Shown piece after piece: positions 1 through 64,000 of a DNA stretch of 64,000 nt. Positions within the stretch are counted from its first letter, which is position 1. Every line of letters begins with the position of its first letter. The position numbers and the translations under genes are program-made. The DNA comes from Halobacillus kuroshimensis DSM 18393 (GTDB lineage Bacteria; Bacillota; Bacilli; Bacillales; Halobacillaceae). Below the pieces are notes generated by a model. The model was not told where the DNA came from and did not search any database. It saw nothing but the letters and a program-made list of their open reading frames with translations. The stretch covers positions 310,001 to 374,000 of the forward strand of contig NZ_AUDY01000010.1 of assembly GCF_000425705.1 (NCBI RefSeq), given 5' to 3'.

Positions 1-212
1 TCAGGGATGGCGTCAGCAGCACGATCATCAGGGCAGGCCACACGGACGACCTGGCACCCGGCTTCTTCCAGACGTTTGATCTCAGCTACAGTAGCCTCCA
101 CATCATGGGTCTTCGTCGTGGTCATGGACTGAATGACAACTTCATCAGAACCACCTATAGTAAGGTCCCCGACTTTCACGGGACGAGTATCTTTTCTGTG
201 CGTAATTGGCAT
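1..212 (-). CDS. ispG: 4-hydroxy-3-methylbut-2-enyl diphosphate synthase, N-terminal part (runs off the window)
   Basis: About 70 N-terminal residues are visible, beginning [17 protein letters not shown] and continuing with [18 protein letters not shown]; the gene continues beyond base 1. This is the start of the IspG/GcpE TIM barrel. The family is an iron-sulfur enzyme that converts MEcPP to HMBPP in the MEP isoprenoid pathway. The ATG (complement of 210-212) is preceded by an AAAGGAG-like Shine-Dalgarno. dxs and ispA of the same overall route lie at the other end of the window. The iron-sulfur domain is not visible here. Confidence 0.93.
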
Positions 213-406
213 GAATATCGCTCCTTTAAATTAAAAAAAGGGTTGCAGGATGTTTTTCCAATCTTCATTATAAGGCTAATGGCCGGAAATGAGAAGTAAG
301 GACTCTTAAAAGCCCCGGATTTCACGTTAAGTTTGTGTAAACAGATTGGATTTCCTCGACGTGAAAAGTATATCACGAGAGGAAACGGAAGAAAATTGTT
401 ATCATT

Positions 407-433
407 TGAAACATAGCACCACAGTCGTTCGTA
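407..433 (+). promoter_or_regulatory. SigW-type (ECF) promoter upstream of the NfeD gene
   Basis: TGAAAC at 407-412 and CGTA at 430-433 are separated by 17 bp, close to the B. subtilis SigW consensus TGAAAC-N16/17-CGTA. The site lies about 30 bp before the NfeD-family start. NfeD/flotillin operons are classical SigW targets. The assignment rests on the motif and gene type. Bases 213-406 hold no gene that I can see. Confidence 0.6.
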
Positions 434-464
434 TGTATAGTAATAGAAGAGAGGGTGAGCGGTT

Positions 465-1091
465 ATGCTTCAAACAGACTGGATAGCACTCCTGATTACA
501 TTTTTAGGAACAATGTTCCTGATTGGTGAGCTGCTTGTTAACATGCGTGGGGTTTTTGCTGTGCTGGGGCTTGGATTTATTACCGTGTTTTTTTCCAGTT
601 ACCTGGCTGTCGATATGTTCATTATCATGATGTTTGTTTACTTTCTAGGTCTTACACTTATGATTATTGATGGAAAGCTGATTAATGATGGAACGCTTGC
701 CACTATAGGTGCAGCAGCGATGATTACAGCTGTCGGTTTCAGTGCGCCCAACTGGACGGCGGGATTATACAGTGTCATCGGTGTCATTGCCGGAGGTTTT
801 TCTGCCCTCATTTTTCTCAAGGTTTTTAAGCGGAGAAACATGTGGAACAAAATGGCGTTGAATGATCAGATGACCTCGGAAATGGGCTACAATTCCATGA
901 ATGAATCCTATCAGAAGCTTTTAGGGAAAACAGGGTCTGCACAGACGGATATGCGTCCTTCCGGTACGATAGAGGTAGATGGAGAGGACTACAGCGCTGT
1001 TTCGAACGGACAGTGGATTTACAAAGGGGAGCCGGTGACGGTCGCCTCTGTCGACGGTACTAAAATCATGGTTAAAAAGGTTCAGAATTAA
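465..1091 (+). CDS. NfeD family membrane protein (YuaF-like)
   Basis: A 208-residue protein with about four to five hydrophobic segments in residues 8-118. A soluble C-terminal part (about 150-208, with TGSAQTDMRPSGTIEVDGEDY) has the look of the NfeD OB-fold domain. NfeD proteins usually partner with flotillin/SPFH proteins in membrane microdomains. No flotillin gene is next to it here, so the partner must be elsewhere or absent. The ATG follows a GAGAGGGTGAG ribosome-binding site. A SigW-like promoter 30 bp upstream suggests envelope-stress control. The family is clear; the exact role is inferred. Confidence 0.82.
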   Translation: MLQTDWIALLITFLGTMFLIGELLVNMRGVFAVLGLGFITVFFSSYLAVDMFIIMMFVYFLGLTLMIIDGKLINDGTLATIGAAAMITAVGFSAPNWTAGLYSVIGVIAGGFSALIFLKVFKRRNMWNKMALNDQMTSEMGYNSMNESYQKLLGKTGSAQTDMRPSGTIEVDGEDYSAVSNGQWIYKGEPVTVASVDGTKIMVKKVQN

Positions 1092-1121
1092 CAATTGTTC
1101 ACGTATTCTTCATCATTTCTT

Positions 1122-1176
1122 AACACTTCATTGTCATCATTTATTTGGATGATTATTCAAATGACAATGGAGTGTT
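1122..1176 (+). other. 16-bp stem-loop enclosing the Shine-Dalgarno of the downstream chemoreceptor gene
   Basis: The arms AACACTTCATTGTCAT (1122-1137) and ATGACAATGGAGTGTT (1161-1176) pair over 16 bp with a single G-U, leaving a 23-nt loop. The GGAG at 1169-1172, which is the ribosome-binding site for the ATG at 1182, lies inside the right arm. Only a short run of T follows, so it could also act as a weak terminator for the NfeD gene. Confidence 0.75.
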
Positions 1177-1181
1177 TTCTA

Positions 1182-2918
1182 ATGAACTTTAAAAGAAAGA
1201 CCGGCTTATTAAGATTCACACGGGGCGGATGGCCTCTTCAGGTAAGGCTGACGCTCCTGATTATTTTACTTGTTCTTCTCTCTGTATCTGCAACTGGTTT
1301 TTTTTCCTATACGAAAGCAGAGGAAAACCAGCTGGCTCTTGTGCAGGACCGATTGGAACGTGAACTGCTAGTAGTTCAGGATGTAGCGCAGCAATTGATG
1401 TATGCCTTTGTAGGGGATCAGCAGGAATTCAATCAGCGTTTTCAAGGCTATGCAGATGCACAGAAAGCTCAGATGCAGCAGGATGGTCTGACAGCAGATG
1501 CATACCTGTTCACTGAACAAGCTGTGTATTCCTATCCAGACTTGACTCCTGTTCCTTCCTTTACCGAAGAGGAAGTAGAGGAGGTTTTAAGTAAGGAAAA
1601 TGGCACAGAACAGTGGACGACAAATGGAGAATCGTTTGTGTATTCGTTTGCCCCTGTCCAGGAGCTGCAGGGGATCTATGTTCTTGGTGTGGCAGAAGAG
1701 GATATTATGAAAGAAGTCGATCAAATGGCCTGGTATACGTTTCTGATAGGAGCTGGGACGGCGGTTGTAGCTGGAGTCATGGTTTCCTATATTATTCGAA
1801 AGACTGTCCGTCCCCTTAAACAGCTGGAGGAAATGATGGGGAAGATTGGTGAAGGGGTGATCGGGGAAGCATCGGCTGTAAAAACGAGCCTGCCGGAGGT
1901 CCGGTCATTAAAAATCAGTTATGAGAAGTCCATTACCACTATTGTAGATATTCTTTCTACGGTAAAAGCAGCCGTCCAAAACCTTGATCAAGGGGGAAGC
2001 CGCATGGATGAATCGGCGCGGGTCCTTGATCAATCCCAGCGGGCGTTAAAGGAAGAGCTTCTTAAAGTAGATAGAGCCGCTGCCGAAACAGAAGGATTTA
2101 TGGAGGATCAGCAGGAAGTCTTTCGTGAACTTTCTCAAGTTTTCTCCCATTTGAAATCAGCCATGGATAACATGATGGAAAGACAAGGGCAGATGAACCA
2201 GTCGGCTGCTTCCGGTAATGCCGGGGTGGAGCGCGTGGAAAGCTCCTATATGAGTATAAGAAGAGAACTGACAGAAATAACATCAAGAGTAGAATCTTTT
2301 CAGAGCTATATGCATTCGGTACAGGATTCGGGAGCTAAAATCCAAGAGCTGGCTGAGCAGACGAGGATGCTTGCTTTAAATGCTTCCATTGAGGCAGCGG
2401 GAGCCGGAGACCATGGCCGGGGATTTGCTGTTGTAGCCAGGGAAGTGGGTAAGCTGGCCGATCTATCCCGGCACACGGCCTTGAACATCGATCAAAGAAT
2501 GGCGGATCTCATCGAGCTTGGAGCAGACTTTTCTAAACAGTTCAGGCGCCTTTCTGTTGAAATGCATGATCAGCAGAAGCAAATGGATATTTCAAAAGCG
2601 GCTTTCCGAGATCTTTCCTCTGGAATGGAAACGTTCAACGTACAATTAGAATCCGCATACCTTCATTTGGTGGATGGAGAAGAAATGATGCCACGGATGC
2701 AGAAGATTATAAGAGGGATGGAACGCCTGACAAGGGACCAGTCCTCGTCCATTGACCATTTAGCACAGGCATCAGAATGGCAGGAGGAAAATGTGAGAAT
2801 GACGAAGGAATTCATAAGAGAATTGGTCGTTCTGACTCGGGAACTGTCCGACATGATTACAACTAAACAGTTGGTTTATGAAGGTGGGGAGGATTTTTCT
2901 GCGCCTCATGCTTCGTAA
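1182..2918 (+). CDS. Methyl-accepting chemotaxis protein
   Basis: A 578-residue chemoreceptor. A basic N-terminus precedes transmembrane segment 1 (about 19-41), then an extracytoplasmic sensor region, transmembrane segment 2 (about 183-205), a HAMP-like stretch ([12 protein letters not shown]) and a long cytoplasmic coiled coil. The conserved signalling tip at about 390-430 reads [15 protein letters not shown] and then [14 protein letters not shown]. It would sense an unknown ligand and control CheA. The start at 1182 was chosen because GGAG lies 9 nt upstream; an in-frame ATG-like start at 1095 has no ribosome-binding site. That GGAG is buried in a strong hairpin. Confidence 0.9.
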
Positions 2919-2951
2919 ACATCGAATGTTTTGAAGTACCTGTACATATCG

Positions 2952-2986
2952 AAGGCTTCCTTGTAAAAGGAGGCCTTTTTTGTTTT
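2952..2986 (+). terminator. Rho-independent terminator after the chemoreceptor gene
   Basis: An 11-bp stem, AAGGCTTCCTT (2952-2962) with AAGGAGGCCTT (2967-2977), has a GTAA loop and is followed by a T-rich run. Confidence 0.85.
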
Positions 2987-3059
2987 AGAAAAGACTGATA
3001 TGCATGGCACCTAAGGTGGCTTGTACCCCGGGGGCAGTCTTTACAAGAAAAAACGCCAA

Positions 3060-3120
3060 TGTAAATTTAATGTTAAGTTTTCTATTTCATCTTTACAAAA
3101 GAATCGTAGTTCGTTAATAA
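3060..3120 (+). promoter_or_regulatory. Promoter of the Na/Pi cotransporter gene with possible PhoP half-sites
   Basis: TTTACA (3092-3097), a 17-bp spacer and TAATAA (3115-3120) fit a SigA promoter. Upstream, TGTAAA (3060-3065) and TGTTAA (3071-3076) are spaced exactly 11 bp. On the minus strand they read TTAACA-N5-TTTACA, the PhoP half-site pattern. PhoP control of a phosphate importer is plausible but only two good half-sites are present. Confidence 0.5.
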
Positions 3121-3180
3121 TGGATGAGGTGTTTTAAAGAGAGACATACAGAAATTTTGGATGAGGAAAGGGTGGAAAAC

Positions 3181-4818
3181 ATGGAAATCGATGTGCAGCA
3201 GATGATATTTGAATTCATCGGCGGGCTAGGTATTTTCCTGTTTGGAATTAAATTTATGGGGGACGGCCTCCAAAAAGTAGCCGGAGACCGTTTGAGAGAG
3301 CTTTTAGACCGTTTTACCAGTAATCCGTTAATGGGTGTCATTGCTGGTGCCGTAGTAACGATTCTCGTTCAGAGTAGTTCTACAACAACCGTTCTGACTG
3401 TTGGATTGGTTAACGCTGGATTTATGACCTTTAGACAAGCCATCGGCGTTATAATGGGTGCCAATATTGGGACGACATTTACCGCATTCATTATTGGTAT
3501 TGATATTAAAGAGTATGGACTGCCGATCCTGGCTCTAGGTGCCCTTTTGATTTTCTTCTTTAAGAATAAGAAAGTATCCAACATCGGCCAGACCGTTTTT
3601 GGACTCGGTGCTTTATTCTTTGGTCTTGAATTAATGAGCGGAGGAATGAAGCCGCTGCGTTCCCTTGAAGCATTCAGGGAACTGACACTCAGTATGAGTG
3701 AAAACCCTGTACTTGGTGTTGTGATCGGTACACTGTTCACAGTAATCGTACAAAGTTCCAGTGCTACGATCGGTATTCTGCAAGGGCTGTTTGGAGAAGG
3801 CCTTGTAGATATACAGGCAGCTTTGCCGGTGCTTTTTGGAGATAACATTGGAACAACCATCACAGCTGTCATTGCAGCGATTGGAGCAAGTGTAGGGGCG
3901 AAGCGTGCCGCTTTTGTACACGTGATTTTCAACGTACTCGGTGCTACCGTTTTCCTCATTCTATTGAAGCCTTTTACCTTATACGTGGAGTGGCTCCAGA
4001 ACTATATGGACCTTGGGCCGGAGATGACCATCGCTTTCGCGCATGGATCATTCAACATTGCCAACACGGTGGTCCAGTTCCCATTCATCGCTGTTCTGGC
4101 GTGGATTGTTGTTAAACTCGTACCAGGAAATGATTCCCTGATTGAGTTCAAGCCTCAGCATCTGGATCCAATCTTTATCGAGCAGTCTCCTTCTCTTGCG
4201 CTTGATCAAGCGAAAGAAGAAGTGATCCGCATGGGTGAATATGCCTATAAAGGATTGGAAGAAACGAGTCTGTATTTAAACAATAAGCAGCAGAAGCATT
4301 CAGAAATTGCGATGCAGATTGAAGATGCATTGAATAACCTTGATCGGAAAATTACTGATTATCTGGTTGATCTTTCTCAAGCATCCCTTACGGACGAAGA
4401 AAGCCGGAAACACTCAGCTCTCATGGATTCTGTCCGTGATCTGGAGCGGATCGGGGATCACTTTGAGAACATCATCGAGCTCATCGATTATAAGAATTCC
4501 AACAAAGTAAATCTTACTGCTCAAGCTGTCGACGACTTGAATACAATGTTCGATCTGACATTGATGACAGTGAAGCAGGCAACAAAATCCCTTGAAAACA
4601 TGAGCCGTGAGGAAGCACTCGCTGTTGTCCAGAAGGAAAATGAACTGGACCGGATGGAACGAAGCTATCGTAAGAAACACATCATCCGTCTGAATGAAGG
4701 GGTATGTACAGGACAGGCCGGTATCGTCTTTGTAGATATGATCAGTAATCTCGAACGAATCGGAGACCACGCTGTGAATATCGCAGAAGAAGTACTGGGA
4801 GAAAAAGAGAGTCTGTAA
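3181..4818 (+). CDS. Na/Pi cotransporter family protein with C-terminal PhoU-like domain
   Basis: A 545-residue protein. The N-terminal membrane half contains the two inverted Na/Pi-cotransporter repeats, each marked by a QSSS motif (about residues 64 and 191: QSSSTTTVLTVGLV and QSSSATIGILQGL). The C-terminal ~200 residues form a PhoU-like helical domain with two ERIGDH motifs. Members of this family (NptA/YjbB type) move phosphate with sodium. The start at 3181 has an AGGAAAGGGTGG ribosome-binding site; the earlier in-frame ATG at 3124 has none. It is transcribed alone, between its own promoter and terminator. Confidence 0.9.
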   Translation: MEIDVQQMIFEFIGGLGIFLFGIKFMGDGLQKVAGDRLRELLDRFTSNPLMGVIAGAVVTILVQSSSTTTVLTVGLVNAGFMTFRQAIGVIMGANIGTTFTAFIIGIDIKEYGLPILALGALLIFFFKNKKVSNIGQTVFGLGALFFGLELMSGGMKPLRSLEAFRELTLSMSENPVLGVVIGTLFTVIVQSSSATIGILQGLFGEGLVDIQAALPVLFGDNIGTTITAVIAAIGASVGAKRAAFVHVIFNVLGATVFLILLKPFTLYVEWLQNYMDLGPEMTIAFAHGSFNIANTVVQFPFIAVLAWIVVKLVPGNDSLIEFKPQHLDPIFIEQSPSLALDQAKEEVIRMGEYAYKGLEETSLYLNNKQQKHSEIAMQIEDALNNLDRKITDYLVDLSQASLTDEESRKHSALMDSVRDLERIGDHFENIIELIDYKNSNKVNLTAQAVDDLNTMFDLTLMTVKQATKSLENMSREEALAVVQKENELDRMERSYRKKHIIRLNEGVCTGQAGIVFVDMISNLERIGDHAVNIAEEVLGEKESL

Positions 4819-4824
4819 TGAACG

Positions 4825-4860
4825 AGGTGAAAGCTTAAAAAAGCTTTCACCTTTTTTTAT
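4825..4860 (+). terminator. Terminator after the Na/Pi cotransporter gene
   Basis: A perfect 12-bp stem, AGGTGAAAGCTT (4825-4836) with AAGCTTTCACCT (4841-4852), has an AAAA loop and a run of seven T. Confidence 0.93.
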
Positions 4861-4867
4861 AAAATCC

Positions 4868-4896
4868 TTGCCGAGCCGTCAATTGCATGGTATATT
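4868..4896 (+). promoter_or_regulatory. Upstream tRNA-cluster promoter (P1)
   Basis: TTGCCG (4868-4873), a 17-bp spacer and TATATT (4891-4896). It is one of two tandem promoters before the tRNA genes. Confidence 0.65.
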
Positions 4897-4930
4897 ATTT
4901 TTGTCGCTGAAAACGGGTCGAAAAAATAAA

Positions 4931-4959
4931 TTGACACAGTGATACATAAATGGTATATT
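4931..4959 (+). promoter_or_regulatory. Downstream tRNA-cluster promoter (P2)
   Basis: A consensus -35 TTGACA (4931-4936), a 17-bp spacer and TATATT (4954-4959). The sequence around the -10 (GGTATATTA, then GTCGCT) repeats that of the upstream promoter, as though the unit had been duplicated. The first tRNA begins at 4986. Confidence 0.88.
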
Positions 4960-4985
4960 AATTAAGTCGCTTACAGAGCGAATAT

Positions 4986-5062
4986 GGCGGTGTAGCTCAG
5001 CTGGCTAGAGCGTACGGTTCATACCCGTGAGGTCGTGGGTTCGATTCCCTCCACCGCCACCA
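4986..5062 (+). tRNA. tRNA-Met(CAT), elongator type
   Basis: A 77-nt cloverleaf with encoded CCA. The acceptor GGCGGTG pairs with CACCGCC and the anticodon loop is TTCATAC. The sequence resembles the elongator, not the initiator, tRNA-Met of bacilli. Confidence 0.93.
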
Positions 5063-5087
5063 TACATATGATCTTATCTATAAACAT

Positions 5088-5164
5088 GGCGGTTGTGGCG
5101 AAGTGGTTAACGCACCGGATTGTGGTTCCGGCATTCGTGGGTTCGATTCCCATCAGCCGCCCCA
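5088..5164 (+). tRNA. tRNA-His(GTG)
   Basis: Cloverleaf with anticodon GTG (GATTGTGGTTC). The extra G at -1 faces C73, the hallmark of histidine tRNA. CCA is encoded (5162-5164). Confidence 0.95.
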
Positions 5165-5167
5165 TGT

Positions 5168-5244
5168 GGACCCTTAGCTCAGCTGGTTAGAGCTATCGGC
5201 TCATAACCGATCGGTCGCAGGTTCGAGTCCTGCAGGGTCCACCA
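5168..5244 (+). tRNA. tRNA-Ile2(CAT), probable lysidine-modified isoleucine tRNA
   Basis: A 77-nt cloverleaf with anticodon CAT (GGCTCATAACC) and encoded CCA. The acceptor GGACCCT has C4-G69 and C5-G68, features associated with TilS recognition. The body resembles Bacillus tRNA-Ile2 rather than either methionine tRNA, so it probably reads AUA after C34 is converted to lysidine. An automatic caller would label it Met. Confidence 0.75.
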
Positions 5245-5254
5245 TATAGATTCC

Positions 5255-5347
5255 GGAGGAGTACCCAAGTTTGGCTGAAGGGAGCGGTCTTGAAAACCGC
5301 CAGGGGGTTTACGCCCCGCGGGGGTTCGAATCCCTCCTCCTCCGCCA
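5255..5347 (+). tRNA. tRNA-Ser(TGA)
   Basis: A 93-nt tRNA with a long variable arm (GGGGGTTTACGCCCC region). The anticodon loop is CTTGAAA, giving anticodon TGA. GGAGGAG pairs with CTCCTCC and CCA is encoded. Confidence 0.95.
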
Positions 5348-5393
5348 TCTTTTCTTTTATTATAAAAGAATATATAAAACAGCATACTTTTAT

Positions 5394-5469
<76 letters not shown>

Positions 5470-5478
5470 TTTTGAATG

Positions 5479-5503
5479 AACAAGCGATGTGCTTGTTTTT
5501 TTT
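5479..5503 (+). terminator. Terminator of the tRNA cluster
   Basis: AACAAGC (5479-5485) pairs with GCTTGTT (5491-5497), followed by a run of T. Confidence 0.8.
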
Positions 5504-5574
5504 ATGTTTAAGACCGATACATAAGGGAATTTATAATACCGGAAGATATTCCATTTCTTTGCCTTGCAAATCAG

Positions 5575-5603
5575 TTGCAACCGGCAGGTCTGTTTGATAA
5601 TGT
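5575..5603 (+). promoter_or_regulatory. Putative sodA promoter
   Basis: TTGCAA (5575-5580), 17 bp, then TAATGT (5598-5603) with a TG just before the -10. A moderate SigA match in the right place for sodA. Confidence 0.45.
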
Positions 5604-5660
5604 AAAACAAGAGGCAGAGGCTTCTTATTTTACATACTATTTTAAAGGAGGAGTTACATT

Positions 5661-6275
5661 ATGGCTAAATTCGAACTACCAGAACTACCTTACGCATACG
5701 ATGCACTGGAACCAACTATCGATAAGGAAACAATGAACATTCACCATACGAAGCACCACAACGGATATGTAACAAAGCTGAACAACGCACTTGAAGGACA
5801 TGCTGATCTTCAGGACAAATCATTGGAAGAGCTTCTTTCCAACAACCTTTCAGCTGTACCGGAAGATATCCGCACTGCTGTGCGCCGTAATGGCGGTGGT
5901 CATGCCAACCACAGTCTTTTCTGGACGATCATGTCTCCAAATGGCGGCGGTGAGCCGGCAGGGGATCTTGCTACTCAGATCAACGACACATTCGGAAGCT
6001 TTGATCAATTCAAAGAAAAATTCGAAACGACAGCAACCGGCCGTTTCGGTTCAGGCTGGGCTTGGCTTGTAGTCAATAATGGCAGCCTGGAAGTGATTGA
6101 TACACTAAACCAGGATTCTCCGATCATGGAAGGTAAAACACCTATCCTTGGCCTGGACGTATGGGAGCATGCGTACTACTTGAACTACCAGAACCGCCGT
6201 CCGGATTATGTTTCTGCATTCTGGAATGTTGTAAACTGGGATGAAGTAGCGAAGCGCTTCGATGCAGCTAAATAA
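5661..6275 (+). CDS. sodA: Superoxide dismutase [Mn]
   Basis: A 204-residue Mn/Fe superoxide dismutase of normal family length. The metal ligands are visible as H28 (MNIHHTKHH), H84 ([11 protein letters not shown]), D166 and H170 (DVWEHAYY). The [10 protein letters not shown] signature and the flanking sequence favour the manganese type. It dismutates superoxide to oxygen and hydrogen peroxide in the cytoplasm. The ATG follows AAAGGAGGAG. A strong terminator follows, so the gene is probably monocistronic. Confidence 0.97.
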
Positions 6276-6293
6276 TCTTATGAAGAATATGTG

Positions 6294-6327
6294 AGAGAGG
6301 GACGGATATTTCCGTCCCTCTCTTTTT
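6294..6327 (+). terminator. sodA terminator
   Basis: A 13-bp stem, AGAGAGGGACGGA (6294-6306) with TCCGTCCCTCTCT (6311-6323), has a TATT loop and a T run. Confidence 0.92.
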
Positions 6328-6382
6328 GTATATCTCCATATGTTCTGAAAACACTAAAGGAGAACATAAAGGAGACATGCAT

Positions 6383-7618
6383 ATGATGAGTAAGCTGCGC
6401 ACATGGCTGAGCCGCCAAAACGTTTCTAGAGATTTATTATTGTTACTTCTCATTGGAGGCTTGTACTCCCTCGGAATATTCTTATCCAGTACCTTTGTGA
6501 ACATATACTTATGGAAGCAGTCCAACAGCTACACGGATATCGCTCTTTACAACCTCAGCATATACATTTTTCAGCCGCTTACCTTTATCGTTGCGGGACG
6601 GTGGGCAAAAAAGATGGACCGTGTCATTGTGCTGAGAACAGGAGTAACAGTCCTTTCGTTATTTTTCCTGACTGTGCTGGTTGTGGGGGAACGGGCAGCT
6701 TCCTTCAACTTGATGCTCGGTGCCCTGCTCGGAATCGGTTACGGTTTTTACTGGCTTGCTTATAACGTACTGACTTTTGAAATCACAGAGCCGGACACAA
6801 GGGATTTTTTTAACGGCTTTCTCGGTGTCCTGCAGTCGCTTGGCGGTATGACAGGACCTCTTTTGGCCGGCTTTATTATTTCACGTCTCAATAACTTTAC
6901 AGGGTATACTGTGATTTTCAGTGCTTCGTTTGCCTTATTTATTGTAGCGGTACTCGTGAGTTTTGGGTTATCAAGAAGAAAAGCACGGGGGAATTTTTCT
7001 TTCCGGCGGATTATAACCGAGCGGAAACATAATGTAGACTGGAAACGTATTTTGAATGCTCATGTAGCCCAGGGGTTCAGAGAGGGGACTTTTTTGTTTG
7101 CTGTATCCATTTGGATTTTCCTGCTTACAAAAAATGAACTGTCTCTCGGAGTTTTTAATTTGGTCTATTCCGGTTTTTCATTTATGTTTTATTTTCTTGT
7201 CAGCAGATGGGTGAAACCGAAGCGGAGGAAAACATCGATCTTTATCTCAGGACTCTGCTTATATGTCAGTGTCGTCATCCTTCTATTCAGCAGCACGATG
7301 CCGCTGCTTTTATTGTACGCAGCTGTTGCCGGAGTCTTCTTTCCGTTGTTGTACGTACCATATGTGTCTCTCACCTATGATGTCATCGGGAGATCGTGGA
7401 ATGCGGCCGAAATGCGGATCGAGTATATCGTAGTTCGGGAAATTTTTTTGAATATGGGAAGAGTTCTATCCATCCTCGTCTTTTTAGGGGCCATTACATT
7501 TATCCCACCGGAAACGGGGATTCCTTACATTCTGCTCCTTGTCGGCGGAGGACACTTCCTGATTTACTTTTTCATTCGAGGTATTGATTCGAAACCTCCC
7601 CGTGTCACACATAATTGA
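6383..7618 (+). CDS. yqgE: MFS transporter (YqgE-like)
   Basis: A roughly 411-residue protein with about 12 hydrophobic segments and a basic central loop (SFGLSRRKARGNFSF, about residues 190-210), the usual two-times-six layout of the major facilitator superfamily. The substrate cannot be read from the sequence. Position between sodA and pbpA matches B. subtilis yqgE. The start at 6383 sits 8 nt after AAAGGAG; an in-frame ATG at 6377 would be too close to it. Confidence 0.85.
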   Translation: MMSKLRTWLSRQNVSRDLLLLLLIGGLYSLGIFLSSTFVNIYLWKQSNSYTDIALYNLSIYIFQPLTFIVAGRWAKKMDRVIVLRTGVTVLSLFFLTVLVVGERAASFNLMLGALLGIGYGFYWLAYNVLTFEITEPDTRDFFNGFLGVLQSLGGMTGPLLAGFIISRLNNFTGYTVIFSASFALFIVAVLVSFGLSRRKARGNFSFRRIITERKHNVDWKRILNAHVAQGFREGTFLFAVSIWIFLLTKNELSLGVFNLVYSGFSFMFYFLVSRWVKPKRRKTSIFISGLCLYVSVVILLFSSTMPLLLLYAAVAGVFFPLLYVPYVSLTYDVIGRSWNAAEMRIEYIVVREIFLNMGRVLSILVFLGAITFIPPETGIPYILLLVGGGHFLIYFFIRGIDSKPPRVTHN

Positions 7619-7644
7619 AACCAAACACCCATGAGCTTCTTCTA

Positions 7645-7672
7645 TTCTTAGGACCTGAAAAAATGGTATAAT
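7645..7672 (+). promoter_or_regulatory. pbpA promoter
   Basis: A perfect -10 TATAAT (7667-7672) with a weak -35 (TTCTTA at 7645-7650, 16-bp spacer). Confidence 0.55.
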
Positions 7673-7705
7673 AGCAGAAGGATTTTGAAAGAAGGAGAGG
7701 AGTTC

Positions 7706-9862
7706 ATGGGGAAAAACAAACGACATAAAGATAATACACACCTTCCCTTTCGGTTGAACGTGGTGTTTTTTATTGTGTTCGTCTTATTTGCCGGGATCAT
7801 TCTGCAGCTTGGTGTTATTCAAATATTGAACGGCGAAGAAGCACAGGATGAAATTGACCGCACCGAAAATACAACAACGACCATTTCTGTGCCGCGGGGT
7901 GAAATGTATGATCGTAATGGCCAGGTGATTGTTGATAATGAACCGTTATACTCGATTACGTATACACCACCCAAAGGGGTGCAGGCCGGGGACAAGCTGG
8001 AACTTGCTCAAACATTGTCCTCTTATATAGATATGGACTATGAAAACCTGACAGATCGTGACTTGAAGGAATATTTCTATCTGCAGAATGAGCAGGAGGT
8101 TCGTGATCGTGTAGAAGATCAGGTGACAGAAGATATGGATAACGGTGATGTATATCAGCTTCAGCTGGACAGCATTACAGAAGAAGAGATCTCCGGCTAC
8201 GATAATCAGACGAAAGAAGTCATCGCTGTGAAAAAGGAGCTCGATCAGGCGTATTCCCTGGCGCCGCATGTAATTAAGAATTCAGATATTACAGAAGCGG
8301 AATATTCCGCGGTGGCAGAAAATCTGGCGAAGCTTCCCGGCGTGAATGTAACTTCAGACTGGGAACGTACATATCCGTATGAGTCCACATTCCGCAGTTA
8401 CCTCGGAAGTATCACATCCAGTGAGCAGGGTCTCCCTAAGGATGATCTTGATTATTACATGTCTTTGGATTACAGCCGCAATGATCGTGTAGGTACAAGC
8501 GGACTTGAACAGGAGTATGAGGATGTTCTCCGGGGGACGAAGGAAAAGGTCCAGTATGAAACGGACAGCAACAACACCGTGATCAATTCCAAAGTCATCC
8601 GTGAAGGACAGGCAGGAAAAGACCTTCAATTGACACTTGATATGGAGCTTCAGGAAGAAGTGAATAAAATCGTCCAGGAAGAGCTTCAGTCAGCAATCGT
8701 CAATGCGCCTTCTCTAAACCGTCATCTGGAGAATGCCATTGCTGTCGTTTCCAATCCGCAGACAGGAGAAATTCTGGCGATCAGCGGACAGACCTACAAC
8801 CGCAGTCCGGAAGAAGGAGAGGACCGTTTCACAGATACCTCCCATCAGGCGTTATACAATGCCTATATGCCGGGGTCAACGGTTAAGGGAGCGACGGTTC
8901 TGACAGGCCTCCATGAGGGTGTCGTTACACCGAATACATGGATCAATGACAAACCGATTACCATAGCCGGCAGACAGAAGGCGTCATACACTTCAGGAAT
9001 TGGATCTGTTAACGATATATCTGCCCTGCAGCAATCCTCCAACGTCTACATGTTTTTCCTTGCCATGTATCTTGGTGGAGAAACAAGCAATCAATATAAT
9101 ATGAATGCTTTAAAACTGGAAGATGGAACGTTGGATAAATTCATTTACAATTTCAACCAGTTTGGGCTGGGCGTTACAACTGGAATTGATTTTCCGTATG
9201 AAGCAACTGGAGTCAATGGTACACTTCAAAACCCAGGAGAAATCCTCGACTTTTCCATCGGGCAGTTCAATACGTATACAGCAATGCAGTTGAATCAATA
9301 CGTCTCGACGATTGCAAATGGCGGCGACCGTATTCGCCCAAGCCTGGTCAACAGTGTCCACGAACCATCCAGCAGCGATGGACTCGGTCCGGTTTATAAA
9401 GATTATACGCCGGAGGTGCTGAACCAGCTTGATATGGATTCGTCCTATATTGAGCGGGTACAGGAAGGGTTCAGGCAGGTGGCCCAGACGAGCGAAGGAA
9501 CGGCGAGCTCAATATTCTCAAAGCAGCCCTATGCCCAGTATGATATGGCTGTGAAGACGGGGACGGCACAGGCGTCTAAAACTGTTTTCAGTGAAGATGG
9601 AGAGAGAACCACCTACGATGAGCTTCTGAACAAGACATTGGTCGGCTATGCTCCATCGGATAATCCGGAAATTGCCTTTTCCATCATCTCCCCTTACCTG
9701 GGAGAAGGGGCAACAAGTACGTTCAGCATCAGCAATAACATTGGTGCCCGGATCGGTGAGGCGTACTTCGAGTTGAAAAAAGCAAGGGAAAATGGAACCG
9801 CTGAAGAAGGACCGGATGAACAAGAGAATAACAATGGAGAAGATGCAGAAACTGAGGAGTGA
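7706..9862 (+). CDS. pbpA: Class B penicillin-binding protein (peptidoglycan D,D-transpeptidase)
   Basis: A 718-residue protein. It has a cytoplasmic tail, one membrane anchor (about 14-35), a dimerisation/pedestal domain starting at PRGEMYDRNG, and a C-terminal transpeptidase. The catalytic motifs are STVK (serine about 391), SSN (about 444) and KTGTAQ (about 617). It would cross-link peptidoglycan on the outside of the membrane; B. subtilis PBP2a at this locus serves cell-wall elongation. The C-terminus is acidic. The ATG at 7706 follows GGAGAGGAG; an upstream TTG at 7685 lacks a site. Confidence 0.93.
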   Translation: MGKNKRHKDNTHLPFRLNVVFFIVFVLFAGIILQLGVIQILNGEEAQDEIDRTENTTTTISVPRGEMYDRNGQVIVDNEPLYSITYTPPKGVQAGDKLELAQTLSSYIDMDYENLTDRDLKEYFYLQNEQEVRDRVEDQVTEDMDNGDVYQLQLDSITEEEISGYDNQTKEVIAVKKELDQAYSLAPHVIKNSDITEAEYSAVAENLAKLPGVNVTSDWERTYPYESTFRSYLGSITSSEQGLPKDDLDYYMSLDYSRNDRVGTSGLEQEYEDVLRGTKEKVQYETDSNNTVINSKVIREGQAGKDLQLTLDMELQEEVNKIVQEELQSAIVNAPSLNRHLENAIAVVSNPQTGEILAISGQTYNRSPEEGEDRFTDTSHQALYNAYMPGSTVKGATVLTGLHEGVVTPNTWINDKPITIAGRQKASYTSGIGSVNDISALQQSSNVYMFFLAMYLGGETSNQYNMNALKLEDGTLDKFIYNFNQFGLGVTTGIDFPYEATGVNGTLQNPGEILDFSIGQFNTYTAMQLNQYVSTIANGGDRIRPSLVNSVHEPSSSDGLGPVYKDYTPEVLNQLDMDSSYIERVQEGFRQVAQTSEGTASSIFSKQPYAQYDMAVKTGTAQASKTVFSEDGERTTYDELLNKTLVGYAPSDNPEIAFSIISPYLGEGATSTFSISNNIGARIGEAYFELKKARENGTAEEGPDEQENNNGEDAETEE

Positions 9863-9887
9863 TACACAACGTATCGCTCCTTTTTTT
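9855..9887 (+). terminator. pbpA terminator overlapping the stop codon
   Basis: AGGAGTGATAC (9855-9865) pairs with GTATCGCTCCT (9871-9881), followed by seven T. The TGA stop codon lies in the left arm. Confidence 0.88.
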
Positions 9888-9954
9888 ATACAAAGACGGA
9901 GGGAATAACGTGAAAACAAGTCAATTCTCAATCTTTTTCGCTAAAAAACCTCAA

Positions 9955-10008
9955 TTTACAAAAGCTTTACGTTTCATTCATATGTTATTAAAACTCCGTC
10001 GTTAGTAT
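9955..10008 (+). promoter_or_regulatory. PhoP box and promoter of the pst operon
   Basis: Four half-sites at an exact 11-bp period: TTTACA (9955), TTTACG (9966), TTCATA (9977) and TTAAAA (9988). A -10 TAGTAT at 10003-10008 follows 9 bp later. This is the Bacillus Pho-box pattern (TT[A/C/T]ACA repeats with 5-bp spacers) expected for activation by phosphorylated PhoP at low phosphate. Confidence 0.85.
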
Positions 10009-10074
10009 AGAAAATGTGAGTTGGCCAAGCGGCCGACGGCATTAAATATCCGTAAACAATAGGGGGAGAAAGAA

Positions 10075-11073
10075 ATGAAAAACTTCAAGAGTTTAGCATT
10101 AATGCTCGCATTCATCCTTGTAGTAGGAGTGCTTGCAGCATGTGGTGGTTCCGAGGAAGGCAACACAGAAGAACAGGACAGCACAAGCGGTGAAGGTTCT
10201 GGAGAAGGAAGCTCCGAAGAAGTATCCGGCCCAATCGACATTGATGGTTCTTCAACTGTGTTCCCGATCATGGAAAACTTAACTTATTCCTATCAGCAGG
10301 AACAACCGGAAGTTGACGCGACATTGAACTCTTCTGGTTCCGGCGGTGGATTTAAAAAATCTACAGTTGGTGAAATTGATCTAAGTAACGCTTCCCGTGA
10401 GATCAAGGAAGAAGAAAAAGCAATCGCTGAAGAAAATGATGTTACTCTTGAGCCTATAGAGCTGGCTTACGATGGTCTTTCTGTAGTAGTGAGTGCTGAA
10501 AATGATTTCGCTGAAGAGCTTACAATCGATCAGCTTAAGCAGATTTTCCTTGATTCTTCTGACGCTCAAATGTGGTCTGACATTAACCCTGACTGGCCTG
10601 AAGAAGAAATCAAAATCTTCAGCCCTGGTCATGATTCCGGTACATTCGACTACTTCAACGAAATTGTTCTTGAAGAAGAACCGATGAAAGAAGGCGAAAA
10701 CACAACTCTTTCTGAGGATGACAACGTTCTTGTACGTGGAATTAAAGACAATCCAAACGCTATCGGATTCTTTGGATATGCCTACTATGCTGAAAACCAG
10801 GACAGCCTGAAAGCTCTTGCCATTTCTGAAGGTGAAGGTGAAGCTGTTGAGCCGAATCCGGAAACAATCCAGGATGGTTCCTATACGCCGCTTTCCCGCC
10901 CGCTATTCACATATGTAAACGTGAATGCTTATAAAGAAAAAGCACAGGTTCGTGACTTTGTAGAGTACACGTTGAACAATGCTGGTAAAGCAGCTGAAGA
11001 AGTTGGTTATGTAGCTCTTCCAGACGAAAAATATCAAGAACAGCTTGATACAGTTCAAGGCTGGGCAGAGTAA
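10075..11073 (+). CDS. pstS: Phosphate ABC transporter, phosphate-binding lipoprotein
   Basis: A 332-residue lipoprotein. The signal peptide ends in the lipobox LAAC with Cys23, followed by an acidic Ser/Gly/Glu linker. The binding domain has DGSSTVFPIMENL, SGSGGGFKKS and HDSGTFDYF, the phosphate-contacting signatures. The very acidic surface fits a salt-tolerant extracellular protein. It captures phosphate for PstCAB. It is the first gene of the operon, directly behind a Pho box, with a GGGGGAG ribosome-binding site. Confidence 0.97.
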   Translation: MKNFKSLALMLAFILVVGVLAACGGSEEGNTEEQDSTSGEGSGEGSSEEVSGPIDIDGSSTVFPIMENLTYSYQQEQPEVDATLNSSGSGGGFKKSTVGEIDLSNASREIKEEEKAIAEENDVTLEPIELAYDGLSVVVSAENDFAEELTIDQLKQIFLDSSDAQMWSDINPDWPEEEIKIFSPGHDSGTFDYFNEIVLEEEPMKEGENTTLSEDDNVLVRGIKDNPNAIGFFGYAYYAENQDSLKALAISEGEGEAVEPNPETIQDGSYTPLSRPLFTYVNVNAYKEKAQVRDFVEYTLNNAGKAAEEVGYVALPDEKYQEQLDTVQGWAE

Positions 11074-11097
11074 GTTACTTTAAAACCTAACAAGGAG

Positions 11098-11121
11098 GGT
11101 GAGGCTGAATCCAGTCTCACC
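11098..11121 (+). other. Intercistronic hairpin between pstS and pstC
   Basis: GGTGAGGCTG (11098-11107) pairs with CAGTCTCACC (11112-11121) around an AATC loop. No T run follows, so it is more likely an mRNA stabiliser or processing site than a terminator. Such hairpins often keep binding-protein mRNA in excess over permease mRNA. Confidence 0.6.
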
Positions 11122-11149
11122 TTGCCTTATGGATGAGAGGAGTTTAATG

Positions 11150-12097
11150 ATGGACAAAGGTTTACAATCAGAGGGGAATATGATTGACGTCCAGCAGATG
11201 ATTGAGAACAATAAGAAAAAGAAAACGGTCGGTGAAAGAATAGAGAAAATCATCCCGTTTTTCCTGTTACTTTGTGCAGCGGTAAGTGTTCTCACGACAC
11301 TGGGAATTCTATTTACTTTATTAAGGGAATCCATCGGATTTTTCTCCGATGTTTCAATTGTTAATTTCTATACAGGTACAAACTGGTCTCCGTGGTCCGG
11401 CGAATATGGGGTTGCTCCGTTAATCGGTGGTACGCTGCTTGTTACGCTGATTGCAACACTTGTTGCAGTTCCACTTGGACTAATGGCAGCCATTTTCTTG
11501 AGTGAGTATGCGAATGATAAAGTTAGAAGGATCATCAAGCCTATCCTGGAAGTACTGGCTGGTATTCCTACAGTCGTCTACGGATATTTTGCTTTGACGT
11601 TCATCACTCCAATGTTTCAATCCATTATTCCTGATCTTGGAATTTTCAACGCTTTAAGCGCAGGGGTTGTCGTAGGTATTATGATTATTCCTATGGTTGC
11701 ATCCCTTTCTGAAGATGCCATGAACTCTGTTCCGAATGCTCTACGCGAAGGTGCGTATGGACTGGGTGCTACGAAATTGGAAGTTGTATTTAAGGTCGTT
11801 CTTCCAGCCGCTCTTTCCGGAATCGTTGCGTCTATTGTACTTGCCATTTCCCGTGCGATTGGGGAAACAATGATTGTAACGATTGCGGCCGGCGCTACAC
11901 CGAATCTTACTTTCAACCCGACGGAGTCCATCCAGACGATGACTGCTTTTATTGTACAGGCTGCAACAGGGGATACGACATTCGGATCCACGATCTATTA
12001 CAGCCTTTATGCAGTAGGGATGACCTTGTTTGTATTCACCTTGGTCATGAACCTGATTGCCCAGTACATTTCGCGTAAGTTCAGGGAGGAATATTAA
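11150..12097 (+). CDS. pstC: Phosphate ABC transporter, permease subunit PstC
   Basis: A roughly 315-residue inner-membrane permease with about six transmembrane segments and the EAA loop (ALREGAYGLGATKLEVVFKV). It pairs with PstA to form the channel for phosphate. The start at 11150 lies 7 nt after AGAGGAG; the adjacent ATG at 11147 is also possible. The N-terminal 40 residues are hydrophilic and precede the first membrane helix. It overlaps pstA by one base. Confidence 0.95.
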   Translation: MDKGLQSEGNMIDVQQMIENNKKKKTVGERIEKIIPFFLLLCAAVSVLTTLGILFTLLRESIGFFSDVSIVNFYTGTNWSPWSGEYGVAPLIGGTLLVTLIATLVAVPLGLMAAIFLSEYANDKVRRIIKPILEVLAGIPTVVYGYFALTFITPMFQSIIPDLGIFNALSAGVVVGIMIIPMVASLSEDAMNSVPNALREGAYGLGATKLEVVFKVVLPAALSGIVASIVLAISRAIGETMIVTIAAGATPNLTFNPTESIQTMTAFIVQAATGDTTFGSTIYYSLYAVGMTLFVFTLVMNLIAQYISRKFREEY

Positions 12098-12975
12098 TGC
12101 TTGGACAGAATGAACAAAATATGAAGAAGCGCATGGAAGGCAGAGTAGCCGCGAATAAAATCTCCATGGTTTTATTCGGACTTGCTACAGCTGTCGGCCT
12201 GATCGTTCTAGTTTTACTATTTTACCGTGTATTGACTCAAGGGGTTGGATACCTCAGCTTGGATTATATTTTGAACTTTCCTGCACCGTACCCGGAAGAG
12301 GCAGGGATATATGCCGGCTTGATCGGATCGATTTTCTTAATGATCATCGTTGCCGTGTTTGCCATCATTATTGGTGTGGCAACAGCCATTTATCTTGAAG
12401 AATACGCACCACAGAACCGCTTTACAGACTTTATTCGTGTGAATATCCAAAACCTTGCCGGCGTACCGTCGATTGTTTTTGGACTTCTGGGATTAACTTT
12501 CTTTGTCTATATGTTCAGCTTTGGGTACACCCTTCTTGCGGGTGGTTTAACCATGGCGCTTCTTATTCTTCCTGTCATTGTTGTGGCAGCGCAGGAAGCT
12601 GTACGGTCTGTACCGTCTGAGATCAAGGAAGCTTCCTATGGAATGGGAGCCTCCAAGTGGCAGACGATTGCCCGCGTTGTACTTCCAGCGGCAATTCCAG
12701 GAATATTGACAGGCGCGATCATTGCCTTGTCACGGGCCATTGGGGAAACAGCTCCGTTGATTATTGTAGGAGCAGCAACAGCTATTTATACACTGCCGGA
12801 TTCACTGCTTGCGAAGTACACAGTGATGCCGATTCAAATTTATAACTGGACGGGCAGACCACAGGAAGAGTGGCAGTATGTAGCCGGTGCGGGAATCATT
12901 ATTCTACTGGCTGTCCTGCTTTTGATGAACTCGATCGCTGTCTTGATCCGGAACAAATATCAGAGACGCTTTTAA
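12097..12975 (+). CDS. pstA: Phosphate ABC transporter, permease subunit PstA
   Basis: A 292-residue permease with about six membrane helices and the EAA-type loop EIKEASYGMGASKWQTIARV, which docks on PstB. The ATG overlaps the pstC stop (TAATG), so the two are translationally coupled; AGGGAGGA is the ribosome-binding site. Together with PstC it forms the transmembrane path. Confidence 0.95.
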   Translation: MLGQNEQNMKKRMEGRVAANKISMVLFGLATAVGLIVLVLLFYRVLTQGVGYLSLDYILNFPAPYPEEAGIYAGLIGSIFLMIIVAVFAIIIGVATAIYLEEYAPQNRFTDFIRVNIQNLAGVPSIVFGLLGLTFFVYMFSFGYTLLAGGLTMALLILPVIVVAAQEAVRSVPSEIKEASYGMGASKWQTIARVVLPAAIPGILTGAIIALSRAIGETAPLIIVGAATAIYTLPDSLLAKYTVMPIQIYNWTGRPQEEWQYVAGAGIIILLAVLLLMNSIAVLIRNKYQRRF

Positions 12976-12997
12976 TTAGGATGAGGAGGGTTTCATT

Positions 12998-13765
12998 ATG
13001 AGTAAAGTAATGGAAGAGAAAACAAACGTGAGAAACGAACAGACAAAAAAACCTGAAGTGAAATCAGAGGTTAAAAAAGAGAAAACCAACAGCATCATCG
13101 AAGTGAATGATTTGAATCTATGGTACGGATCCGATCAGGCTCTTTATGAAGTAAGCATGGATATTCCACAGGAGCGGGTAACGGCTATAATCGGACCTTC
13201 AGGCTGTGGTAAATCCACGTTCCTAAAAACATTGAACCGTATGGTTGAAATGGTGCCGATTGTTAAAACATCAGGTTCTATTAAATATCGAGAACAGGAT
13301 ATCTTCAGCAGCAAATTCAAGGAAGAATACCTTCGTACAAAAGTAGGGATGGTTTTCCAAAAGCCGAACCCGTTCCCTAAGTCCATCTATGACAACGTTG
13401 CTTATGGTCCGCGTATTCACGGTGTGAAGAAGAAAGAAATTCTTGATCAGATTGTTGAAAAGAGTCTGAAAGGGGCAGCTATCTGGGATGAGTTGAAAGA
13501 CCGTCTTCATGAAAATGCGTATGGATTGTCCGGTGGTCAGCAGCAGCGTGTATGTATCGCTCGTGCCCTCGCTGTAGAACCTGACGTCATTCTTATGGAT
13601 GAGCCGACTTCAGCCTTAGACCCTATTTCTACAGCAAAAGTAGAGGAATTGGTTCAGGAACTGAAGGAGAAGTACAGCATTGTCATTGTCACACACAACA
13701 TGCAGCAGGCAGCGCGTATTTCTGATAAAACGGCCTTCTTCCTAAATGGAGAGCTTATTGAATAG
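12998..13765 (+). CDS. pstB: Phosphate ABC transporter ATP-binding protein PstB, C-terminally truncated by an apparent frameshift
   Basis: A 255-residue ATPase. Residues 1-28 are a Lys/Glu-rich extension, then Walker [10 protein letters not shown] (about 66-74), the signature LSGGQQQR (about 177-184), Walker [12 protein letters not shown] and the switch histidine (VTHNM). Translation stops at TAG (13763-13765) after GELIE. The usual PstB ending is still encoded in another frame at 13765-13839: [12 protein letters not shown], then KRTEDYITGRFG and TAA. E. coli PstB ends GELIEFSNTDDLF...TEDYITGRYG, so one base seems to be missing from a Tyr/Phe codon. All catalytic motifs precede the break, so the product may still work. 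Confidence 0.93.
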
Positions 13766-13839
13766 CCGATACAGATAACCTGTTCCAAAACCCTCAGGAT
13801 AAGCGTACAGAGGATTATATTACAGGACGGTTCGGCTAA
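13765..13839 (+). pseudogene. pstB: Displaced 3' end of pstB (24 codons out of frame)
   Basis: These bases encode the conserved PstB C-terminus, ending TEDYITGRFG, in the -1 frame relative to the upstream reading frame. No standard slippery heptamer is visible at the junction (ATTGAATAGCC). A recent single-base deletion or a sequencing error is more likely than programmed frameshifting. Confidence 0.85.
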
Positions 13840-13858
13840 TTCAGGAAGGGGAGATTCT

Positions 13859-14515
13859 ATGTCCATTCGTGTTCACTTTGAGGGAGAACTTGAAAGTATA
13901 AAAGAACAAATTAAAGATTTAGCTATCGATGCCAAGTATTCCCTAGATACAGCTATCCATCTGTTGTATCAGGGTGATGTAGAGGCGGCTGAAAAATTAA
14001 TTGAAAATGATGCGGTAATTGATTCTAAAGAAGAAAAAATCAATGATGATGCTATTTTGATGCTTGCCAAGCAGCAGCCGGTTGCCCGCGATTTACGAAG
14101 AATCGTTACAGCTATTAAAATTTCTTCTGATTTGGAGCGGATGGCCGATCACTCTACAAACATTGCCAAGGCGACGATTCACCTTGGAAAGAATCATGGG
14201 ATAGAGATTGATCCTGAACTGCGTGAAATGGCCATATTAGCGATGGATATGGTGGATTTAGCTGTAAAGGCCTTTGAATACGAAGATATTTCGCTGGCAA
14301 ATAAGCTTGCTGAAATGGATGATGTCGTTGACCGGAAATGTGGGGATGTAGTGAAGCAGATGCTTGCATTTACAGCCATCAACCCCGAACAGGTGCAGCA
14401 TGTCATGCAGATGGCTTATGTTGCAAGGTATATAGAACGTTATGCTGATCACATCACAAACATTGGTGAAAATATATTTTACCAGGTCAAAGGGAGAACG
14501 TATGATTTAAACTGA
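13859..14515 (+). CDS. phoU: Phosphate signalling complex protein PhoU
   Basis: A 218-residue all-helical protein of two PhoU repeats, each with an E-R-x-x-D-H-type metal-binding motif (LERMADHSTNIA about residues 90-101; IERYADHITNIGE near the end). PhoU dampens Pst transport and Pho signalling when phosphate is plentiful. The ATG follows GGAAGGGGAG, 20 bp after the displaced pstB tail. It is the last gene of the operon, closed by a strong terminator. Confidence 0.96.
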   Translation: MSIRVHFEGELESIKEQIKDLAIDAKYSLDTAIHLLYQGDVEAAEKLIENDAVIDSKEEKINDDAILMLAKQQPVARDLRRIVTAIKISSDLERMADHSTNIAKATIHLGKNHGIEIDPELREMAILAMDMVDLAVKAFEYEDISLANKLAEMDDVVDRKCGDVVKQMLAFTAINPEQVQHVMQMAYVARYIERYADHITNIGENIFYQVKGRTYDLN

Positions 14516-14516
14516 T

Positions 14517-14553
14517 AAAAAGCGTCTGGATACCTACATCCAGACGCTTTTTT
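14517..14553 (+). terminator. pst-phoU operon terminator
   Basis: AAGCGTCTGGAT pairs with ATCCAGACGCTT around a 6-nt loop, followed by six T. Confidence 0.93.
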
Positions 14554-14571
14554 GTAGTAGCTGTAAAAAAC

Positions 14572-14611
14572 TAAAGAGACCGTTAAAGCGTGAGCTCTAA
14601 CGGTCTCTTTA
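14572..14611 (-). terminator. Terminator of the minus-strand 14.6-15.4 kb gene pair
   Basis: A 14-bp stem, TAAAGAGACCGTTA (14572-14585) with TAACGGTCTCTTTA (14598-14611). The minus strand continues into a T-rich stretch. Confidence 0.8.
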
Positions 14612-14618
14612 TAGACGT

Positions 14619-15065
14619 TTATTTTGAAGTAATGGCTCCGGCAATTTCCTCCAACGACATTGTTGACTTGACCGTGGCCTGGCCGATTTGAATGTACCGG
14701 CTGTAATCGCCATCTTCCATAAATGCAGTAAAATCATCCGCATCCTCAATAATGCCGGCATCCACTAATTTCCCGCCGATTTCGGGAGTTGTCGTCCCTT
14801 CGGCAATATCAATGGTATACGTTGTATCCCCGGAACTGGATGGTTCTGCTTTTTGGGTTGAGGGATTTTCTGCTTTTACCGCTGCCCATTCCTCATTGGA
14901 GAGTACCCGGTATCCGGACTGCTCCAGATCGTCCATCATATCCTGTTCACTCATAGATTCTGTAATCACTTCCGCTTCAGGGGATTCCGTATTCCAGTAT
15001 GTTATTCCTAGAACAGCGGTTGATGTCAGTAATCCTATGGAAAAGGCCTGTATCCACTGCTTCAT
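14619..15065 (-). CDS. Membrane-anchored protein with an MltG/YceG-like N-domain motif
   Basis: A 148-residue protein with one N-terminal membrane anchor (about 7-25) and an acidic exported part. The C-terminal half (YTIDIAEGTTTPEIGGKLVD, then AGIIEDADDFTAFM) resembles the LysM-like subdomain that precedes the catalytic domain of MltG lytic transglycosylases. There is no room for the catalytic domain, so enzymatic activity is not expected. It overlaps the upstream gene by 4 nt (ATGA) and is probably translated with it. I infer a cell-envelope role but cannot name a function. Confidence 0.7.
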   Translation of the reverse strand: MKQWIQAFSIGLLTSTAVLGITYWNTESPEAEVITESMSEQDMMDDLEQSGYRVLSNEEWAAVKAENPSTQKAEPSSSGDTTYTIDIAEGTTTPEIGGKLVDAGIIEDADDFTAFMEDGDYSRYIQIGQATVKSTMSLEEIAGAITSK

Positions 15066-15439
15066 GATTGAACTCCCTGCTTCGGTCGATGGACCATGGC
15101 AAGAACCTCATCTTCACTCAAATTCGTCTGCTTCGCTATGTAATGGGTTTTATAACCCTTTTGATACATGGTAAGCACCGTATCTGCTGCATTCTGTGGT
15201 GAAGGCCTGCTTGTTTGCTTTTGATTGTGCTGATCGACAATTTCCTGTGTTAAATCGCCAGCAAGCAATTCTTCTTCAAGGACTTTCATTTTTTTCTTCA
15301 TTTGATAATCGTTCTGCATCATTGTCAAGTTCATCTGTTCCATTTGATTCTCCAACTGTTTGATGCGGTCTTTAGCAAAGAAGGAAAGAATGAAAAAAAC
15401 AATAGCTGCGCCCGCCAGCGCTGCAACTGCATAAAGCAT
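15062..15439 (-). CDS. Membrane-anchored coiled-coil protein with C-terminal helix-turn-helix-like segment (SwrB/DUF6115-like)
   Basis: A 125-residue protein. A single N-terminal transmembrane helix (about 2-22) is followed by a coiled coil rich in M/Q/K/E (about 26-65), a linker, and a C-terminal segment VLTMYQKGYKTHYIAKQTNL ending in a helix-turn-helix-like pattern. This layout matches B. subtilis SwrB and DUF6115 proteins. SwrB promotes flagellar assembly, but no flagellar gene is nearby, so that role should not be assumed. It is the first gene of a two-gene unit. Confidence 0.65.
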   Translation of the reverse strand: MLYAVAALAGAAIVFFILSFFAKDRIKQLENQMEQMNLTMMQNDYQMKKKMKVLEEELLAGDLTQEIVDQHNQKQTSRPSPQNAADTVLTMYQKGYKTHYIAKQTNLSEDEVLAMVHRPKQGVQS

Positions 15440-15531
15440 AATATCACTCCTAAACGAATCCCTGTTTATTTATATCATACAAATCCCGGCATGGCTATGG
15501 GATATTCAGCCGTTTTTACTGGAATATTCAC

Positions 15532-15560
15532 TTGAAAGAAGGGAAGGTTTTTGTTATTAT
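15532..15560 (+). promoter_or_regulatory. rpmG promoter
   Basis: TTGAAA (15532-15537), 17 bp, TATTAT (15555-15560): a good SigA match 55 bp before rpmG. Confidence 0.75.
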
Positions 15561-15615
15561 GAGTAAGTCTGATAATGTGAATAAGTCAGTGATTAGATAC
15601 CTAGGAGGAATGAAC

Positions 15616-15765
15616 ATGCGTGTAAACATTACACTTGCCTGCACTGAAACAGGTGACCGCAACTATATTAGCACTAAAAACAAACGTAAAAACCCTGAGC
15701 GCATCGAGCTTATGAAATACAGCCCGCGCGTTGGTAAGCACACACTTCACCGCGAAACAAAGTAA
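15616..15765 (+). CDS. rpmG: 50S ribosomal protein L33, zinc-independent form
   Basis: A 49-residue L33 ([17 protein letters not shown]... ending KHTLHRETK). The zinc-binding form has two CxxC pairs; here only one cysteine remains (LACTETG) and the second pair is replaced (KYSPRVGK), so this is the zinc-free paralogue type. The start at 15616 lies 7 nt after TAGGAGG; the ATG at 15610 is too close. It has its own promoter and terminator. Confidence 0.95.
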
Positions 15766-15766
15766 G

Positions 15767-15796
15767 CAGTAGGATTTATTCCTACTGTTTTTTTTA
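15767..15796 (+). terminator. rpmG terminator
   Basis: CAGTAGGA pairs with TCCTACTG around TTTAT, followed by eight T. Confidence 0.9.
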
Positions 15797-15816
15797 TACA
15801 TATCGGAGGTGACGGG

Positions 15817-16386
15817 ATGGATAAAACAGCGTACCGCTTTAAAGGGAAAAGCATCCTTCATAACATATCATTAAGAGAGAAACAGTCCATTGAATCATCC
15901 ATGTATCAGAGCTTGTTCTCCAGTGAAGAATGGAAAAAAGCCAAGATTATCGGAGTCACTCTTTCGCAGGACCATGAATGGTCTACAGAGCCGATTATAG
16001 AAGAAGGCTGGAAAGCAGGGAAGACCATTGCGGCGCCCCGGTGTCTGCCTAAGGAAAAGCAGCTGGAATTTTATCAGCTGGACAGCTACAATCAGTTGGA
16101 GCGCGTTTACTTTGGATTGAGGGAGCCGGTGCGCGATAAAGATTGGTTCGTTGAAAAAAATGCCATTGATCTGCTGCTTGTTCCCGGACTGCTGTTTGAT
16201 TCCAAAGGATACAGAATTGGTTATGGTGGTGGGTACTATGACCGTTTTATTGAAGGCTTCCGAGGGAAAACGATGATGATTGCTTCAGAAAAACAGCGGG
16301 AGGATATCCTTCCATTTGAGGACTATGATCAGCGTGTGGAATATGTACTCACAGAAAAAGGGATTCATTCCACCTATACTCTGTAA
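15817..16386 (+). CDS. yqgN: 5-formyltetrahydrofolate cyclo-ligase
   Basis: A 189-residue enzyme of the MTHFS family. It converts 5-formyl-THF to 5,10-methenyl-THF with ATP. The family signature VPGLLFDSKGYRIGYGGGYY lies at about residues 124-143. It shares one-carbon metabolism with the gcv operon and folD in this window. The ATG follows CGGAGGTGACGG. Confidence 0.93.
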   Translation: MDKTAYRFKGKSILHNISLREKQSIESSMYQSLFSSEEWKKAKIIGVTLSQDHEWSTEPIIEEGWKAGKTIAAPRCLPKEKQLEFYQLDSYNQLERVYFGLREPVRDKDWFVEKNAIDLLLVPGLLFDSKGYRIGYGGGYYDRFIEGFRGKTMMIASEKQREDILPFEDYDQRVEYVLTEKGIHSTYTL

Positions 16387-16479
16387 TACAATGCTGGTTT
16401 AAAAATCAAAAGAAGCTTGTATAAGGGAAGGGAGCTGAACAGAAACTAGGCGTATCCAATCACAAATGAGGTGGCTTAC

Positions 16480-16668
16480 ATGCGTCTATTCTTTCGGTGG
16501 ATCTTCATTATCGGGTCTTTGACTACAGCGTTATACAAGTATCGTTACCAAGCCCTGGATATAGTCACGAGATTTCCTGCCCTGCGCCGGATGCTTGTAC
16601 GTTTTTCTATGAATATCCCTTGGGTGCGGCAGAAATTTCTATCCCAGATGTTTCGGGGGCACTCTTGA
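16480..16668 (+). CDS. Small basic membrane-associated protein (62 aa), unknown function
   Basis: The protein begins MRLFFRWIFIIGSLTTALYK and continues with a basic amphipathic C-terminus (VTRFPALRRMLVRF). One N-terminal hydrophobic helix is visible. A GAGGTGG ribosome-binding site lies 5 nt before the ATG and a terminator lies 2 nt after the stop, so it is a credible gene. It sits where B. subtilis has the small gene yqgO, between the cyclo-ligase and the rhomboid protease. I cannot assign a function. Confidence 0.7.
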   Translation: MRLFFRWIFIIGSLTTALYKYRYQALDIVTRFPALRRMLVRFSMNIPWVRQKFLSQMFRGHS

Positions 16669-16670
16669 AG

Positions 16671-16696
16671 CGGTCAGGTTATCCTGGCCGTTTTTT
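16671..16696 (+). terminator. Terminator after the 62-aa gene
   Basis: CGGTCAGG (16671-16678) pairs with CCTGGCCG (16683-16690), followed by six T. Confidence 0.85.
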
Positions 16697-16774
16697 ATAT
16701 TTACAGTCAGGTAGTGTGAATGGCTGTGCAGGTGGGAAGCGTGGTAATATGAAAGGTGCAGGGAGGGACCGCCA

Positions 16775-18307
16775 TTGTTTATTGAACAGGAATATTACCT
16801 CTGGAAAATGGCTGACTATATGGTCCAGGTTCATCATTTCCAGGTACTCCATGTGAATACGAGTCATGGGGAGATATGGCTGGAGAAAAAAGTGAATAAA
16901 AAAAACCATGTGTTCAGGCTTTCTCATAAACAGCTGAATTGGAGAAATGAGCTGGCGAGGGAATTGGAAACCGGGTATCGGCAGCTCAATCAAAACCGGT
17001 CTCTTTTTCGCGGAGGGAAGCTTGAGTTTCACATGGTATTCGTATCTGAACATCCTCCTGTTGACGAGTGGGAAGATACTGTAAAGGATTATAAAGGTCG
17101 AAAAATCCCATTGCATTTGTATTATATGAATGATGAAAACAAGGAACAGGCACTGGCTGATCTTTTTCAACCATTAGACATCGATAAGCCTGTAATCGAC
17201 CGAAGTATGGGGGCAGAGGAAATGGAAGCCTCCCTTCCTTATATGAAGCATCAGCTCGTGAAGAAACAGAGAGAACAAAGAGAGGCTGCAGCTTCCATTT
17301 TTGATTACGGTCGTCCCCGATTGACCTATGTTCTGTTAGCCGTAAACATTTTGGTCTTTCTTTATCTGGAGATGATCGGAAGCACAACCTCCGTTGAAAC
17401 GTTGATTTCCTATGGTGCCAAATATAACCCGGCTATTATGGATGGAGAATGGTGGCGGATCTTTACGTCGACCTTCCTTCATATTGGCTTCATCCACCTC
17501 TTTATGAACATGCTGGCCTTGTATTATTTAGGTTCTGCAGTAGAGAGGATTTACGGCACGGTGCGTTTTGCCGTCATCTATTTTGCCGCAGGCCTGTTCG
17601 GAGGCATGGCAAGCTTCATGATGAATCCTTCGGTCGCTGCCGGGGCATCGGGAGCTATCTTTGGGTTGTTTGGGGCACTATTGTTTTTCGGTGTTCAGTA
17701 CAAGCAGCTGTTCCTCCGGACGATGGGGTATAACCTCATCGTAATTATTGGGATCAATATTGCTTTTGGTGTGATGGTTCCCCAAGTGGATAACGGCGCC
17801 CATATTGGTGGATTAATTGGAGGTTTTACAGCGTCTGCAATGGTCCATATGCCTGCGCATTCCATGAAAAAATGGCAGCCCGCTGCTGCGCTGCTTTATA
17901 TTGGAGCCATGGCAGCTATGGTATATCTTGGTATCACAGGCGTATTTAATGGGGAGCAGGCCAGGGTGGTTGTTGAGGAAGTAAGTGAGTTGAACGAACA
18001 GCAGTCCTACGGGGAAGTAATCCAACGAACCACCCAGGCTCTTGAGGACCCGCAGGGCTATGAGGCGCAACTCCTTTTCCACAGGTCCTTTGCCTATCTG
18101 CAGTCCGGGGAGTCGTCAGAAGCCAAAGACGACCTTGAGCAGGTCATATCCATTGCGCCGGATCTGGCAGAAGCCCACTACAACCTGGCCCTTCTGCTTC
18201 AACAGGATGGTGAATTGGAAAAAGCGGCTGAACGGGCGTCCACAGCCGCTGAATTAAATCCGGACAACACGAACTTCCAACAGCTGAATAAAGAATTAGC
18301 TCAATAA
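16775..18307 (+). CDS. gluP: Rhomboid family intramembrane serine protease with TPR domain (GluP)
   Basis: A 510-residue protein. There is a soluble N-domain (1-175), then a rhomboid core of about six or seven membrane helices with the catalytic serine in GASGAIFGLFGA (about 291) and the catalytic histidine in NGAHIGGLIGG (about 343). The C-terminal domain (about 400-510) has tetratricopeptide repeats. This matches B. subtilis YqgP/GluP, which cleaves membrane proteins and aids membrane quality control. The start is TTG (16775) after GGGAGGG. The 3' end overlaps the convergent gene by 7 bp. Confidence 0.93.
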   Translation: MFIEQEYYLWKMADYMVQVHHFQVLHVNTSHGEIWLEKKVNKKNHVFRLSHKQLNWRNELARELETGYRQLNQNRSLFRGGKLEFHMVFVSEHPPVDEWEDTVKDYKGRKIPLHLYYMNDENKEQALADLFQPLDIDKPVIDRSMGAEEMEASLPYMKHQLVKKQREQREAAASIFDYGRPRLTYVLLAVNILVFLYLEMIGSTTSVETLISYGAKYNPAIMDGEWWRIFTSTFLHIGFIHLFMNMLALYYLGSAVERIYGTVRFAVIYFAAGLFGGMASFMMNPSVAAGASGAIFGLFGALLFFGVQYKQLFLRTMGYNLIVIIGINIAFGVMVPQVDNGAHIGGLIGGFTASAMVHMPAHSMKKWQPAAALLYIGAMAAMVYLGITGVFNGEQARVVVEEVSELNEQQSYGEVIQRTTQALEDPQGYEAQLLFHRSFAYLQSGESSEAKDDLEQVISIAPDLAEAHYNLALLLQQDGELEKAAERASTAAELNPDNTNFQQLNKELAQ

Positions 18308-19158
18308 TATTGAATGAGCTGATGCTTTTTCCCTGTATCATCTTCGTATAATACAATTAAATGCTTCCCATTCTTGTCAAACAGAATCAGGGGAATGTAA
18401 CTTTGAATCGGATGCGATGATTTTGTATCGCTTATACCCAGCACATAATTTTTATACAGCCCTTCCCATAGTTGCCCTTTGATGCGTTCAGAATCAGCTT
18501 CATTTGTCCCGGGGAAGGGCTTGTTGTTGTAATCAGCAAGTTCTGTAAGAGCGACCGCTGTATATTTATCCCGTGGAATTTGATAATGGGTGATAAGCTC
18601 CTGCCACTGGGCTTCAATCTGTTGTTGAATAGAATGATCGAGCCTTTGTTTCCATTCCTTCTCCTCCTCGGTTCCCGGCTGCTTAAAAGCGGTTCGGAGC
18701 GAGTGGGGGGAATCGATGACGTACAGTTCATCCTTGGAGGTGGCCTGCATACTCTTAATTTCATTTTCACCTTCATGTACCTCTCCGTGGTGAAAGGAAA
18801 CCGCCTGATATTTTTGACTGTCTTCGCCATGGAGCGACGTCTCTTTTTCAATGACGTCTGCATTCTCCTTCCACTTCGATACAACCCCTTTCAATCTTCC
18901 ATTCACGTAAAGCAGGGAAACGTCCTGCCTTAAATACACAGGATTTTCACTTTTGGAAGCTACCTTCCAGGATACTTTGTATTCATCCTCGTCTTCCTCA
19001 GCGTCGTAGTCAAGAGCGGTTCCAAATGATTCGAATGTTTCCGATTGATCGATAGGGAAATATTTGATGACGGGCTGCTCTCCAGTCTGGGTAAATAATG
19101 CCAGGGCGACTGCCAGAGTCAGCAGGCCCAGCACCCAGTAGATCCACACTTTTTTCAT
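18301..19158 (-). CDS. Exported, membrane-anchored protein of unknown function
   Basis: A 285-residue protein. A basic start and one hydrophobic helix (about 4-24) precede a highly charged outer domain rich in Glu, Asp and Lys, with no cysteines or recognised motif. There is no lipobox. The start at 19158 follows AGGAGAG; an in-frame upstream start adds eight residues without a site. It is convergent with gluP and overlaps it by 7 bp. I do not recognise the family. Confidence 0.7.
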   Translation of the reverse strand: MKKVWIYWVLGLLTLAVALALFTQTGEQPVIKYFPIDQSETFESFGTALDYDAEEDEDEYKVSWKVASKSENPVYLRQDVSLLYVNGRLKGVVSKWKENADVIEKETSLHGEDSQKYQAVSFHHGEVHEGENEIKSMQATSKDELYVIDSPHSLRTAFKQPGTEEEKEWKQRLDHSIQQQIEAQWQELITHYQIPRDKYTAVALTELADYNNKPFPGTNEADSERIKGQLWEGLYKNYVLGISDTKSSHPIQSYIPLILFDKNGKHLIVLYEDDTGKKHQLIQYY

Positions 19159-19259
19159 TCGACTCTCTCCTTGGCCTGTCACAATCTTGAATTAGTAAAG
19201 GATATGTATTGAAAAAGCAGGACATGCCTCTGACCTGGAACTTCTACATGAACCTTTAC

Positions 19260-19290
19260 GCATGAAATCGGGGGTTTGTAGGAAAATAAA
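19260..19290 (+). promoter_or_regulatory. Possible forespore sigma (SigF/SigG-like) promoter
   Basis: GCATG (19260-19264), 16 bp, then GGAAAATAAA (19281-19290), close to SigF GYATA-N16-GGnnAnAnTR. It lies 34 bp before a SpoVAF-like gene for which forespore expression is expected. The match is imperfect. Confidence 0.35.
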
Positions 19291-19323
19291 AGATAGCACA
19301 GGAGAGTGTAAGGAGGCAGGCGC

Positions 19324-20784
19324 GTGGAAGAACAAAAGGATCAGCGATTGTTTGACAGTTATGAAGAAAACGTAGCGTATATGAGAAAACGCCTCGGCGT
19401 GGATGAAAGCTTTGATATGGTTCATCTTGACCTGGTTTATGCCGGCCGGGGGATGTCCTTGTTCTTTATCGATGGTTTTGTGAAGGATGATATTCTTCAC
19501 TATTTAATGAAGCTATTGTCCCGTCTGGAGCCAGAGCAGCTCGATCCCGATCCTTTAGATAAATTATTGAAAACCCATCTTCCCTACGTAGAACTGGGGC
19601 AGGAAAAAGATATGAATCAGGCGGCCAATCTCGTTCTGGGAGGACCGACAGCCCTTCTTGTAGAAGGGGTCGACGAGATCATTATCATCGATGCCCGGAC
19701 CTACCCCGTACGCGGGCCGCAGGAACCAGATCTGGAGAGGGTTGTCCGTGGCTCCAGGGACGGCTTTGTAGAAACGATTATTTTTAACACCGCCCTGACT
19801 AGAAGGCGTGTGAGGGACCGGTCCTTACGAATGGAGTATCTGCAGGTCGGGAGAAGGTCGCTGACAGATGTTTGTATCTGTTACATCAAGGATATTGCCG
19901 ATACAGATCGAGTGGACCATTTGAAAAGGGTGCTGCAGGAAATTGATACAGACGCTCTTCCTATGGCGGAAAAGACGATCGAAGAATATATCAGTGGGCA
20001 GCATTGGAATCCCTACCCTGTCATTCGTTACACGGAGCGGCCGGATACAGCGGCCGCTCACTTGTATGAGGGACATATCCTTGTCATTATTGATGGATCT
20101 CCAAGTGTCATGATTACTCCGGCAACGTTCTGGCACCATATGCAGCATGCGGAGGAATACAGGCAGAAACCATTGGTGGGGGCTTATTTACGGTGGGTCC
20201 GCTATTTTGCGTTTTTTGCATCTATTTTTGTTCTGCCCCTGTACTTCTTATTTTCAAAAAATCCAGACCTGCTGCCGGAATCCCTTTCTTATATCGGTCC
20301 GACAGAAGCGGGAACCATCCCATTGCTAGTGCAGTTCCTTTTTGCTGAGATTGGAATAGATATGCTGCGGATGGCCGCCATCCACACCCCGTCTTCTCTT
20401 GGGACAGCTCTGGGGCTCGTGGCTGCCATATTAATCGGGCAGGTCGCCGTGGAAGTCGGGCTCTTTTCAAGTGAGGTCGTGCTGTATCTCGCTCTTGCTG
20501 CGGTTGGAACATTTGCTACGCCAAGTTATGAGGTCGGCCTGGCGGACCGCCTTTCCAGGCTCGCGCTTCTTTTGGCTGTGGGACTTTTCGGCCTTAAAGG
20601 GTATGTGATCGGGATTACGTTCTGGCTGATCTACCTCACGCGGATGCAGTCGTTTAAAACGCCGTATCTCTGGCCGTTTATGCCGTTTTCCTGGAAGCCC
20701 TTAAGAGATGTGCTGCTGCGTTCTCCCATTCCATTGAAAAACAGACGACCGGCATTTCTTCATCCGAAAGACCCTGACCGCTGA
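19324..20784 (+). CDS. Spore germination protein, GerA-family A subunit (SpoVAF-like)
   Basis: A 486-residue protein with the GerA/SpoVAF layout: a soluble N-domain of about 285 residues (RRRVRDRSLRMEYLQVGRRS) and about five C-terminal membrane helices (about 295-460). SITPATFWHHMQHAEEYRQ-like wording (here ITPATFWHHMQHAEEYRQKP) resembles SpoVAF more than nutrient-receptor A subunits, and no B or C receptor genes follow. SpoVAF helps germination signalling in the inner spore membrane. The start is GTG, 10 nt after GGAGG. In B. subtilis spoVAF lies in the spoVA operon; here it stands alone. Confidence 0.82.
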   Translation: MEEQKDQRLFDSYEENVAYMRKRLGVDESFDMVHLDLVYAGRGMSLFFIDGFVKDDILHYLMKLLSRLEPEQLDPDPLDKLLKTHLPYVELGQEKDMNQAANLVLGGPTALLVEGVDEIIIIDARTYPVRGPQEPDLERVVRGSRDGFVETIIFNTALTRRRVRDRSLRMEYLQVGRRSLTDVCICYIKDIADTDRVDHLKRVLQEIDTDALPMAEKTIEEYISGQHWNPYPVIRYTERPDTAAAHLYEGHILVIIDGSPSVMITPATFWHHMQHAEEYRQKPLVGAYLRWVRYFAFFASIFVLPLYFLFSKNPDLLPESLSYIGPTEAGTIPLLVQFLFAEIGIDMLRMAAIHTPSSLGTALGLVAAILIGQVAVEVGLFSSEVVLYLALAAVGTFATPSYEVGLADRLSRLALLLAVGLFGLKGYVIGITFWLIYLTRMQSFKTPYLWPFMPFSWKPLRDVLLRSPIPLKNRRPAFLHPKDPDR

Positions 20785-20798
20785 CGGCCGGGGTTTTT
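20771..20798 (+). terminator. Terminator after the SpoVAF-like gene
   Basis: ACCCTGACCG (20771-20780) pairs with CGGCCGGGGT (20785-20794) with one mismatch, followed by five T. Confidence 0.6.
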
Positions 20799-20803
20799 CT
20801 TCA

Positions 20804-20832
20804 TTTTCAATCGGACCGACTCTTGCTATAAT
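20804..20832 (+). promoter_or_regulatory. yqgQ-glcK promoter
   Basis: TTTTCA (20804-20809), 17 bp, TATAAT (20827-20832). Confidence 0.6.
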
Positions 20833-20850
20833 AGGAACTGGTGATAAAAT

Positions 20851-21069
20851 ATGAAAACGATTTACGATGTTCAGCAGTTTTTAAAAAAATTTGGAACGAT
20901 CATATATATTGGTGATCGGACAGCTGATTTAGAAATGATGGAAGATGAGATCCGGGAGCTCTATCAATCCCAGTGTATGACAACAGAAGATTTTCAGATG
21001 GCTTTATTGCTGCTCCGCAGTGAAATTGCCCGGGAGAGAGACCGGCAGGAGGGGGACAATAGACGATGA
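20851..21069 (+). CDS. yqgQ: YqgQ family protein (DUF910)
   Basis: A 72-residue helical protein (MKTIYDVQQFLKKFGTIIYI, then GDRTADLEMMEDEIRELY). It belongs to the small conserved YqgQ family, whose function is unknown. It overlaps glcK by 4 nt (ATGA), as in B. subtilis, so the two are coupled. The ribosome-binding site is weak (GGTGA). Confidence 0.9.
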   Translation: MKTIYDVQQFLKKFGTIIYIGDRTADLEMMEDEIRELYQSQCMTTEDFQMALLLLRSEIARERDRQEGDNRR

Positions 21070-22025
21070 GCGGACACGTGTACATAGGTGCTGATATCGG
21101 CGGTACAACGATTAAGCTTGCTTTCATTAATGAAGAAGGACAAATTATGAAAAAGTGGGAAGTTCCGACGAATACAGATGACAAAGGAGCGGCCATTCCT
21201 GATGACATTGCCGAAGCCATTGAGCAGGTCCGGGCGGAGCTGGGCATCAATCCGTCACAAATTATGGGAATCGGTGCAGGAGCTCCTGGATTTGTGGAAA
21301 CTTCATCCGGTTATATTCATGAGGCTGTAAACATAGGCTGGAAAGATTTTGACTTTGGCCAAATTTTAAGTGGACTGACCGGCTATGACGTTTGGGTCGA
21401 TAATGATGCCAACCTTGCAGCACTCGGAGAGAACTGGCTCGGAGCAGGGCGCGGATGTAAAGAACTCATTGCGGTTACGCTTGGAACTGGAGTAGGCGGA
21501 GGTGTGATCGCCAACGGCAGTGTATTGAATGGAGCGAATGGCACAGCAGCAGAACTCGGCCACGTGACGGTCATCCCGGAAGGTGGGGCCCCTTGTAATT
21601 GTGGGAAGACCGGATGTCTGGAAACAGAGGCGTCAGCTACAGGGATTGTTAGAAAGGCGAAAGTGGCAGCGGAGAACCATGATGACTCTGCTCTTCATTC
21701 CCTTATTCAATCCAATGAGCTTACAGCTAAAGATGTCTTCCAAGCTGCTGCGGAGGGTGACGAAGCGGCATCGGTTGTTCTTCATCAGGTAACCGATGTG
21801 CTTGGTATGGCGATTGCCAACATGGCGATCGTTATCAACCCTGAGAAAATTGTCATCGGCGGAGGGGTTTCGCAGGCTGGTGATCAACTGCTGAATCCCT
21901 TGAAGACGGCATACCGTAAATATGCTCTCTCCAGAACGGCGGAAGCGTCCACTTTTGAATTTGCAGAACTTGGAAATGATGCCGGGGTTATCGGCGGAGC
22001 CTATCTTGTGAAAAAGAACAAATGA
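21066..22025 (+). CDS. glcK: Glucokinase, ROK family
   Basis: A 319-residue ROK sugar kinase that phosphorylates glucose with ATP. The N-terminal phosphate loop is GADIGGTTIKLAF (about 7-19). There is also IGAGAPGFV, the catalytic aspartate region WVDNDANLAALGE, and the ROK zinc-binding motif CNCGKTGCLE (about 178-187). Position after yqgQ matches B. subtilis glcK (yqgR). A strong terminator follows. Confidence 0.95.
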   Translation: MSGHVYIGADIGGTTIKLAFINEEGQIMKKWEVPTNTDDKGAAIPDDIAEAIEQVRAELGINPSQIMGIGAGAPGFVETSSGYIHEAVNIGWKDFDFGQILSGLTGYDVWVDNDANLAALGENWLGAGRGCKELIAVTLGTGVGGGVIANGSVLNGANGTAAELGHVTVIPEGGAPCNCGKTGCLETEASATGIVRKAKVAAENHDDSALHSLIQSNELTAKDVFQAAAEGDEAASVVLHQVTDVLGMAIANMAIVINPEKIVIGGGVSQAGDQLLNPLKTAYRKYALSRTAEASTFEFAELGNDAGVIGGAYLVKKNK

Positions 22026-22031
22026 AAAAAG

Positions 22032-22059
22032 CTGGAGCCTTGTCGGCTCCAGTTTTTTT
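22032..22059 (+). terminator. glcK terminator
   Basis: CTGGAGCC pairs with GGCTCCAG around TTGTC, followed by seven T. Confidence 0.93.
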
Positions 22060-22232
22060 GTGGGGATTCGGTTCATATAAAACATTCTTCATTCTGGAGG
22101 AGAGATCCATTATGATGGAATAGGCAGATGGACCTTATTAAAACTGGTAAAATCAGGGTAATAAAATTTGAAACTTTTATGGTACAATAGACGTCATATA
22201 TAAAGTGACGGTTTAATATTGATAATAAGTGG

Positions 22233-22275
22233 AAAATGTAAAGTTAAATAATAGCTATGGTTAAAAAATGTAAAG
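22233..22275 (+). repeat. 11-bp direct repeat upstream of the LTA synthase gene
   Basis: AAAATGTAAAG occurs perfectly at 22233-22243 and 22265-22275, 32 bp apart (about three helical turns), 35-77 bp before the start codon. It may be a regulator-binding pair. Confidence 0.55.
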
Positions 22276-22309
22276 ATATGGCCATAGATGTACTAGAGGA
22301 GGAACCACC

Positions 22310-24178
22310 ATGCAATTGAGAAATATTCGCATGCCTTTATTTATGATTGCTACGGTTTTGTTTGGTATTAAAACATACATCGTTTACCGATTTATGTTTG
22401 ATTTATCGATTGAAAACCCAATGCAGGAATTGATCCTGCTGTTTAATCCTATTGCGAGTGCCTATTTGATTTTCGCCATCAGTGTATGGATGAAACCAAA
22501 GAATCAAAGGAAATACTTACGGTGGACCGTGCTTCTCGGTTCTTTTATTTTGTTCGTGAACTTGATCTTCTATCGGAATTTCACAGATTTCATTACCATT
22601 CCTGTATTGTTCCAGGGGAATAATGCAGCGGACTTAACAGGGAGTTTCCTTACGCTTCTGCATATCGAAGATGTTTTCATTTTTGCCGATGCAGCCATCG
22701 TCTGGTACTTGAGCAGACAGAGGTTTGATTTGACTGTAAAGCTTCCTAAGCGTGGGAAGATCGCTGCAACAGCCGTCACTTTTCTACTGCTGGCCGGCAA
22801 TGTCGTCCTTGCTGAAATTGAGCGTCCGATGCTGTTTGTACGTGCGTTTGACCGCGAGTATCTCGTCAAAAACATAGGCATCTTTAACTATCACGTGTAT
22901 GATGCGACCATGCAGACAAAAACGAGAGCGCAGAGAGTATTCGCTGATGGTAGTGAAATCAGTGAAATCGAGACCTATCTTCAAGAGAAATCACCGGATG
23001 AAGCTGATAAAGATGCTGAATTGTACGGGATCGCTGAAGATAAAAATGTAATTTTCGTCAGTGTGGAATCTTTCCAGCACTTTTTATATGATTCAGAAAT
23101 CAATGGAGTAGAGACCACACCTTTCCTGAACGAATTGAAGGAAAGCAGTGATACGGTTACGTTTGAAAACTTCTATCATCAGACTGCCCAAGGGAAAACG
23201 TCTGACTCAGAGTTTATCGTTGAAAATTCGTTGTACCCTCTTGGCAGGGGAGCGGTGTACTTCACCCATGCGGGGAATGAGTACCATGCGCTTCCTGAAA
23301 TCCTCAACAATGAAGGATATGAAACATCCGTTTTCCATGCTAACAATGGAAGCTTCTGGAACAGGGATGTGATGTATGACAATATCGGATACGATGAGTT
23401 CCACGATGAACAGTCCTTCGAAGTGACACCGGAAAATTCCTTTGGGTGGGGACTTGAGGATAAGGCGTTTTTTGAGCAGTCGATTGATTATTTGAAAGAG
23501 CAGGAGCAGCCGTTTTACAGCAAGTTTATTACGCTGACCCACCATTTCCCTTTCGAACTGCCGGAAGAAAAGGCGCATATCGACAAATACGATTCCAATT
23601 CCAATACGTTGAATGCATACTTCCAGACCGCAAAGTACACAGATGAAGCACTTGAACAGTTTTTCCAACAGCTGAAGGATGCAGATCTTTATGAGGATTC
23701 CATTATTGTTATGATGGGTGATCACTACGGCATTAGTGATTTTCATAATAAAGCGATGAGTCAGTTCCTTGGAGAAGAAGTAGATCCATTCGTTCAAACA
23801 CAGCTGCAGCGTGTCCCGTTCATGATCCATATTCCAGGGTATGAAAATGGGGGCGTGGAGGATAAGGTCGTCGGGCAGATTGATGTGAAACCGACGCTGC
23901 TGCATCTCCTGGGGGTTGATTCCGGAGGGGATATGACCTTTGGTGACAACATGTTTTCTGAGAAGAAAAAAGATTTCATCGCCCTCCGGGATGGAAGTTT
24001 TGTGACGGAAGAGTATGTCTATACCAGTGAGACATGCTATGACAGGAAAACCGGGGAGCCGTTGGAAGAAGGGCTGATGGAAGCCTGTGAACCTGTGAAG
24101 CAGGAAGTGGACCAGGAGTTGAACTACTCTGATAACATTATCTACGGAGATTTATTCCGGTTCTATGATTTTAAATAA
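22310..24178 (+). CDS. LTA synthase family protein (LtaS/YqgS-like)
   Basis: A 622-residue protein with five N-terminal membrane helices (about 1-165) and a large extracellular sulfatase-fold domain. The catalytic threonine is in QGKTSDSEF (about 297). Metal ligands are suggested by VSVESFQ, THHFPFE and MMGDHYG. Family enzymes transfer glycerol phosphate from phosphatidylglycerol onto lipoteichoic acid or its primer. The position matches B. subtilis yqgS; which of the LtaS paralogue roles it fills cannot be told from the sequence. The ATG follows AGAGGAGGAACC. Confidence 0.93.
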   Translation: MQLRNIRMPLFMIATVLFGIKTYIVYRFMFDLSIENPMQELILLFNPIASAYLIFAISVWMKPKNQRKYLRWTVLLGSFILFVNLIFYRNFTDFITIPVLFQGNNAADLTGSFLTLLHIEDVFIFADAAIVWYLSRQRFDLTVKLPKRGKIAATAVTFLLLAGNVVLAEIERPMLFVRAFDREYLVKNIGIFNYHVYDATMQTKTRAQRVFADGSEISEIETYLQEKSPDEADKDAELYGIAEDKNVIFVSVESFQHFLYDSEINGVETTPFLNELKESSDTVTFENFYHQTAQGKTSDSEFIVENSLYPLGRGAVYFTHAGNEYHALPEILNNEGYETSVFHANNGSFWNRDVMYDNIGYDEFHDEQSFEVTPENSFGWGLEDKAFFEQSIDYLKEQEQPFYSKFITLTHHFPFELPEEKAHIDKYDSNSNTLNAYFQTAKYTDEALEQFFQQLKDADLYEDSIIVMMGDHYGISDFHNKAMSQFLGEEVDPFVQTQLQRVPFMIHIPGYENGGVEDKVVGQIDVKPTLLHLLGVDSGGDMTFGDNMFSEKKKDFIALRDGSFVTEEYVYTSETCYDRKTGEPLEEGLMEACEPVKQEVDQELNYSDNIIYGDLFRFYDFK

Positions 24179-24184
24179 TAAGAA

Positions 24185-24217
24185 AAGCCTGTACAGTGAA
24201 CTGTGCAGGCTTTTTTT
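24185..24217 (+). terminator. Terminator after the LTA synthase gene
   Basis: AAGCCTGTACAG (24185-24196) pairs with CTGTGCAGGCTT (24201-24212), followed by a T run. Confidence 0.92.
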
Positions 24218-24282
24218 CTGCTGCATAAATGTTTCTTCGGAAGGGTAAAGATAGGCAGATAGATGAAAAAGGGGGAAGGGCT

Positions 24283-24969
24283 GTGTTTCGTTTTGAACAC
24301 GTCAGCCAGCAGCCGCTGGAGGATTTGAACTTTACAATTGAAAAAAAAGACCAAGTCATTTTATTCGGCCCATCAGGAGCTGGAAAAAGCACGCTGTTAT
24401 TTTTATTGAATCGACTGAATGATCCCGAGAAGGGGACCATCTATTTTAAAGATGCGCCTATCTCTGAACATCCTGTAACAGAATTAAGAAAAAAGGTGGG
24501 ACTGGTCCTGCAGGCGCCGAATTTGTTTCCCGGAACGGTTCTGGACAATTTGAAATATGGTCCAAGCCTTTTTGATGAGTGGCAGGAAGAGGACGGCAGG
24601 AGGCTCCTGGATTATGTGCAGCTGCCATCCAGCTATTTGGAAAGGAATGTCGATCAGCTGTCCGGAGGAGAAAAGCAGCGGGTCTCTCTGGCAAGGACAC
24701 TTGCGAATTCACCGGATGTCCTGCTCCTCGACGAACCAACAAGTGCACTGGATTACCGGACGGCTGAAGAAATCGAAGAAGTGTTGGAAGGGCTCATACA
24801 GGAACATGAACTGACGATGGTGATGGTTACCCATAATTTGAATCAGGCCCGGCGGCTTGGAACGCGCGGCCTTTTTGTTGCTGATGGAAAGCTTCAAGAG
24901 GATGGAACCATCCCGGAAATGTTGGAGAACCCGGAAACGGAACGGCTTCGTGAATTTTTGGAACAGTAA
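24283..24969 (+). CDS. ABC transporter ATP-binding protein, FetA/YjkB-like
   Basis: A 228-residue ATPase with Walker A GPSGAGKST, Q-loop VLQAPNLFPGTVLDN, signature LSGGEKQRVS, Walker [13 protein letters not shown] and the switch histidine (VTHNL). It is followed 14 bp later by a UPF0014 permease, the same pairing as B. subtilis yjkB-yjkA and E. coli fetA-fetB (implicated in iron export). The start is GTG at 24283 after GGGGGAAGG. Substrate is inferred from the pairing only. Confidence 0.87.
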   Translation: MFRFEHVSQQPLEDLNFTIEKKDQVILFGPSGAGKSTLLFLLNRLNDPEKGTIYFKDAPISEHPVTELRKKVGLVLQAPNLFPGTVLDNLKYGPSLFDEWQEEDGRRLLDYVQLPSSYLERNVDQLSGGEKQRVSLARTLANSPDVLLLDEPTSALDYRTAEEIEEVLEGLIQEHELTMVMVTHNLNQARRLGTRGLFVADGKLQEDGTIPEMLENPETERLREFLEQ

Positions 24970-24983
24970 GGATGTGGTGAAGG

Positions 24984-25772
24984 TTGGCTCCTGAAATATC
25001 AAATCAGTCATTATTATTTTTAGTAATCTTTGTCATCGTCCCGCTTGCTTTGTCTTATTTTTATCAGCTTGGAGTCAGTAAAAGTGTATTGTGGTCAACA
25101 TTCAGAGGGACTGTGCAGTTGTTTGCCATCGGCTACATCCTAACCTTTCTATTTGAACTCCCGGCCTCTTATGGTATTCCTTTTATGCTCTCAGTCATGA
25201 TCATTATCGCTACTTTTCATGCCAGACAACGGGGAAAAGAGCTGCCTTATGTCGGCTATGTCTTATTCGCCGGTCTGGTTGCGATTGAGGCAGGAGTGCT
25301 CGGTCTCTGGCTGATTTTTGACATGATCCAGTTCAAGCCCTCAGAAGTCATCCCGATGAGTGGGATGGTCATTGGAAACAGTATGACAGCCATGGGACTG
25401 GCTCTTGAAAGGATGAAGAGTGAGTTCAAGGAAAATAATGGTCGGCTGCTGGCGGCTTTATCACTCGGAGCGGAGCCGAAGCAGGCCTCGCACTTAATCG
25501 TACAAAAAACACTGCATGCTTCATTAATCCCAAACGTAGACCGGTTGAAGACCATTGGTCTTGTGCAGCTCCCCGGAATGATGACGGGTTTGATACTCGG
25601 AGGTGTATCTCCGGTCATGGCGATTAAATATCAGCTTGTGATTTCCCTGAGTATCTTTTCTTCTGTATCCTTGAGCTCTATGTTTATTACGCTCGCTATG
25701 TATAGGTATTTCTTTAATAGGGAGAAGCAGCTCCTCCAGTCGGAAGAGGAAATCCGCAGTTCCAGATCCTAA
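24984..25772 (+). CDS. ABC transporter permease, UPF0014 family (FetB/YjkA-like)
   Basis: A 262-residue membrane protein with about seven helices and the family core MSGMVIGNSMTAMGLALERM, followed by the loop EAKQASH-like region (GAEPKQASHLIVQKTLHASL) and IGLVQLPGMMTGLILGG. It forms a transporter with the preceding ATPase. The start is TTG (24984), with AAGGAT 11 nt upstream and GTGAAGG closer; this start is less certain than the rest of the gene. Confidence 0.87.
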   Translation: MAPEISNQSLLFLVIFVIVPLALSYFYQLGVSKSVLWSTFRGTVQLFAIGYILTFLFELPASYGIPFMLSVMIIIATFHARQRGKELPYVGYVLFAGLVAIEAGVLGLWLIFDMIQFKPSEVIPMSGMVIGNSMTAMGLALERMKSEFKENNGRLLAALSLGAEPKQASHLIVQKTLHASLIPNVDRLKTIGLVQLPGMMTGLILGGVSPVMAIKYQLVISLSIFSSVSLSSMFITLAMYRYFFNREKQLLQSEEEIRSSRS

Positions 25773-25808
25773 AAAAAGCAGGCTCTTCATCAGAAGAGCC
25801 TGCTTTTT
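25773..25808. terminator. Bidirectional terminator between the ABC permease and the DUF2759 gene
   Basis: A perfect 16-bp stem, AAAAAGCAGGCTCTTC with GAAGAGCCTGCTTTTT, around ATCA. It has A and T flanks on both sides and serves both convergent genes. Confidence 0.93.
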
Positions 25809-25811
25809 CAT

Positions 25812-25976
25812 TTAAGCAAAGAGATTGTACCAGATTGTCATGACAGAGAACCAGCCAAAAACTAAAGCTGATGCCCCTGCAAAAAGGACAGCGAAAAAGT
25901 TTTTTGTTTTCAGTTCGCGGAAAATTGCAAAGACACAAAGAATTGTAACAAGTAATAGAAGAATAGCTGTTACCAA
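25812..25976 (-). CDS. yqgW: Small membrane protein, DUF2759 family (YqgW)
   Basis: A 54-residue protein with two hydrophobic helices separated by RELKTKNFFAVLF, typical of DUF2759. The start is a TTG at 25976, six nt after GGGAGGTG; an in-frame GTG at 25997 would extend it by seven residues through the Shine-Dalgarno. Function unknown. Position next to yqgX matches B. subtilis. Confidence 0.78.
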   Translation of the reverse strand: MVTAILLLLVTILCVFAIFRELKTKNFFAVLFAGASALVFGWFSVMTIWYNLFA

Positions 25977-26136
25977 ATTCAGCACCTCCCGGCTCACTTT
26001 TCTTTATTATCATCCCAAAACCATGGATGTTATACTATATGTAACGAACGTTGATACTCATATATTTTATAGTATTATAAGGAAAATGTCGAGTTATCTC
26101 TCCGTATTTTCTGAAAATCAAAAAGAGGTGGATCCT

Positions 26137-26760
26137 ATGATGAAAATTTCCCGTCTTCCCTTAGGACCGGTATCCACAAACGCTTACATTATTCATGAGA
26201 ATAAAAAAGCGCTGGTTATCGATCCCGGCGGTGATTACAAAAAGCTGGAAAGTTATCTCCAGGAAAGAGAACTGGACGTGAAAGCGGTCCTTCTTACTCA
26301 TGCGCATTTCGACCATATCGGTGCCGTTGATGAGGTGAGGGAGGCATATGGTGCTCCTGTTTACATACACGAAAACGAAGCCGGGTGGCTCGGAGATCCT
26401 GAAAAAAATGGTTCTCAGCTGTTTGGGCTTGGCCGGATAACAGCGGCTCCAGCGGATGAGTTCCTTAAGGAAGGACCGATGGAACTGGAAGGCTTTCCGT
26501 TTGAAGTGCGTTTTACTCCCGGTCATTCACCCGGCAGCGTGTCCTTTGTGTTTAGAAATCAAAGGTTTACCATCGCGGGTGATACTCTCTTCCAGCGCGG
26601 CATTGGGAGAACGGATCTTCCTGGTGGAAGCCGGGAGGTGCTGGAGGACAGCATCCGGACGCAGTTGTTTTCGCTGCGGGCGGATATGCGGATTTTCCCC
26701 GGACATGGACAACCGACAACAGTGGGCGAAGAGATGGAAGAAAATCCTTTCCTGAACTAA
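26137..26760 (+). CDS. yqgX: MBL-fold metallo-hydrolase (glyoxalase II-like, YqgX)
   Basis: A roughly 207-residue metallo-beta-lactamase-fold hydrolase. Zinc ligands are in THAHFDHIG (about 54-62), TPGHSPGSV, the GDTLF aspartate and the C-terminal FPGHG. Small glyoxalase II-like enzymes of this type hydrolyse thioesters; the substrate here is unknown. Two adjacent ATGs (26137, 26140) follow AGAGGTGG, so the start is uncertain by one residue. Confidence 0.92.
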   Translation: MMKISRLPLGPVSTNAYIIHENKKALVIDPGGDYKKLESYLQERELDVKAVLLTHAHFDHIGAVDEVREAYGAPVYIHENEAGWLGDPEKNGSQLFGLGRITAAPADEFLKEGPMELEGFPFEVRFTPGHSPGSVSFVFRNQRFTIAGDTLFQRGIGRTDLPGGSREVLEDSIRTQLFSLRADMRIFPGHGQPTTVGEEMEENPFLN

Positions 26761-26800
26761 AAAAAAGCTGTTATCCATTGAACTGGATAACAGCTTTTTT
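26761..26800. terminator. Bidirectional terminator between yqgX and the DUF2626 gene
   Basis: A perfect 17-bp stem, AAAAAAGCTGTTATCCA (26761-26777) with TGGATAACAGCTTTTTT (26784-26800). Confidence 0.94.
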
Positions 26801-26801
26801 T

Positions 26802-27047
26802 CTAGTGTCCACCAAACCCCGGTACCAGAATAAACGAACAGTAGTAAGTAAAACCAATCATAAAGACTGTCAGGTATGAGAAGAATATGTACACATACAT
26901 ACGTTCTGACAGCTTAAGATACCCAATAGTAAGGAAAAAAGCCGTTTGAACTAGTGAAAGTAGAGATGCTTCCACCATATCACCGGTATAAAACATGACA
27001 GCGAAAATACCTGTCCAAAAGGCCAGAACTCGAAACATACGATCCAT
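26802..27047 (-). CDS. yqgY: Membrane protein, DUF2626 family (YqgY)
   Basis: An 81-residue protein (MDRMFRVLAFWTGIFAVMFY...) with three hydrophobic helices, highly like the DUF2626 family. Function unknown. The start at 27047 follows GGAGGGGG; an in-frame upstream ATG at 27089 has no site. It is divergent from mgsR. Confidence 0.88.
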   Translation of the reverse strand: MDRMFRVLAFWTGIFAVMFYTGDMVEASLLSLVQTAFFLTIGYLKLSERMYVYIFFSYLTVFMIGFTYYCSFILVPGFGGH

Positions 27048-27089
27048 GCTTTTTTCCCCCTCCTTTTCTGTCGTTAAACCATCACCCAT

Positions 27090-27118
27090 ATTATATACGA
27101 CCCTGAAATAATTGTAAA
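27090..27118 (-). promoter_or_regulatory. Promoter of the DUF2626 gene
   Basis: On the minus strand, TTTACA (27118-27113), 17 bp, TATAAT (27095-27090). Confidence 0.78.
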
Positions 27119-27316
27119 TAAAACGGATACATGTTCCTTTGTGTAGTATATGTATATCCGTTAACGCTTACTCGTAATCGTCCTGATTCAGTACGAACCT
27201 TTCTTTTTCTCATCAGACCTTTGATGGACAGTACGTATATCTTTCGCGGAGTGCTGCGGAATGATGCAGAAAAATGCCTTAGAATTGTGAACATTTTATG
27301 TCAAGTGAAGAAATGT

Positions 27317-27356
27317 GTTTAAAATATTGTACAAAGGTTATACAATCACTGTACAA
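27317..27356 (+). promoter_or_regulatory. SigB-like promoter of mgsR with two TGTACA palindromes
   Basis: GTTTAA (27317-27322), 13 bp, GGTTAT (27336-27341) matches the SigB consensus GTTTAA-N12-14-GGGTAT with one change. B. subtilis mgsR is SigB-dependent. TTGTACAA (27327-27334) and TGTACAA (27350-27356) flank the -10, with their TGTACA cores 22 bp apart. The rest of the 27048-27385 interval holds the divergent promoter and an imperfect inverted repeat AACGGATACA...TGTATATCCGTT (27122-27172). Confidence 0.65.
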
Positions 27357-27385
27357 CAAAAAACACACAGCGAGGAGAGCTGAGC

Positions 27386-27769
27386 ATGGAAGAGTTGAAA
27401 TTTTATACCTACCCGAGTTGCACGTCCTGCCGCCGAACGAAGTCATGGTTGAACAGCCAGGGGGTCGTTTTTAACGAACAGCACCTGTTCCGTGAAACTC
27501 CTACAGCCGATGAACTGAAGCAGATTCTCGCCCTTACAACAAACGGAATTGATGAGATACTAGCCAAAAGAAGCAAGGAATTCAAGGCTTTGGATATTGA
27601 TGTAGATGACCTTTCCCTCAATGAATTTTTGAACCTTGTGATTGAAAAGCCGAAGTTGCTGCGCCGTCCGATTTTGACAAATGGAGAAAAGGTTGTCATT
27701 GGTTATGATCCTGAGGGATTGCGTGGAATTACAGATAAACGCGTGGAATACACGGAAAAAATTTCATGA
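27386..27769 (+). CDS. mgsR: Spx/MgsR family transcriptional regulator
   Basis: A 127-residue ArsC-fold protein with the redox motif C12-T-S-C15 near the N-terminus and the Spx-family ending (LLRRPILTNGEKVVIGYDPE). MgsR binds the RNA polymerase alpha subunit and controls part of the SigB general stress regulon. The location (B. subtilis yqgZ) and the SigB-like promoter support MgsR over Spx itself. The ATG follows CGAGGAGAG. Confidence 0.88.
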   Translation: MEELKFYTYPSCTSCRRTKSWLNSQGVVFNEQHLFRETPTADELKQILALTTNGIDEILAKRSKEFKALDIDVDDLSLNEFLNLVIEKPKLLRRPILTNGEKVVIGYDPEGLRGITDKRVEYTEKIS

Positions 27770-27782
27770 ACTTACTTAATGG

Positions 27783-27807
27783 TGCACCTGAATGGAGGTG
27801 CATTTTT
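27783..27807 (+). terminator. mgsR terminator
   Basis: TGCACCT (27783-27789) pairs with AGGTGCA (27796-27802), followed by five T. Confidence 0.78.
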
Positions 27808-28198
27808 ATTTGTCTGGATATTGGAAAGTGACGACATATTTACTTCCCGATTCGTTTACGGATAATTCCCAGCTGCACTTCCATAACGTTTCTGTTTCTT
27901 TCCTGCAGTCGGCAGCAGCTGTTCCGTTGGCGGTACGGTAGGAATAGGGAAAAACCGCTTCGCTGTCCTGTGCTAGTGTCAGCTCAGTGTTGATGTAGTG
28001 CCGTGCTCTCTCCAGCAGATGCTTTTTTGTAATGCCATATTGATGGCTTTGTGTAAGCCTTTGGTGGTTTTCAAAGGAAGCAGCTGTGAATGATACAAGA
28101 AGGACAAAGACAAGGGTAACCATCAGGACCCATGGGAAAATCATGCCGGATTCATTTTTTGTGAGGCAGATGAACCACCTCTTCAAAGGTTTCCTCAT
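27806..28198 (-). CDS. comGG: Competence protein ComGG
   Basis: A 130-residue protein with one N-terminal hydrophobic segment (ESGMIFPWVLMVTLVFVLLV, about 16-35). A glutamate at the start of the helix, as in pseudopilins, is visible, but there is no classical FTLIE signature, as is usual for ComGG. It is a minor pseudopilin needed for DNA uptake. It overlaps comGF by 47 nt. ATG at 28198 or TTG at 28186 (behind GAGG) are both possible starts. Confidence 0.8.
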   Translation of the reverse strand: MRKPLKRWFICLTKNESGMIFPWVLMVTLVFVLLVSFTAASFENHQRLTQSHQYGITKKHLLERARHYINTELTLAQDSEAVFPYSYRTANGTAAADCRKETETLWKCSWELSVNESGSKYVVTFQYPDK

Positions 28199-28574
28199 TT
28201 GTTAAACCCACCTCTACAGATACCGTAAAGTCTTTTTCGATATACGACAGGTTTTTAACGTTTTCCAGAAGGATTTCGTATCCCTTTCCATTTACCGTTC
28301 GTTTAATCGTGGATCCGTTTTTGGAGATTTCGATAGTCCGGTCATCCTTGTCTGTAATGACAAGGACGTCCCGGGTGAAGGTATACGTCTTAGACTGACT
28401 TACCTCCTCATAAAGAACATGGGTGAATTGTTCCACAGCAAATTCCTCCGTATAGCTGCTCATACCTTTGATGAGAGGAAAGACAGGACTGATGAAGGCT
28501 GTCACGATTGTCAGGATCGTCAGACTCAGGACAACCTCCGTGAAGGTATAGCCCTTATTCGGGCGGAACATCAT
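28152..28574 (-). CDS. comGF: Competence protein ComGF (minor pseudopilin)
   Basis: A 140-residue protein with the prepilin motif NKGYTFTEVVLSLTILTIV just after the start, then a beta-rich domain (DDRTIEISKNGSTIKRTVNG). ATG ATG at 28574 was chosen because it puts the cleavage site eight residues in. There is no clear ribosome-binding site, suggesting coupling to comGE, which it overlaps. Confidence 0.88.
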   Translation of the reverse strand: MMFRPNKGYTFTEVVLSLTILTIVTAFISPVFPLIKGMSSYTEEFAVEQFTHVLYEEVSQSKTYTFTRDVLVITDKDDRTIEISKNGSTIKRTVNGKGYEILLENVKNLSYIEKDFTVSVEVGLTNEETFEEVVHLPHKK

Positions 28575-28887
28575 ACAGGCAGAACTTATTTTCGCGATTT
28601 TTGGTATCCTTCCAATAGGCACAGCCCTTGCCACCGCCTTCCTCTGTGAATATCAGTGTGACTGGGTTGTGAATTTGATACACTTTTGTGTAAGGGTAGG
28701 GCCGGTTCTCTTTGAGGTGAAGGTGATATTCATCGTATAAAAGGGAAACAGCTTCCCGTTCCCATGATAGAGCAGCCCTGCCGTTTTCGAGTGAGATAAG
28801 AGCCGGGAAGAGGGTGAGAAGAAGCACCAGCAGGACACTGAACGCTGTAACGGTTTCCAGAAGAGTAAACCCGTTAGAGTTTCTCAA
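28555..28887 (-). CDS. comGE: Competence protein ComGE (minor pseudopilin)
   Basis: A 110-residue protein with the prepilin motif NGFTLLETVTAFSVLLVLLL at residue 5 onward. The start is TTG (28887) within the comGD end, with AGGATGAGA upstream. It is part of the competence pseudopilus tip. Both neighbours overlap it, so the operon is tightly coupled. Confidence 0.85.
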   Translation of the reverse strand: MRNSNGFTLLETVTAFSVLLVLLLTLFPALISLENGRAALSWEREAVSLLYDEYHLHLKENRPYPYTKVYQIHNPVTLIFTEEGGGKGCAYWKDTKNRENKFCLYDVPPE

Positions 28888-29311
28888 TTCTCATCCTGCT
28901 CGTCCCAAAAGGAAACGTGATTTTATACGTAGCATCAGGTGATGAAATTCTCATCGTCCCGGCTTTCCGGATGACCCCCTGCTGGTTGAAGTAAACGTTA
29001 TAGGGAAGTGTCAGCATTTCAATCGTCCACCCTTCAGGCAGTGTAGTTTTTGTGATGGTTTCCCTGTGAAGGGAGTCGTAAATATAATAGTATCTCCGGC
29101 TTGTATTAAAACGGAGTGAATGGTACGCATGATCGTTCATGGATAAGTGTTGAATGAGGTATACATCTTCCTTGAATTGTTCCAGGACCTGCGCAGCCTT
29201 TACTTGCTCATAAGTGGAGCGGTGGACCGGAGTCAGGCAGAGGATCAGCACAGACCATGTCAGCAGGACAAGAAGCGTTTCTGTCAGGGTAAATCCTTTA
29301 TTCCCCCGCAG
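28874..29311 (-). CDS. comGD: Competence protein ComGD (minor pseudopilin), apparent CTG start
   Basis: The frame encodes the prepilin motif NKGFTLTETLLVLLTWSVLI and the ComGD body (VHRSTYEQVKAAQVLEQF ... FPFGTSRMRIEKL). No ATG, GTG or TTG lies between the upstream in-frame TAG and the motif. The only plausible initiator is CTG at 29311-29309, giving M-R-G-N-K-GFTLTE, with GAGGT about 8 nt upstream. A GTG at 29251 is in frame but would remove the whole prepilin helix. The resulting 145 residues match the usual ComGD length. It overlaps comGC by 14 nt. Confidence 0.82.
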   Translation of the reverse strand: MRGNKGFTLTETLLVLLTWSVLILCLTPVHRSTYEQVKAAQVLEQFKEDVYLIQHLSMNDHAYHSLRFNTSRRYYYIYDSLHRETITKTTLPEGWTIEMLTLPYNVYFNQQGVIRKAGTMRISSPDATYKITFPFGTSRMRIEKL

Positions 29312-29600
29312 CTTCCACTACCTCGCCGTTTGTAATGGTCAGGGCTGTACCATCTGGACATTCAGTTGTCTTGATGTATTCAGCTGTTTTCAACTCTTCA
29401 ATGGTCGGAACAGCATTGTTTTCGACTTGATAAGCTTCCATCTGAGCTTCCACCGTCACTTTTAAGGCGTCACATCCTTTAGTTCTGATATTTTCTGTGT
29501 TCTGCGACAGATTGGGGATGGTGATGATCAGCAGAACAGAAATCACGAGCAGAACAATCAGCATTTCTATCAGCGTAAACCCTTTTTCATTTTTCCACAT
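29298..29600 (-). CDS. comGC: Competence major pseudopilin ComGC
   Basis: A 100-residue precursor (MWKNEKGFTLIEMLIVLLVI) with a textbook type IV prepilin cleavage site K-G/F-TLIE; the glutamate at +5 is present. ComGC is the main subunit of the competence pseudopilus; two cysteines (KGCDAL, TECPDG) probably form its disulfide. The start at 29600 follows AAGGAGAT. Confidence 0.95.
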   Translation of the reverse strand: MWKNEKGFTLIEMLIVLLVISVLLIITIPNLSQNTENIRTKGCDALKVTVEAQMEAYQVENNAVPTIEELKTAEYIKTTECPDGTALTITNGEVVEAAGE

Positions 29601-29617
29601 AGGTCGATCTCCTTTAT

Positions 29618-30670
29618 TTATAATTGATTCATCCATTGGTAGAGGGGCAGCATAATAGCGGCATAGACCATTACAATGACAAAAGCAATGCCGACAAAAA
29701 AGACAGGCTGGATCCATTGGATGGATTTCTGGATTTTTTCCTGCATGAGGGTCATGAGAAATTCCGAGAACAGATCCAGTTCGTGCTTGAGAGCATGCAT
29801 ATCATTGGTATGATGGAACACATCCGTGAGTTCTTTTCGTAACAAACGGCATTGGTGAAGGGAAGCGGATATGGTGCTCCCTTCAGACAGGTTTTCTAGA
29901 ATGTTCGTACAATAATAGGACAGGATGTCATACTGCTTGTGCTCCTTGACCAGCATAAGGGCATCCTTCAGAGGAAGGCCGGCTTGGAAAAGAGAGGCCA
30001 GGTGAGAGGAAAAGAGAAAAGAAAGCCTGTAGGAATGATACATACGCAGTGGAGGAAACCTTTCGATCACCTTCATTTTTTTCTCAAACGGCAGCATTGG
30101 GATGAAAACAGCGAGCCCTGCCCCTAGAATAAGGATAGCGGTAAACAAGATGCCGGCAGTGTTTAATCCATGGTTCATAAGGTGCATAAGCGTCAAAGAA
30201 GAACTTTCCTGATCAGCAAACAAGATAGTGAAATTAGGAATGATTGTCCTTTTCATAATGATAAAAGTAAGGAAAAGGAACAGAAGAAGGAAAACGGGGT
30301 AGCGGACAGCCGCGAGAAATTTCTCTTTGTATTCTTTCTTCATAAGAAGAAGTTCACGGCACTGTTTAAACGTTTTAGGAAGGTCATCCTGGTACTGACT
30401 GAAGGAGAGGTACTGGGTGACGGTATTGGAAAAATGGGCTTTCTCCAGCGCAAGGCTTAAGGTGTCACCTCCTTTCAGCACTTCAATCAATTGATGGCTG
30501 ACTGGCTTGAGGCGCGCGTCCCATCCTGTCATAGAGAGGGAATCGAGCAGGGGGTATCCTTTTTCGAGGATATGACTCAACCTGTGAAAAAAATCGATCT
30601 GCAGTTGAATGGAAGGGCCTGGTGTTCGTTTAATCGGCCATTTCTTCCTCAGAAATGAAGCCGAGCGCAT
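29618..30670 (-). CDS. comGB: Competence pseudopilus assembly membrane protein ComGB
   Basis: A 350-residue GspF/PilC-family protein: two cytoplasmic helical domains and three membrane helices (about 120-140, 170-192, 320-345), the last near the C-terminus. It anchors assembly of the pseudopilus driven by ComGA. The ATG at 30670, inside the comGA end, has an ideal AAGGAGG site 8 nt upstream, supporting a 41-nt overlap. Confidence 0.93.
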   Translation of the reverse strand: MRSASFLRKKWPIKRTPGPSIQLQIDFFHRLSHILEKGYPLLDSLSMTGWDARLKPVSHQLIEVLKGGDTLSLALEKAHFSNTVTQYLSFSQYQDDLPKTFKQCRELLLMKKEYKEKFLAAVRYPVFLLLFLFLTFIIMKRTIIPNFTILFADQESSSLTLMHLMNHGLNTAGILFTAILILGAGLAVFIPMLPFEKKMKVIERFPPLRMYHSYRLSFLFSSHLASLFQAGLPLKDALMLVKEHKQYDILSYYCTNILENLSEGSTISASLHQCRLLRKELTDVFHHTNDMHALKHELDLFSEFLMTLMQEKIQKSIQWIQPVFFVGIAFVIVMVYAAIMLPLYQWMNQL

Positions 30671-31625
30671 AAGCTTTCCTCCTTAGTTGTTCGAAAGTAT
30701 GAATATAGGCGGGACTCCCGTTCAGAGCCTGGAGCAGCTGACCGCCCTCCAGTGTTTCAAGAATGGCCGCACGTTTAGGGAGGCGGTCTTTTCCAGTAAG
30801 GGAAACCAGCTGCTGAGCGGCGATGGCCAGGAGCGTCTGTTCCATTTCCACTTGTTGAATGTTCATTTCCTTCAGCCTGTGCAGGGTTCCCTCGGCATTT
30901 TTAGCGTGGATTGTACTGATGACGAGATGCCCGCTTAAGGCCGCTCGGAAGGCGAATTGAGCGGTTGCCTGATCACGGATTTCACCAACCATGAGGAGAT
31001 CAGGATCATGTCTGAGGGCTGCTTTCAACCCGGTATCATAGGTGATGCCTGCACGCTCATTCACCTGTACCTGGATGAGGTTGTTAATATTTTTCTCAAT
31101 AGGATCCTCGAGAGTGATGGCCTGATACGAACTCTGCGTCGTCAGGGCTTGAAGAAGGGCATATAAGGTCGTGGTCTTTCCACTGCCGGTCGGGCCCGTG
31201 AATAAAATCATACCGCTGCGGTGATGAAGCCATCGTTTTAACCGTTTTCCTTGATGAGGGAAAAGAAATAACTGTTCCAGCGGGGTATGATCCATGGGAT
31301 TGAGGATTCGGACAGCGAGGCTTTCGGAGTCCTGGATAGGAAGGGTAGAGAGACGGAGGTCAAAGAGACTGCTGCCGGAGCGGTGTTGAAAGGTCCCGTT
31401 CTGCGGACGTTTCTGCTCACCGATATCCATCCCGGATGTGAACTTAAAGTAGGAGAGTATTTTTTGATACAAAGGCATAGGAAGACTGGAGTGGAAAATT
31501 CTTTCGCCGTGGATCCTGAAATAAATGGAGCATGATTCGCGGTAGGGGGAAAAGTGGATGTCCGAGGCGGACTGCTGTACTGCGGAGACGATCAGGTCAT
31601 AAGCATAAGTCGCAATGGATTTCAA
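30630..31625 (-). CDS. comGA: Competence traffic ATPase ComGA
   Basis: A 331-residue GspE/PilB-type ATPase with Walker A GPTGSGKT (144-151), Asp box ITLEDPIEKN, Walker B-like DLLMVGEIRD and His box HLVISTIHAKNA. It powers assembly of the DNA-uptake pseudopilus from the cytoplasmic face. The start is TTG (31625) behind GAGGTGAT. It is first in the seven-gene comG operon. I saw no clear ComK box (AAAA-N5-TTTT) in the short upstream gap. Confidence 0.95.
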   Translation of the reverse strand: MKSIATYAYDLIVSAVQQSASDIHFSPYRESCSIYFRIHGERIFHSSLPMPLYQKILSYFKFTSGMDIGEQKRPQNGTFQHRSGSSLFDLRLSTLPIQDSESLAVRILNPMDHTPLEQLFLFPHQGKRLKRWLHHRSGMILFTGPTGSGKTTTLYALLQALTTQSSYQAITLEDPIEKNINNLIQVQVNERAGITYDTGLKAALRHDPDLLMVGEIRDQATAQFAFRAALSGHLVISTIHAKNAEGTLHRLKEMNIQQVEMEQTLLAIAAQQLVSLTGKDRLPKRAAILETLEGGQLLQALNGSPAYIHTFEQLRRKAYALGFISEEEMAD

Positions 31626-31715
31626 AGGGTTATCACCTCATTTATATCGTGGTTAAATAGAAGTATTCGACATAAAGTGAAAATATCCTGCATGGAAATG
31701 GGAAAGGGGAACAAA

Positions 31716-32198
31716 ATGATTTATTTAATTGGTTTTATGGGAAGTGGAAAATCAACCATCGCTTCAAGGCTTGCAGAGAAACTGCAGTGCTCCTGCATAG
31801 AAATGGATGAAAGTATTGAGAAGCAGGAGGGTCTGACTATCCCGGAAATGTTTGCTCAGCATGGAGAAAGCTATTTCAGGGAAAAAGAACGGGATTTTCT
31901 GCGAAGTTTAGAGGGTGAAGCTGTTGTTTCCACCGGAGGCGGTGTCATATTGTCCAAGGAGAACTGTGAGATGATGCGGGAGGGCACCGTGATCTACCTT
32001 CATGCCGGATGGGAAACCATTGTGCATCGATTGAAAAATGATACATCCCGGCCGTTATGGTCAGGCGACGAATCGGAGAAAAAGCAGCGTTTTGAAGACA
32101 GGCTTAAGCTTTATAAGGAAGCCGCTCATCATGTGGTTGTCGTGGACGACAAGGCTCCAGAAGTCATTGCTGAGGAAATCGCCGCACGTCTAAAATGA
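31716..32198 (+). CDS. aroK: Shikimate kinase
   Basis: A 160-residue kinase that phosphorylates shikimate in aromatic amino-acid synthesis. P-loop GFMGSGKST (6-14), shikimate-binding DESIEKQEG and STGGGVIL, and the lid/adenine part SRPLWSGD are visible. The start at 31716 follows AAAGGGGA; upstream in-frame starts run through the divergent comGA region. aroQ of the same pathway lies 13 kb away. Confidence 0.93.
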   Translation: MIYLIGFMGSGKSTIASRLAEKLQCSCIEMDESIEKQEGLTIPEMFAQHGESYFREKERDFLRSLEGEAVVSTGGGVILSKENCEMMREGTVIYLHAGWETIVHRLKNDTSRPLWSGDESEKKQRFEDRLKLYKEAAHHVVVVDDKAPEVIAEEIAARLK

Positions 32199-32248
32199 TG
32201 AATTCCCGGGCATACTCATTGTAACTGATGCTTAAAAGAGGGGATTTT

Positions 32249-32434
32249 ATGAACCAAAATGATTATGTAAAGTTTTTGACTCAGGAAATGGTCAAATACA
32301 TGCAGTTGTCCAAAGAAGAAAAGAAACAGCGAAAGCGGGAAAAACCTTCAAAGAAATCGTCTGTTTACTGGTTTGGATTGATTCCCCTTGCCATACGCAT
32401 GTTCAAAAGGAAACGGAACATCTCTCATCATTGA
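32249..32434 (+). CDS. yqzE: YqzE family protein
   Basis: A 61-residue protein (MNQNDYVKFLTQEMVKYMQL) with a Lys/Glu-rich middle and a C-terminal hydrophobic/basic segment (VYWFGLIPLAIRMFKRKR). It matches the small YqzE family, which sits next to comG in bacilli. Function unknown. The ATG follows AGAGGGGA. Confidence 0.83.
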   Translation: MNQNDYVKFLTQEMVKYMQLSKEEKKQRKREKPSKKSSVYWFGLIPLAIRMFKRKRNISHH

Positions 32435-32463
32435 AAAAGCCGCTGGTCATCAGCGGCTTTTTT
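32434..32463. terminator. Bidirectional terminator between yqzE and yqhG
   Basis: AAAAAGCCGCTG pairs with CAGCGGCTTTTT around GTCAT. It overlaps both gene ends. Confidence 0.9.
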
Positions 32464-33265
32464 GATGGATCCAGGGAGCACTTGTTTCCTGAGAAATATA
32501 AAACAAACCTCCATTAACCACTTCAAGCTTAATGCAGGGCTTATAGCGGGTATCCATCTGGTCACGTTCCTTCGTGAACGACTCGAGATCGATGTCTTCC
32601 GACGCATAAAAGGACTCAAGCAGCGCTGTTTCTCTTTGTAAATGTTGATGGGATTCCACAGCCCATTGATTATTTTGTGATGAAATATACGTCTCCACGT
32701 GCTTTTCCATCCGTCTGTATGCGTTGGAAAGAGAAATGACAGGCGTCATGGGAAACGTATAGTCTGATACAGTGTTTCCAAACGGGACCATTTCCAGTTT
32801 TTCCATCATCTTCAGCATCATCGTTCCATGAATGAGATTCAATCCGATAGATAGTGGCTCATCCCGTGCCTGTTTCCCTCGGTAATGCAGCAGGAAGTTG
32901 ACGACAAGCCACGGACTTACAGCTGTATGACCTGCATTCTCCGGCGGGATCCGCTCATACAGCCGTGCAGTTTTTCCTTTATTGATGGCTGTTTGATAGA
33001 GGGCATGCAGTTTAGGTGTTCCGGCATGAAGGTAGATGCCTTGTTTCTGACTCCCATCCGTCTGGGTGAACGTGAGGCGCATCGGTTCGCCTTCGCGGCC
33101 CATTTTTTTCATATAGTGCCAGTAAAAGGGGCGGTTCATGATCTCTTCATCCATCTCACTCGTCAACTGGACGGTGAAATGAGTCGAACCTTTTTCAAGA
33201 ACCGGACAGTTATATGCGGCGAAAAAATGTTCAACAAATGCAGCGTAGGGGTGGGGAACGCTCAA
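32450..33265 (-). CDS. yqhG: YqhG family protein
   Basis: A 271-residue soluble protein of the Bacillaceae YqhG family, whose function is unknown. There are no membrane segments or known motifs. The TTG start overlaps the yqhH stop (TTGA), so it is coupled to the helicase gene; GGAGAG precedes it. The conserved pairing suggests a joint role. Confidence 0.85.
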   Translation of the reverse strand: MSVPHPYAAFVEHFFAAYNCPVLEKGSTHFTVQLTSEMDEEIMNRPFYWHYMKKMGREGEPMRLTFTQTDGSQKQGIYLHAGTPKLHALYQTAINKGKTARLYERIPPENAGHTAVSPWLVVNFLLHYRGKQARDEPLSIGLNLIHGTMMLKMMEKLEMVPFGNTVSDYTFPMTPVISLSNAYRRMEKHVETYISSQNNQWAVESHQHLQRETALLESFYASEDIDLESFTKERDQMDTRYKPCIKLEVVNGGLFYISQETSAPWIHQKSR

Positions 33266-34905
33266 CTGGATTCTCTCCTTTCATTAACCGTATGTTCAAC
33301 GTAACTGACAAGATTTTTTAACTTAATGTCCATTTCCCCCTGACTTTCGGACTGTTTGACAATCGACTGTATCTGCTGCTCAAACGTCCCGCCGGGAATC
33401 TGCTCCAAGATGTGATCCAAATCCCCGACCGCATTCTTAAAGACCTCAATTTTTTCGTATAGCATGTGCATAATGTGGTCCTCAATCGTGTTTTCTACAG
33501 CAAAATTGTAAATGTTTACATCATACTTTTGTCCGAAACGATGGATTCTTCCAATACGCTGTTCAAGACGCATGGGATTCCAGGGGAGGTCATAGTTGAT
33601 CATATGGTGGCAGAACTGGAGGTTGATGCCTTCTCCGCCTGCTTCTGTGGCGACCATCACCTGTGCTTTGTTTTGAAAAAGCTGTTTCATCCAGTCACGC
33701 TTGCTCTTGTTAAATTTCCCGCTGAATGGAACAGAGGTGATCCCATGCTGCTGTAAATACCACTGCAGGTAAAACTGGGTGGCTCTGTATTCGGTGAAAA
33801 CGATGAATTTCTCATCTTTTTCCTTTATCAGATCCACCATACGTTCAGCTTTAATGTGGTGGGGAAGACGGCCGAGGGCCTCAATGAAATCATCATAAAC
33901 CGCTTGTTTTTCAGGTGGGGCTTTCTTCTTCAATTGGTTCAAAGACATGTAACAGGCTTCCCTTGAAGAACACAGCTCTTTGGCCAGGGTCAGCCATGTG
34001 AACGAAGGATGATCAGCTTTTAACTGTTCAAGGGATTGGTACAGTTCGGCTTCTTCATTTGTAAACGTCAGTCTTTCATTCCTCACTCTGCGTTTAGAGG
34101 AATCCAGCCCTGTATCCTTTCTGCGGTTGCGGATCATAAGCTGACCGACAAGGGAGTGGATATGCTGGATATGCTCTTCTTCCTGGGCATGCTTTTGATA
34201 TTTCTTTTTAAAGTCCGTCAGGTTTCCTAAATATCCGGGCTTCAGGATGGATACAAGGTTAAATAAGTCACTCAGTTTATTCTGAATGGGGGTGGCTGTG
34301 AGAAGAAGGCAGTAGGTCTTTTTTAAAGACTGGACAAACTGATAATTCTTCGTTTGATGATTCTTCAGCTTATGGGCTTCATCAATGATGATGAAATCGT
34401 ATTCCTGGGAAAGAATCTCCTCCCTGTGATGGTCCCTTTTAGCCATATCAATGGATGTAACTGCCACATCCCATTCTTTCCAGGACGCCTGCTTTTTTCT
34501 CGGGGATGCTGCCCGGATGTAGAATTTCTCATTCAATTCCTGAATCCACTGATTGACGAGGGATGCAGGAGTAAGTATAAGAACTTTTTCAGCTCGGCCT
34601 CGAATCATGTATTCTTTTAAAATCAATCCGGCTTCCAATGTTTTTCCGAGTCCGACCTCATCAGCCAGAATCGCACGGCCGTTCATATGATGTACGACGG
34701 TTTCAGCCGCTTCTACCTGATGATCCATAAAGTCCACATGAGGAAGGTGATCAAGCGCCAGCAGACCCCCGAATTCCGGCACGGTTTTGAATTGGGCGGC
34801 CTGGTAGGCCAGTTTAAATCCTTCCCAGGAGGCCAGATGTTCCGAGTGGTCAAGGTGGCTGGACAGAGAGTGAATGAACGTTTGATCTGGATGAATAGTA
34901 AACAT
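33262..34905 (-). CDS. yqhH: SNF2-family DEAD/DEAH helicase (YqhH)
   Basis: A 547-residue Swi2/Snf2 ATPase. Motif I DEVGLGKT (82-89), motif II DEAH (175-178), motif III LLLTATPIQNKLSD, motif V TEAGGEGINLQFC and motif VI RLEQRIGRIHRFGQ are all present, so it should be active. It is shorter than RapA and lacks extra domains. Target unknown. The ATG follows CGGAGGG. The gene is divergent from the glycine riboswitch. Confidence 0.92.
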   Translation of the reverse strand: MFTIHPDQTFIHSLSSHLDHSEHLASWEGFKLAYQAAQFKTVPEFGGLLALDHLPHVDFMDHQVEAAETVVHHMNGRAILADEVGLGKTLEAGLILKEYMIRGRAEKVLILTPASLVNQWIQELNEKFYIRAASPRKKQASWKEWDVAVTSIDMAKRDHHREEILSQEYDFIIIDEAHKLKNHQTKNYQFVQSLKKTYCLLLTATPIQNKLSDLFNLVSILKPGYLGNLTDFKKKYQKHAQEEEHIQHIHSLVGQLMIRNRRKDTGLDSSKRRVRNERLTFTNEEAELYQSLEQLKADHPSFTWLTLAKELCSSREACYMSLNQLKKKAPPEKQAVYDDFIEALGRLPHHIKAERMVDLIKEKDEKFIVFTEYRATQFYLQWYLQQHGITSVPFSGKFNKSKRDWMKQLFQNKAQVMVATEAGGEGINLQFCHHMINYDLPWNPMRLEQRIGRIHRFGQKYDVNIYNFAVENTIEDHIMHMLYEKIEVFKNAVGDLDHILEQIPGGTFEQQIQSIVKQSESQGEMDIKLKNLVSYVEHTVNERRESS

Positions 34906-34963
34906 GGAAACAACCCTCCGTATTCCGATATTTTAAGATTGTGAATTGTTGTAGAATTTTCGT

Positions 34964-34991
34964 GTTCTTTGCCGGAGACGCATGATATAAT
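34964..34991 (+). promoter_or_regulatory. gcv operon promoter
   Basis: TATAAT (34986-34991) preceded by TG (extended -10) with a weak -35 (GTTCTT at 34964-34969). It lies about 80 bp before the glycine riboswitch. Confidence 0.65.
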
Positions 34992-35069
34992 GAACGGGAA
35001 AAGATGTGTCATCCATACATTACACGATAGTATGCCCGGTAAAATCTAGGAAAATACAAACGCGAATGA

Positions 35070-35241
35070 CTGCAGAGGGAGAGACCCTTGTAAGGGCGCC
35101 GAAGGAGCAAGCAGAATTGTGAATCTCTCAGGCAAAAAGACCTCTGCAGGACGCAGCTCTGGAGAGCGTCTGCCTTCTACGGGCAGACCACCCAAGAAGC
35201 AAACACCCTCTACAGGTGTGAAACTTTCTGGTTCACGGACA
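35070..35241 (+). ncRNA. Tandem glycine riboswitch (gcvT leader)
   Basis: Aptamer I is closed by CTGCAGAGG (35070-35078) with CCTCTGCAG (35141-35149) and contains the conserved GGGAGAGACC, GCGCCGAAGGAGCAA and TCTCAGGCAAAA. Aptamer II follows at once (35150-35241) with its own GGAGAG, CACCCAAGAAGCAAAC and AAACTTTCTGG. A terminator hairpin follows, so glycine binding probably switches transcription of the glycine cleavage operon on. Confidence 0.94.
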
Positions 35242-35279
35242 GAGACTCCCGCTCATAGCGGAGGAGTCTCTTTTTTTAT
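35242..35279 (+). terminator. Expression-platform terminator of the glycine riboswitch
   Basis: AGAGACTCC (35242-35250) pairs with GGAGTCTCT (35264-35272), followed by seven T. Its left arm adjoins the 3' end of aptamer II, which could compete for it. Confidence 0.9.
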
Positions 35280-35308
35280 GGGCGGAACGACGTAAAGGAG
35301 TGGTTGAA

Positions 35309-36409
35309 TTGACAGAATTGAAACGAACACCTTTATATGCAGAGTATGAAAAGCTTGGAGCGAAAACCATTGATTTCGGAGGCTGGGATCTGCCGGTGCA
35401 TTTCTCCGGCATTAAAGATGAGCATGCTGCGACAAGAAATGCGGCTGGTCTTTTTGATGTGTCTCACATGGGGGAAATCATGATCGAAGGATCCGACAGC
35501 CTGGCTTTTCTGCAGAAAATGCTGACGAACGATGCTTCTAAGCTCGTCCCTGGAAAAGCGCAGTACACGATTATGTGCTATGAAAACGGCGGGACGGTTG
35601 ATGATTTGATCGTTTATCACCTTTCTGAAAACACGTATCTATTAGTCGTTAATGCGGCGAACAGGGAAAAGGATTTTGAATGGCTTCAACGTCACGCAGA
35701 GGGCGATGTGTCTGTGAGAGACGTTTCCGATGCATATGTTCAACTGGCTGTCCAAGGGCCGAAGGCAGAAAAGATTCTTCAGAAGCTCACGGACACAGAT
35801 GTGTCCACCATAAAGTTTTTCCGATTTGAACAGGGCGTTTCCTTTAATGGAGTGAAAGACAGCGCCATTGTTTCCCGTACAGGCTACACAGGGGAGGATG
35901 GATTTGAAATCTATCTTCCTTCAGCTTCAGGGCCGGATCTCTGGCAGGTTTTATTAAAAGCAGGTGAGCCGGAAGGGCTGCGTCCGATCGGTCTCGGTGC
36001 AAGAGATACGCTCAGGTTTGAAGCGAATCTCGCTCTTTACGGACAGGAGTTGAGCAGAGATATTACACCGATTGAAGCCGGTCTGAATTTTGCCGTCAAA
36101 ATAAAGAAAGAAGAGGATTTCATTGGAAAGGAAACTCTCATGAAACAGAAAAAAGAGGGGCCCGAGCGGAAGCTGGTCGGTATTGAAATGCTCGATAAAG
36201 GTATTCCGCGTACTCATTATGAGGTATATGATAGAGATGCGAAGATTGGTTTTGTAACAACCGGGACCCAGTCGCCGACCTTAGGTAAAAATGTCGGACT
36301 CGCGCTTCTTAACCGTGCGTATACAGTGGAAGGGACAGAAGTAACTGTTCAGGTGCGGAAGAGACGCCTGAAGGCCAGGGTCGTCCCGACACCTTTCTAC
36401 AAAAGATAA
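35309..36409 (+). CDS. gcvT: Aminomethyltransferase, glycine cleavage system T protein
   Basis: A 366-residue folate-dependent T protein that moves the aminomethyl carbon of glycine from the H protein to [30 protein letters not shown] and the C-terminal barrel ([12 protein letters not shown]) are family signatures. The start is TTG (35309), 8 nt after AAAGGAG; the in-frame GTG at 35300 overlaps that site. Confidence 0.95.
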
Positions 36410-36430
36410 ATACCTGAGGGGGATGGAACA

Positions 36431-37780
36431 ATGGAATTTCGATATTTGCCTATGACGGAAAAAGATAAAAAAGAAATGCTTGAGACCATCGGTGTCCAGA
36501 CATCTGAAGAATTGTTTGCTGATATTCCTGAACGCATAAGGTTTCAAGGTGATTTGAATATTAAGCCGCCGAAAAATGAATACCAGTTGATGAAAGAACT
36601 GGCGGATACAGCCGGTCGGAACGTCAATCTCAAATCCCATACGTCTTTTCTTGGAGCAGGGGTTTATGATCATTACATTCCTTCCATTGTTGACCACGTC
36701 ATATCAAGGTCTGAATTTTATACAGCTTACACCCCTTATCAGCCGGAAATATCCCAGGGGGAGCTGCAGGCCATCTTTGAATTTCAAACGATGATTTGTG
36801 AATTGACAGGCATGGATGTGGCCAACTCTTCTATGTATGATGGCGGAACAGCACTGGCAGAAGCCGTTAACCTTGCTGCTGGACAGACGAAAAAGAAAAA
36901 AGTGCTTGTATCCAAAGCCGTCCATCCAGAATCTCTCGCTGTGATTCATTCCTACGCCAAGGGGCCGGGGGTTGAAATTATCGAAATCGATCACAAGGAA
37001 GGCTTGACAGACCTTGAACAGCTGGACCATCACCTCGATGAAGATACAGCTGGAGTAGTCGTTCAATATCCCAATTTCTTCGGCCAGGTGGAGCCGCTTG
37101 AGTCTATCCGCCGCCTCGTAGACAAGCAGAAAAAGGCGATGATGATTACTTCAAGCAATCCGCTTGCGCTCGGGTACTTAACTCCTCCTGGAGCGTTTGG
37201 CTCTGATATTGTCGTTGGCGATGCTCAAGTGTTTGGAATTCCTGCTCAGTATGGCGGTCCACACTGCGGTTATTTTGCAACAACGAAAAAGCTGATGAGA
37301 AAAGTGCCGGGCCGGCTTGTCGGCCAGACGGTGGATGAGGATGGACGCAGAGGTTTCGTCCTTACCCTTCAAGCCCGCGAACAGCATATCCGCCGGGATA
37401 AGGCGACCTCCAACATCTGTTCCAACCAGGCATTGAATGCGCTGGCGGCTTCTGTTGCTTTGTCGTCCATAGGAAAACAGGGATTGAAGAAGATGGCGGC
37501 GATGAACATTAAGAAGACGTTATACATGAAACAACAGCTTCAAGCCAGGGGCATCGAAGTTTTGTATAAGGGAGCCTTTTTCAATGAGCTGGTCATCCGG
37601 TTGAAGAAGCCTGTGAAAGACATCAATCAACAGCTGCTCGAGAAAGGGTTCATCGGAGGATATGACCTTGGACGGACGGAGGAGCGTCTGGCAGGCTGTA
37701 TGCTGGTTGCTGTTACTGAAATCCGTACAAAAGAAGAAATCGACACCTTCGCAGGGGAAATGGGGGATTTGAATGGCTAA
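36431..37780 (+). CDS. gcvPA: Glycine dehydrogenase (decarboxylating) subunit 1
   Basis: A 449-residue N-terminal half of the split P protein (Gram-positive/archaeal type). It has an aminotransferase-like fold without the PLP lysine, and family wording [15 protein letters not shown] and [17 protein letters not shown]. With GcvPB it decarboxylates glycine onto lipoyl-H protein. The ATG is 21 bp after gcvT, behind AGGGGGATGG. Confidence 0.96.
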
Positions 37781-39233
37781 TCAAGACTTTCCATTAATTT
37801 TTGAATGGAGCCAGGAGAGCCGGACAGGGTTCAGTCTTCCTGAACTGGATGTGCCGGATACCGATATTGATGAGATGTTTGAAGATGCGTACGTGAGACA
37901 GGACGCACCTCAACTGCCGGAGGTCAGTGAACTGCAGATTATGCGGCATTACACAGGTCTGTCCAAACGTAACCACGGGGTGGACTCCGGATTTTATCCT
38001 CTTGGATCGTGTACGATGAAATACAATCCGAAAATGAATGAAGATGTAGCCAGACTGGCTGGATTCAGCCATATCCATCCGTACCAGCCGGAGGAAACGG
38101 TTCAGGGGGCGCTCCACCTCATGTATGATCTCCAGGAATCGCTGGTGGAAATTACAGGAATGGATACCGTCACGCTTCAGCCTGCGGCAGGTGCTCATGG
38201 CGAATGGACAGGACTGATGATGATTCGTGCCTTCCATGAGGCGAATGGTGATCATCAGCGAACAAAAGTTATTGTGCCTGATTCTGCCCACGGGACAAAC
38301 CCTGCTTCTGCTACGGTAGCTGGATTCGAAGCCGTGACGGTAAAATCAGACGAACGGGGATTAGTGGACCTTGAAGACCTGAAGCGAGTCGTAGACGAAC
38401 AGACAGCTGCACTTATGCTGACAAACCCGAACACGCTCGGTCTGTTTGAAGAGGATATCGAAGAAATGGCGGCCATCGTCCATGAAGCGGGTGGCAGGCT
38501 GTATTACGACGGAGCCAACCTGAATGCTATATTAGGGTATGCAAGGCCGGGGGATATGGGCTTTGATGTTGTCCACTTGAACCTGCATAAGACCTTCACA
38601 GGCCCTCACGGCGGTGGTGGTCCGGGATCAGGTCCTGTGGGTGTTACGGCAGAGCTTGAGCCGTTTCTTCCAAAACCGATTCTTACGAAAAAAGACGGCC
38701 GGTACAAATTTGATGACGATCGTCCCCGTTCCATCGGCCGGGTGAAGCCTTATTACGGGAATTTCGGAATCAATGTACGAGCCTACACGTACATTCGCAC
38801 CATGGGGCCGGAAGGGTTGAAAAAAGTAAGTGAGTACGCTGTTTTGAACGCCAACTATATGATGCGCAGACTGCAAGAAGCATTCGATCTTCCTTTTGAC
38901 AGGCACTGTAAGCATGAATTTATTCTGTCGGGCCGCCGTCAGAAAAAACTCGGCGTACGAACACTGGATATGGCCAAGCGCCTGCTTGATTTCGGCTATC
39001 ATCCGCCGACGATCTATTTCCCGATCAATGTTGAAGAAGCGTTGATGATTGAGCCGACGGAAACGGAGTCCAAGGAAACTCTTGATGACTTCATCGACCG
39101 TATGCTTCAAATAGCCAAGGAAGCAGAAGAAGAGCCCGAGACGGTTCAGGAAGCTCCTCATACGACAATTGTAAGCCGAATGGATGAAACTCAGGCGGCA
39201 AGAAAGCCTGTTCTTCGTCACCCGATGGAATAG
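37773..39233 (+). CDS. gcvPB: Glycine dehydrogenase (decarboxylating) subunit 2
   Basis: A 486-residue catalytic half of the split P protein. The PLP lysine is K273 in [18 protein letters not shown]. It overlaps gcvPA by 8 nt, so synthesis of the two subunits is coupled. A Glu/Pro/Thr-rich C-terminal tail extends past the core. The H protein and lipoamide dehydrogenase genes are not in the window. Confidence 0.96.
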
Positions 39234-39236
39234 AGA

Positions 39237-39274
39237 AAAACCGGCCCCTTCGTGGGAGCCGGTTTTCCTGTTTT
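39237..39274. terminator. Terminator between gcvPB and yqhL (probably bidirectional)
   Basis: AAAACCGGC pairs with GCCGGTTTT, with an inner CCC/GGG and one bulged A. The T run is interrupted on the plus strand and better on the minus strand. Confidence 0.75.
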
Positions 39275-39287
39275 GAGATATCTTCTG

Positions 39288-39668
39288 TTATTTCTTCGTC
39301 TTGATTTTACCGGTCCATTTCTTGAAGCCGCCTTCAAGCATGTTCAGGTCATTGTACCCTTTTTTATGAAGGGTCATTGCCGCACGTGCAGACCGTGCGC
39401 CGCTCTGGCAGTACAAGTAGACGGGTTTGTCCTTGCGGATTTCCACGAGCCTGTTGTTCAGCTGTGAGAGCGGAATATTTCTCGCTCCGAGGATGTGACC
39501 CCCGTCAAATTCCTTTGGTTCACGGACATCTATCAGCTGAGCTTTGCGGTAACCCTGACGGAATTCTTCTTCAGATATCGTGTTCAAGATTTTTCTTGTC
39601 TTGAAGAATCTATACAAACCGAAAGCAATAAGTAGAACTAGTGCTCCGAGTAAGATCCATAATTCCAT
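39288..39668 (-). CDS. yqhL: Membrane-anchored rhodanese-like protein (YqhL)
   Basis: A 126-residue protein: one N-terminal membrane helix (about 3-21) and a rhodanese domain with the active-site cysteine C87 in YLYCQSGARSARAA. It would transfer sulfane sulfur, or bind sulfur or metal, at the inner membrane face. Of two in-frame ATGs, the one at 39668 is 8 nt from GGGGGG; that at 39674 is only 2 nt away. Confidence 0.88.
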   Translation of the reverse strand: MELWILLGALVLLIAFGLYRFFKTRKILNTISEEEFRQGYRKAQLIDVREPKEFDGGHILGARNIPLSQLNNRLVEIRKDKPVYLYCQSGARSARAAMTLHKKGYNDLNMLEGGFKKWTGKIKTKK

Positions 39669-39887
39669 TTTCATTTCCCCCCTGTTTTCTCTATTCTTTT
39701 ATCTATTATAGAAGGGAAGGGCAGGTATTTCAAAAAAATTTTTCTTTCTTCCTGAAAAAAATGCCGTTTTGAAGGGGATTATATCGATTTAACAGATGCA
39801 AGACAGGAAAAATCGAAAAAAAAAGACATGAGAGGTGCTTTCCTCTTATTCCCTGCTTTTTTCTACCTGTATCTTACGATTTTCTGA

Positions 39888-39987
39888 TTGACAAATTTCA
39901 ACACATTCGTTCAATAACACAATATATGGTGATCGAATAATAAACAAACACAATATATTGATTAAAAATCTGTATATGTGGTATGTT
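39888..39987 (+). promoter_or_regulatory. nrdJ control region with two NrdR-box-like sites
   Basis: ACACAATATATGGTGA (39917-39932) and ACACAATATATTGATT (39948-39963) start 31 bp apart, about three helical turns. Both resemble the NrdR consensus acaCwAtATaTwGtgt. A possible promoter is TTGATT (39958) with TATGTT (39982), overlapping box 2; a second possible -35, TTGACA, is at 39888. NrdR represses ribonucleotide reductase genes when dATP is high. I see no gene in 39669-40039, which also holds A/T-rich stretches without further structure. Confidence 0.72.
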
Positions 39988-40039
39988 ACATATATCAATT
40001 ATGGAATTGGCTTTTTCAAGATAAGGGAGAGATGCGAAC

Positions 40040-42610
40040 ATGCAGACTACAACTTCTAAAGATGTGCATACAAAAATCAACATAGACCGGCTGAATGCCG
40101 ATATCAGACAGTTCCCACAGGTCCACCCGGTTACGGACAACATGTCCATTACCCACAAAGGGGTATCCAGGCTTGTCATGCTGGACCGTTATGCGTTCAA
40201 AGATACAGAAAAGCTGACGTTGTCCGAAGGGGATTTTGTCGTACTTACTGTAAAGGACGATCCAAAGTTCCCAGCCCGCGGCTTCGGTTTCATTCAGTCC
40301 GTTGACTGGCAGACCCATGAAGCGTTTGTAAAAGTGGAAGATGAGTTCGTGAACGTTCTCGACCGTGAGGAAGAAAGAGAGACCGGTGTCATCAAACGAA
40401 ATCTTGATACCATCGATAAACCGCTGGAAGTCTATTATGAGCAAATTGCTTTAAGAAATGCGACAGGACTATCAGAGGTTGAAACAGATCCGGAAAGACA
40501 GACGCAGAGCTTTGAGGAATTTTACGAGGAGCTATCCAGCCTGAACTTCATTCCTGCCGGCCGTGTGCTGTACGGAGCAGGATCCAACACGGATGTGACC
40601 TACTTCAACTGTTACGTGATGCCTTATATCCAGGATTCACGGGAGGGTATTTCCGATCACCGTAAACAAGTCATGGAAATCATGTCACGCGGCGGTGGTG
40701 TCGGGACGAATGGATCGACCTTGCGCCCGAGGAACACGCTCGCCCGCGGGGTGAACGGGAAGTCATCCGGTTCCGTTTCATGGCTTGATGATATTGCTAA
40801 ACTGACCCACTTGGTGGAGCAGGGAGGATCCAGACGCGGTGCCCAGATGATCATGCTGGCAGACTGGCATCCGGACATTCTTGAATTCATTATTTCCAAG
40901 ATGCAGAACCCGCGTATCCTCCGTTTTCTCATCGAAAACACGGAAGACGAAACTATTAAACAACTGGCGAAGGACAAGCTGAAATTCACGCCGTTGACCG
41001 AAGTGGAAAAAGACCTTTATCAAAGTGTGGTCAATTACAAGCACATTCAGGGTCAGGGTGGTTTTACAGATCAAAGCGTGCAGGAAGCACAGGAAAAACT
41101 GGCTCTCGGCGGGACGTATTCCGTTCATAATTCAGAATTCCTGACAGGAGCCAACATTTCCGTCTGTATTACGAATGAGTTCATGGAAGCCGTGGAAAAC
41201 GACGACGAATACCAGCTTCGTTTCCCTGATGTAGAGAATTACACAGCGGAGGAAATGAACGCCTATAATGAAGAATGGCATGAGAGCGGCGATGTACGTG
41301 AGTGGGAAAAACGCGGCTTCGGTGTGCGTGCCTACAAATCCATTAAAGCGAAAGAACTGTGGAATCTGATCAATGTCTGCGCGACGTATTCAGCAGAACC
41401 GGGGATTTTCTTTATTGATAATGCCAACGAAAAGACAAATGCCACAGCTTATGGACAGAAGGTCGTTGCGACCAACCCATGCGGGGAACAGCCGCTTGCA
41501 CCATATTCCGTCTGTAACCTGGCTGCTGTAAACCTGGCGTCTGTAGCGGATAAGGAAAATAAAACGGTTGATTTTGACAAGCTTAAACAAACCGTTAAAC
41601 GCGGTGTCCGTATGCAGGATAACGTGATTGATGCTACTCCTTACTTCCTGGAAGAAAATAAAGTACAGGCCCTTGGTGAGCGTCGTGTAGGCCTGGGTGT
41701 CATGGGTCTCCATGATCTTCTGATCTATTGTGAAACAACCTATGGATCAGAAGAAGGCAACAAACTGGTGGATGAAATCTTCGAAACGATTGCTGTAACC
41801 GCCTACCGCGCATCCATTGAACTTGCAAAGGAGAAAGGCAGCTTCCCGTTCCTTGTCGGAGCAACGGATGATGAAACACGACAGCTTCGTGAAAACTTTA
41901 TTCAGACAGGGTATATGAAGCAGATGCCGGAAGACATTCGACAGGATGTTCTGGCTTATGGAATCCGTAACTCCCACCTGCTTACTGTAGCTCCAACCGG
42001 AAGTACAGGAACAATGGTAGGAGTGAGTACAGGTCTTGAGCCATACTTCTCCTTCTCCTACTACCGCAGTGGTCGTTTAGGCAAGTTTATTGAAGTGAAG
42101 GCGGATATCCTTCAGGAGTATCTGGATGCGCATCCAGAGCAGGATCCGGAGCAGCTTCCTGAATGGTTTGTGACGGCGATGACGATGTCTCCGGAAGCCC
42201 ACGCTGATACACAGTGCGTCATTCAGCGCTGGGTCGACAGCAGTATCTCCAAGACGGTCAATGCACCGAAAGGATATACGGTCGAACAAGTGGAAAGCGT
42301 CTATCAGCGCCTGTACCGTGGCGGTGCCAAAGGTGGTACAGTGTACGTGGATGGGAGCCGTGACAGCCAGGTGCTTACTTTGAAAGCCGAGGAAAACGCT
42401 TTTGATGGAGAGCAGACGGAACTGTTTGAAGATGACAAGCGTCCTCGTGTTGTCCTGGTCGATACAGTTCATGAACTGGATAAGACTAACGTGACAATCG
42501 GATCAGAAGTCGGCGATACATGCCCGGTCTGCCGTCAAGGAACCGTGGAAGACATCGGTGGCTGTAACACATGTACCAACTGTAATGCTCAGTTGAAGTG
42601 CGGTTTGTAA
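40040..42610 (+). CDS. nrdJ: Adenosylcobalamin-dependent (class II) ribonucleoside-diphosphate reductase
   Basis: An 856-residue single-chain reductase. The active-site loop is NPCGEQPL (about 478-485; Cys and Glu), with FNCYVMP and PTGSTGTMVGVSTGLEPYF, and a C-terminal cysteine-rich tail (CPVCRQGTVEDIGGCNTC, then CNAQLKCGL) that resembles the redox/zinc tail of class II enzymes. It makes dNTPs using coenzyme B12, independent of oxygen. B. subtilis has only the iron/manganese class Ib enzyme at another locus, so this is an accessory gene in the conserved segment. Confidence 0.93.
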   Translation: MQTTTSKDVHTKINIDRLNADIRQFPQVHPVTDNMSITHKGVSRLVMLDRYAFKDTEKLTLSEGDFVVLTVKDDPKFPARGFGFIQSVDWQTHEAFVKVEDEFVNVLDREEERETGVIKRNLDTIDKPLEVYYEQIALRNATGLSEVETDPERQTQSFEEFYEELSSLNFIPAGRVLYGAGSNTDVTYFNCYVMPYIQDSREGISDHRKQVMEIMSRGGGVGTNGSTLRPRNTLARGVNGKSSGSVSWLDDIAKLTHLVEQGGSRRGAQMIMLADWHPDILEFIISKMQNPRILRFLIENTEDETIKQLAKDKLKFTPLTEVEKDLYQSVVNYKHIQGQGGFTDQSVQEAQEKLALGGTYSVHNSEFLTGANISVCITNEFMEAVENDDEYQLRFPDVENYTAEEMNAYNEEWHESGDVREWEKRGFGVRAYKSIKAKELWNLINVCATYSAEPGIFFIDNANEKTNATAYGQKVVATNPCGEQPLAPYSVCNLAAVNLASVADKENKTVDFDKLKQTVKRGVRMQDNVIDATPYFLEENKVQALGERRVGLGVMGLHDLLIYCETTYGSEEGNKLVDEIFETIAVTAYRASIELAKEKGSFPFLVGATDDETRQLRENFIQTGYMKQMPEDIRQDVLAYGIRNSHLLTVAPTGSTGTMVGVSTGLEPYFSFSYYRSGRLGKFIEVKADILQEYLDAHPEQDPEQLPEWFVTAMTMSPEAHADTQCVIQRWVDSSISKTVNAPKGYTVEQVESVYQRLYRGGAKGGTVYVDGSRDSQVLTLKAEENAFDGEQTELFEDDKRPRVVLVDTVHELDKTNVTIGSEVGDTCPVCRQGTVEDIGGCNTCTNCNAQLKCGL

Positions 42611-42622
42611 TAAATAAAAAAT

Positions 42623-42652
42623 CAGCCCTTCAGATTTGAAGGGCTGTTTTTT
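42623..42652 (+). terminator. nrdJ terminator
   Basis: CAGCCCTTCA pairs with TGAAGGGCTG around GATT, followed by six T. Confidence 0.92.
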
Positions 42653-42768
42653 ATGTTAAACAGAGGCTGCTTGTATCGCATAAGAAACTAGTGTATCATT
42701 TTTCTATGTAGTCATCAGCAGATCACAAGCGTTATATCTACATAAAGACAGGGTATTGGAGGTTCATC

Positions 42769-43200
42769 ATGCCAACACCAAGCATGGAAGATTATATTGA
42801 ACAAATTTATATACTCATTGAAGAAAAGGGTTATGCCCGCGTCTCGGATATTGCTGAGAACCTGGATGTTCACCCGTCTTCCGTGACGAAGATGGTCCAG
42901 AAACTCGATCGCGACCAGTATTTGAATTATGAAAAATACAGGGGATTGATTTTGACTCCGAAAGGGAAAAAAATCGGGAAGCGGCTGGTATATCGCCACG
43001 AGCTGCTGGAACAGTTCCTGGAGCTGATCGGAGTAGATAAGGAAAACATCTATGAAGATGTCGAAGGTATTGAGCACCATATGAGCTGGAATTCCATCGA
43101 CCGCATCGGCGACCTTGTCCAGTTCTTCGATGAGAATAAAGGGTATGTCGAAGCTTTGAGAGAAGTGCAGAAGAAAAACGAAGACCAGAATAACGAATAG
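42769..43200 (+). CDS. mntR: Manganese-responsive transcriptional regulator MntR
   Basis: A 143-residue DtxR-family repressor. All six B. subtilis MntR metal ligands are in register: D8, E11, H77, E99, E102 and H103. The winged helix at 20-60 includes [12 protein letters not shown]. It represses manganese uptake when Mn(II) is sufficient. It has no SH3 domain, as usual for MntR. The ATG follows TTGGAGG. Confidence 0.96.
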
Positions 43201-43208
43201 AGTGCCTG

Positions 43209-43235
43209 AGACACGGATGTCCGTGTCTTTTTTTT
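43209..43235 (+). terminator. mntR terminator
   Basis: AGACACGG pairs with CCGTGTCT around ATGT, followed by eight T. Confidence 0.9.
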
Positions 43236-43341
43236 GTGTCCAACAGCTCATGGGAGGGATCTTTGAGGAAGGGTGGAATTCTTCCACCTGCGTTCTATTT
43301 AGTGGACCCGCTGTTTATAATGAATTAAAGCGGGGTGAAGC

Positions 43342-44232
43342 ATGGTGAAAGTAGATGGAGTGTTTTCTGGAGGTGGGGTGAAGGCACTCGCTTTTATAGG
43401 AGCCGTTGAGGAACTGCAGAGTCAGGGCTATGTGTTCAGACGTGTTGCCGGTACCTCCGCAGGAGCGATTCTGGCAGCATTAACAGCAGCGGGCTATACA
43501 GCCGGGGAAATCAAATCCCGCCTGATGTCCATGTCTTTTGAAGAGATGATCCATGTTCCACTGACAGACCGCGTCTTCCCTTTTATGAAATGGTTGTTCC
43601 TGTATTATCGTCTCGGCCTATACAACGGAGCGCAGATGGAAACCGTAATGGCTCACTGGCTGGAGGAAAAGGGTGTGCGTACGTTTGCAGATCTCCGGCC
43701 CGGATCGTTGAAGATTATCTGTTCAGATCTTACTTTAGGGAGAATCGTCGTCCTCCCTGATGACTTGAAGAGCACTTATGGCATTGATCCTGCTACCTTT
43801 TCCGTGGCAAAATCTGTAAGGATGAGCTCGAGTCTTCCATACTTCTTTATTCCTGTGAAGATTCATGGAAAGCGCGGGAAATCAGTGATTGTCGATGGAG
43901 GGGTCCTTAGTAATTTTCCGCTGTGGATATGGGAAAAGCAGGATGGGTGCCGGACGAGACCAGTAATCGGCTTAAAATTAAGTGATGAGCCGGATAAGCT
44001 TCCTGAACAGAAAATCAGAAACGCCATCCAGATGTTTCATGCGCTGTTTAAAACAATGCAGCGGGCTCATGACTCCCGCTACATTTCAAAATCCATCAGT
44101 AAGGATATTCTTTTCATCCCTGTAAGCGGCATTGAAACCACTGATTTTCATATGACGAATGAGGAAAAGGAACATTTGATGAATTACGGACGCCAGCATG
44201 CATTGGAGTTTTTAAAAAGGTGGACAAAATAA
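43342..44232 (+). CDS. yqhO: Patatin-like phospholipase (YqhO)
   Basis: A 296-residue acyl hydrolase with the patatin catalytic dyad: glycine-rich oxyanion loop GGGVKALAF (10-18), nucleophile S39 in GTSAG and aspartate D185 in VDGG. It is soluble and probably acts on membrane lipids from the cytoplasm. TATAAT at 43316 and GGGGTGAAG before the ATG support expression on its own. Substrate unknown. Confidence 0.92.
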   Translation: MVKVDGVFSGGGVKALAFIGAVEELQSQGYVFRRVAGTSAGAILAALTAAGYTAGEIKSRLMSMSFEEMIHVPLTDRVFPFMKWLFLYYRLGLYNGAQMETVMAHWLEEKGVRTFADLRPGSLKIICSDLTLGRIVVLPDDLKSTYGIDPATFSVAKSVRMSSSLPYFFIPVKIHGKRGKSVIVDGGVLSNFPLWIWEKQDGCRTRPVIGLKLSDEPDKLPEQKIRNAIQMFHALFKTMQRAHDSRYISKSISKDILFIPVSGIETTDFHMTNEEKEHLMNYGRQHALEFLKRWTK

Positions 44233-44262
44233 AATCGAGCCTTTAAAAAGAGGCTCGATTTT
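44231..44262. terminator. Bidirectional terminator between yqhO and yqhP
   Basis: AAAATCGAGCCT (44231-44242) pairs with AGGCTCGATTTT (44251-44262). The yqhP stop codon lies in the loop. Confidence 0.9.
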
Positions 44263-44647
44263 TGTCTTTGTTTTTATTTCCTTCAATGACCCGGAGTTGT
44301 GGCCCATTGGTTCTTCTGCTTTTTTTGCGTGGGAACGGAGCGGATTTAACAGCTGTTTTGGCAGCCGGACTTTTCTTAACGACCGGTGCAGGCTGTTTGT
44401 ACTTCTGTTTGGATTGTTTAACGGCCTGTTTGTATTTTTTCATTTCATTGCGGTTGCCGGAACCCCCGCCAAATCCGCGTCCGCGGAGGAAGAAGTAGTA
44501 GATGGCTCCATAGAGGATAGCCGCCATCCCGATCATAACCACTATGTTTGTTAAGAAACCTGATGTATTGGTAAACAGCTGAACGCCTACAAAGAAAATG
44601 GCAAGCCCGATCAAAATGTACATGACTGGTGTCATCCAGTTACGCAT
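44243..44647 (-). CDS. yqhP: SA1362/YqhP family membrane protein
   Basis: A 134-residue protein with two N-terminal membrane helices (about 6-28 and 33-53), a Gly/Arg turn (RGRGFGGGSGNR) and a long basic Lys/Pro/Ala tail likely to lie in the cytoplasm. It matches the SA1362 family. Function unknown. Confidence 0.82.
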   Translation of the reverse strand: MRNWMTPVMYILIGLAIFFVGVQLFTNTSGFLTNIVVMIGMAAILYGAIYYFFLRGRGFGGGSGNRNEMKKYKQAVKQSKQKYKQPAPVVKKSPAAKTAVKSAPFPRKKSRRTNGPQLRVIEGNKNKDKNRASF

Positions 44648-44984
44648 ATCAATGTCCTCCCTTCTAGTATTAGGTCACCTGTACGACATCTATTAGTTAT
44701 ATATACCCTGGATTGTACACTTTTCAACATTTCCTGTGGCGGGTATGTGCTATTTTCAATTGTTTCCGTAGTAGATGAATTTATGCAGTATTTATACTCA
44801 AAGTTCAGGTGAAAGATTCGGGGTTATTCTTTTCTTTCCTTTAGACTGTCACCTCTAAACTAGAAACATAATAAGTATCTCTGGACCTTTATTTTACAAC
44901 AAATGGAGAAGAATCACTAGGTCTATTATGAAAGCAGGCATGAAAAAATGCGGGTTGGTTAAAATGAGGAAAGAGGTGATGGAG
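44648..44984. other. Intergenic region between divergent yqhP and yqhR
   Basis: About 340 bp without a convincing gene. It is A/T-rich, with several TATA-like stretches but no promoter I can name confidently. An in-frame ATG at 44928 could extend yqhR but has a weaker ribosome-binding site. Confidence 0.5.
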
Positions 44985-45500
44985 ATGGCAGAACAAACTA
45001 AAGATCAACGGAAGCAAGAGCCTCGGCAGAGTGTTGCCTCAAAAGCGGCAGCAACAGGTTTTGCCGGGGGGCTTTTATGGAGTGCTCTGGGTGCCGGCGC
45101 CTATTATTTTCATTTTACGGAAGTGTCCGCAGCATCCTTTATATTCCGGTCCTTCTGGCAGACGGATTGGACTGGAACATGGCTCGCAGAAGTTCTGTCG
45201 GTGCTGATTGTTGCGCTTCTCTCAATCGGAACGGCGTTCGTTTATTACTTTACTTTAAGATCAAGAAAAGGGATTTGGCCGGGCGCCATTTTCGGACTGC
45301 TTCTGTGGGGCGTGGTCTATTTTGTGTTAACCCCTGTGTTTCCAGCGATCCCTGGTTTCATGGAACTGAGCAGTGATACGTGGGTGACAACGGCCTGTTT
45401 ATTTATCTTATACGGTGTGTTTGTAGGGTATTCCATATCTTATGAGTATCATGAATTTAATCAAACGGCAGATTCTTATTCAAATAAGGAGGGAGTATGA
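44985..45500 (+). CDS. yqhR: YqhR family membrane protein
   Basis: A 171-residue protein with a polar Lys/Gln-rich N-terminus and four membrane helices (about 25-45, 65-88, 97-118, 130-150). It resembles YqhR, a conserved membrane protein of Bacillaceae of unknown function. The start at 44985 follows GAGGTGATGG; upstream in-frame ATGs at 44928-44979 are less supported. Confidence 0.8.
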   Translation: MAEQTKDQRKQEPRQSVASKAAATGFAGGLLWSALGAGAYYFHFTEVSAASFIFRSFWQTDWTGTWLAEVLSVLIVALLSIGTAFVYYFTLRSRKGIWPGAIFGLLLWGVVYFVLTPVFPAIPGFMELSSDTWVTTACLFILYGVFVGYSISYEYHEFNQTADSYSNKEGV

Positions 45501-45545
45501 TAAGATTTAAATGTATGATCCTTTGGGGAACGGTGGGGATATGGA

Positions 45546-45986
45546 ATGGAGAAAAAGAAGATTTATTTACTGAATGGGCCGAACCTGAACCGCCTGGGTG
45601 TCCGCGAGCCCGGTACATATGGTACCGGTACACTTGAGGATGTGGTCCGGCTCGTTACAGAGACCGCTCAGAAAGCCGGCTTCGAGGTGGAGGCTTACCA
45701 ATCCAATCACGAGGGGGATCTCGTAGACTGGATTCATCAGGCTGAAGGAATGGCGGACGGCATCATCATCAATCCTGCTGCCTACACCCATACGAGTGTA
45801 GCCCTTCGGGATGCAGTGAGTTCTGTTTCCCTGCCTGTCATTGAAATCCACATTTCCAACGTCCACGCGAGAGAAGCTTTCCGGCACACGTCGATGCTTG
45901 CTCCTGTCACGGCAGGGCAGATCGTAGGATTCGGAATCGATGGGTATCGACTGGCGGTAGAAGGGTTGATTCAAAAGCTGAAGTGA
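45546..45986 (+). CDS. aroQ: 3-dehydroquinate dehydratase, type II
   Basis: A 146-residue enzyme that converts 3-dehydroquinate to 3-dehydroshikimate. LLNGPNLNRLG with the following R and Y (REPGTYG), NPAAYTHTSVALRDA and IEIHISNVHAREAFR are diagnostic of type II. The ATG follows GGTGGGG. The next gene starts 17 bp after it. Confidence 0.95.
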   Translation: MEKKKIYLLNGPNLNRLGVREPGTYGTGTLEDVVRLVTETAQKAGFEVEAYQSNHEGDLVDWIHQAEGMADGIIINPAAYTHTSVALRDAVSSVSLPVIEIHISNVHAREAFRHTSMLAPVTAGQIVGFGIDGYRLAVEGLIQKLK

Positions 45987-46003
45987 GAGAGGAGACCACT
46001 AAT

Positions 46004-47068
46004 ATGATGAAATTGACAGGACTGCGTACAGCAGCTGCTTCAAAAGAACTGGATGGACTATTGATCACGAGTTCGAAAAACAGACGCTACCTTTCCGGCT
46101 TTACAGGTTCTTCCGGAGCTTTGCTCATTACAGACCGTGATTCTTTTCTAATTACAGACTTCCGATATACCAAGCAGGCCGCAGATCAGACGGAAGGGTT
46201 CGACATTATCGAGCATAAACGTCCCCTGCACGAAGAGGCGGCTGCCAAAGCCAAGGAACTTGGTTTGAAACGGATCGGCTTTGAAAAAGATCACGTTACA
46301 TATTCGTCCTACGAGCAGTACAAACAGGTGATGGATGCTGAACTTGTCCCAACCTCAGGGCTCGTTGAAAAATTACGCTTGATTAAGACCGATGAGGAGA
46401 TTAGTATATTAAAGGATGCTGTTAAGATTGCCGATGACGCTTTTGACCACATTCTAAGCTACATAAAACCAGGTGTGAAGGAAATTGATATTTCCAATGA
46501 ACTGGAATTTTTCATGAGGAAGCAGGGAGCTGTCTCTTCCAGCTTTGACATTATAGTGGCGTCCGGTTACCGCTCAGCTCTTCCGCACGGCACAGCGTCG
46601 GAAAAGGAGATTCAGTCGGGGGAACTTGTCACGCTGGATTTTGGTGCTCTTTATAAAGGGTATTGTTCTGATATTACGAGAACCGTCGCTGTTGGGGAAA
46701 TCAGTGATCAGCTTAGAGATATATATGACACGGTTTTGCAGGCCCAGTTAAGAGGTATGGAAGGAATTAAAGCAGGCATTACCGGTAAGGAAGCGGATGC
46801 TCTCACCCGTGACTATATTAAAGAAAAGGGATACGGAGACTATTTCGGGCACTCGACAGGCCATGGTATTGGACTTGATGTTCACGAGGGTCCGGGGCTT
46901 TCCTTCCGTTCTGAACAGACGATCCTTGAAGAAGGCATGGTCGTTACTGTAGAGCCGGGGATTTATGTGCCGGATGTCGGCGGATGCCGTATTGAGGATG
47001 ACACAATCGTAACGAAGACCGGCAACGAGCGTCTGAGTCATTCAACGAAAGAGCTAATTACTTTGTAA
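46004..47068 (+). CDS. papA: Xaa-Pro dipeptidase/aminopeptidase, M24B family
   Basis: A 354-residue metallopeptidase with a creatinase-type N-domain and a pita-bread catalytic domain. Metal ligands are in TLDFGALYKGYCSDITRT, GHSTGHGIGLDVHEGP and TVEPGIYVP. It trims peptides before proline. Adjacency to efp is conserved in bacilli; EF-P acts on polyproline stretches. The start at 46004 is 9 nt after GAGAGGAG. Confidence 0.93.
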   Translation: MMKLTGLRTAAASKELDGLLITSSKNRRYLSGFTGSSGALLITDRDSFLITDFRYTKQAADQTEGFDIIEHKRPLHEEAAAKAKELGLKRIGFEKDHVTYSSYEQYKQVMDAELVPTSGLVEKLRLIKTDEEISILKDAVKIADDAFDHILSYIKPGVKEIDISNELEFFMRKQGAVSSSFDIIVASGYRSALPHGTASEKEIQSGELVTLDFGALYKGYCSDITRTVAVGEISDQLRDIYDTVLQAQLRGMEGIKAGITGKEADALTRDYIKEKGYGDYFGHSTGHGIGLDVHEGPGLSFRSEQTILEEGMVVTVEPGIYVPDVGGCRIEDDTIVTKTGNERLSHSTKELITL

Positions 47069-47089
47069 GGAAAGAAGGAGGAGCAACGT

Positions 47090-47647
47090 ATGATTTCAGT
47101 AAACGATTTTCGTACAGGTTTAACAATTGAAGTAGATGGTGGAATCTGGCAGGTCATGGAATTCCAACACGTAAAACCGGGCAAGGGAGCTGCTTTTGTT
47201 CGTTCGAAGCTTCGTAACCTGCGTAATGGAAACATCCAGGAAAAAACGTTCCGCGGCGGAGAAAAAGTAGAACGTGCTCATATTGAAAACCGTAAAATGC
47301 AGTACCTTTACGCTAATGGGGACATGCACGCATTCATGGATATGGAAACGTATGAGCAGGTGGAAATTCCTACTGCGACTATTCAGGAACAGCTGAATTA
47401 TTTGAAGGAAAACATGGAAGTTCAGATTCAGTCATATCAGGGTGAGACGATCGGCGTCGAGCTTCCGAAAAACGTTGAATTGAAAGTAACAGAAACAGAA
47501 CCGGGCATCAAAGGTGATACGGCAAGCGGAGGTACGAAGCCTGCGACGCTTGAAACAGGATTATCGGTTCAGGTACCTTTCTTCATTAATGAAGGAGAAG
47601 TACTACTCATCAGCACAACAGACGGCAAATATGTCTCCCGTGCGTAA
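47090..47647 (+). CDS. efp: Elongation factor P
   Basis: A 185-residue three-domain EF-P that rescues ribosomes stalled at consecutive prolines. The tip lysine K32 (KPGKGAA) is modified by 5-aminopentanol in B. subtilis. [20 protein letters not shown] is the C-terminal OB signature. AGGAGG precedes the ATG. Confidence 0.97.
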
Positions 47648-47661
47648 TGAAATAGATCATC

Positions 47662-47694
47662 AAGCGTGTTCCCGTTGGGAGCACGCTTTTTTTT
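47662..47694 (+). terminator. efp terminator
   Basis: AAGCGTGTTCCC pairs with GGGAGCACGCTT, followed by eight T. Confidence 0.92.
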
Positions 47695-47782
47695 ATGTCC
47701 GCCCTCCTATTAGCATTAGATGCCCGCTCTAGTAGAACTCTAGTACGGGCTGATGTTCTTCTACTTTTATATGATTTGACCT

Positions 47783-47811
47783 GTCATAAGTATAAACGTG
47801 GGACATACATA
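47783..47811 (+). promoter_or_regulatory. SigE-type promoter of the spoIIIA operon
   Basis: GTCATAAG (47783-47790), 13 bp, CATACATA (47804-47811) matches the mother-cell SigE pattern (kmATAtt, 13-15 bp, CATACAnT). It lies 33 bp before spoIIIAA, which is SigE-dependent in B. subtilis. Confidence 0.8.
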
Positions 47812-47843
47812 TGAAGTAAACCAAATAAAGGAGTAGGAGAAGG

Positions 47844-48821
47844 ATGAAAGAGATATTACGTCTGTTTCCGCCTTCATTTCAGAAGGTTTTACTAGAGCAG
47901 GTGGATTGGAGGAGAGTCCAGGAGATCCGTTTAAGGGTGGATCGCCCCATAGAGATGATCAGCAGTTCAGGCTATTCCGTTATAGAGTCTCTCTCGATGA
48001 CCGCGGATCATCTCTCCTACGTTTTGAACCAAATCAGCCAGTTTTCTCTCTATCGATTTAAGGATGAACTGAAAGAGGGGTTTATTACTATTGAAGGCGG
48101 CCACCGCGTTGGGCTGGCGGGCAAAGCGAACACACAGGAAGATAAAGTAGAGACGCTGAAGCATATTTCTTTTATGAACATCCGCGTCGCTCGGTCCACG
48201 AGGGGGCAGGTATCCTCTCTGCTTCCTTATCTTTATGACGATATGGGATGGAGAAGTGTTTTGATTATAGGCCCGCCTCATTCCGGAAAAACGACACTGC
48301 TCCGTGAACTTGCCTGTGTTATTGGCGCAGCAGCTGGTTCCTATTCACCGTCAAAAGTTGCCATTGTGGACGAGCGGTCGGAAATAGCAGCCAGTTTACG
48401 GGGAGTTCCGCAGCTGGATGTCGGCACCCGCACCGATGTGATGGATGCCTGTCCAAAAGCGGACGGTATGATGATGATGATCCGTTCCATGTCCCCGGAT
48501 GTTTTAATCGTCGATGAAATCGGCGGTGAAAGGGATGCCCTTGCTGTTCAGGAAGCGGTTTATACCGGAGTGAAGGTCATATGCAGTCTGCATGGTAACG
48601 GGGTGGAATCCGTCAGCCGGCGACCGTCGGTTTCGCAGCTTATGCACGACCAGGTATTTGAACGTTACATCACACTCGAACGTCTGCGTGCAGGATCGGT
48701 CATTACGTGGAAGGTGTATAACCACCTTGGACAAGTTCTTGGTGAAGGGGAAGGAGGGCGGATGGATGGAGTGGATCGGCGCCGTCATCATTTTAACCGT
48801 TACAACACTGGGCGGGTTTGA
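47844..48821 (+). CDS. spoIIIAA: Stage III sporulation protein AA (ATPase)
   Basis: A 325-residue secretion-type ATPase with Walker A GPPHSGKTT (143-151) and Walker B-like PDVLIVDEIGGERD. It powers the SpoIIIA-SpoIIQ channel between mother cell and engulfing forespore. The C-terminal ~18 residues overlap spoIIIAB by 56 nt, making it slightly longer than the B. subtilis protein. A strong Shine-Dalgarno (AAAGGAGTAGG) precedes the ATG. Confidence 0.96.
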   Translation: MKEILRLFPPSFQKVLLEQVDWRRVQEIRLRVDRPIEMISSSGYSVIESLSMTADHLSYVLNQISQFSLYRFKDELKEGFITIEGGHRVGLAGKANTQEDKVETLKHISFMNIRVARSTRGQVSSLLPYLYDDMGWRSVLIIGPPHSGKTTLLRELACVIGAAAGSYSPSKVAIVDERSEIAASLRGVPQLDVGTRTDVMDACPKADGMMMMIRSMSPDVLIVDEIGGERDALAVQEAVYTGVKVICSLHGNGVESVSRRPSVSQLMHDQVFERYITLERLRAGSVITWKVYNHLGQVLGEGEGGRMDGVDRRRHHFNRYNTGRV

Positions 48822-49275
48822 AATTGCATCCCGGTTCAAAAAAAGACCCGGCCATATTAGACAGTGGAAAAATGCTCTTCAACTGATTGAAGCGGAGATG
48901 GTTTATGGTCAGTCTTCACTCTGGGAGGTGTGTGAAACCTTATCGAGGCATCTGCCTATGCCGGTAGCTGGATTTTTTGAGCAGCTTCAAAAAGAGCAGG
49001 ACAGCTGCCGTGATTTTTCCGTTCTCTGGGAAACCCTCTTGAAAAAACATTGGCCCTGGAATGCCATGGGCAAAACAGAAATGGAAATTCTGCTTCAGTT
49101 TGGCCGGACCCTCGGACAACATGATCTGGAGCAGCAGCAGAAACAGATCCAATTGACCATCCACCATTTAGACAGAGTCCTTCATGAAGCATTGGAGGTA
49201 GGCGAGCAGTACCAGAAGATGGCCAGAGGGATGGGGGTTTTAAGCGGTCTTCTCGTCATCATTTTAATTATATAG
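48766..49275 (+). CDS. spoIIIAB: Stage III sporulation protein AB
   Basis: A 169-residue protein with hydrophobic helices at both ends (MEWIGAVIILTVTTLGGFEI and GVLSGLLVIILII) around a cytoplasmic helical domain related to GspF. The start at 48766 follows AAGGAGGG within spoIIIAA. Confidence 0.93.
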   Translation: MEWIGAVIILTVTTLGGFEIASRFKKRPGHIRQWKNALQLIEAEMVYGQSSLWEVCETLSRHLPMPVAGFFEQLQKEQDSCRDFSVLWETLLKKHWPWNAMGKTEMEILLQFGRTLGQHDLEQQQKQIQLTIHHLDRVLHEALEVGEQYQKMARGMGVLSGLLVIILII

Positions 49276-49292
49276 AAGGGGGAAGGACCATT

Positions 49293-49499
49293 GTGCTCCA
49301 AGATGCCACAATCCTTTTTCAAATAGCGGGAGTAGGAATTATCGTCGCCATGATTCACAGTATTCTAAAACAAATGGGAAAGGAAGAGATCGCCCAGGCT
49401 GTCACATTGACAGGATTTATCATTGTACTGTTTATCGTCCTGCACCGTCTGGCTGACTTGTTCCAACAGATCAAATCCGTCTTTCTCTACCAGGGATAG
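49293..49499 (+). CDS. spoIIIAC: Stage III sporulation protein AC
   Basis: A 68-residue protein with two membrane helices (about 5-24 and 33-52). The GTG start follows GGGGGAAGG. It is a SpoIIIA membrane subunit. Confidence 0.92.
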   Translation: MLQDATILFQIAGVGIIVAMIHSILKQMGKEEIAQAVTLTGFIIVLFIVLHRLADLFQQIKSVFLYQG

Positions 49500-49503
49500 C
49501 TTT

Positions 49504-49896
49504 ATGGATATTATCCAGGTTGTTTCGCTGGGGCTTGTTGCGGCTATGCTGATCATTCTGCTGCAGGAACAGAAATCATCAGCCGCTTTTCTTCTTCTCC
49601 TTTTTACCGTCATCGTTATTTTCCTGACCGTCCTCGATCAGCTGACTTATGTATTTACATTGCTTTCCTATATGGCTGACCAGGCCCAGGTGGAACCGAT
49701 GTATTTCAAAACGATTTTGAAAATCATCGGTATTGCATACATTGCTGAATTCGGTGCCCAGCTGATCCGGGATGCCGGCCTCAATGCTTTGGCATCGAAA
49801 GTGGAACTGGCTGGGAAGTTATTCATTTTGATGCTTGCGATCCCGATTGTTACAGCTGTTATTGAAACCATTCTTCAATTTATACCCGGAGGTTAG
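49504..49896 (+). CDS. spoIIIAD: Stage III sporulation protein AD
   Basis: A 130-residue membrane protein with about three or four helices and the family stretch AYIAEFGAQLIRDAGLNALA. The ATG (49504) is 4 bp after spoIIIAC, behind CAGGGAT. Confidence 0.93.
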   Translation: MDIIQVVSLGLVAAMLIILLQEQKSSAAFLLLLFTVIVIFLTVLDQLTYVFTLLSYMADQAQVEPMYFKTILKIIGIAYIAEFGAQLIRDAGLNALASKVELAGKLFILMLAIPIVTAVIETILQFIPGG

Positions 49897-49911
49897 GGAG
49901 GCGGGGAGCAG

Positions 49912-51084
49912 ATGAAACGTCTATGGATGTGGCTGTGTGCAGGAATCATCGGGGTTATCCTTTTTCCTTCGGCTTCTTCGGCATCCCCTGAAGCTCCGGA
50001 AACGACAGGACCTTCCATGTCGGAATACATTTCAACAGAAGATATGGAAGCGAACTGGGAGGACCTGCAGCAGCAGTATGGAGATTATATTCCGACTTTT
50101 CAACATGACAATTTTATGGAGTTTATTCAAAAGGAAGGGGCGCTCGAATCCTCCGACTGGTACTCCGGAATGGTGGAATTTTTCTTTCACGAACTTCTTT
50201 TAAACGGCCGGCTGCTCTCTTCTCTTTTATTTCTAACCTTATTCAGCACGCTCCTGCAGTCTGTGCAGTCTGCCTTTCAAAATTCAGTCGTAAGTAAAGC
50301 AGCGTACATGGTCGTCTATCTTGTCCTGCTGACTCTTGCATTGGAAAGTTTCAGGCAGGTGATTGTCTATACATTGGATGCGGTGGAGCGGATGAGCAGT
50401 TTCATGATCGGTCTGATCCCTCTTCTTCTTGGTATCATGGCTTCCTTCAGTCATCTCATGTCCATTTCTTTTTTCCATCCCATCATTATCGCTCTCGTTC
50501 AGTCCAGTGGTCTGCTGGTCAAATACCTGCTCATTCCGTTATTTACATCATCAGCTCTTTTATTGATTGTCGGGAGTTTGAATGAAGACTTCAAGGTCGA
50601 TCACTTAGCAGAGCTCTTAAGGAAGACGGGGATGGCTGTCATGGGGATCTTCCTTACCGTTTTTCTTGGTGTCATTTCCGTCCAGGGAACCGTTACGGCT
50701 GTACAGGACGGCATCACGATGAAAACAGCCCGGTTTGTGACCGGAAATTTTGTGCCTGTTGTCGGGCGTTTGTTTACAGATGCCACCGACACCATCCTGG
50801 GGGCTTCCCTTGTATTAAAAAACACCCTTGGGATTGCAGGAGTGGTCATTCTCCTCGGTATTGCTGTTTTTCCGTCAATCAAAGTCCTTGCTATCGCGAT
50901 TATCTATAAATTGGCGGCTGCCCTGCTGCAGCCTCTCGGCGATGGACCGGTCATCCAGGCGATGGATGTAGTCAGCCGGCACATTTTCTACATTTTTGCC
51001 GCGCTGCTTATGGTCTCCATGATGTTTTTCCTTGTCATAGTCATTATGGTGGCGGCAAGCAATATTACAATGATGATCAGATAG
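49912..51084 (+). CDS. spoIIIAE: Stage III sporulation protein AE
   Basis: A 390-residue protein with a cleavable-looking signal (MWLCAGIIGVILFPSASSAS), an outer N-domain and about seven to eight membrane helices. It is a polytopic core of the SpoIIIA complex. The ATG follows AGGGAGGCGGGG. Confidence 0.95.
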   Translation: MKRLWMWLCAGIIGVILFPSASSASPEAPETTGPSMSEYISTEDMEANWEDLQQQYGDYIPTFQHDNFMEFIQKEGALESSDWYSGMVEFFFHELLLNGRLLSSLLFLTLFSTLLQSVQSAFQNSVVSKAAYMVVYLVLLTLALESFRQVIVYTLDAVERMSSFMIGLIPLLLGIMASFSHLMSISFFHPIIIALVQSSGLLVKYLLIPLFTSSALLLIVGSLNEDFKVDHLAELLRKTGMAVMGIFLTVFLGVISVQGTVTAVQDGITMKTARFVTGNFVPVVGRLFTDATDTILGASLVLKNTLGIAGVVILLGIAVFPSIKVLAIAIIYKLAAALLQPLGDGPVIQAMDVVSRHIFYIFAALLMVSMMFFLVIVIMVAASNITMMIR

Positions 51085-51096
51085 GGGGGAGCGGTA

Positions 51097-51702
51097 ATGG
51101 AATTATTTATTGAGTGGATTACAAGAATTGTATTATTCCTTCTATTGGCAATGGTCGCAGATGCGCTCCTGCCATCGGGTGTCATGAAGAACTATGCAAG
51201 GCTTGTGATGTCCATTTTACTGCTTCTTGTTTTCCTTGGCCCCCTGCTTCAACTCCTGCAGATTGACCCTGAGCGTCTGTTGCAGTCGGCCGATCAGAAA
51301 ATGGAAGAACAGTGGGATACCGACGGTTTGGATGACACTATTGAATCGAAGAAAAATGAAATACTGCAGGGACAAGATGCATATAGATTAGAACAGGTTA
51401 CCCAAGCTCTATCTGCTGAACTGCAGCCTTCGTTGGAAGAAGAGAAGGATGTCATGCTTCAGGATACGTCGATGACTTTTACCGGACAGCCATACAGCGT
51501 GAAAACTCTTGAAAAGGTGACACTGACGATATCACGGAGCCAGGAGATGGGGGACGTGGAGAATGTCGATATCTCCTTTATGGATGAGCCCTCCCCGGCA
51601 GTCTCTTCAGAAGAGGATGCGGAACTGGTGAACTGGGTGGCTGGCAAACTGGACTTGAAGCCTGAACAAATAGAAATCCACTGGGAGGATCAGGATGAAT
51701 AA
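51097..51702 (+). CDS. spoIIIAF: Stage III sporulation protein AF
   Basis: A 201-residue protein with two N-terminal membrane helices (about 5-27 and 32-54) and an acidic extracytoplasmic domain of the ring-building type seen in SpoIIIAF-AH. The start follows AGGGGGGAG, and the end overlaps spoIIIAG by 8 nt. Confidence 0.93.
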   Translation: MELFIEWITRIVLFLLLAMVADALLPSGVMKNYARLVMSILLLLVFLGPLLQLLQIDPERLLQSADQKMEEQWDTDGLDDTIESKKNEILQGQDAYRLEQVTQALSAELQPSLEEEKDVMLQDTSMTFTGQPYSVKTLEKVTLTISRSQEMGDVENVDISFMDEPSPAVSSEEDAELVNWVAGKLDLKPEQIEIHWEDQDE

Positions 51703-52315
51703 ATGGTGGAATAAGATCACTCTATCGTCCGATAAGGAAGGGAAGAAGGTGAACAAGACCAAGTATTTGATTGGTCTTGGAATGATCGGGGTTCTTATCA
51801 TTCTTGTCAGCAGCTGGTTCCAGCCGGATGCAGAGCCGCGCACCCCTCCCGCGGCAGGGAGTACACAGGAGCAGGCGGCATCGGAAACTTCTCCATCTCT
51901 GGAACAGACCGATTCCATCACACAGCTGGAGGGAGAATATGAAAAACAGCTCAAGCCGCTTCTTGAAAATATTCAGGGTGTCAGCGCTGTGGACATTATG
52001 ATAAATCTATCATCCACACACAAAAAGGAGTATGACAAAAACTTAATCATAGGCAAACAGAACACAAAAGAATCCGATAAGAATGGAGGAGAAAGAGAAA
52101 TTGAAGATTATACGAGAGAACAACAGCTGGTTCTAGTCCGACAGGGCGACCGTGAAGTTCCGCTGCTCACCCAGACATCCAAGCCTGAAGTCAGCGGAGT
52201 TTTCGTAACGGCCAAGGGGGTCGATCAAATTCAGGTGAAGGAATGGGTGGTCGAAGCTGTTTCCCGGGTGCTTGATGTACCGACACATAGAATATCAGTT
52301 CTGCCTAAACAATAA
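51695..52315 (+). CDS. spoIIIAG: Stage III sporulation protein AG
   Basis: A 206-residue protein: one membrane helix (about 25-45), a Pro/Ser/Glu linker and a ring-building domain (QGVSAVDIMINLSSTHKKEY...). SpoIIIAG forms a large ring in the intermembrane space in B. subtilis. Overlap with spoIIIAF couples translation. Confidence 0.95.
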   Translation: MNKWWNKITLSSDKEGKKVNKTKYLIGLGMIGVLIILVSSWFQPDAEPRTPPAAGSTQEQAASETSPSLEQTDSITQLEGEYEKQLKPLLENIQGVSAVDIMINLSSTHKKEYDKNLIIGKQNTKESDKNGGEREIEDYTREQQLVLVRQGDREVPLLTQTSKPEVSGVFVTAKGVDQIQVKEWVVEAVSRVLDVPTHRISVLPKQ

Positions 52316-52327
52316 GGAGGGATTACC

Positions 52328-52879
52328 TTGGTAAAAAAACAAACGGTGTGGCTGTTGACAATGTTGAGTCTTTTGATTGTGCTGAGTGTTTACTACATGA
52401 CATCCCCGGAAAACGGAGAAATGGCTTTTATTCAGGAAGAGGACTGGGCTGAAATGACCAGTGAAGAAGCAGAAGGGGAAAATGTTGAAACAGCAGGAGA
52501 CGGGACAGTGATTTCTCAAATTTCCACCGATGAATTATTTTCAGCTATCCGCCTGGATATGAAAAACCAGCGTGACCAGGTCCAGGAGCAGCTTTCCGAA
52601 ATTGTAGCGTCCAGTGATTTCACGACTGAGGAGAAAAATGAAGCACTGGAAAAAATGGAAACGATTAAAACCAATCAATCAAAAGAATCCATCATCGAAA
52701 ATACAATTCTGGCAAGTGCCCAGTATGATGATGTGCTCGTCCGTGCTGAAGATGATGTCGTTCACGTAACCGTCAAAGCCCAGGAGTTATCCAAGGAAGA
52801 AACGAACCAGATTATCCAGATGGTCTCCGATGAATTCGGACATAAGCAGGTCCAGGTTCAATTCCAGCCTGCAGGCTGA
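52328..52879 (+). CDS. spoIIIAH: Stage III sporulation protein AH
   Basis: A 183-residue protein with one N-terminal membrane helix and an extracytoplasmic YscJ-like ring domain (ETNQIIQMVSDEFGHKQVQV) that binds forespore SpoIIQ. The start is TTG (52328) behind AAGGAGGG. It ends the operon, with a terminator right after the stop. Confidence 0.95.
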   Translation: MVKKQTVWLLTMLSLLIVLSVYYMTSPENGEMAFIQEEDWAEMTSEEAEGENVETAGDGTVISQISTDELFSAIRLDMKNQRDQVQEQLSEIVASSDFTTEEKNEALEKMETIKTNQSKESIIENTILASAQYDDVLVRAEDDVVHVTVKAQELSKEETNQIIQMVSDEFGHKQVQVQFQPAG

Positions 52880-52881
52880 AT

Positions 52882-52916
52882 AAAAGAAGCTGCCGTTGAA
52901 AACGGCAGCTTCTTTT
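52882..52916 (+). terminator. spoIIIA operon terminator
   Basis: A perfect 16-bp stem, AAAAGAAGCTGCCGTT with AACGGCAGCTTCTTTT, around GAA. Confidence 0.92.
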
Positions 52917-53127
52917 TGTGCATGGTTAAAAAGCCGGCTGTATGGAAATAGTGGTGGAGAAAGAAATCCACAGACCTATAGAACTGCCAATTGTTAACGG
53001 ATAAGGTCTGTCTTTCTACCTTCTTTCAGGAGGTTCAGTTGCAGGGAAGCAGGAATTTATAATAGAATGTTAAGAGGAGTTATTAGTACCAGTTATAAAG
53101 CAACTATACATAAAAGGGGTGCCAGCT

Positions 53128-53628
53128 ATGTTAAAGGTACAGGAAATCAGAGAAATTATTAAGCTGATCGATCAGTCTTCCATCGATGAATTCAGCTATG
53201 AAGCTAATGGGACGAAAGTTTCGATGAAAAAACAACAGGAGCAGGTTGTTACAGAAGCTGTACAGCCGCAGCAGGCGGTCCAGGCACAGCCTAAACCACA
53301 GACTCAGGAGCCTGCACAGAGCAAGGAAGTAGAACAGGAGCCCGCTGTAGAGGAAGCACCTAAAGCAGATACATCCTCCAGCGATTACGATGCTGAAATC
53401 AAGTCTCCGATGGTTGGAACATTTTATGTATCTCCGTCACCGGACCAGGATGCCTACGTGAAACTCGGCGACGATGTCAAAGAGGACTCTGTCGTATGTA
53501 TCGTGGAAGCGATGAAGCTTTTCAATGAAATTGAAGCGGAAGTTTCTGGTGAGGTTGTAGAAATTCTTGTTAAAGACGGCGAACTGGTCGAATATGGACA
53601 GCCGTTGTTCCGAGTGAAGTCTAAGTAA
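53128..53628 (+). CDS. accB: Acetyl-CoA carboxylase biotin carboxyl carrier protein
   Basis: A 166-residue carrier: a short N-domain, a Gln/Pro/Glu-rich mobile linker (about 35-90) and a biotinyl domain with the biotinylated lysine K130 in VEAMKLFNE. It delivers carboxybiotin for malonyl-CoA synthesis. The start at 53128 is 8 nt after AAAGGGG; a GTG at 53119 overlaps that site. Confidence 0.96.
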
Positions 53629-53643
53629 GCGGGGGATGAGACG

Positions 53644-55002
53644 TTGATAAAAAAAGTTTTAATAGCCAACAGAGGTGAAATTGCTGTCCGGATCATCCGT
53701 GCCTGCAAAGAGATGGGCATCGAGACGGTCGCCATTTATTCTGAAGCAGATAAAGAAGCCTTGCACGTCCAGCTGGCGGATGAAGCCTATTGTGTTGGAC
53801 CTACATTAAGTAAAGACAGTTACTTGAGCTACACCAATATTTTAAGTCTGGCGACGCTGACGCAGACGGATGCGATCCATCCAGGATACGGGTTCCTTTC
53901 TGAAAACGCAGAGTTCGCCGAGATGTGTGAAGAATGTAACATCACTTTCATTGGCCCATCCGCCTATGCCATTCAAAAAATGGGGACGAAAGATGTGGCC
54001 AGAGAAACGATGAGAGAAGCAGGGGTTCCGGTTGTACCCGGTTCCGCTGGAATCATCAACAGCGAGGAAGAAGGCTTGAAGGTAGCGGAAGACATCGGAT
54101 ACCCGGTCATCATCAAAGCGACAGCCGGCGGTGGAGGAAAAGGAATCCGTGTAGCCCGTAATGAAGATGATTTGAAAACAGGAATCCGCATGACCCAGCA
54201 GGAAGCGGAAACGGCGTTCGGCAACCCCGGCGTCTATATTGAGAAGTTCATAGAGGATTTCCGCCACGTGGAAATCCAGGTGCTTGCCGATAATCACGGG
54301 AATGCTGTTCACCTGGGAGAGCGCGACTGTACGATCCAGCGCCGTCTTCAGAAGCTCATTGAAGAAACGCCATCTCCGGCTATTTCCGAAAAGATGAGGA
54401 AGAAGATGGGGGATGCTGCAGTCAAAGCCGCTCTTGCTGTCAATTATTCAGGGGCCGGTACCGTAGAATTCATTTTCGATAAAGAGTCGGACTCCTTCTA
54501 CTTTATGGAAATGAATACGCGTATTCAAGTGGAGCACCCGGTGACCGAAATGGTAACAGGCGTAGATCTTATTAAAGAGATGCTTCTGGTTGCCAACGAT
54601 GAAAAACTTTCCTTTAAACAAGAAGACATCGAGTTTGAAGGCTGGTCCATTGAATGCCGGATCAATGCGGAGAATCCTTATAAAAACTTCATGCCTTCTG
54701 CAGGTAAAATTGATATGTACCTGCCGCCGGGTGGTCTCGGCGTGCGTGTGGATTCTGCAGCTTACCCGGGTTATACCATCCCTCCCTATTATGATTCTAT
54801 GGTGGCCAAGCTCATTACGTACGGCCGTGACAGAGATGAAGCCATCCGCCGTATGAGACGTGCTCTCGATGAATTTGTCGTAGAGGGTGTCCATACAACG
54901 ATTCCGTTCCATCAGCGTATGATGGAGCATGAAGTCTTTGTAAATGGCGACTTTAATACGAAATTCCTTGAGAAGTATACGATTATGAAAGATGAAGCTT
55001 AA
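53644..55002 (+). CDS. accC: Acetyl-CoA carboxylase, biotin carboxylase subunit
   Basis: A 452-residue biotin carboxylase: N-domain MIKKVLIANRGEIAVRIIRA, ATP-grasp glycine loop KATAGGGGKGIRV, and active-site EFIFDKESDSFYFMEMNTRI with QVEHPVTEM. It carboxylates the biotin on AccB. The TTG start lies 15 bp after accB, behind GGGGGATGAG. Confidence 0.97.
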   Translation: MIKKVLIANRGEIAVRIIRACKEMGIETVAIYSEADKEALHVQLADEAYCVGPTLSKDSYLSYTNILSLATLTQTDAIHPGYGFLSENAEFAEMCEECNITFIGPSAYAIQKMGTKDVARETMREAGVPVVPGSAGIINSEEEGLKVAEDIGYPVIIKATAGGGGKGIRVARNEDDLKTGIRMTQQEAETAFGNPGVYIEKFIEDFRHVEIQVLADNHGNAVHLGERDCTIQRRLQKLIEETPSPAISEKMRKKMGDAAVKAALAVNYSGAGTVEFIFDKESDSFYFMEMNTRIQVEHPVTEMVTGVDLIKEMLLVANDEKLSFKQEDIEFEGWSIECRINAENPYKNFMPSAGKIDMYLPPGGLGVRVDSAAYPGYTIPPYYDSMVAKLITYGRDRDEAIRRMRRALDEFVVEGVHTTIPFHQRMMEHEVFVNGDFNTKFLEKYTIMKDEA

Positions 55003-55017
55003 AAGGAGTGGTCATAA

Positions 55018-55425
55018 ATGACTGATAAGCAATTGTTGAATGTGACAGATGGATCGACATTAGGCAATATTGAGATTGCTCCTGAAGTAATTGAAGTCAT
55101 CGCGGGCATTGCCGTATCCGAAGTGGCTGGAGTTGCTTCGATGCGGGGGAACTTTGCCTCCGGTGTTGCAGAACGACTGGGTAAGAAAAATCACGGCAAG
55201 GGTGTCAAAGTGGAGCTGACAGAAAGCGGCATTTTGATTGATGCCTACGTCGTTATGGATTATGGCATCAGTATTCCTGATACCGCCCAGAAAATCCAGG
55301 ACAATACCCGCCAGGCATTGAAAAATATGACAGCTCTTGAAATTAGTGAAATCAACGTGCACATCGTTGGTATCCAAATGGATGGAGCAAAAGAAGAAGA
55401 AAACGAAACGGAAGCCTATTCATAG
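55018..55425 (+). CDS. yqhY: Asp23/Gls24 family protein (YqhY)
   Basis: A 135-residue Asp23-domain protein (IEIAPEVIEVIAGIAVSEVA, then the conserved GVKVELTESGILIDAYVV). It is always next to accBC in bacilli, and B. subtilis YqhY has been linked to control of acetyl-CoA carboxylase. It is probably cotranscribed with accBC; a terminator follows. Confidence 0.93.
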   Translation: MTDKQLLNVTDGSTLGNIEIAPEVIEVIAGIAVSEVAGVASMRGNFASGVAERLGKKNHGKGVKVELTESGILIDAYVVMDYGISIPDTAQKIQDNTRQALKNMTALEISEINVHIVGIQMDGAKEEENETEAYS

Positions 55426-55426
55426 G

Positions 55427-55457
55427 AATCAGAAAGGGGAGACCCTTTCTGATTTTT
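55427..55457 (+). terminator. accBC-yqhY terminator
   Basis: AATCAGAAAGGG (55427-55438) pairs with CCCTTTCTGATT (55443-55454), followed by T. Confidence 0.9.
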
Positions 55458-55562
55458 CTTTTTGCACAAAGGAAACACCAGGCTGTATATCCCTGTTATC
55501 ATGGCTTTTATCCAACTAAAATGTTATGATTCTAACGGATATTACCTTAAAGGAGAATGAAC

Positions 55563-55940
55563 ATGAAACGACGCACAGCACGAGAAAAAGCATTTCAGGC
55601 GCTTTTTCAAACGATTACAGAGGATATTGATACGGATGAGGCCATCCAGCACGTGGTAGAAGATCCGGAGGTTGATCCATTTTTGCACGACCTGGTTCAC
55701 GGAGTCATGGACTACAGGGATGACCTGGATCAGTGGATTGCCGACCATTTGGACAACTGGACGTTCCCACGTCTTCCTAAAGTAGAGAAGACCGTTCTTC
55801 GAATGGCCGCGTATGAAATGAAACATAACGAAGATGTCCCGACACAAGTAGCAATCAACGAAGCAGTAGAACTTGCTAAAATCTTCGGTGAAGAAGATTC
55901 CGGGAAGTTCGTCAACGGCGTTTTATCCAAGATGATCTAA
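55563..55940 (+). CDS. nusB: Transcription antitermination factor NusB
   Basis: A 125-residue all-helical NusB (MKRRTAREKAFQALFQ ... VPTQVAINEAVELAKIFGEE). It binds boxA RNA with S10 during rRNA transcription. The start at 55563 is 7 nt from AAAGGAG; the ATG at 55557 is too close. Confidence 0.96.
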   Translation: MKRRTAREKAFQALFQTITEDIDTDEAIQHVVEDPEVDPFLHDLVHGVMDYRDDLDQWIADHLDNWTFPRLPKVEKTVLRMAAYEMKHNEDVPTQVAINEAVELAKIFGEEDSGKFVNGVLSKMI

Positions 55941-55962
55941 CTTTGAACAGGGGGAATCGGAG

Positions 55963-56814
55963 ATGGCAGCAGAAGTTATTTATGGAAAACAGTTAGCGGA
56001 AGATTTACGGGAAGAGATGAAGCAGGAGGTGGCGGTGCTCCATGAAAAAGGTGTACACCCTAAACTGGTTGTCGTCATTATCGGAGAAGATCCTGCCTCA
56101 AAATCTTATGTAAAAGGGAAGCAGCGGGCTTCTGAAAAAATCGGTATGGATTCTGATCTCATTGAACTTTCTGAGGAAACCTCCGAGCAGGAGCTTCTGG
56201 ATTTGATTCACCGGTTGAACCAAGATGATACGGTTCATGGTATTCTGGTGCAGCTTCCAGTTCCGGAGCATATTTCTGACCAGAAAATAATTGAAGCAAT
56301 CGACCCTGGCAAGGACGTGGATGGCTTCCACCCTGAAAACGCAGGCAGGATGCTGACAGGCCAGGATACCTTTTTCCCCTGCACACCATATGGGATTATG
56401 GTGATGCTTGAACGTGCGGCTATTGATGTGGAAGGAAAACACGCCGTCATTATAGGACGCAGCAACCTCGTCGGCAAGCCTGTTGGACAGCTTCTTCTCA
56501 ATAAGAATGCAACGGTCACCCACTGTCACTCCCGTACAAAGGATTTAAAATCCCATACGAAACAGGCAGATATTCTGATTGTAGCCGCAGGCAGGCCGGG
56601 ACTTGTATCCGGGGAGCATGTGAAGGAAGGCGCTGTCGTCATTGATGTCGGAGTCAACCGTGTCGATGGGAAATTGACCGGCGATGTTGACTTTGAATCA
56701 GCAAAGGAAGTGGCCTCCCATATCACTCCTGTTCCAAAAGGGGTGGGGCCGATGACCATTACCATGCTGCTCCACAATACCATTAAGGCGGCGAAGCAGA
56801 TTCACCGCGTGTAA
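55963..56814 (+). CDS. folD: Bifunctional methylenetetrahydrofolate dehydrogenase/cyclohydrolase
   Basis: A 283-residue FolD with the catalytic YVKGKQRASEKIG (lysine), DVDGFHPENAGRM, and the NADP-binding VIIGRSNLVGKPVGQLLL. It interconverts methylene-, methenyl- and 10-formyl-THF. The ATG follows GGGGGAATCGGAG. Confidence 0.97.
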   Translation: MAAEVIYGKQLAEDLREEMKQEVAVLHEKGVHPKLVVVIIGEDPASKSYVKGKQRASEKIGMDSDLIELSEETSEQELLDLIHRLNQDDTVHGILVQLPVPEHISDQKIIEAIDPGKDVDGFHPENAGRMLTGQDTFFPCTPYGIMVMLERAAIDVEGKHAVIIGRSNLVGKPVGQLLLNKNATVTHCHSRTKDLKSHTKQADILIVAAGRPGLVSGEHVKEGAVVIDVGVNRVDGKLTGDVDFESAKEVASHITPVPKGVGPMTITMLLHNTIKAAKQIHRV

Positions 56815-56826
56815 GGAGGCGTTGTC

Positions 56827-58182
56827 GTGCAGGATCAGTATTTGACGGTAACGGCTTTAACCAAATATATCAAACGGAAACTATCCGGTGATCCTCATTT
56901 GAAGACCGTATGGCTCAGAGGAGAAATTTCCAACTTCAAACATCATTCCAGAGGGCATATGTACATGTCCTTAAAAGATGATCAGGCAAGAATTCAGGCG
57001 GTTATGTTTGCCGGAAGCAACCGCTCGCTGAAATTCATTCCTGAAAACGGTATGAATGTCCTCGTAAAAGGTGAGATCAACGTATACGAACCGATGGGGC
57101 AGTATCAGCTTTATATTAAGGAAATGCAGCCGGATGGAATCGGTGCCTTGTATTTTGCTTTTGAACAGCTGAAGGAGAAATTGGAGAAGGAAGGTCTGTT
57201 TGCTGAAGAACGTAAGAAAAAGCTTCCTACATATCCAAAGCATATCGGTGTGATCACTTCTCCTACCGGTGCGGCCGTCAGGGACATTTTGACAACGATC
57301 AAGAGACGCTATCCGATTGTGCCGGTATCTATCCTTCCGGTTCTTGTCCAGGGGGAGCGCGCAGCAGAATCGGTTTCCAACGCCATAAGGTACGCCAATG
57401 AGCATCTGGATTGCGATGTTTTAATCGTCGGCCGCGGAGGTGGATCTATTGAAGATCTCTGGGGATTCAATGAAGAAATAGTCGCCCGGGCGATTGCAGC
57501 ATCTTCGATGCCCATTATTTCTGCCGTCGGTCACGAAACGGATACAACCATCAGTGATTTTGCAGCTGATTGGAGAGCTCCGACGCCTACCGGGGCTGCA
57601 GAAGTAGCCGTACCTTCCATTACGGAACTGAGAGAACAGGTGCAGCAGTTCAGACAGAGGCTCATAAGATCCATGGACGGGCAGCGGACTGAATCAAGGC
57701 AGAAGCTGAACCGATTAAAAAAATCCTATGCGTTTAAGTATCCGGAACAGCTGATGCGTCAAAAAGAACAGGACCTGGACCGAGTGCTGGAGCGTCTGAC
57801 CAAACAGATGAACCGTCAGCAGTCGAGCCGGCGTGAGCAGCTGGGTTATTTAACCAAACGGCTGGAGCAGCAGGGACCGGATAAAAAAATCAAAGAAGGA
57901 ACAGAGGCTCTTCAAAGGGATACGAAACAGCTCCAGAAAGCTTTCGATACCATCGTCTCCCGGAAAAAAGACCGTTTTCATTCGACGCTGGATAAGCTGA
58001 CCCTGCTGAATCCACTTGAAATTATGAAACGCGGCTATGCCATTCCTTTTGACGAGGAAAATAAGGTCATTAAAAAGGCTGCTCAGGTGTCGGAGGGAAA
58101 CAGTCTTTCCCTTCAAGTCCAGGACGGTTTCATTCAATGTCAGGTTACATCGGTGAAGGAGGATGAACATGGAGGAAAATAA
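56827..58182 (+). CDS. xseA: Exodeoxyribonuclease VII large subunit
   Basis: A 451-residue nuclease subunit: N-terminal OB fold ([20 protein letters not shown]), catalytic core ([53 protein letters not shown]) and a long C-terminal coiled coil that binds XseB. The GTG start follows AAGGAGG. Confidence 0.96.
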
Positions 58183-58405
58183 ACAGGAAATCAGTTTTGA
58201 AGAAGCCATGAATCAGCTTGAGGAAATTGTCGAGAAGCTAGAAACCGGCGAAGTCCCTCTTGAAAAAGCTATTCAATACTATCAAGAGGGGATGAAGCTT
58301 TCAAAGGTATGCAGTGAAAAGCTCGGAACAGTGGAAGAGCAGATGCAGCAGATTATGAATGAGCATGGGAATTTTGAACCTTTCACCGTACAGGAGGAAG
58401 AATAG
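58169..58405 (+). CDS. xseB: Exodeoxyribonuclease VII small subunit
   Basis: A 78-residue helical hairpin ([20 protein letters not shown], then [16 protein letters not shown]) that coats the XseA coiled coil. The start at 58169 is 6 nt after AAGGAGG, within the xseA end (14-nt overlap). Confidence 0.94.
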
Positions 58406-58408
58406 CCT

Positions 58409-59287
58409 GTGGACTTGAATGCTTATTTAAAAGATAAACAAACATTCATTAACGATCAGTTGACCATGTATGTGAGAGATTATACCGTGCCGGGCAGACT
58501 TCAGGATTCGATCCTTTATTCCATTGAAGCCGGTGGGAAAAGGCTGCGTCCTATTCTGCTTCTGGCCACAGCGGAAGCCTTTGGCGCGCCGGTGGGAAAA
58601 GGGCTGAGCGCCGCCGCCGCTCTTGAAATGGTCCACACGTACTCCTTGATTCATGACGACCTTCCAGCTATGGATGATGATGATATCAGGCGCGGGCTGC
58701 CTACCAATCATAAAGAATTCGATGAAGCAACAGCTATCCTTGCCGGAGATGCCCTGCTCACCATGAGTACCCAGCTGATTGCAGAAGACCCATCCCTTGA
58801 ACAGGAAGAAAAAATATTTCTTATTCAGGAGCTGACTAAAGCCGCCGGTCCAAGAGGTATGGTCGAGGGTCAGATGCAGGATATGCTGAGTGAAGGAAAA
58901 GAGATTTCTCTGGAATCTCTGGAAGCTATTCATAAGAATAAAACCGGCGAGTTATTAAAATATGCGATCCGTGCAGGTGCAAAGCTCGGAAAGGCCTCAG
59001 AGCAATCCATGCAGCAGATGAGTGAGATGGCGGAAGCGCTCGGCCTTATTTTCCAGATTCAGGACGACATTCTGGATGTGACCGGCGATGCAGAGGTGAT
59101 CGGTAAGCCTGTAGGCAGTGATGTGGTGAATGATAAAAGTACCTATCCGGGTCTTCTCGGTCTGGACGGTGCAAAAGAGCAGAAGAATCATTACGTCAAA
59201 ACAGCTGAGTCCGCTTTAACGGAAGCAGGTGTTAAAGGTACGGTTCTGTCACAACTTATTCAATATTTGAGCACGCGCGATCATTAA
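58409..59287 (+). CDS. ispA: Polyprenyl (farnesyl/geranyl) diphosphate synthase
   Basis: A 292-residue trans-prenyltransferase with the first aspartate motif DDLPAMDDDDIRRG, the second DDILD and GGKRLRP. It condenses IPP onto DMAPP/GPP and so uses the products of the Dxs-IspG route. The GTG start lies 4 bp after xseB, behind GGAGGAAG. Confidence 0.94.
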   Translation: MDLNAYLKDKQTFINDQLTMYVRDYTVPGRLQDSILYSIEAGGKRLRPILLLATAEAFGAPVGKGLSAAAALEMVHTYSLIHDDLPAMDDDDIRRGLPTNHKEFDEATAILAGDALLTMSTQLIAEDPSLEQEEKIFLIQELTKAAGPRGMVEGQMQDMLSEGKEISLESLEAIHKNKTGELLKYAIRAGAKLGKASEQSMQQMSEMAEALGLIFQIQDDILDVTGDAEVIGKPVGSDVVNDKSTYPGLLGLDGAKEQKNHYVKTAESALTEAGVKGTVLSQLIQYLSTRDH

Positions 59288-59302
59288 TCGGAAGGATTTC
59301 GA

Positions 59303-59331
59303 TTGAGGTGTGTGCTGAAATATGATATATT
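59303..59331 (+). promoter_or_regulatory. Promoter of the OLE RNA
   Basis: TTGAGG (59303-59308), 17 bp, TATATT (59326-59331). The predicted start, about 59338-59341, coincides with the 5' strand of the OLE terminal helix, so the RNA need not come from the xse-ispA transcript. Confidence 0.78.
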
Positions 59332-59340
59332 ATTTTTACA

Positions 59341-59949
59341 AAAGGAATGGTGCAGTATTCTAGTCGGTCCTCCGTTCCTGAAGGCGGGCCTAAAAATCCG
59401 CCAAAGGGCACATCGATGAAGTTCCTTGTGTTGGCTTGAGGCGCCCAGCCTTGGGTCGATGCTGGGAGTTAAGGTCGCAGGGCGATCCACAAAGGCATGT
59501 GGGCGTTGACCCTGCTTCCGCGGAGGCCCATTCTTGTAACGGGCTCTGAGCCAGATACCGTTATGAAATGGGGTATGAACCTGCAGCATATGGAGTAACA
59601 TCTATATGCGCAGCGTAGCCTGCCTTGAGTGGTTTTTGAGGGGATTACAGTCCATGAGCCCCTGTGACTACAGATGGCCACTGTGGTCCTGGGACGTAAG
59701 CTGTATGAAATCACAACTGCAAAAGAGGCTAAGGAACGGTCAAAGGCTGTCGGGGAAATCCCCTAGACTGTTCTATGGACATAAAACGGGAATTATAGTG
59801 CGGACTAAGTGGCAATCTAGTCCAGTTATCGGAAACGAGGCTGAGTCGAGTTTAAAGGGGAACCGCCAGAGTGGTGACACTCGGTACTTGATTGGGAAAA
59901 CCTACTAGACCTAAGCCGCAATTTTTACCCGTTTTGTGACCATTCCTTT
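59341..59949 (+). ncRNA. ole: OLE RNA (ornate large extremophilic RNA)
   Basis: A 609-nt stretch with no credible coding frame lies between ispA and the OapA-type gene before dxs. This is the known OLE locus in extremophilic Firmicutes, and the usual OLE length is about 610 nt. Its ends pair perfectly: AAAGGAATGGT (59341-59351) with ACCATTCCTTT (59939-59949). Inner hairpins are visible, for example GGCGG/CCGCC (59383-59402) and GGGG-AAAT-CCCC (59752-59763). OLE RNAs form membrane-bound particles with OapA and other proteins and affect tolerance to alcohols, cold and magnesium in Bacillus (now Halalkalibacterium) halodurans. Identification rests on synteny, length, structure and partner gene, not on a covariance search. 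Confidence 0.92.
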
Positions 59950-59997
59950 CTGTTTACATAAACAAATTATGATTATATATAGATATAGAGGGTAAGA

Positions 59998-60597
59998 ATG
60001 GATAATAAATTAAAAAAAGCCGTAAATTTCAGTTTGAGCATTGCCGTTATCACATTTGTGTTAGCGGCTATTTTTTCAGTTATCTCTTCTTCCGTTTTAA
60101 GTGGAGTCATGTGGGTCATTGGACTGATCATTGTATTTATCATCGTGCTTACCGGTGTAGTCTTTGATATGCTTGGTATAGCAGCTACAGCTGCTGAAGA
60201 GAAGCCCTTCCATGCGATGGCTTCCGAGAAAGTCCCGGGCTCCAAGGAAGCTATTGCGATTGTCAGAAATGCGGATCGATTCGCAAGTTTCTGTAACGAC
60301 GTTATAGGGGATATATCTGGTATAGTTAGTGGTACGGCCTCCACTGTCGTCGTACTTCAGCTCGCTTCGAGTTTCGGGTATACAGAAGGGTCTGCCGTCC
60401 AAATCGGTATTAACGTGGCCCTTACCAGTATCGTGGCAGCAGTGACGGTGGGAGGAAAAGCCATTGGTAAATTCTTCGCCATCAATAAATCCACGCAGAT
60501 TATCTTTTTCGCTGCCAGGGTGATTGCATGGTTAGAAACCAAATTAAATGTAAGAATATTATCAAATGTCATGTCGTCCACTAAAAAATCAAGATAA
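59998..60597 (+). CDS. oapA: OLE-associated membrane protein OapA
   Basis: A 199-residue protein with about four hydrophobic segments (about 11-34, 36-60, 107-130 and 133-150). A polar middle part contains D101-V-I-G-D105 (CNDVIGDISG), the DxxxD motif known for OapA. It starts 49 nt after OLE, so the RNA and protein are probably made from one transcript. OapA binds OLE RNA and holds it at the membrane; magnesium transport or homeostasis has been proposed. AGAGGGTAAG precedes the ATG. Confidence 0.9.
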   Translation: MDNKLKKAVNFSLSIAVITFVLAAIFSVISSSVLSGVMWVIGLIIVFIIVLTGVVFDMLGIAATAAEEKPFHAMASEKVPGSKEAIAIVRNADRFASFCNDVIGDISGIVSGTASTVVVLQLASSFGYTEGSAVQIGINVALTSIVAAVTVGGKAIGKFFAINKSTQIIFFAARVIAWLETKLNVRILSNVMSSTKKSR

Positions 60598-60615
60598 TTA
60601 CAAGGGGGTCCTTCA

Positions 60616-62508
60616 ATGGATCTGAGCAGAATCAACGACCCTTCGTTATTGAAGGATATGAATACGAAACAATTGGAAGAATTTGCAGCAGAAGTGAGAC
60701 AGTTTTTAATTGAAAACCTGGCCACAACAGGCGGCCACCTCGGTGCGAACCTGGGGGTAGTGGAGCTGACCCTGGCTCTTCATAAAGTATATAACAGTCC
60801 CGTCGACCGTTTTATTTGGGATGTCGGGCACCAGTCGTATATCCATAAGATTCTGACCGGCCGTGGAGGGCAGTTCGACACACTGCGGCAGTATAAGGGA
60901 CTGTGCGGGTTCCCGAAGCGGGATGAAAGTGAGCATGATGTATGGGAAACCGGCCACAGTTCAACTTCATTGTCCGCTGCCATGGGGATGGCTATTGCGC
61001 GCGACTTGAAAAAACAGGATCATTCCATCCTTCCCATCATTGGTGATGGAGCCCTGACAGGGGGGATGGCGCTGGAGGCGCTGAACCATATCGGGCATGA
61101 GAAAAAGAATGTAACCGTTATCTTGAATGATAATGAAATGTCGATTGCCAAAAACGTAGGAGCCCTGCATGGTGCGCTCGGACGGATGAGAAGCGCAGGG
61201 AAGTACAATCGTGCCAAGGATGATCTCGAATGGCTTCTTAAGAAGATTCCCGCCGTTGGAGGAAAGCTGGCGCAGGCAGCAGAGCGCTTGAAGGACAGCA
61301 TGAAGTACTTTGTTGTTCCGGGAATGTTCTTTGAAGAGCTCGGGTTTACGTATTACGGACCGGTGGATGGGCATGATTTTGAAGACTTGATGGAAAACCT
61401 GAATTATGCAAGAAAAACAGACGGACCGGTTATCGTTCATGTGATGACCAAGAAAGGGAAGGGGTATCATCCCGCCGAAACCGATGTGAAGGATAAGTGG
61501 CACGGTGTAGGTCCTTATAAAATCGAATCAGGTGAGAAGATCAAACCGGTCGATGCACCTCCCGCGTGGAGCTCGGTCATCAGTGATGCGCTGATTAAAA
61601 AAGCGCGTGAAGATGAGCGCATTGTGGCTGTGACTCCTGCCATGATTCTCGGGTCCAAACTGGAAAAATTCGGTGAGGAATTCCCGGACCGTTTATTTGA
61701 TGTAGGCATTGCCGAACAGCATGCTACGACGATGTCCGCTGGCCTTGCAACTCAGGGCATGAAGCCGTTTCTGGCCATTTATTCCACCTTCCTGCAGCGT
61801 GGTTATGATCAGGTGGTTCATGATGTGGCCCGTCAGAAATTGAATGTGATTTTCGGTATTGACCGCGCAGGACTCGTCGGAGCTGACGGAGAGACCCACC
61901 AGGGTGTGTTTGATATTGCATTCCTGAGGTCTGTTCCGAATATGATTATCAGCATGCCAAAAGATGAGGATGAAGCCCAGCACCTCGTTCATACAGCTGC
62001 AGAATATGAAGAGGGGCCATTTGCGATCCGTTATCCGCGGGGTAACGCGAAAGGGATCGATACGGATAAACATATGAGGTCCATTCCCGTCGGCAGCTGG
62101 GAAGTCCTGAAAGAGGGGACAGAGGCTGTCATCCTTACGTTCGGGACGACCATTGATGCAGCCCTTGATGCGGCGGGTCGCCTGGAAAAAGAAGGACGGT
62201 CTGTGCGGGTGGTAAATGCCCGTTACATCAAACCGATGGACGAGTCTATGCTGCATGATATGATGAAGCAGGGGCTGCCGATTCTTACGGTAGAGGAAGC
62301 GGTTCTGCTGGGAGGATTCGGTTCAGCAGTGCTTGAATTCGCTGAGGAAAACAATTACACCTCCCAATGGGTGCGCCGGATGGGCGTTCCAGACCGGTTC
62401 ATCGAACACGGCAGTGTACCGAAACTCTGGGAAGAGATCGGGTTGACCCCGGAAAACATGGTGAAAAACCTAAAAGAATTGATACCTACAAAACAACAGA
62501 GGGCATAA
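60616..62508 (+). CDS. dxs: 1-deoxy-D-xylulose-5-phosphate synthase
   Basis: A 630-residue transketolase-like enzyme that uses thiamine diphosphate to make DXP, the first step of the MEP pathway. [18 protein letters not shown], the ThDP-Mg motif [18 protein letters not shown] with LNDNEMSI, and [15 protein letters not shown] are visible. It begins 18 bp after oapA. Confidence 0.97.
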
Positions 62509-62513
62509 ATCAT

Positions 62514-63332
62514 ATGGGCAGAAAAGTACGTTTAGATGTTTTACTTGTAGAAAAAGGCTATATAGAAACGCGTGAAAAAGCGAAACGGACCATCATGGCG
62601 GGACTTGTTTTTCATGAGCAGGTCCGCCTTGATAAACCCGGCTTGAAAGTGGATGAGGAACTGGAATTGATTGTTAAAGGCCGTCCCATTCCGTATGTCA
62701 GCCGCGGCGGATTAAAGCTTGAAAAAGCATTGAAGCACTTTGATCTTTCCGTTAAGGACAAGATTATGATTGATATCGGTTCATCCACCGGCGGTTTTAC
62801 GGACTGCGCGCTTCAGAACGGTGCCAGGCTCAGCTATGCCGTGGATGTCGGATATAATCAGCTTGACTGGCGTCTCCGTAATCATGACCAGGTGGTCGTT
62901 ATGGAACGGACCAATTTCCGATATGTGACGAAAGAGGATCTTACACACGGTCAGCCGCAGTTTGCTTCCATCGATGTCTCCTTCATATCCCTCCGTATCA
63001 TTCTGCCGGTTCTTGCTGAGATTCTGGAGCAGCAGGGAGATGTGGCAGCACTAATAAAACCACAGTTCGAAGCAGGTAGAGAACAGGTAGGGAAAAAAGG
63101 AATTGTAAGAGACCCATCGATTCATAAAGAGGTCGTAAAAACAATTCTTGATTTTGCTTCTGATCACGGATATTCTGTTTATGGACTCACTTTTTCTCCG
63201 ATTACCGGCGGGGATGGGAATATAGAATTCCTCGTCCATCTGCGGCTTGATGATGGCGGCAGCAGTGGAGAACAGGTGGATATCGATGCTGTAGTCAAAG
63301 AAGCGCATGAGGCGCACAGCAGAAACGCATAA
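62514..63332 (+). CDS. yqxC: TlyA family rRNA (cytidine-2'-O)-methyltransferase-like protein (YqxC)
   Basis: A 272-residue protein: N-terminal S4 RNA-binding domain (VRLDVLLVEKGYIETREKAK) and an FtsJ/RrmJ-type methyltransferase with the SAM motif MIDIGSSTGGFTDCALQNGA. TlyA proteins methylate 16S/23S rRNA; some also act as hemolysins. The start at 62514 follows AGAGGG, 5 bp after dxs. Confidence 0.92.
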   Translation: MGRKVRLDVLLVEKGYIETREKAKRTIMAGLVFHEQVRLDKPGLKVDEELELIVKGRPIPYVSRGGLKLEKALKHFDLSVKDKIMIDIGSSTGGFTDCALQNGARLSYAVDVGYNQLDWRLRNHDQVVVMERTNFRYVTKEDLTHGQPQFASIDVSFISLRIILPVLAEILEQQGDVAALIKPQFEAGREQVGKKGIVRDPSIHKEVVKTILDFASDHGYSVYGLTFSPITGGDGNIEFLVHLRLDDGGSSGEQVDIDAVVKEAHEAHSRNA

Positions 63333-63339
63333 TGAGTGT

Positions 63340-63366
63340 AAAAGGGCTTAGCACAGGCCCTTTTCT
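63340..63366 (+). terminator. Possible terminator between yqxC and argR
   Basis: AAAAGGGC (63340-63347) pairs with GCCCTTTT (63357-63364) around a 9-nt loop. The T run is short, so read-through is likely. Confidence 0.6.
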
Positions 63367-63395
63367 TATGGAAGGACTTGAAACGGAGGATGGTC

Positions 63396-63845
63396 ATGAA
63401 CAAAGGACAACGTCACATCAAAATCAGGGAACTGATCACAAACGACGATATTGAAACCCAGGATGAGCTGGTCGATCGATTGAAGGGTATGGGATACAAT
63501 GTCACTCAGGCAACCGTATCCCGCGATATCAAAGAACTGCATCTTGTAAAGGTGCCGATGATGGATGGCCGGTACAAATACAGTCTCCCTGCAGATCAGC
63601 GCTTCAATCCGTTTGAAAAGCTGAAACGGCTCATGATGGATGCCTTTGTCAGTATAGATCGGGCCGGACATTTTATTATTTTGAAAACTCTGCCGGGAAA
63701 CGCCAATGCTGTAGGTGCTCTCGTGGATAATCTGGAATGGGATGAAATTATGGGGACCATCTGCGGAGATGATACCTGCTTAATTATCTGCCGCAGTGAA
63801 GATCATACGGAGTCAATTAGTGAGCAGTTGCTAAATATGCTATAA
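63396..63845 (+). CDS. argR: Arginine repressor
   Basis: A 149-residue ArgR/AhrC: winged helix with [18 protein letters not shown] (about 40-57) and a C-terminal arginine-binding, hexamer-forming domain ([20 protein letters not shown], then [12 protein letters not shown]). It represses arginine synthesis and activates catabolism. The start at 63396 follows GGAGGATGG. Confidence 0.96.
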
Positions 63846-63862
63846 CTGAGGTGGATGGTTTC

Positions 63863-64000
63863 ATGCTAACAGAGTTGTCTATTCGTGATTTTGCAATCAT
63901 TGATGAGATCTCAATCACGTTCAAAGAAGGGTTAACTGTACTGACCGGTGAAACAGGTGCTGGTAAATCCATCATTATTGATGCGATCCAGCTTCTTTCC
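63863..64000 (+). CDS. recN: DNA repair protein RecN, N-terminal part (runs off the window)
   Basis: The 46 visible residues ([20 protein letters not shown], then [18 protein letters not shown]) contain the SMC-like Walker A GETGAGKS. argR-recN order is standard in bacilli. RecN acts early in double-strand-break repair. GAGGTGGATGG precedes the ATG. Confidence 0.95.

Follow-up and report, generated by a model that had tools for sequence, protein, structure and literature searches.

What sets the 3' end of OLE RNA, and how could one operon supply this RNA in abundance and the adjoining oapA and dxs only sparingly? In the available passages of the literature both points are explained by processing alone, with ole described as part of a large operon with its own promoter and the ~630-nt RNA 'presumably' derived by processing (PMC9723947), and with the 3' end of the RNA reported as processed in Halalkalibacterium halodurans (PMC11332333). 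The ole-oapA locus of Halobacillus kuroshimensis DSM 18393, analysed here within a 64,000-nt stretch of its genome (the window), carries a hairpin element inside oapA that offers a testable answer.

The OLE/OapA locus and its partner genes

58409..59287, + strand: ispA (farnesyl diphosphate synthase), upstream neighbour; NCBIfam FPPsyn 389.7 bits (cut-off 275) and Pfam polyprenyl_synt
59303..59331, + strand: putative ole promoter, TTGAGG, 17 nt, TATATT, with an extended -10 (TG); promoter scoring
59331..59959, + strand: OLE RNA; Rfam RF01071, 507.3 bits, full length, and covariation
59473..59519, + strand: OLE helix P6 with the conserved core GGGCGAU...GACCC; Rfam pairs and covariation
59988..59992, + strand: putative oapA ribosome binding site (GAGGG); sequence
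59998..60597, + strand: oapA, encoding a helix-rich CNNM-like protein of 199 aa; open reading frame, profile and model
60298..60312, + strand: codons of the OapA DxxxD motif (DVIGD); open reading frame and relatives
60616..62508, + strand: dxs, downstream neighbour; TIGR00204 914.8 bits (cut-off 465.95)

The original prediction, made from the sequence alone, placed an OLE RNA of 609 nt at 59341-59949, and this stretch is contained in the Rfam match at 59331-59959, which spans all 616 positions of RF01071 (1-616) and scores 507.3 bits (gathering score 50, E 1e-146). The predicted setting of OLE and oapA between the isoprenoid genes ispA and dxs was likewise confirmed for both neighbours by NCBIfam and Pfam. 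OLE was the sole Rfam match (E <= 1) in 55000-64000 and was recovered again in a scan of the whole window, and the genome (3.85 Mb in 15 contigs, the window being 310001-374000 of contig 3) holds a single copy.

Standard pairs occupy 148 of the 158 Rfam pairs in the window RNA (628 of 629 nt were used; the omitted base lies in the unpaired 3' tail and affects no pair). Across 81 sequences, comprising its own and those of 80 named loci (the best 80 of 346) with 72-99% identity to it, 92.8% of the cells were paired compared with 40-44% when the pairing was slid by 1-3 positions, and double changes occurred at 96 of the 158 pairs compared with 40-53 when slid, these being counts over related sequences and not independent events. 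The general promoter scan was at chance level, with two promoter-like sites against 2.8 expected. A best site scoring at least 10.5 preceded OLE in 74 of the 80 OLE-positive loci (best 80 of 346) versus 5% of shuffles, under a score that rewards an extended -10 and shuffles that preserved base composition only.

The open reading frame directly downstream of OLE bears a single DxxxD motif, D101-VIG-D105, which is present in 80 of 80 named relatives (best 80 of 346), in keeping with the prediction of oapA as the partner gene of OLE. The nearest named OapA, among these best 80 of 346, is that of Halobacillus litoralis strain 22508_20_Filter with 95% identity. As for a family profile, the NCBIfam search returned no match and no OapA model matched in Pfam, whereas a profile built from 29 OapA relatives matched the locus at E 6.7e-97, the sequence itself being one of the profile rows. 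Pfam gave CNNM at 22.9 bits, below the cut-off of 28.4, together with two weaker families at chance level, and the weak CNNM match recurred in 12 of 27 relatives at E <= 0.001. For the four-helix membrane protein of the original prediction, the AlphaFold2 model is helical with five long helices and is weak (mean pLDDT 62.9), so that its best PDB fold matches, the archaeal CNNM protein MtCorB (7m1t/7m1u, E 0.025), are taken as consistent with earlier work.

These two signals constitute the likeness of OapA to the CNNM/MpfA (CorB/CorC) Mg2+ transporters, a likeness already published by Fernando and Breaker in 2024 (PMC11332333, in the part available). OapA differs in architecture from MpfA, in which CNNM is followed by CBS and CorC_HlyC, since no CBS or CorC_HlyC match was found in it. 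The OapA profile found nothing among PDB sequences, and its comparison with the MpfA of the same genome recovered no relation (probability 0.3%).

In H. halodurans, OapA binds OLE RNA 2:1, and the RNA requires OapA for its location at the membrane (PMC12054373, available passages). The original prediction had described OapB as L7Ae-like, which swaps the two remaining partners: the consulted parts of PMC12054373 and PMC9723947 give OapB as a KOW-domain protein and OapC as L7Ae-like. The genome search suggested at the time found both. For OapB, a KOW-type protein encoded directly upstream of infA (identified by Pfam) has its match in the crystal sequence 7k9b (E 1.1e-31), and an L7Ae-like protein matches 3v7e (L7Ae-like, E 1.6e-20) and the YbxF entry 4lck (E 2e-20) as OapC. 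The open reading frames adjoining oapC/ybxF look like rpoC and rpsL. A second L7Ae-type protein is encoded after a NusA-looking open reading frame, which we take to be the usual position of YlxQ. The genome also contains one bS21 gene and one protein with the CNNM, CBS and CorC_HlyC architecture of MpfA. Full-length OLE, adjacent oapA, ispA and dxs, oapB upstream of infA, oapC and bS21 are shared with the H. halodurans system, and OLE RNA here would bind membrane-located OapA, OapB, OapC and probably bS21 as it does there.

Helix P6 shows one difference. In H. halodurans the 16S anti-Shine-Dalgarno sequence, CCUCCU, is reproduced perfectly in P6, and the G-C pairs of the P6 core matter for bS21 binding, while the mutants M1-M3, which alter the mimic or other parts of P6, still bind bS21 (PMC12054373, as far as its text was available). 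The window RNA reads CCUGCU at this place (59511-59516). Among 122 OLE sequences (its own, 80 named as the best 80 of 346, 40 from chosen genera and one from a plasmid), 119 could be scored; the scoring rule presupposes GGGCGAU and GACCC, and the other three, with GGGCGAU and GAACCC, fell outside it. An exact CCUCCU was found in 3 of the 119, and 75 were no more than one mismatch away from it, so what is general in this set is the core and not the perfect mimic. The OLE/OapA locus is in sum a good but ordinary representative of a known kind.

Elsewhere in the window, tandem glycine riboswitch aptamers lie at 35066-35153 and 35157-35244 (74.7 and 39.5 bits), and five tRNA genes (Met, His, Met, Ser, Phe) are clustered at 4986-5469.

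A hairpin element in the first codons of oapA

60043..60076, + strand: terminator-like hairpin (60043-60068: 7-bp stem, U.U mismatch, 3-bp stem, 4-nt loop) followed by UAUUUUUU, within oapA codons 16-26; fold and codon constraint

The element was recognised from the ispA-dxs gaps of seven OLE-negative genomes, in which OLE is gone and at most pieces of oapA are left. Six of the seven gaps share GCCGTTATCAC-N4-GTGTTAGCGGC, or a sequence one base off, followed by a T-run, and this matches the DNA of oapA codons 16-26. The start of oapA doubles as a conserved hairpin element, which the earlier reading of this DNA had missed. The window hairpin folds at -14.1 kcal/mol (z -3.59), with pair probabilities of 0.86-0.93 for the outer stem in its context.

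Codon usage was compared in 93 oapA genes (the window's own, 80 named as the best 80 of 346, and 12 others), which are related and do not give independent counts. Codons 16, 17, 18, 21, 23, 25 and 26 are each represented by a single codon wherever the consensus residue is present. The mean codon entropy of the element is 0.28, versus 1.43 for the 79 other degenerate codons whose residue is conserved at 90% or above, and codons 16-26 form the lowest 11-codon entropy window of oapA (p 5e-5 over codons). Third positions with more freedom fall at the loop. This pattern supports well a selection that acts on the nucleotides of the element beyond the protein.

The hairpin occurs in 81 of 81 oapA genes of the window and the named loci (best 80 of 346), 76 by rule and five by inspection. 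Seven of the 174 OLE-positive genomes in the order-wide sample described below lack the pattern, and four of the five examined are without the hairpin. In these four (genera g31, g110, g119 and g28) different codons specify a similar hydrophobic peptide, and folding reaches only 0 to -4.8 kcal/mol; the protein thus does not force the hairpin, which the fifth (g61) keeps through wobble pairs. The 36 of 40 found among OLE-positive genomes hand-picked one per genus is not a rate, as the choice included five of the seven known exceptions; the rate is 167 of 174. Two rows of this set, L200 and L207, are out of register in the alignment, with their hairpins directly visible in the sequence.

Pairing was assessed in 51 distinct rows, obtained from 72 by removing 21 identical ones and with G075 omitted; these rows too are related and not independent. 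Standard pairing accounts for 99.2% of the cells against at most 57% when slid, and double changes in five cells, at four of the ten pairs, were reached in none of 500 shuffles. All five of these cells come from the drifted OLE-negative copies G076, G072 and G084, which had been picked because they form hairpins. The 47 rows found by sequence pair in 99.6% of the cells against at most 59% slid, with one-sided changes only. Since the double changes are confined to three picked rows, the hairpin form leans less on true covariation; it is fairly supported by the invariance of the arms, the free loop, the one-sided wobbles, the kept T-run and the loop of G075.

A covariance model of the element scored 62.3 bits at the window site, with the next best at 17.1. 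It also recovered two copies not used in its building, that of G075 at 49.9 bits and part of that of G073 at 27.7 bits. The lesser window matches, one on each strand at 26757-26804 (17.1 bits, E 0.03, and 15.4 bits, E 0.09), are perhaps an unrelated palindromic terminator. No Rfam family matched the element in the stretches scanned. A consensus terminator scan did not list 60043-60076 either, probably because its rule needs an unbroken stem.

Distribution of OLE, OapA and the element

OLE was found in 52 of 61 near relatives and in 36 of the 37 genomes of the family, the one miss (G021) being an assembly of 1000 contigs with 6% contamination that also gave no dxs match at E <= 1e-150. In the order, 174 of 299 sampled genomes carry OLE and all 174 have OapA. 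OapA was detected in 175 (29-row profile, E <= 1e-8), i.e. these and G239, leaving 124 genomes without both. The G239 contig begins 26 bases before the matched oapA stretch, and its OLE was probably cut off by the contig end. No sampled genome has OLE without OapA, or clearly the reverse. An extreme habitat had also been read from the presence of OLE. This fits Halobacillus, whose members are halophiles, but the frequencies just given for the family (36 of 37) and the order (174 of 299) mean that lineage predicts OLE, and the habitat reading is weak.

Outside these genomes, and likewise speaking against the habitat reading, a full OLE (399.8 bits; L038 7983-8647) was observed on the Pusillibacter faecalis plasmid pMM59_01 (NZ_AP023421.1), a 504-kb record typed as a conjugative plasmid with Homo sapiens given as the source. 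It is followed by an OapA-like gene with a CNNM domain (DVVGD), dxs, a TlyA-family gene, an NAD kinase gene, argR and recN. This Clostridial plasmid was the only blastn match of the window OLE among 72,556 plasmid records, and its OLE copy has no hairpin element by pattern or model. No blastn match of the window OLE was obtained among 50,697 phage records, and viral contigs gave no match to one exact 19-mer or to the exact element pattern.

The element pattern, with up to three mismatches, is single-copy in 200 of the 299 genomes, namely 167 of the 174 OLE-positive and 33 of the 125 OLE-negative ones, and is absent from the other 92 OLE-negative genomes; a reversed-pattern control gave no match among the genomes listed. 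With G239 set aside, 31 of the 32 OLE-negative holders (G091 was left out) were examined together with G075. In all 32, dxs follows the element at a distance of 81-340 nt, and in the 31 that have ispA on the same contig the ispA stop precedes the element by 63-262 nt. Ahead of the element, a promoter-like site with a score of 10.5 or more is present in all 31 scorable gaps versus 5% of shuffles. Its -35 box is TTGAG in 21 of these, a box also common in OLE-positive loci, and the rest have other boxes.

Codon 20 is F in 96% of the 93 oapA genes. In the OLE-negative copies it is free (P, A, S, H, Y, Q, W, R and others, with a stop in G115), stops follow the element at varying distances, and an in-frame start codon before the element is absent in 15 of 31 genomes and present in 16. 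The varying codon, the scattered stops and the missing starts indicate that the element is probably noncoding there, and a small peptide may still run over it in the 16 genomes with a start codon. The G075 copy has a 6-nt loop, the T-runs of G116 and G292 are poor, and in five OLE-negative genomes the hairpin start and the -10 box are only 19-29 nt apart, a very short spacing for an attenuator.

In the 28 OLE-negative junctions first examined, 12 had the element and 16 lacked it by rule. Among these 16, G057, G072, G076 and G084 have a drifted hairpin, G064 has a different hairpin-T site, and G047 and G074 have unrelated hairpins with poor T-runs. G073 showed no hairpin in junction folding, its partial covariance-model match standing beside this. 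Eight of the 16 gave nothing clearly beyond shuffles, though G088 was slightly lower than its six shuffles.

A search of 12 OLE-negative loci that span the ispA-dxs junction detected no OLE remnant at E <= 1. Its four weak matches, to unrelated sRNA families and away from the hairpin element, were taken as chance. Two oapA fragments remain in genomes without OLE, one of residues 3-28 overlapping the hairpin element (G228, L120 1299-1376) and one of residues 81-110 (G074, L133 3663-3752), which suggests the loss of an oapA gene.

Candidate functions of the element and the MpfA contrast

The reading judged probable is that the element is a partial terminator, which would make the 3' end of an OLE precursor and limit read-through into oapA and dxs. 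OLE RNA would start from the promoter at the end of ispA, and the conserved hairpin and U-run in the first oapA codons most likely act as a partial intrinsic terminator. Polymerase stopping at the element would leave a precursor of ~740 nt (from about 59338 to 60076), which subsequent trimming would shorten to ~630 nt, and polymerase reading through would yield the oapA-dxs mRNA. One promoter could in this way give much OLE and little oapA and dxs, an early stop in oapA providing the OLE precursor with its end. The balance could be shifted by ribosomes that initiate on oapA, 45 nt before the element. In genomes without OLE and OapA, the promoter-hairpin pair would form a short leader controlling dxs, and its being kept there implies a role of the hairpin independent of both. 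If the terminator reading is right, OLE would also be tied to dxs control, and a second function would go missing when ole-oapA is deleted or oapA is recoded.

The element resembles the intrinsic terminators and attenuators of Bacillota in its stem-loop with a direct U-run and in its place between a promoter-like site and dxs, and differs from them in lying within coding sequence in OLE-positive genomes and in being conserved in sequence across much of the order. Terminators could plausibly act inside genes in Bacillota, where ribosomes lag behind RNA polymerase (PMC13323073, a paper on Rho, in its available part). An antiterminator formed by pairing of the OLE 3' sequence with a hairpin arm was considered and rejected (candidate AGCCGC in 51 of 81 OLE 3' regions; mean duplex energy -12.1 versus -10.3 shuffled).

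The stem is more invariant than a plain terminator needs. Because it is near-invariant, a trans-acting factor is proposed in a wider reading, held tentatively and given somewhat less than even weight: the hairpin may be a distinct, unrecognised cis-regulatory RNA of dxs read by such a factor. Built into the oapA frame in OLE-positive genomes, this one element would set OLE precursor release, OapA synthesis and isoprenoid entry, and OLE and oapA would have been lost elsewhere while the promoter-hairpin shell persisted.

It is rather unlikely that the locus is an ordinary OLE/OapA locus whose element was already described as the ole terminator, which is a question of priority and not an alternative function. 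No mention of a terminator within oapA was met in the literature searched on OLE/OapA, dxs attenuators and intragenic terminators. The word stem 'terminat' is absent from PMC11332333 and PMC12265935 and 'terminator' from PMC12286853, the 'terminat' passages in the available portion of PMC10898510 concern other genes or references, and PMC9723947, where available, speaks of presumed processing. The founding papers of 2006 and 2011 lie outside the literature covered, which makes an earlier description possible. The new, testable part is the intragenic hairpin and the promoter-hairpin shell ahead of dxs without OLE.

The hairpin might instead be a signal for RNA processing or stability, an RNase site or 3' barrier that fixes where mature OLE RNA ends or where the oapA-dxs mRNA begins. 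The processed 3' end cited at the outset for H. halodurans and the unusually invariant stem speak for such a signal, but the element also occurs in genomes without OLE, and the U-run directly after the stem, which a terminator requires, is retained in nearly all rows, making this explanation unlikely. A DNA operator, i.e. a dyad-symmetric protein-binding site near the dxs promoter, would account for the near-invariant sequence, for the zero double changes in the 47 rows found by sequence, and for two 11-nt arms around a 4-nt loop in 31 of 32 OLE-negative genomes, a length that the search pattern fixed for most. It is quite unlikely in view of the 6-nt loop of G075, the one-sided T-run and the drifted copies, which change sequence yet pair (having been chosen as hairpins). 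Conservation of the codons solely through the first OapA helix, with the OLE-negative copies as neutral oapA fossils, is very improbable and already largely excluded: the peptide is conserved and three g15 genomes retain oapA-like sequence around the element (by eye, with a BLAST match for G228), but synonymous positions are fixed, the four genera without the hairpin encode similar peptides by other codons, codon 20 varies in OLE-negative genomes even to a stop while the arms stay fixed, and the element also occurs in families without a sampled OLE-positive genome (f12, f29, f40, f43, f44 and f47).

The same sample bears on the idea that MpfA replaces the OLE complex. The accessible text of PMC11332333 reports an anticorrelation of OLE with MpfA-type proteins, with 'no more than one' in OLE-positive species. 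The direction agrees here, and the limit for OLE-positive species does not: CNNM matches per genome (E <= 1e-20) averaged 2.01 in OLE-positive and 3.22 in OLE-negative genomes, counted as CNNM-domain matches irrespective of CBS and CorC domains. Shuffling of labels within families gave p 2e-4 for the difference, the effect resting on some families. Among the 15 families that contain OLE-positive as well as OLE-negative genomes, the mean of the OLE-negative ones was higher in eight, lower in five and equal in two (G239 being counted as OLE-negative), and all nine genomes without any CNNM match are OLE-positive (Fisher p 0.012).

The promoter-hairpin shells, the strict co-occurrence of OLE and OapA and the larger CNNM number without OLE provide natural contrasts for this idea. 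At genus level, five mixed genera showed a slight or reversed CNNM difference, and another had three OLE-positive genomes with two matches each and one OLE-negative genome with four. Genus g32, with nine OLE-positive genomes at two to three CNNM matches and two OLE-negative ones (G213 and G323) at seven each, constitutes a natural test of the replacement of the OLE complex by MpfA.
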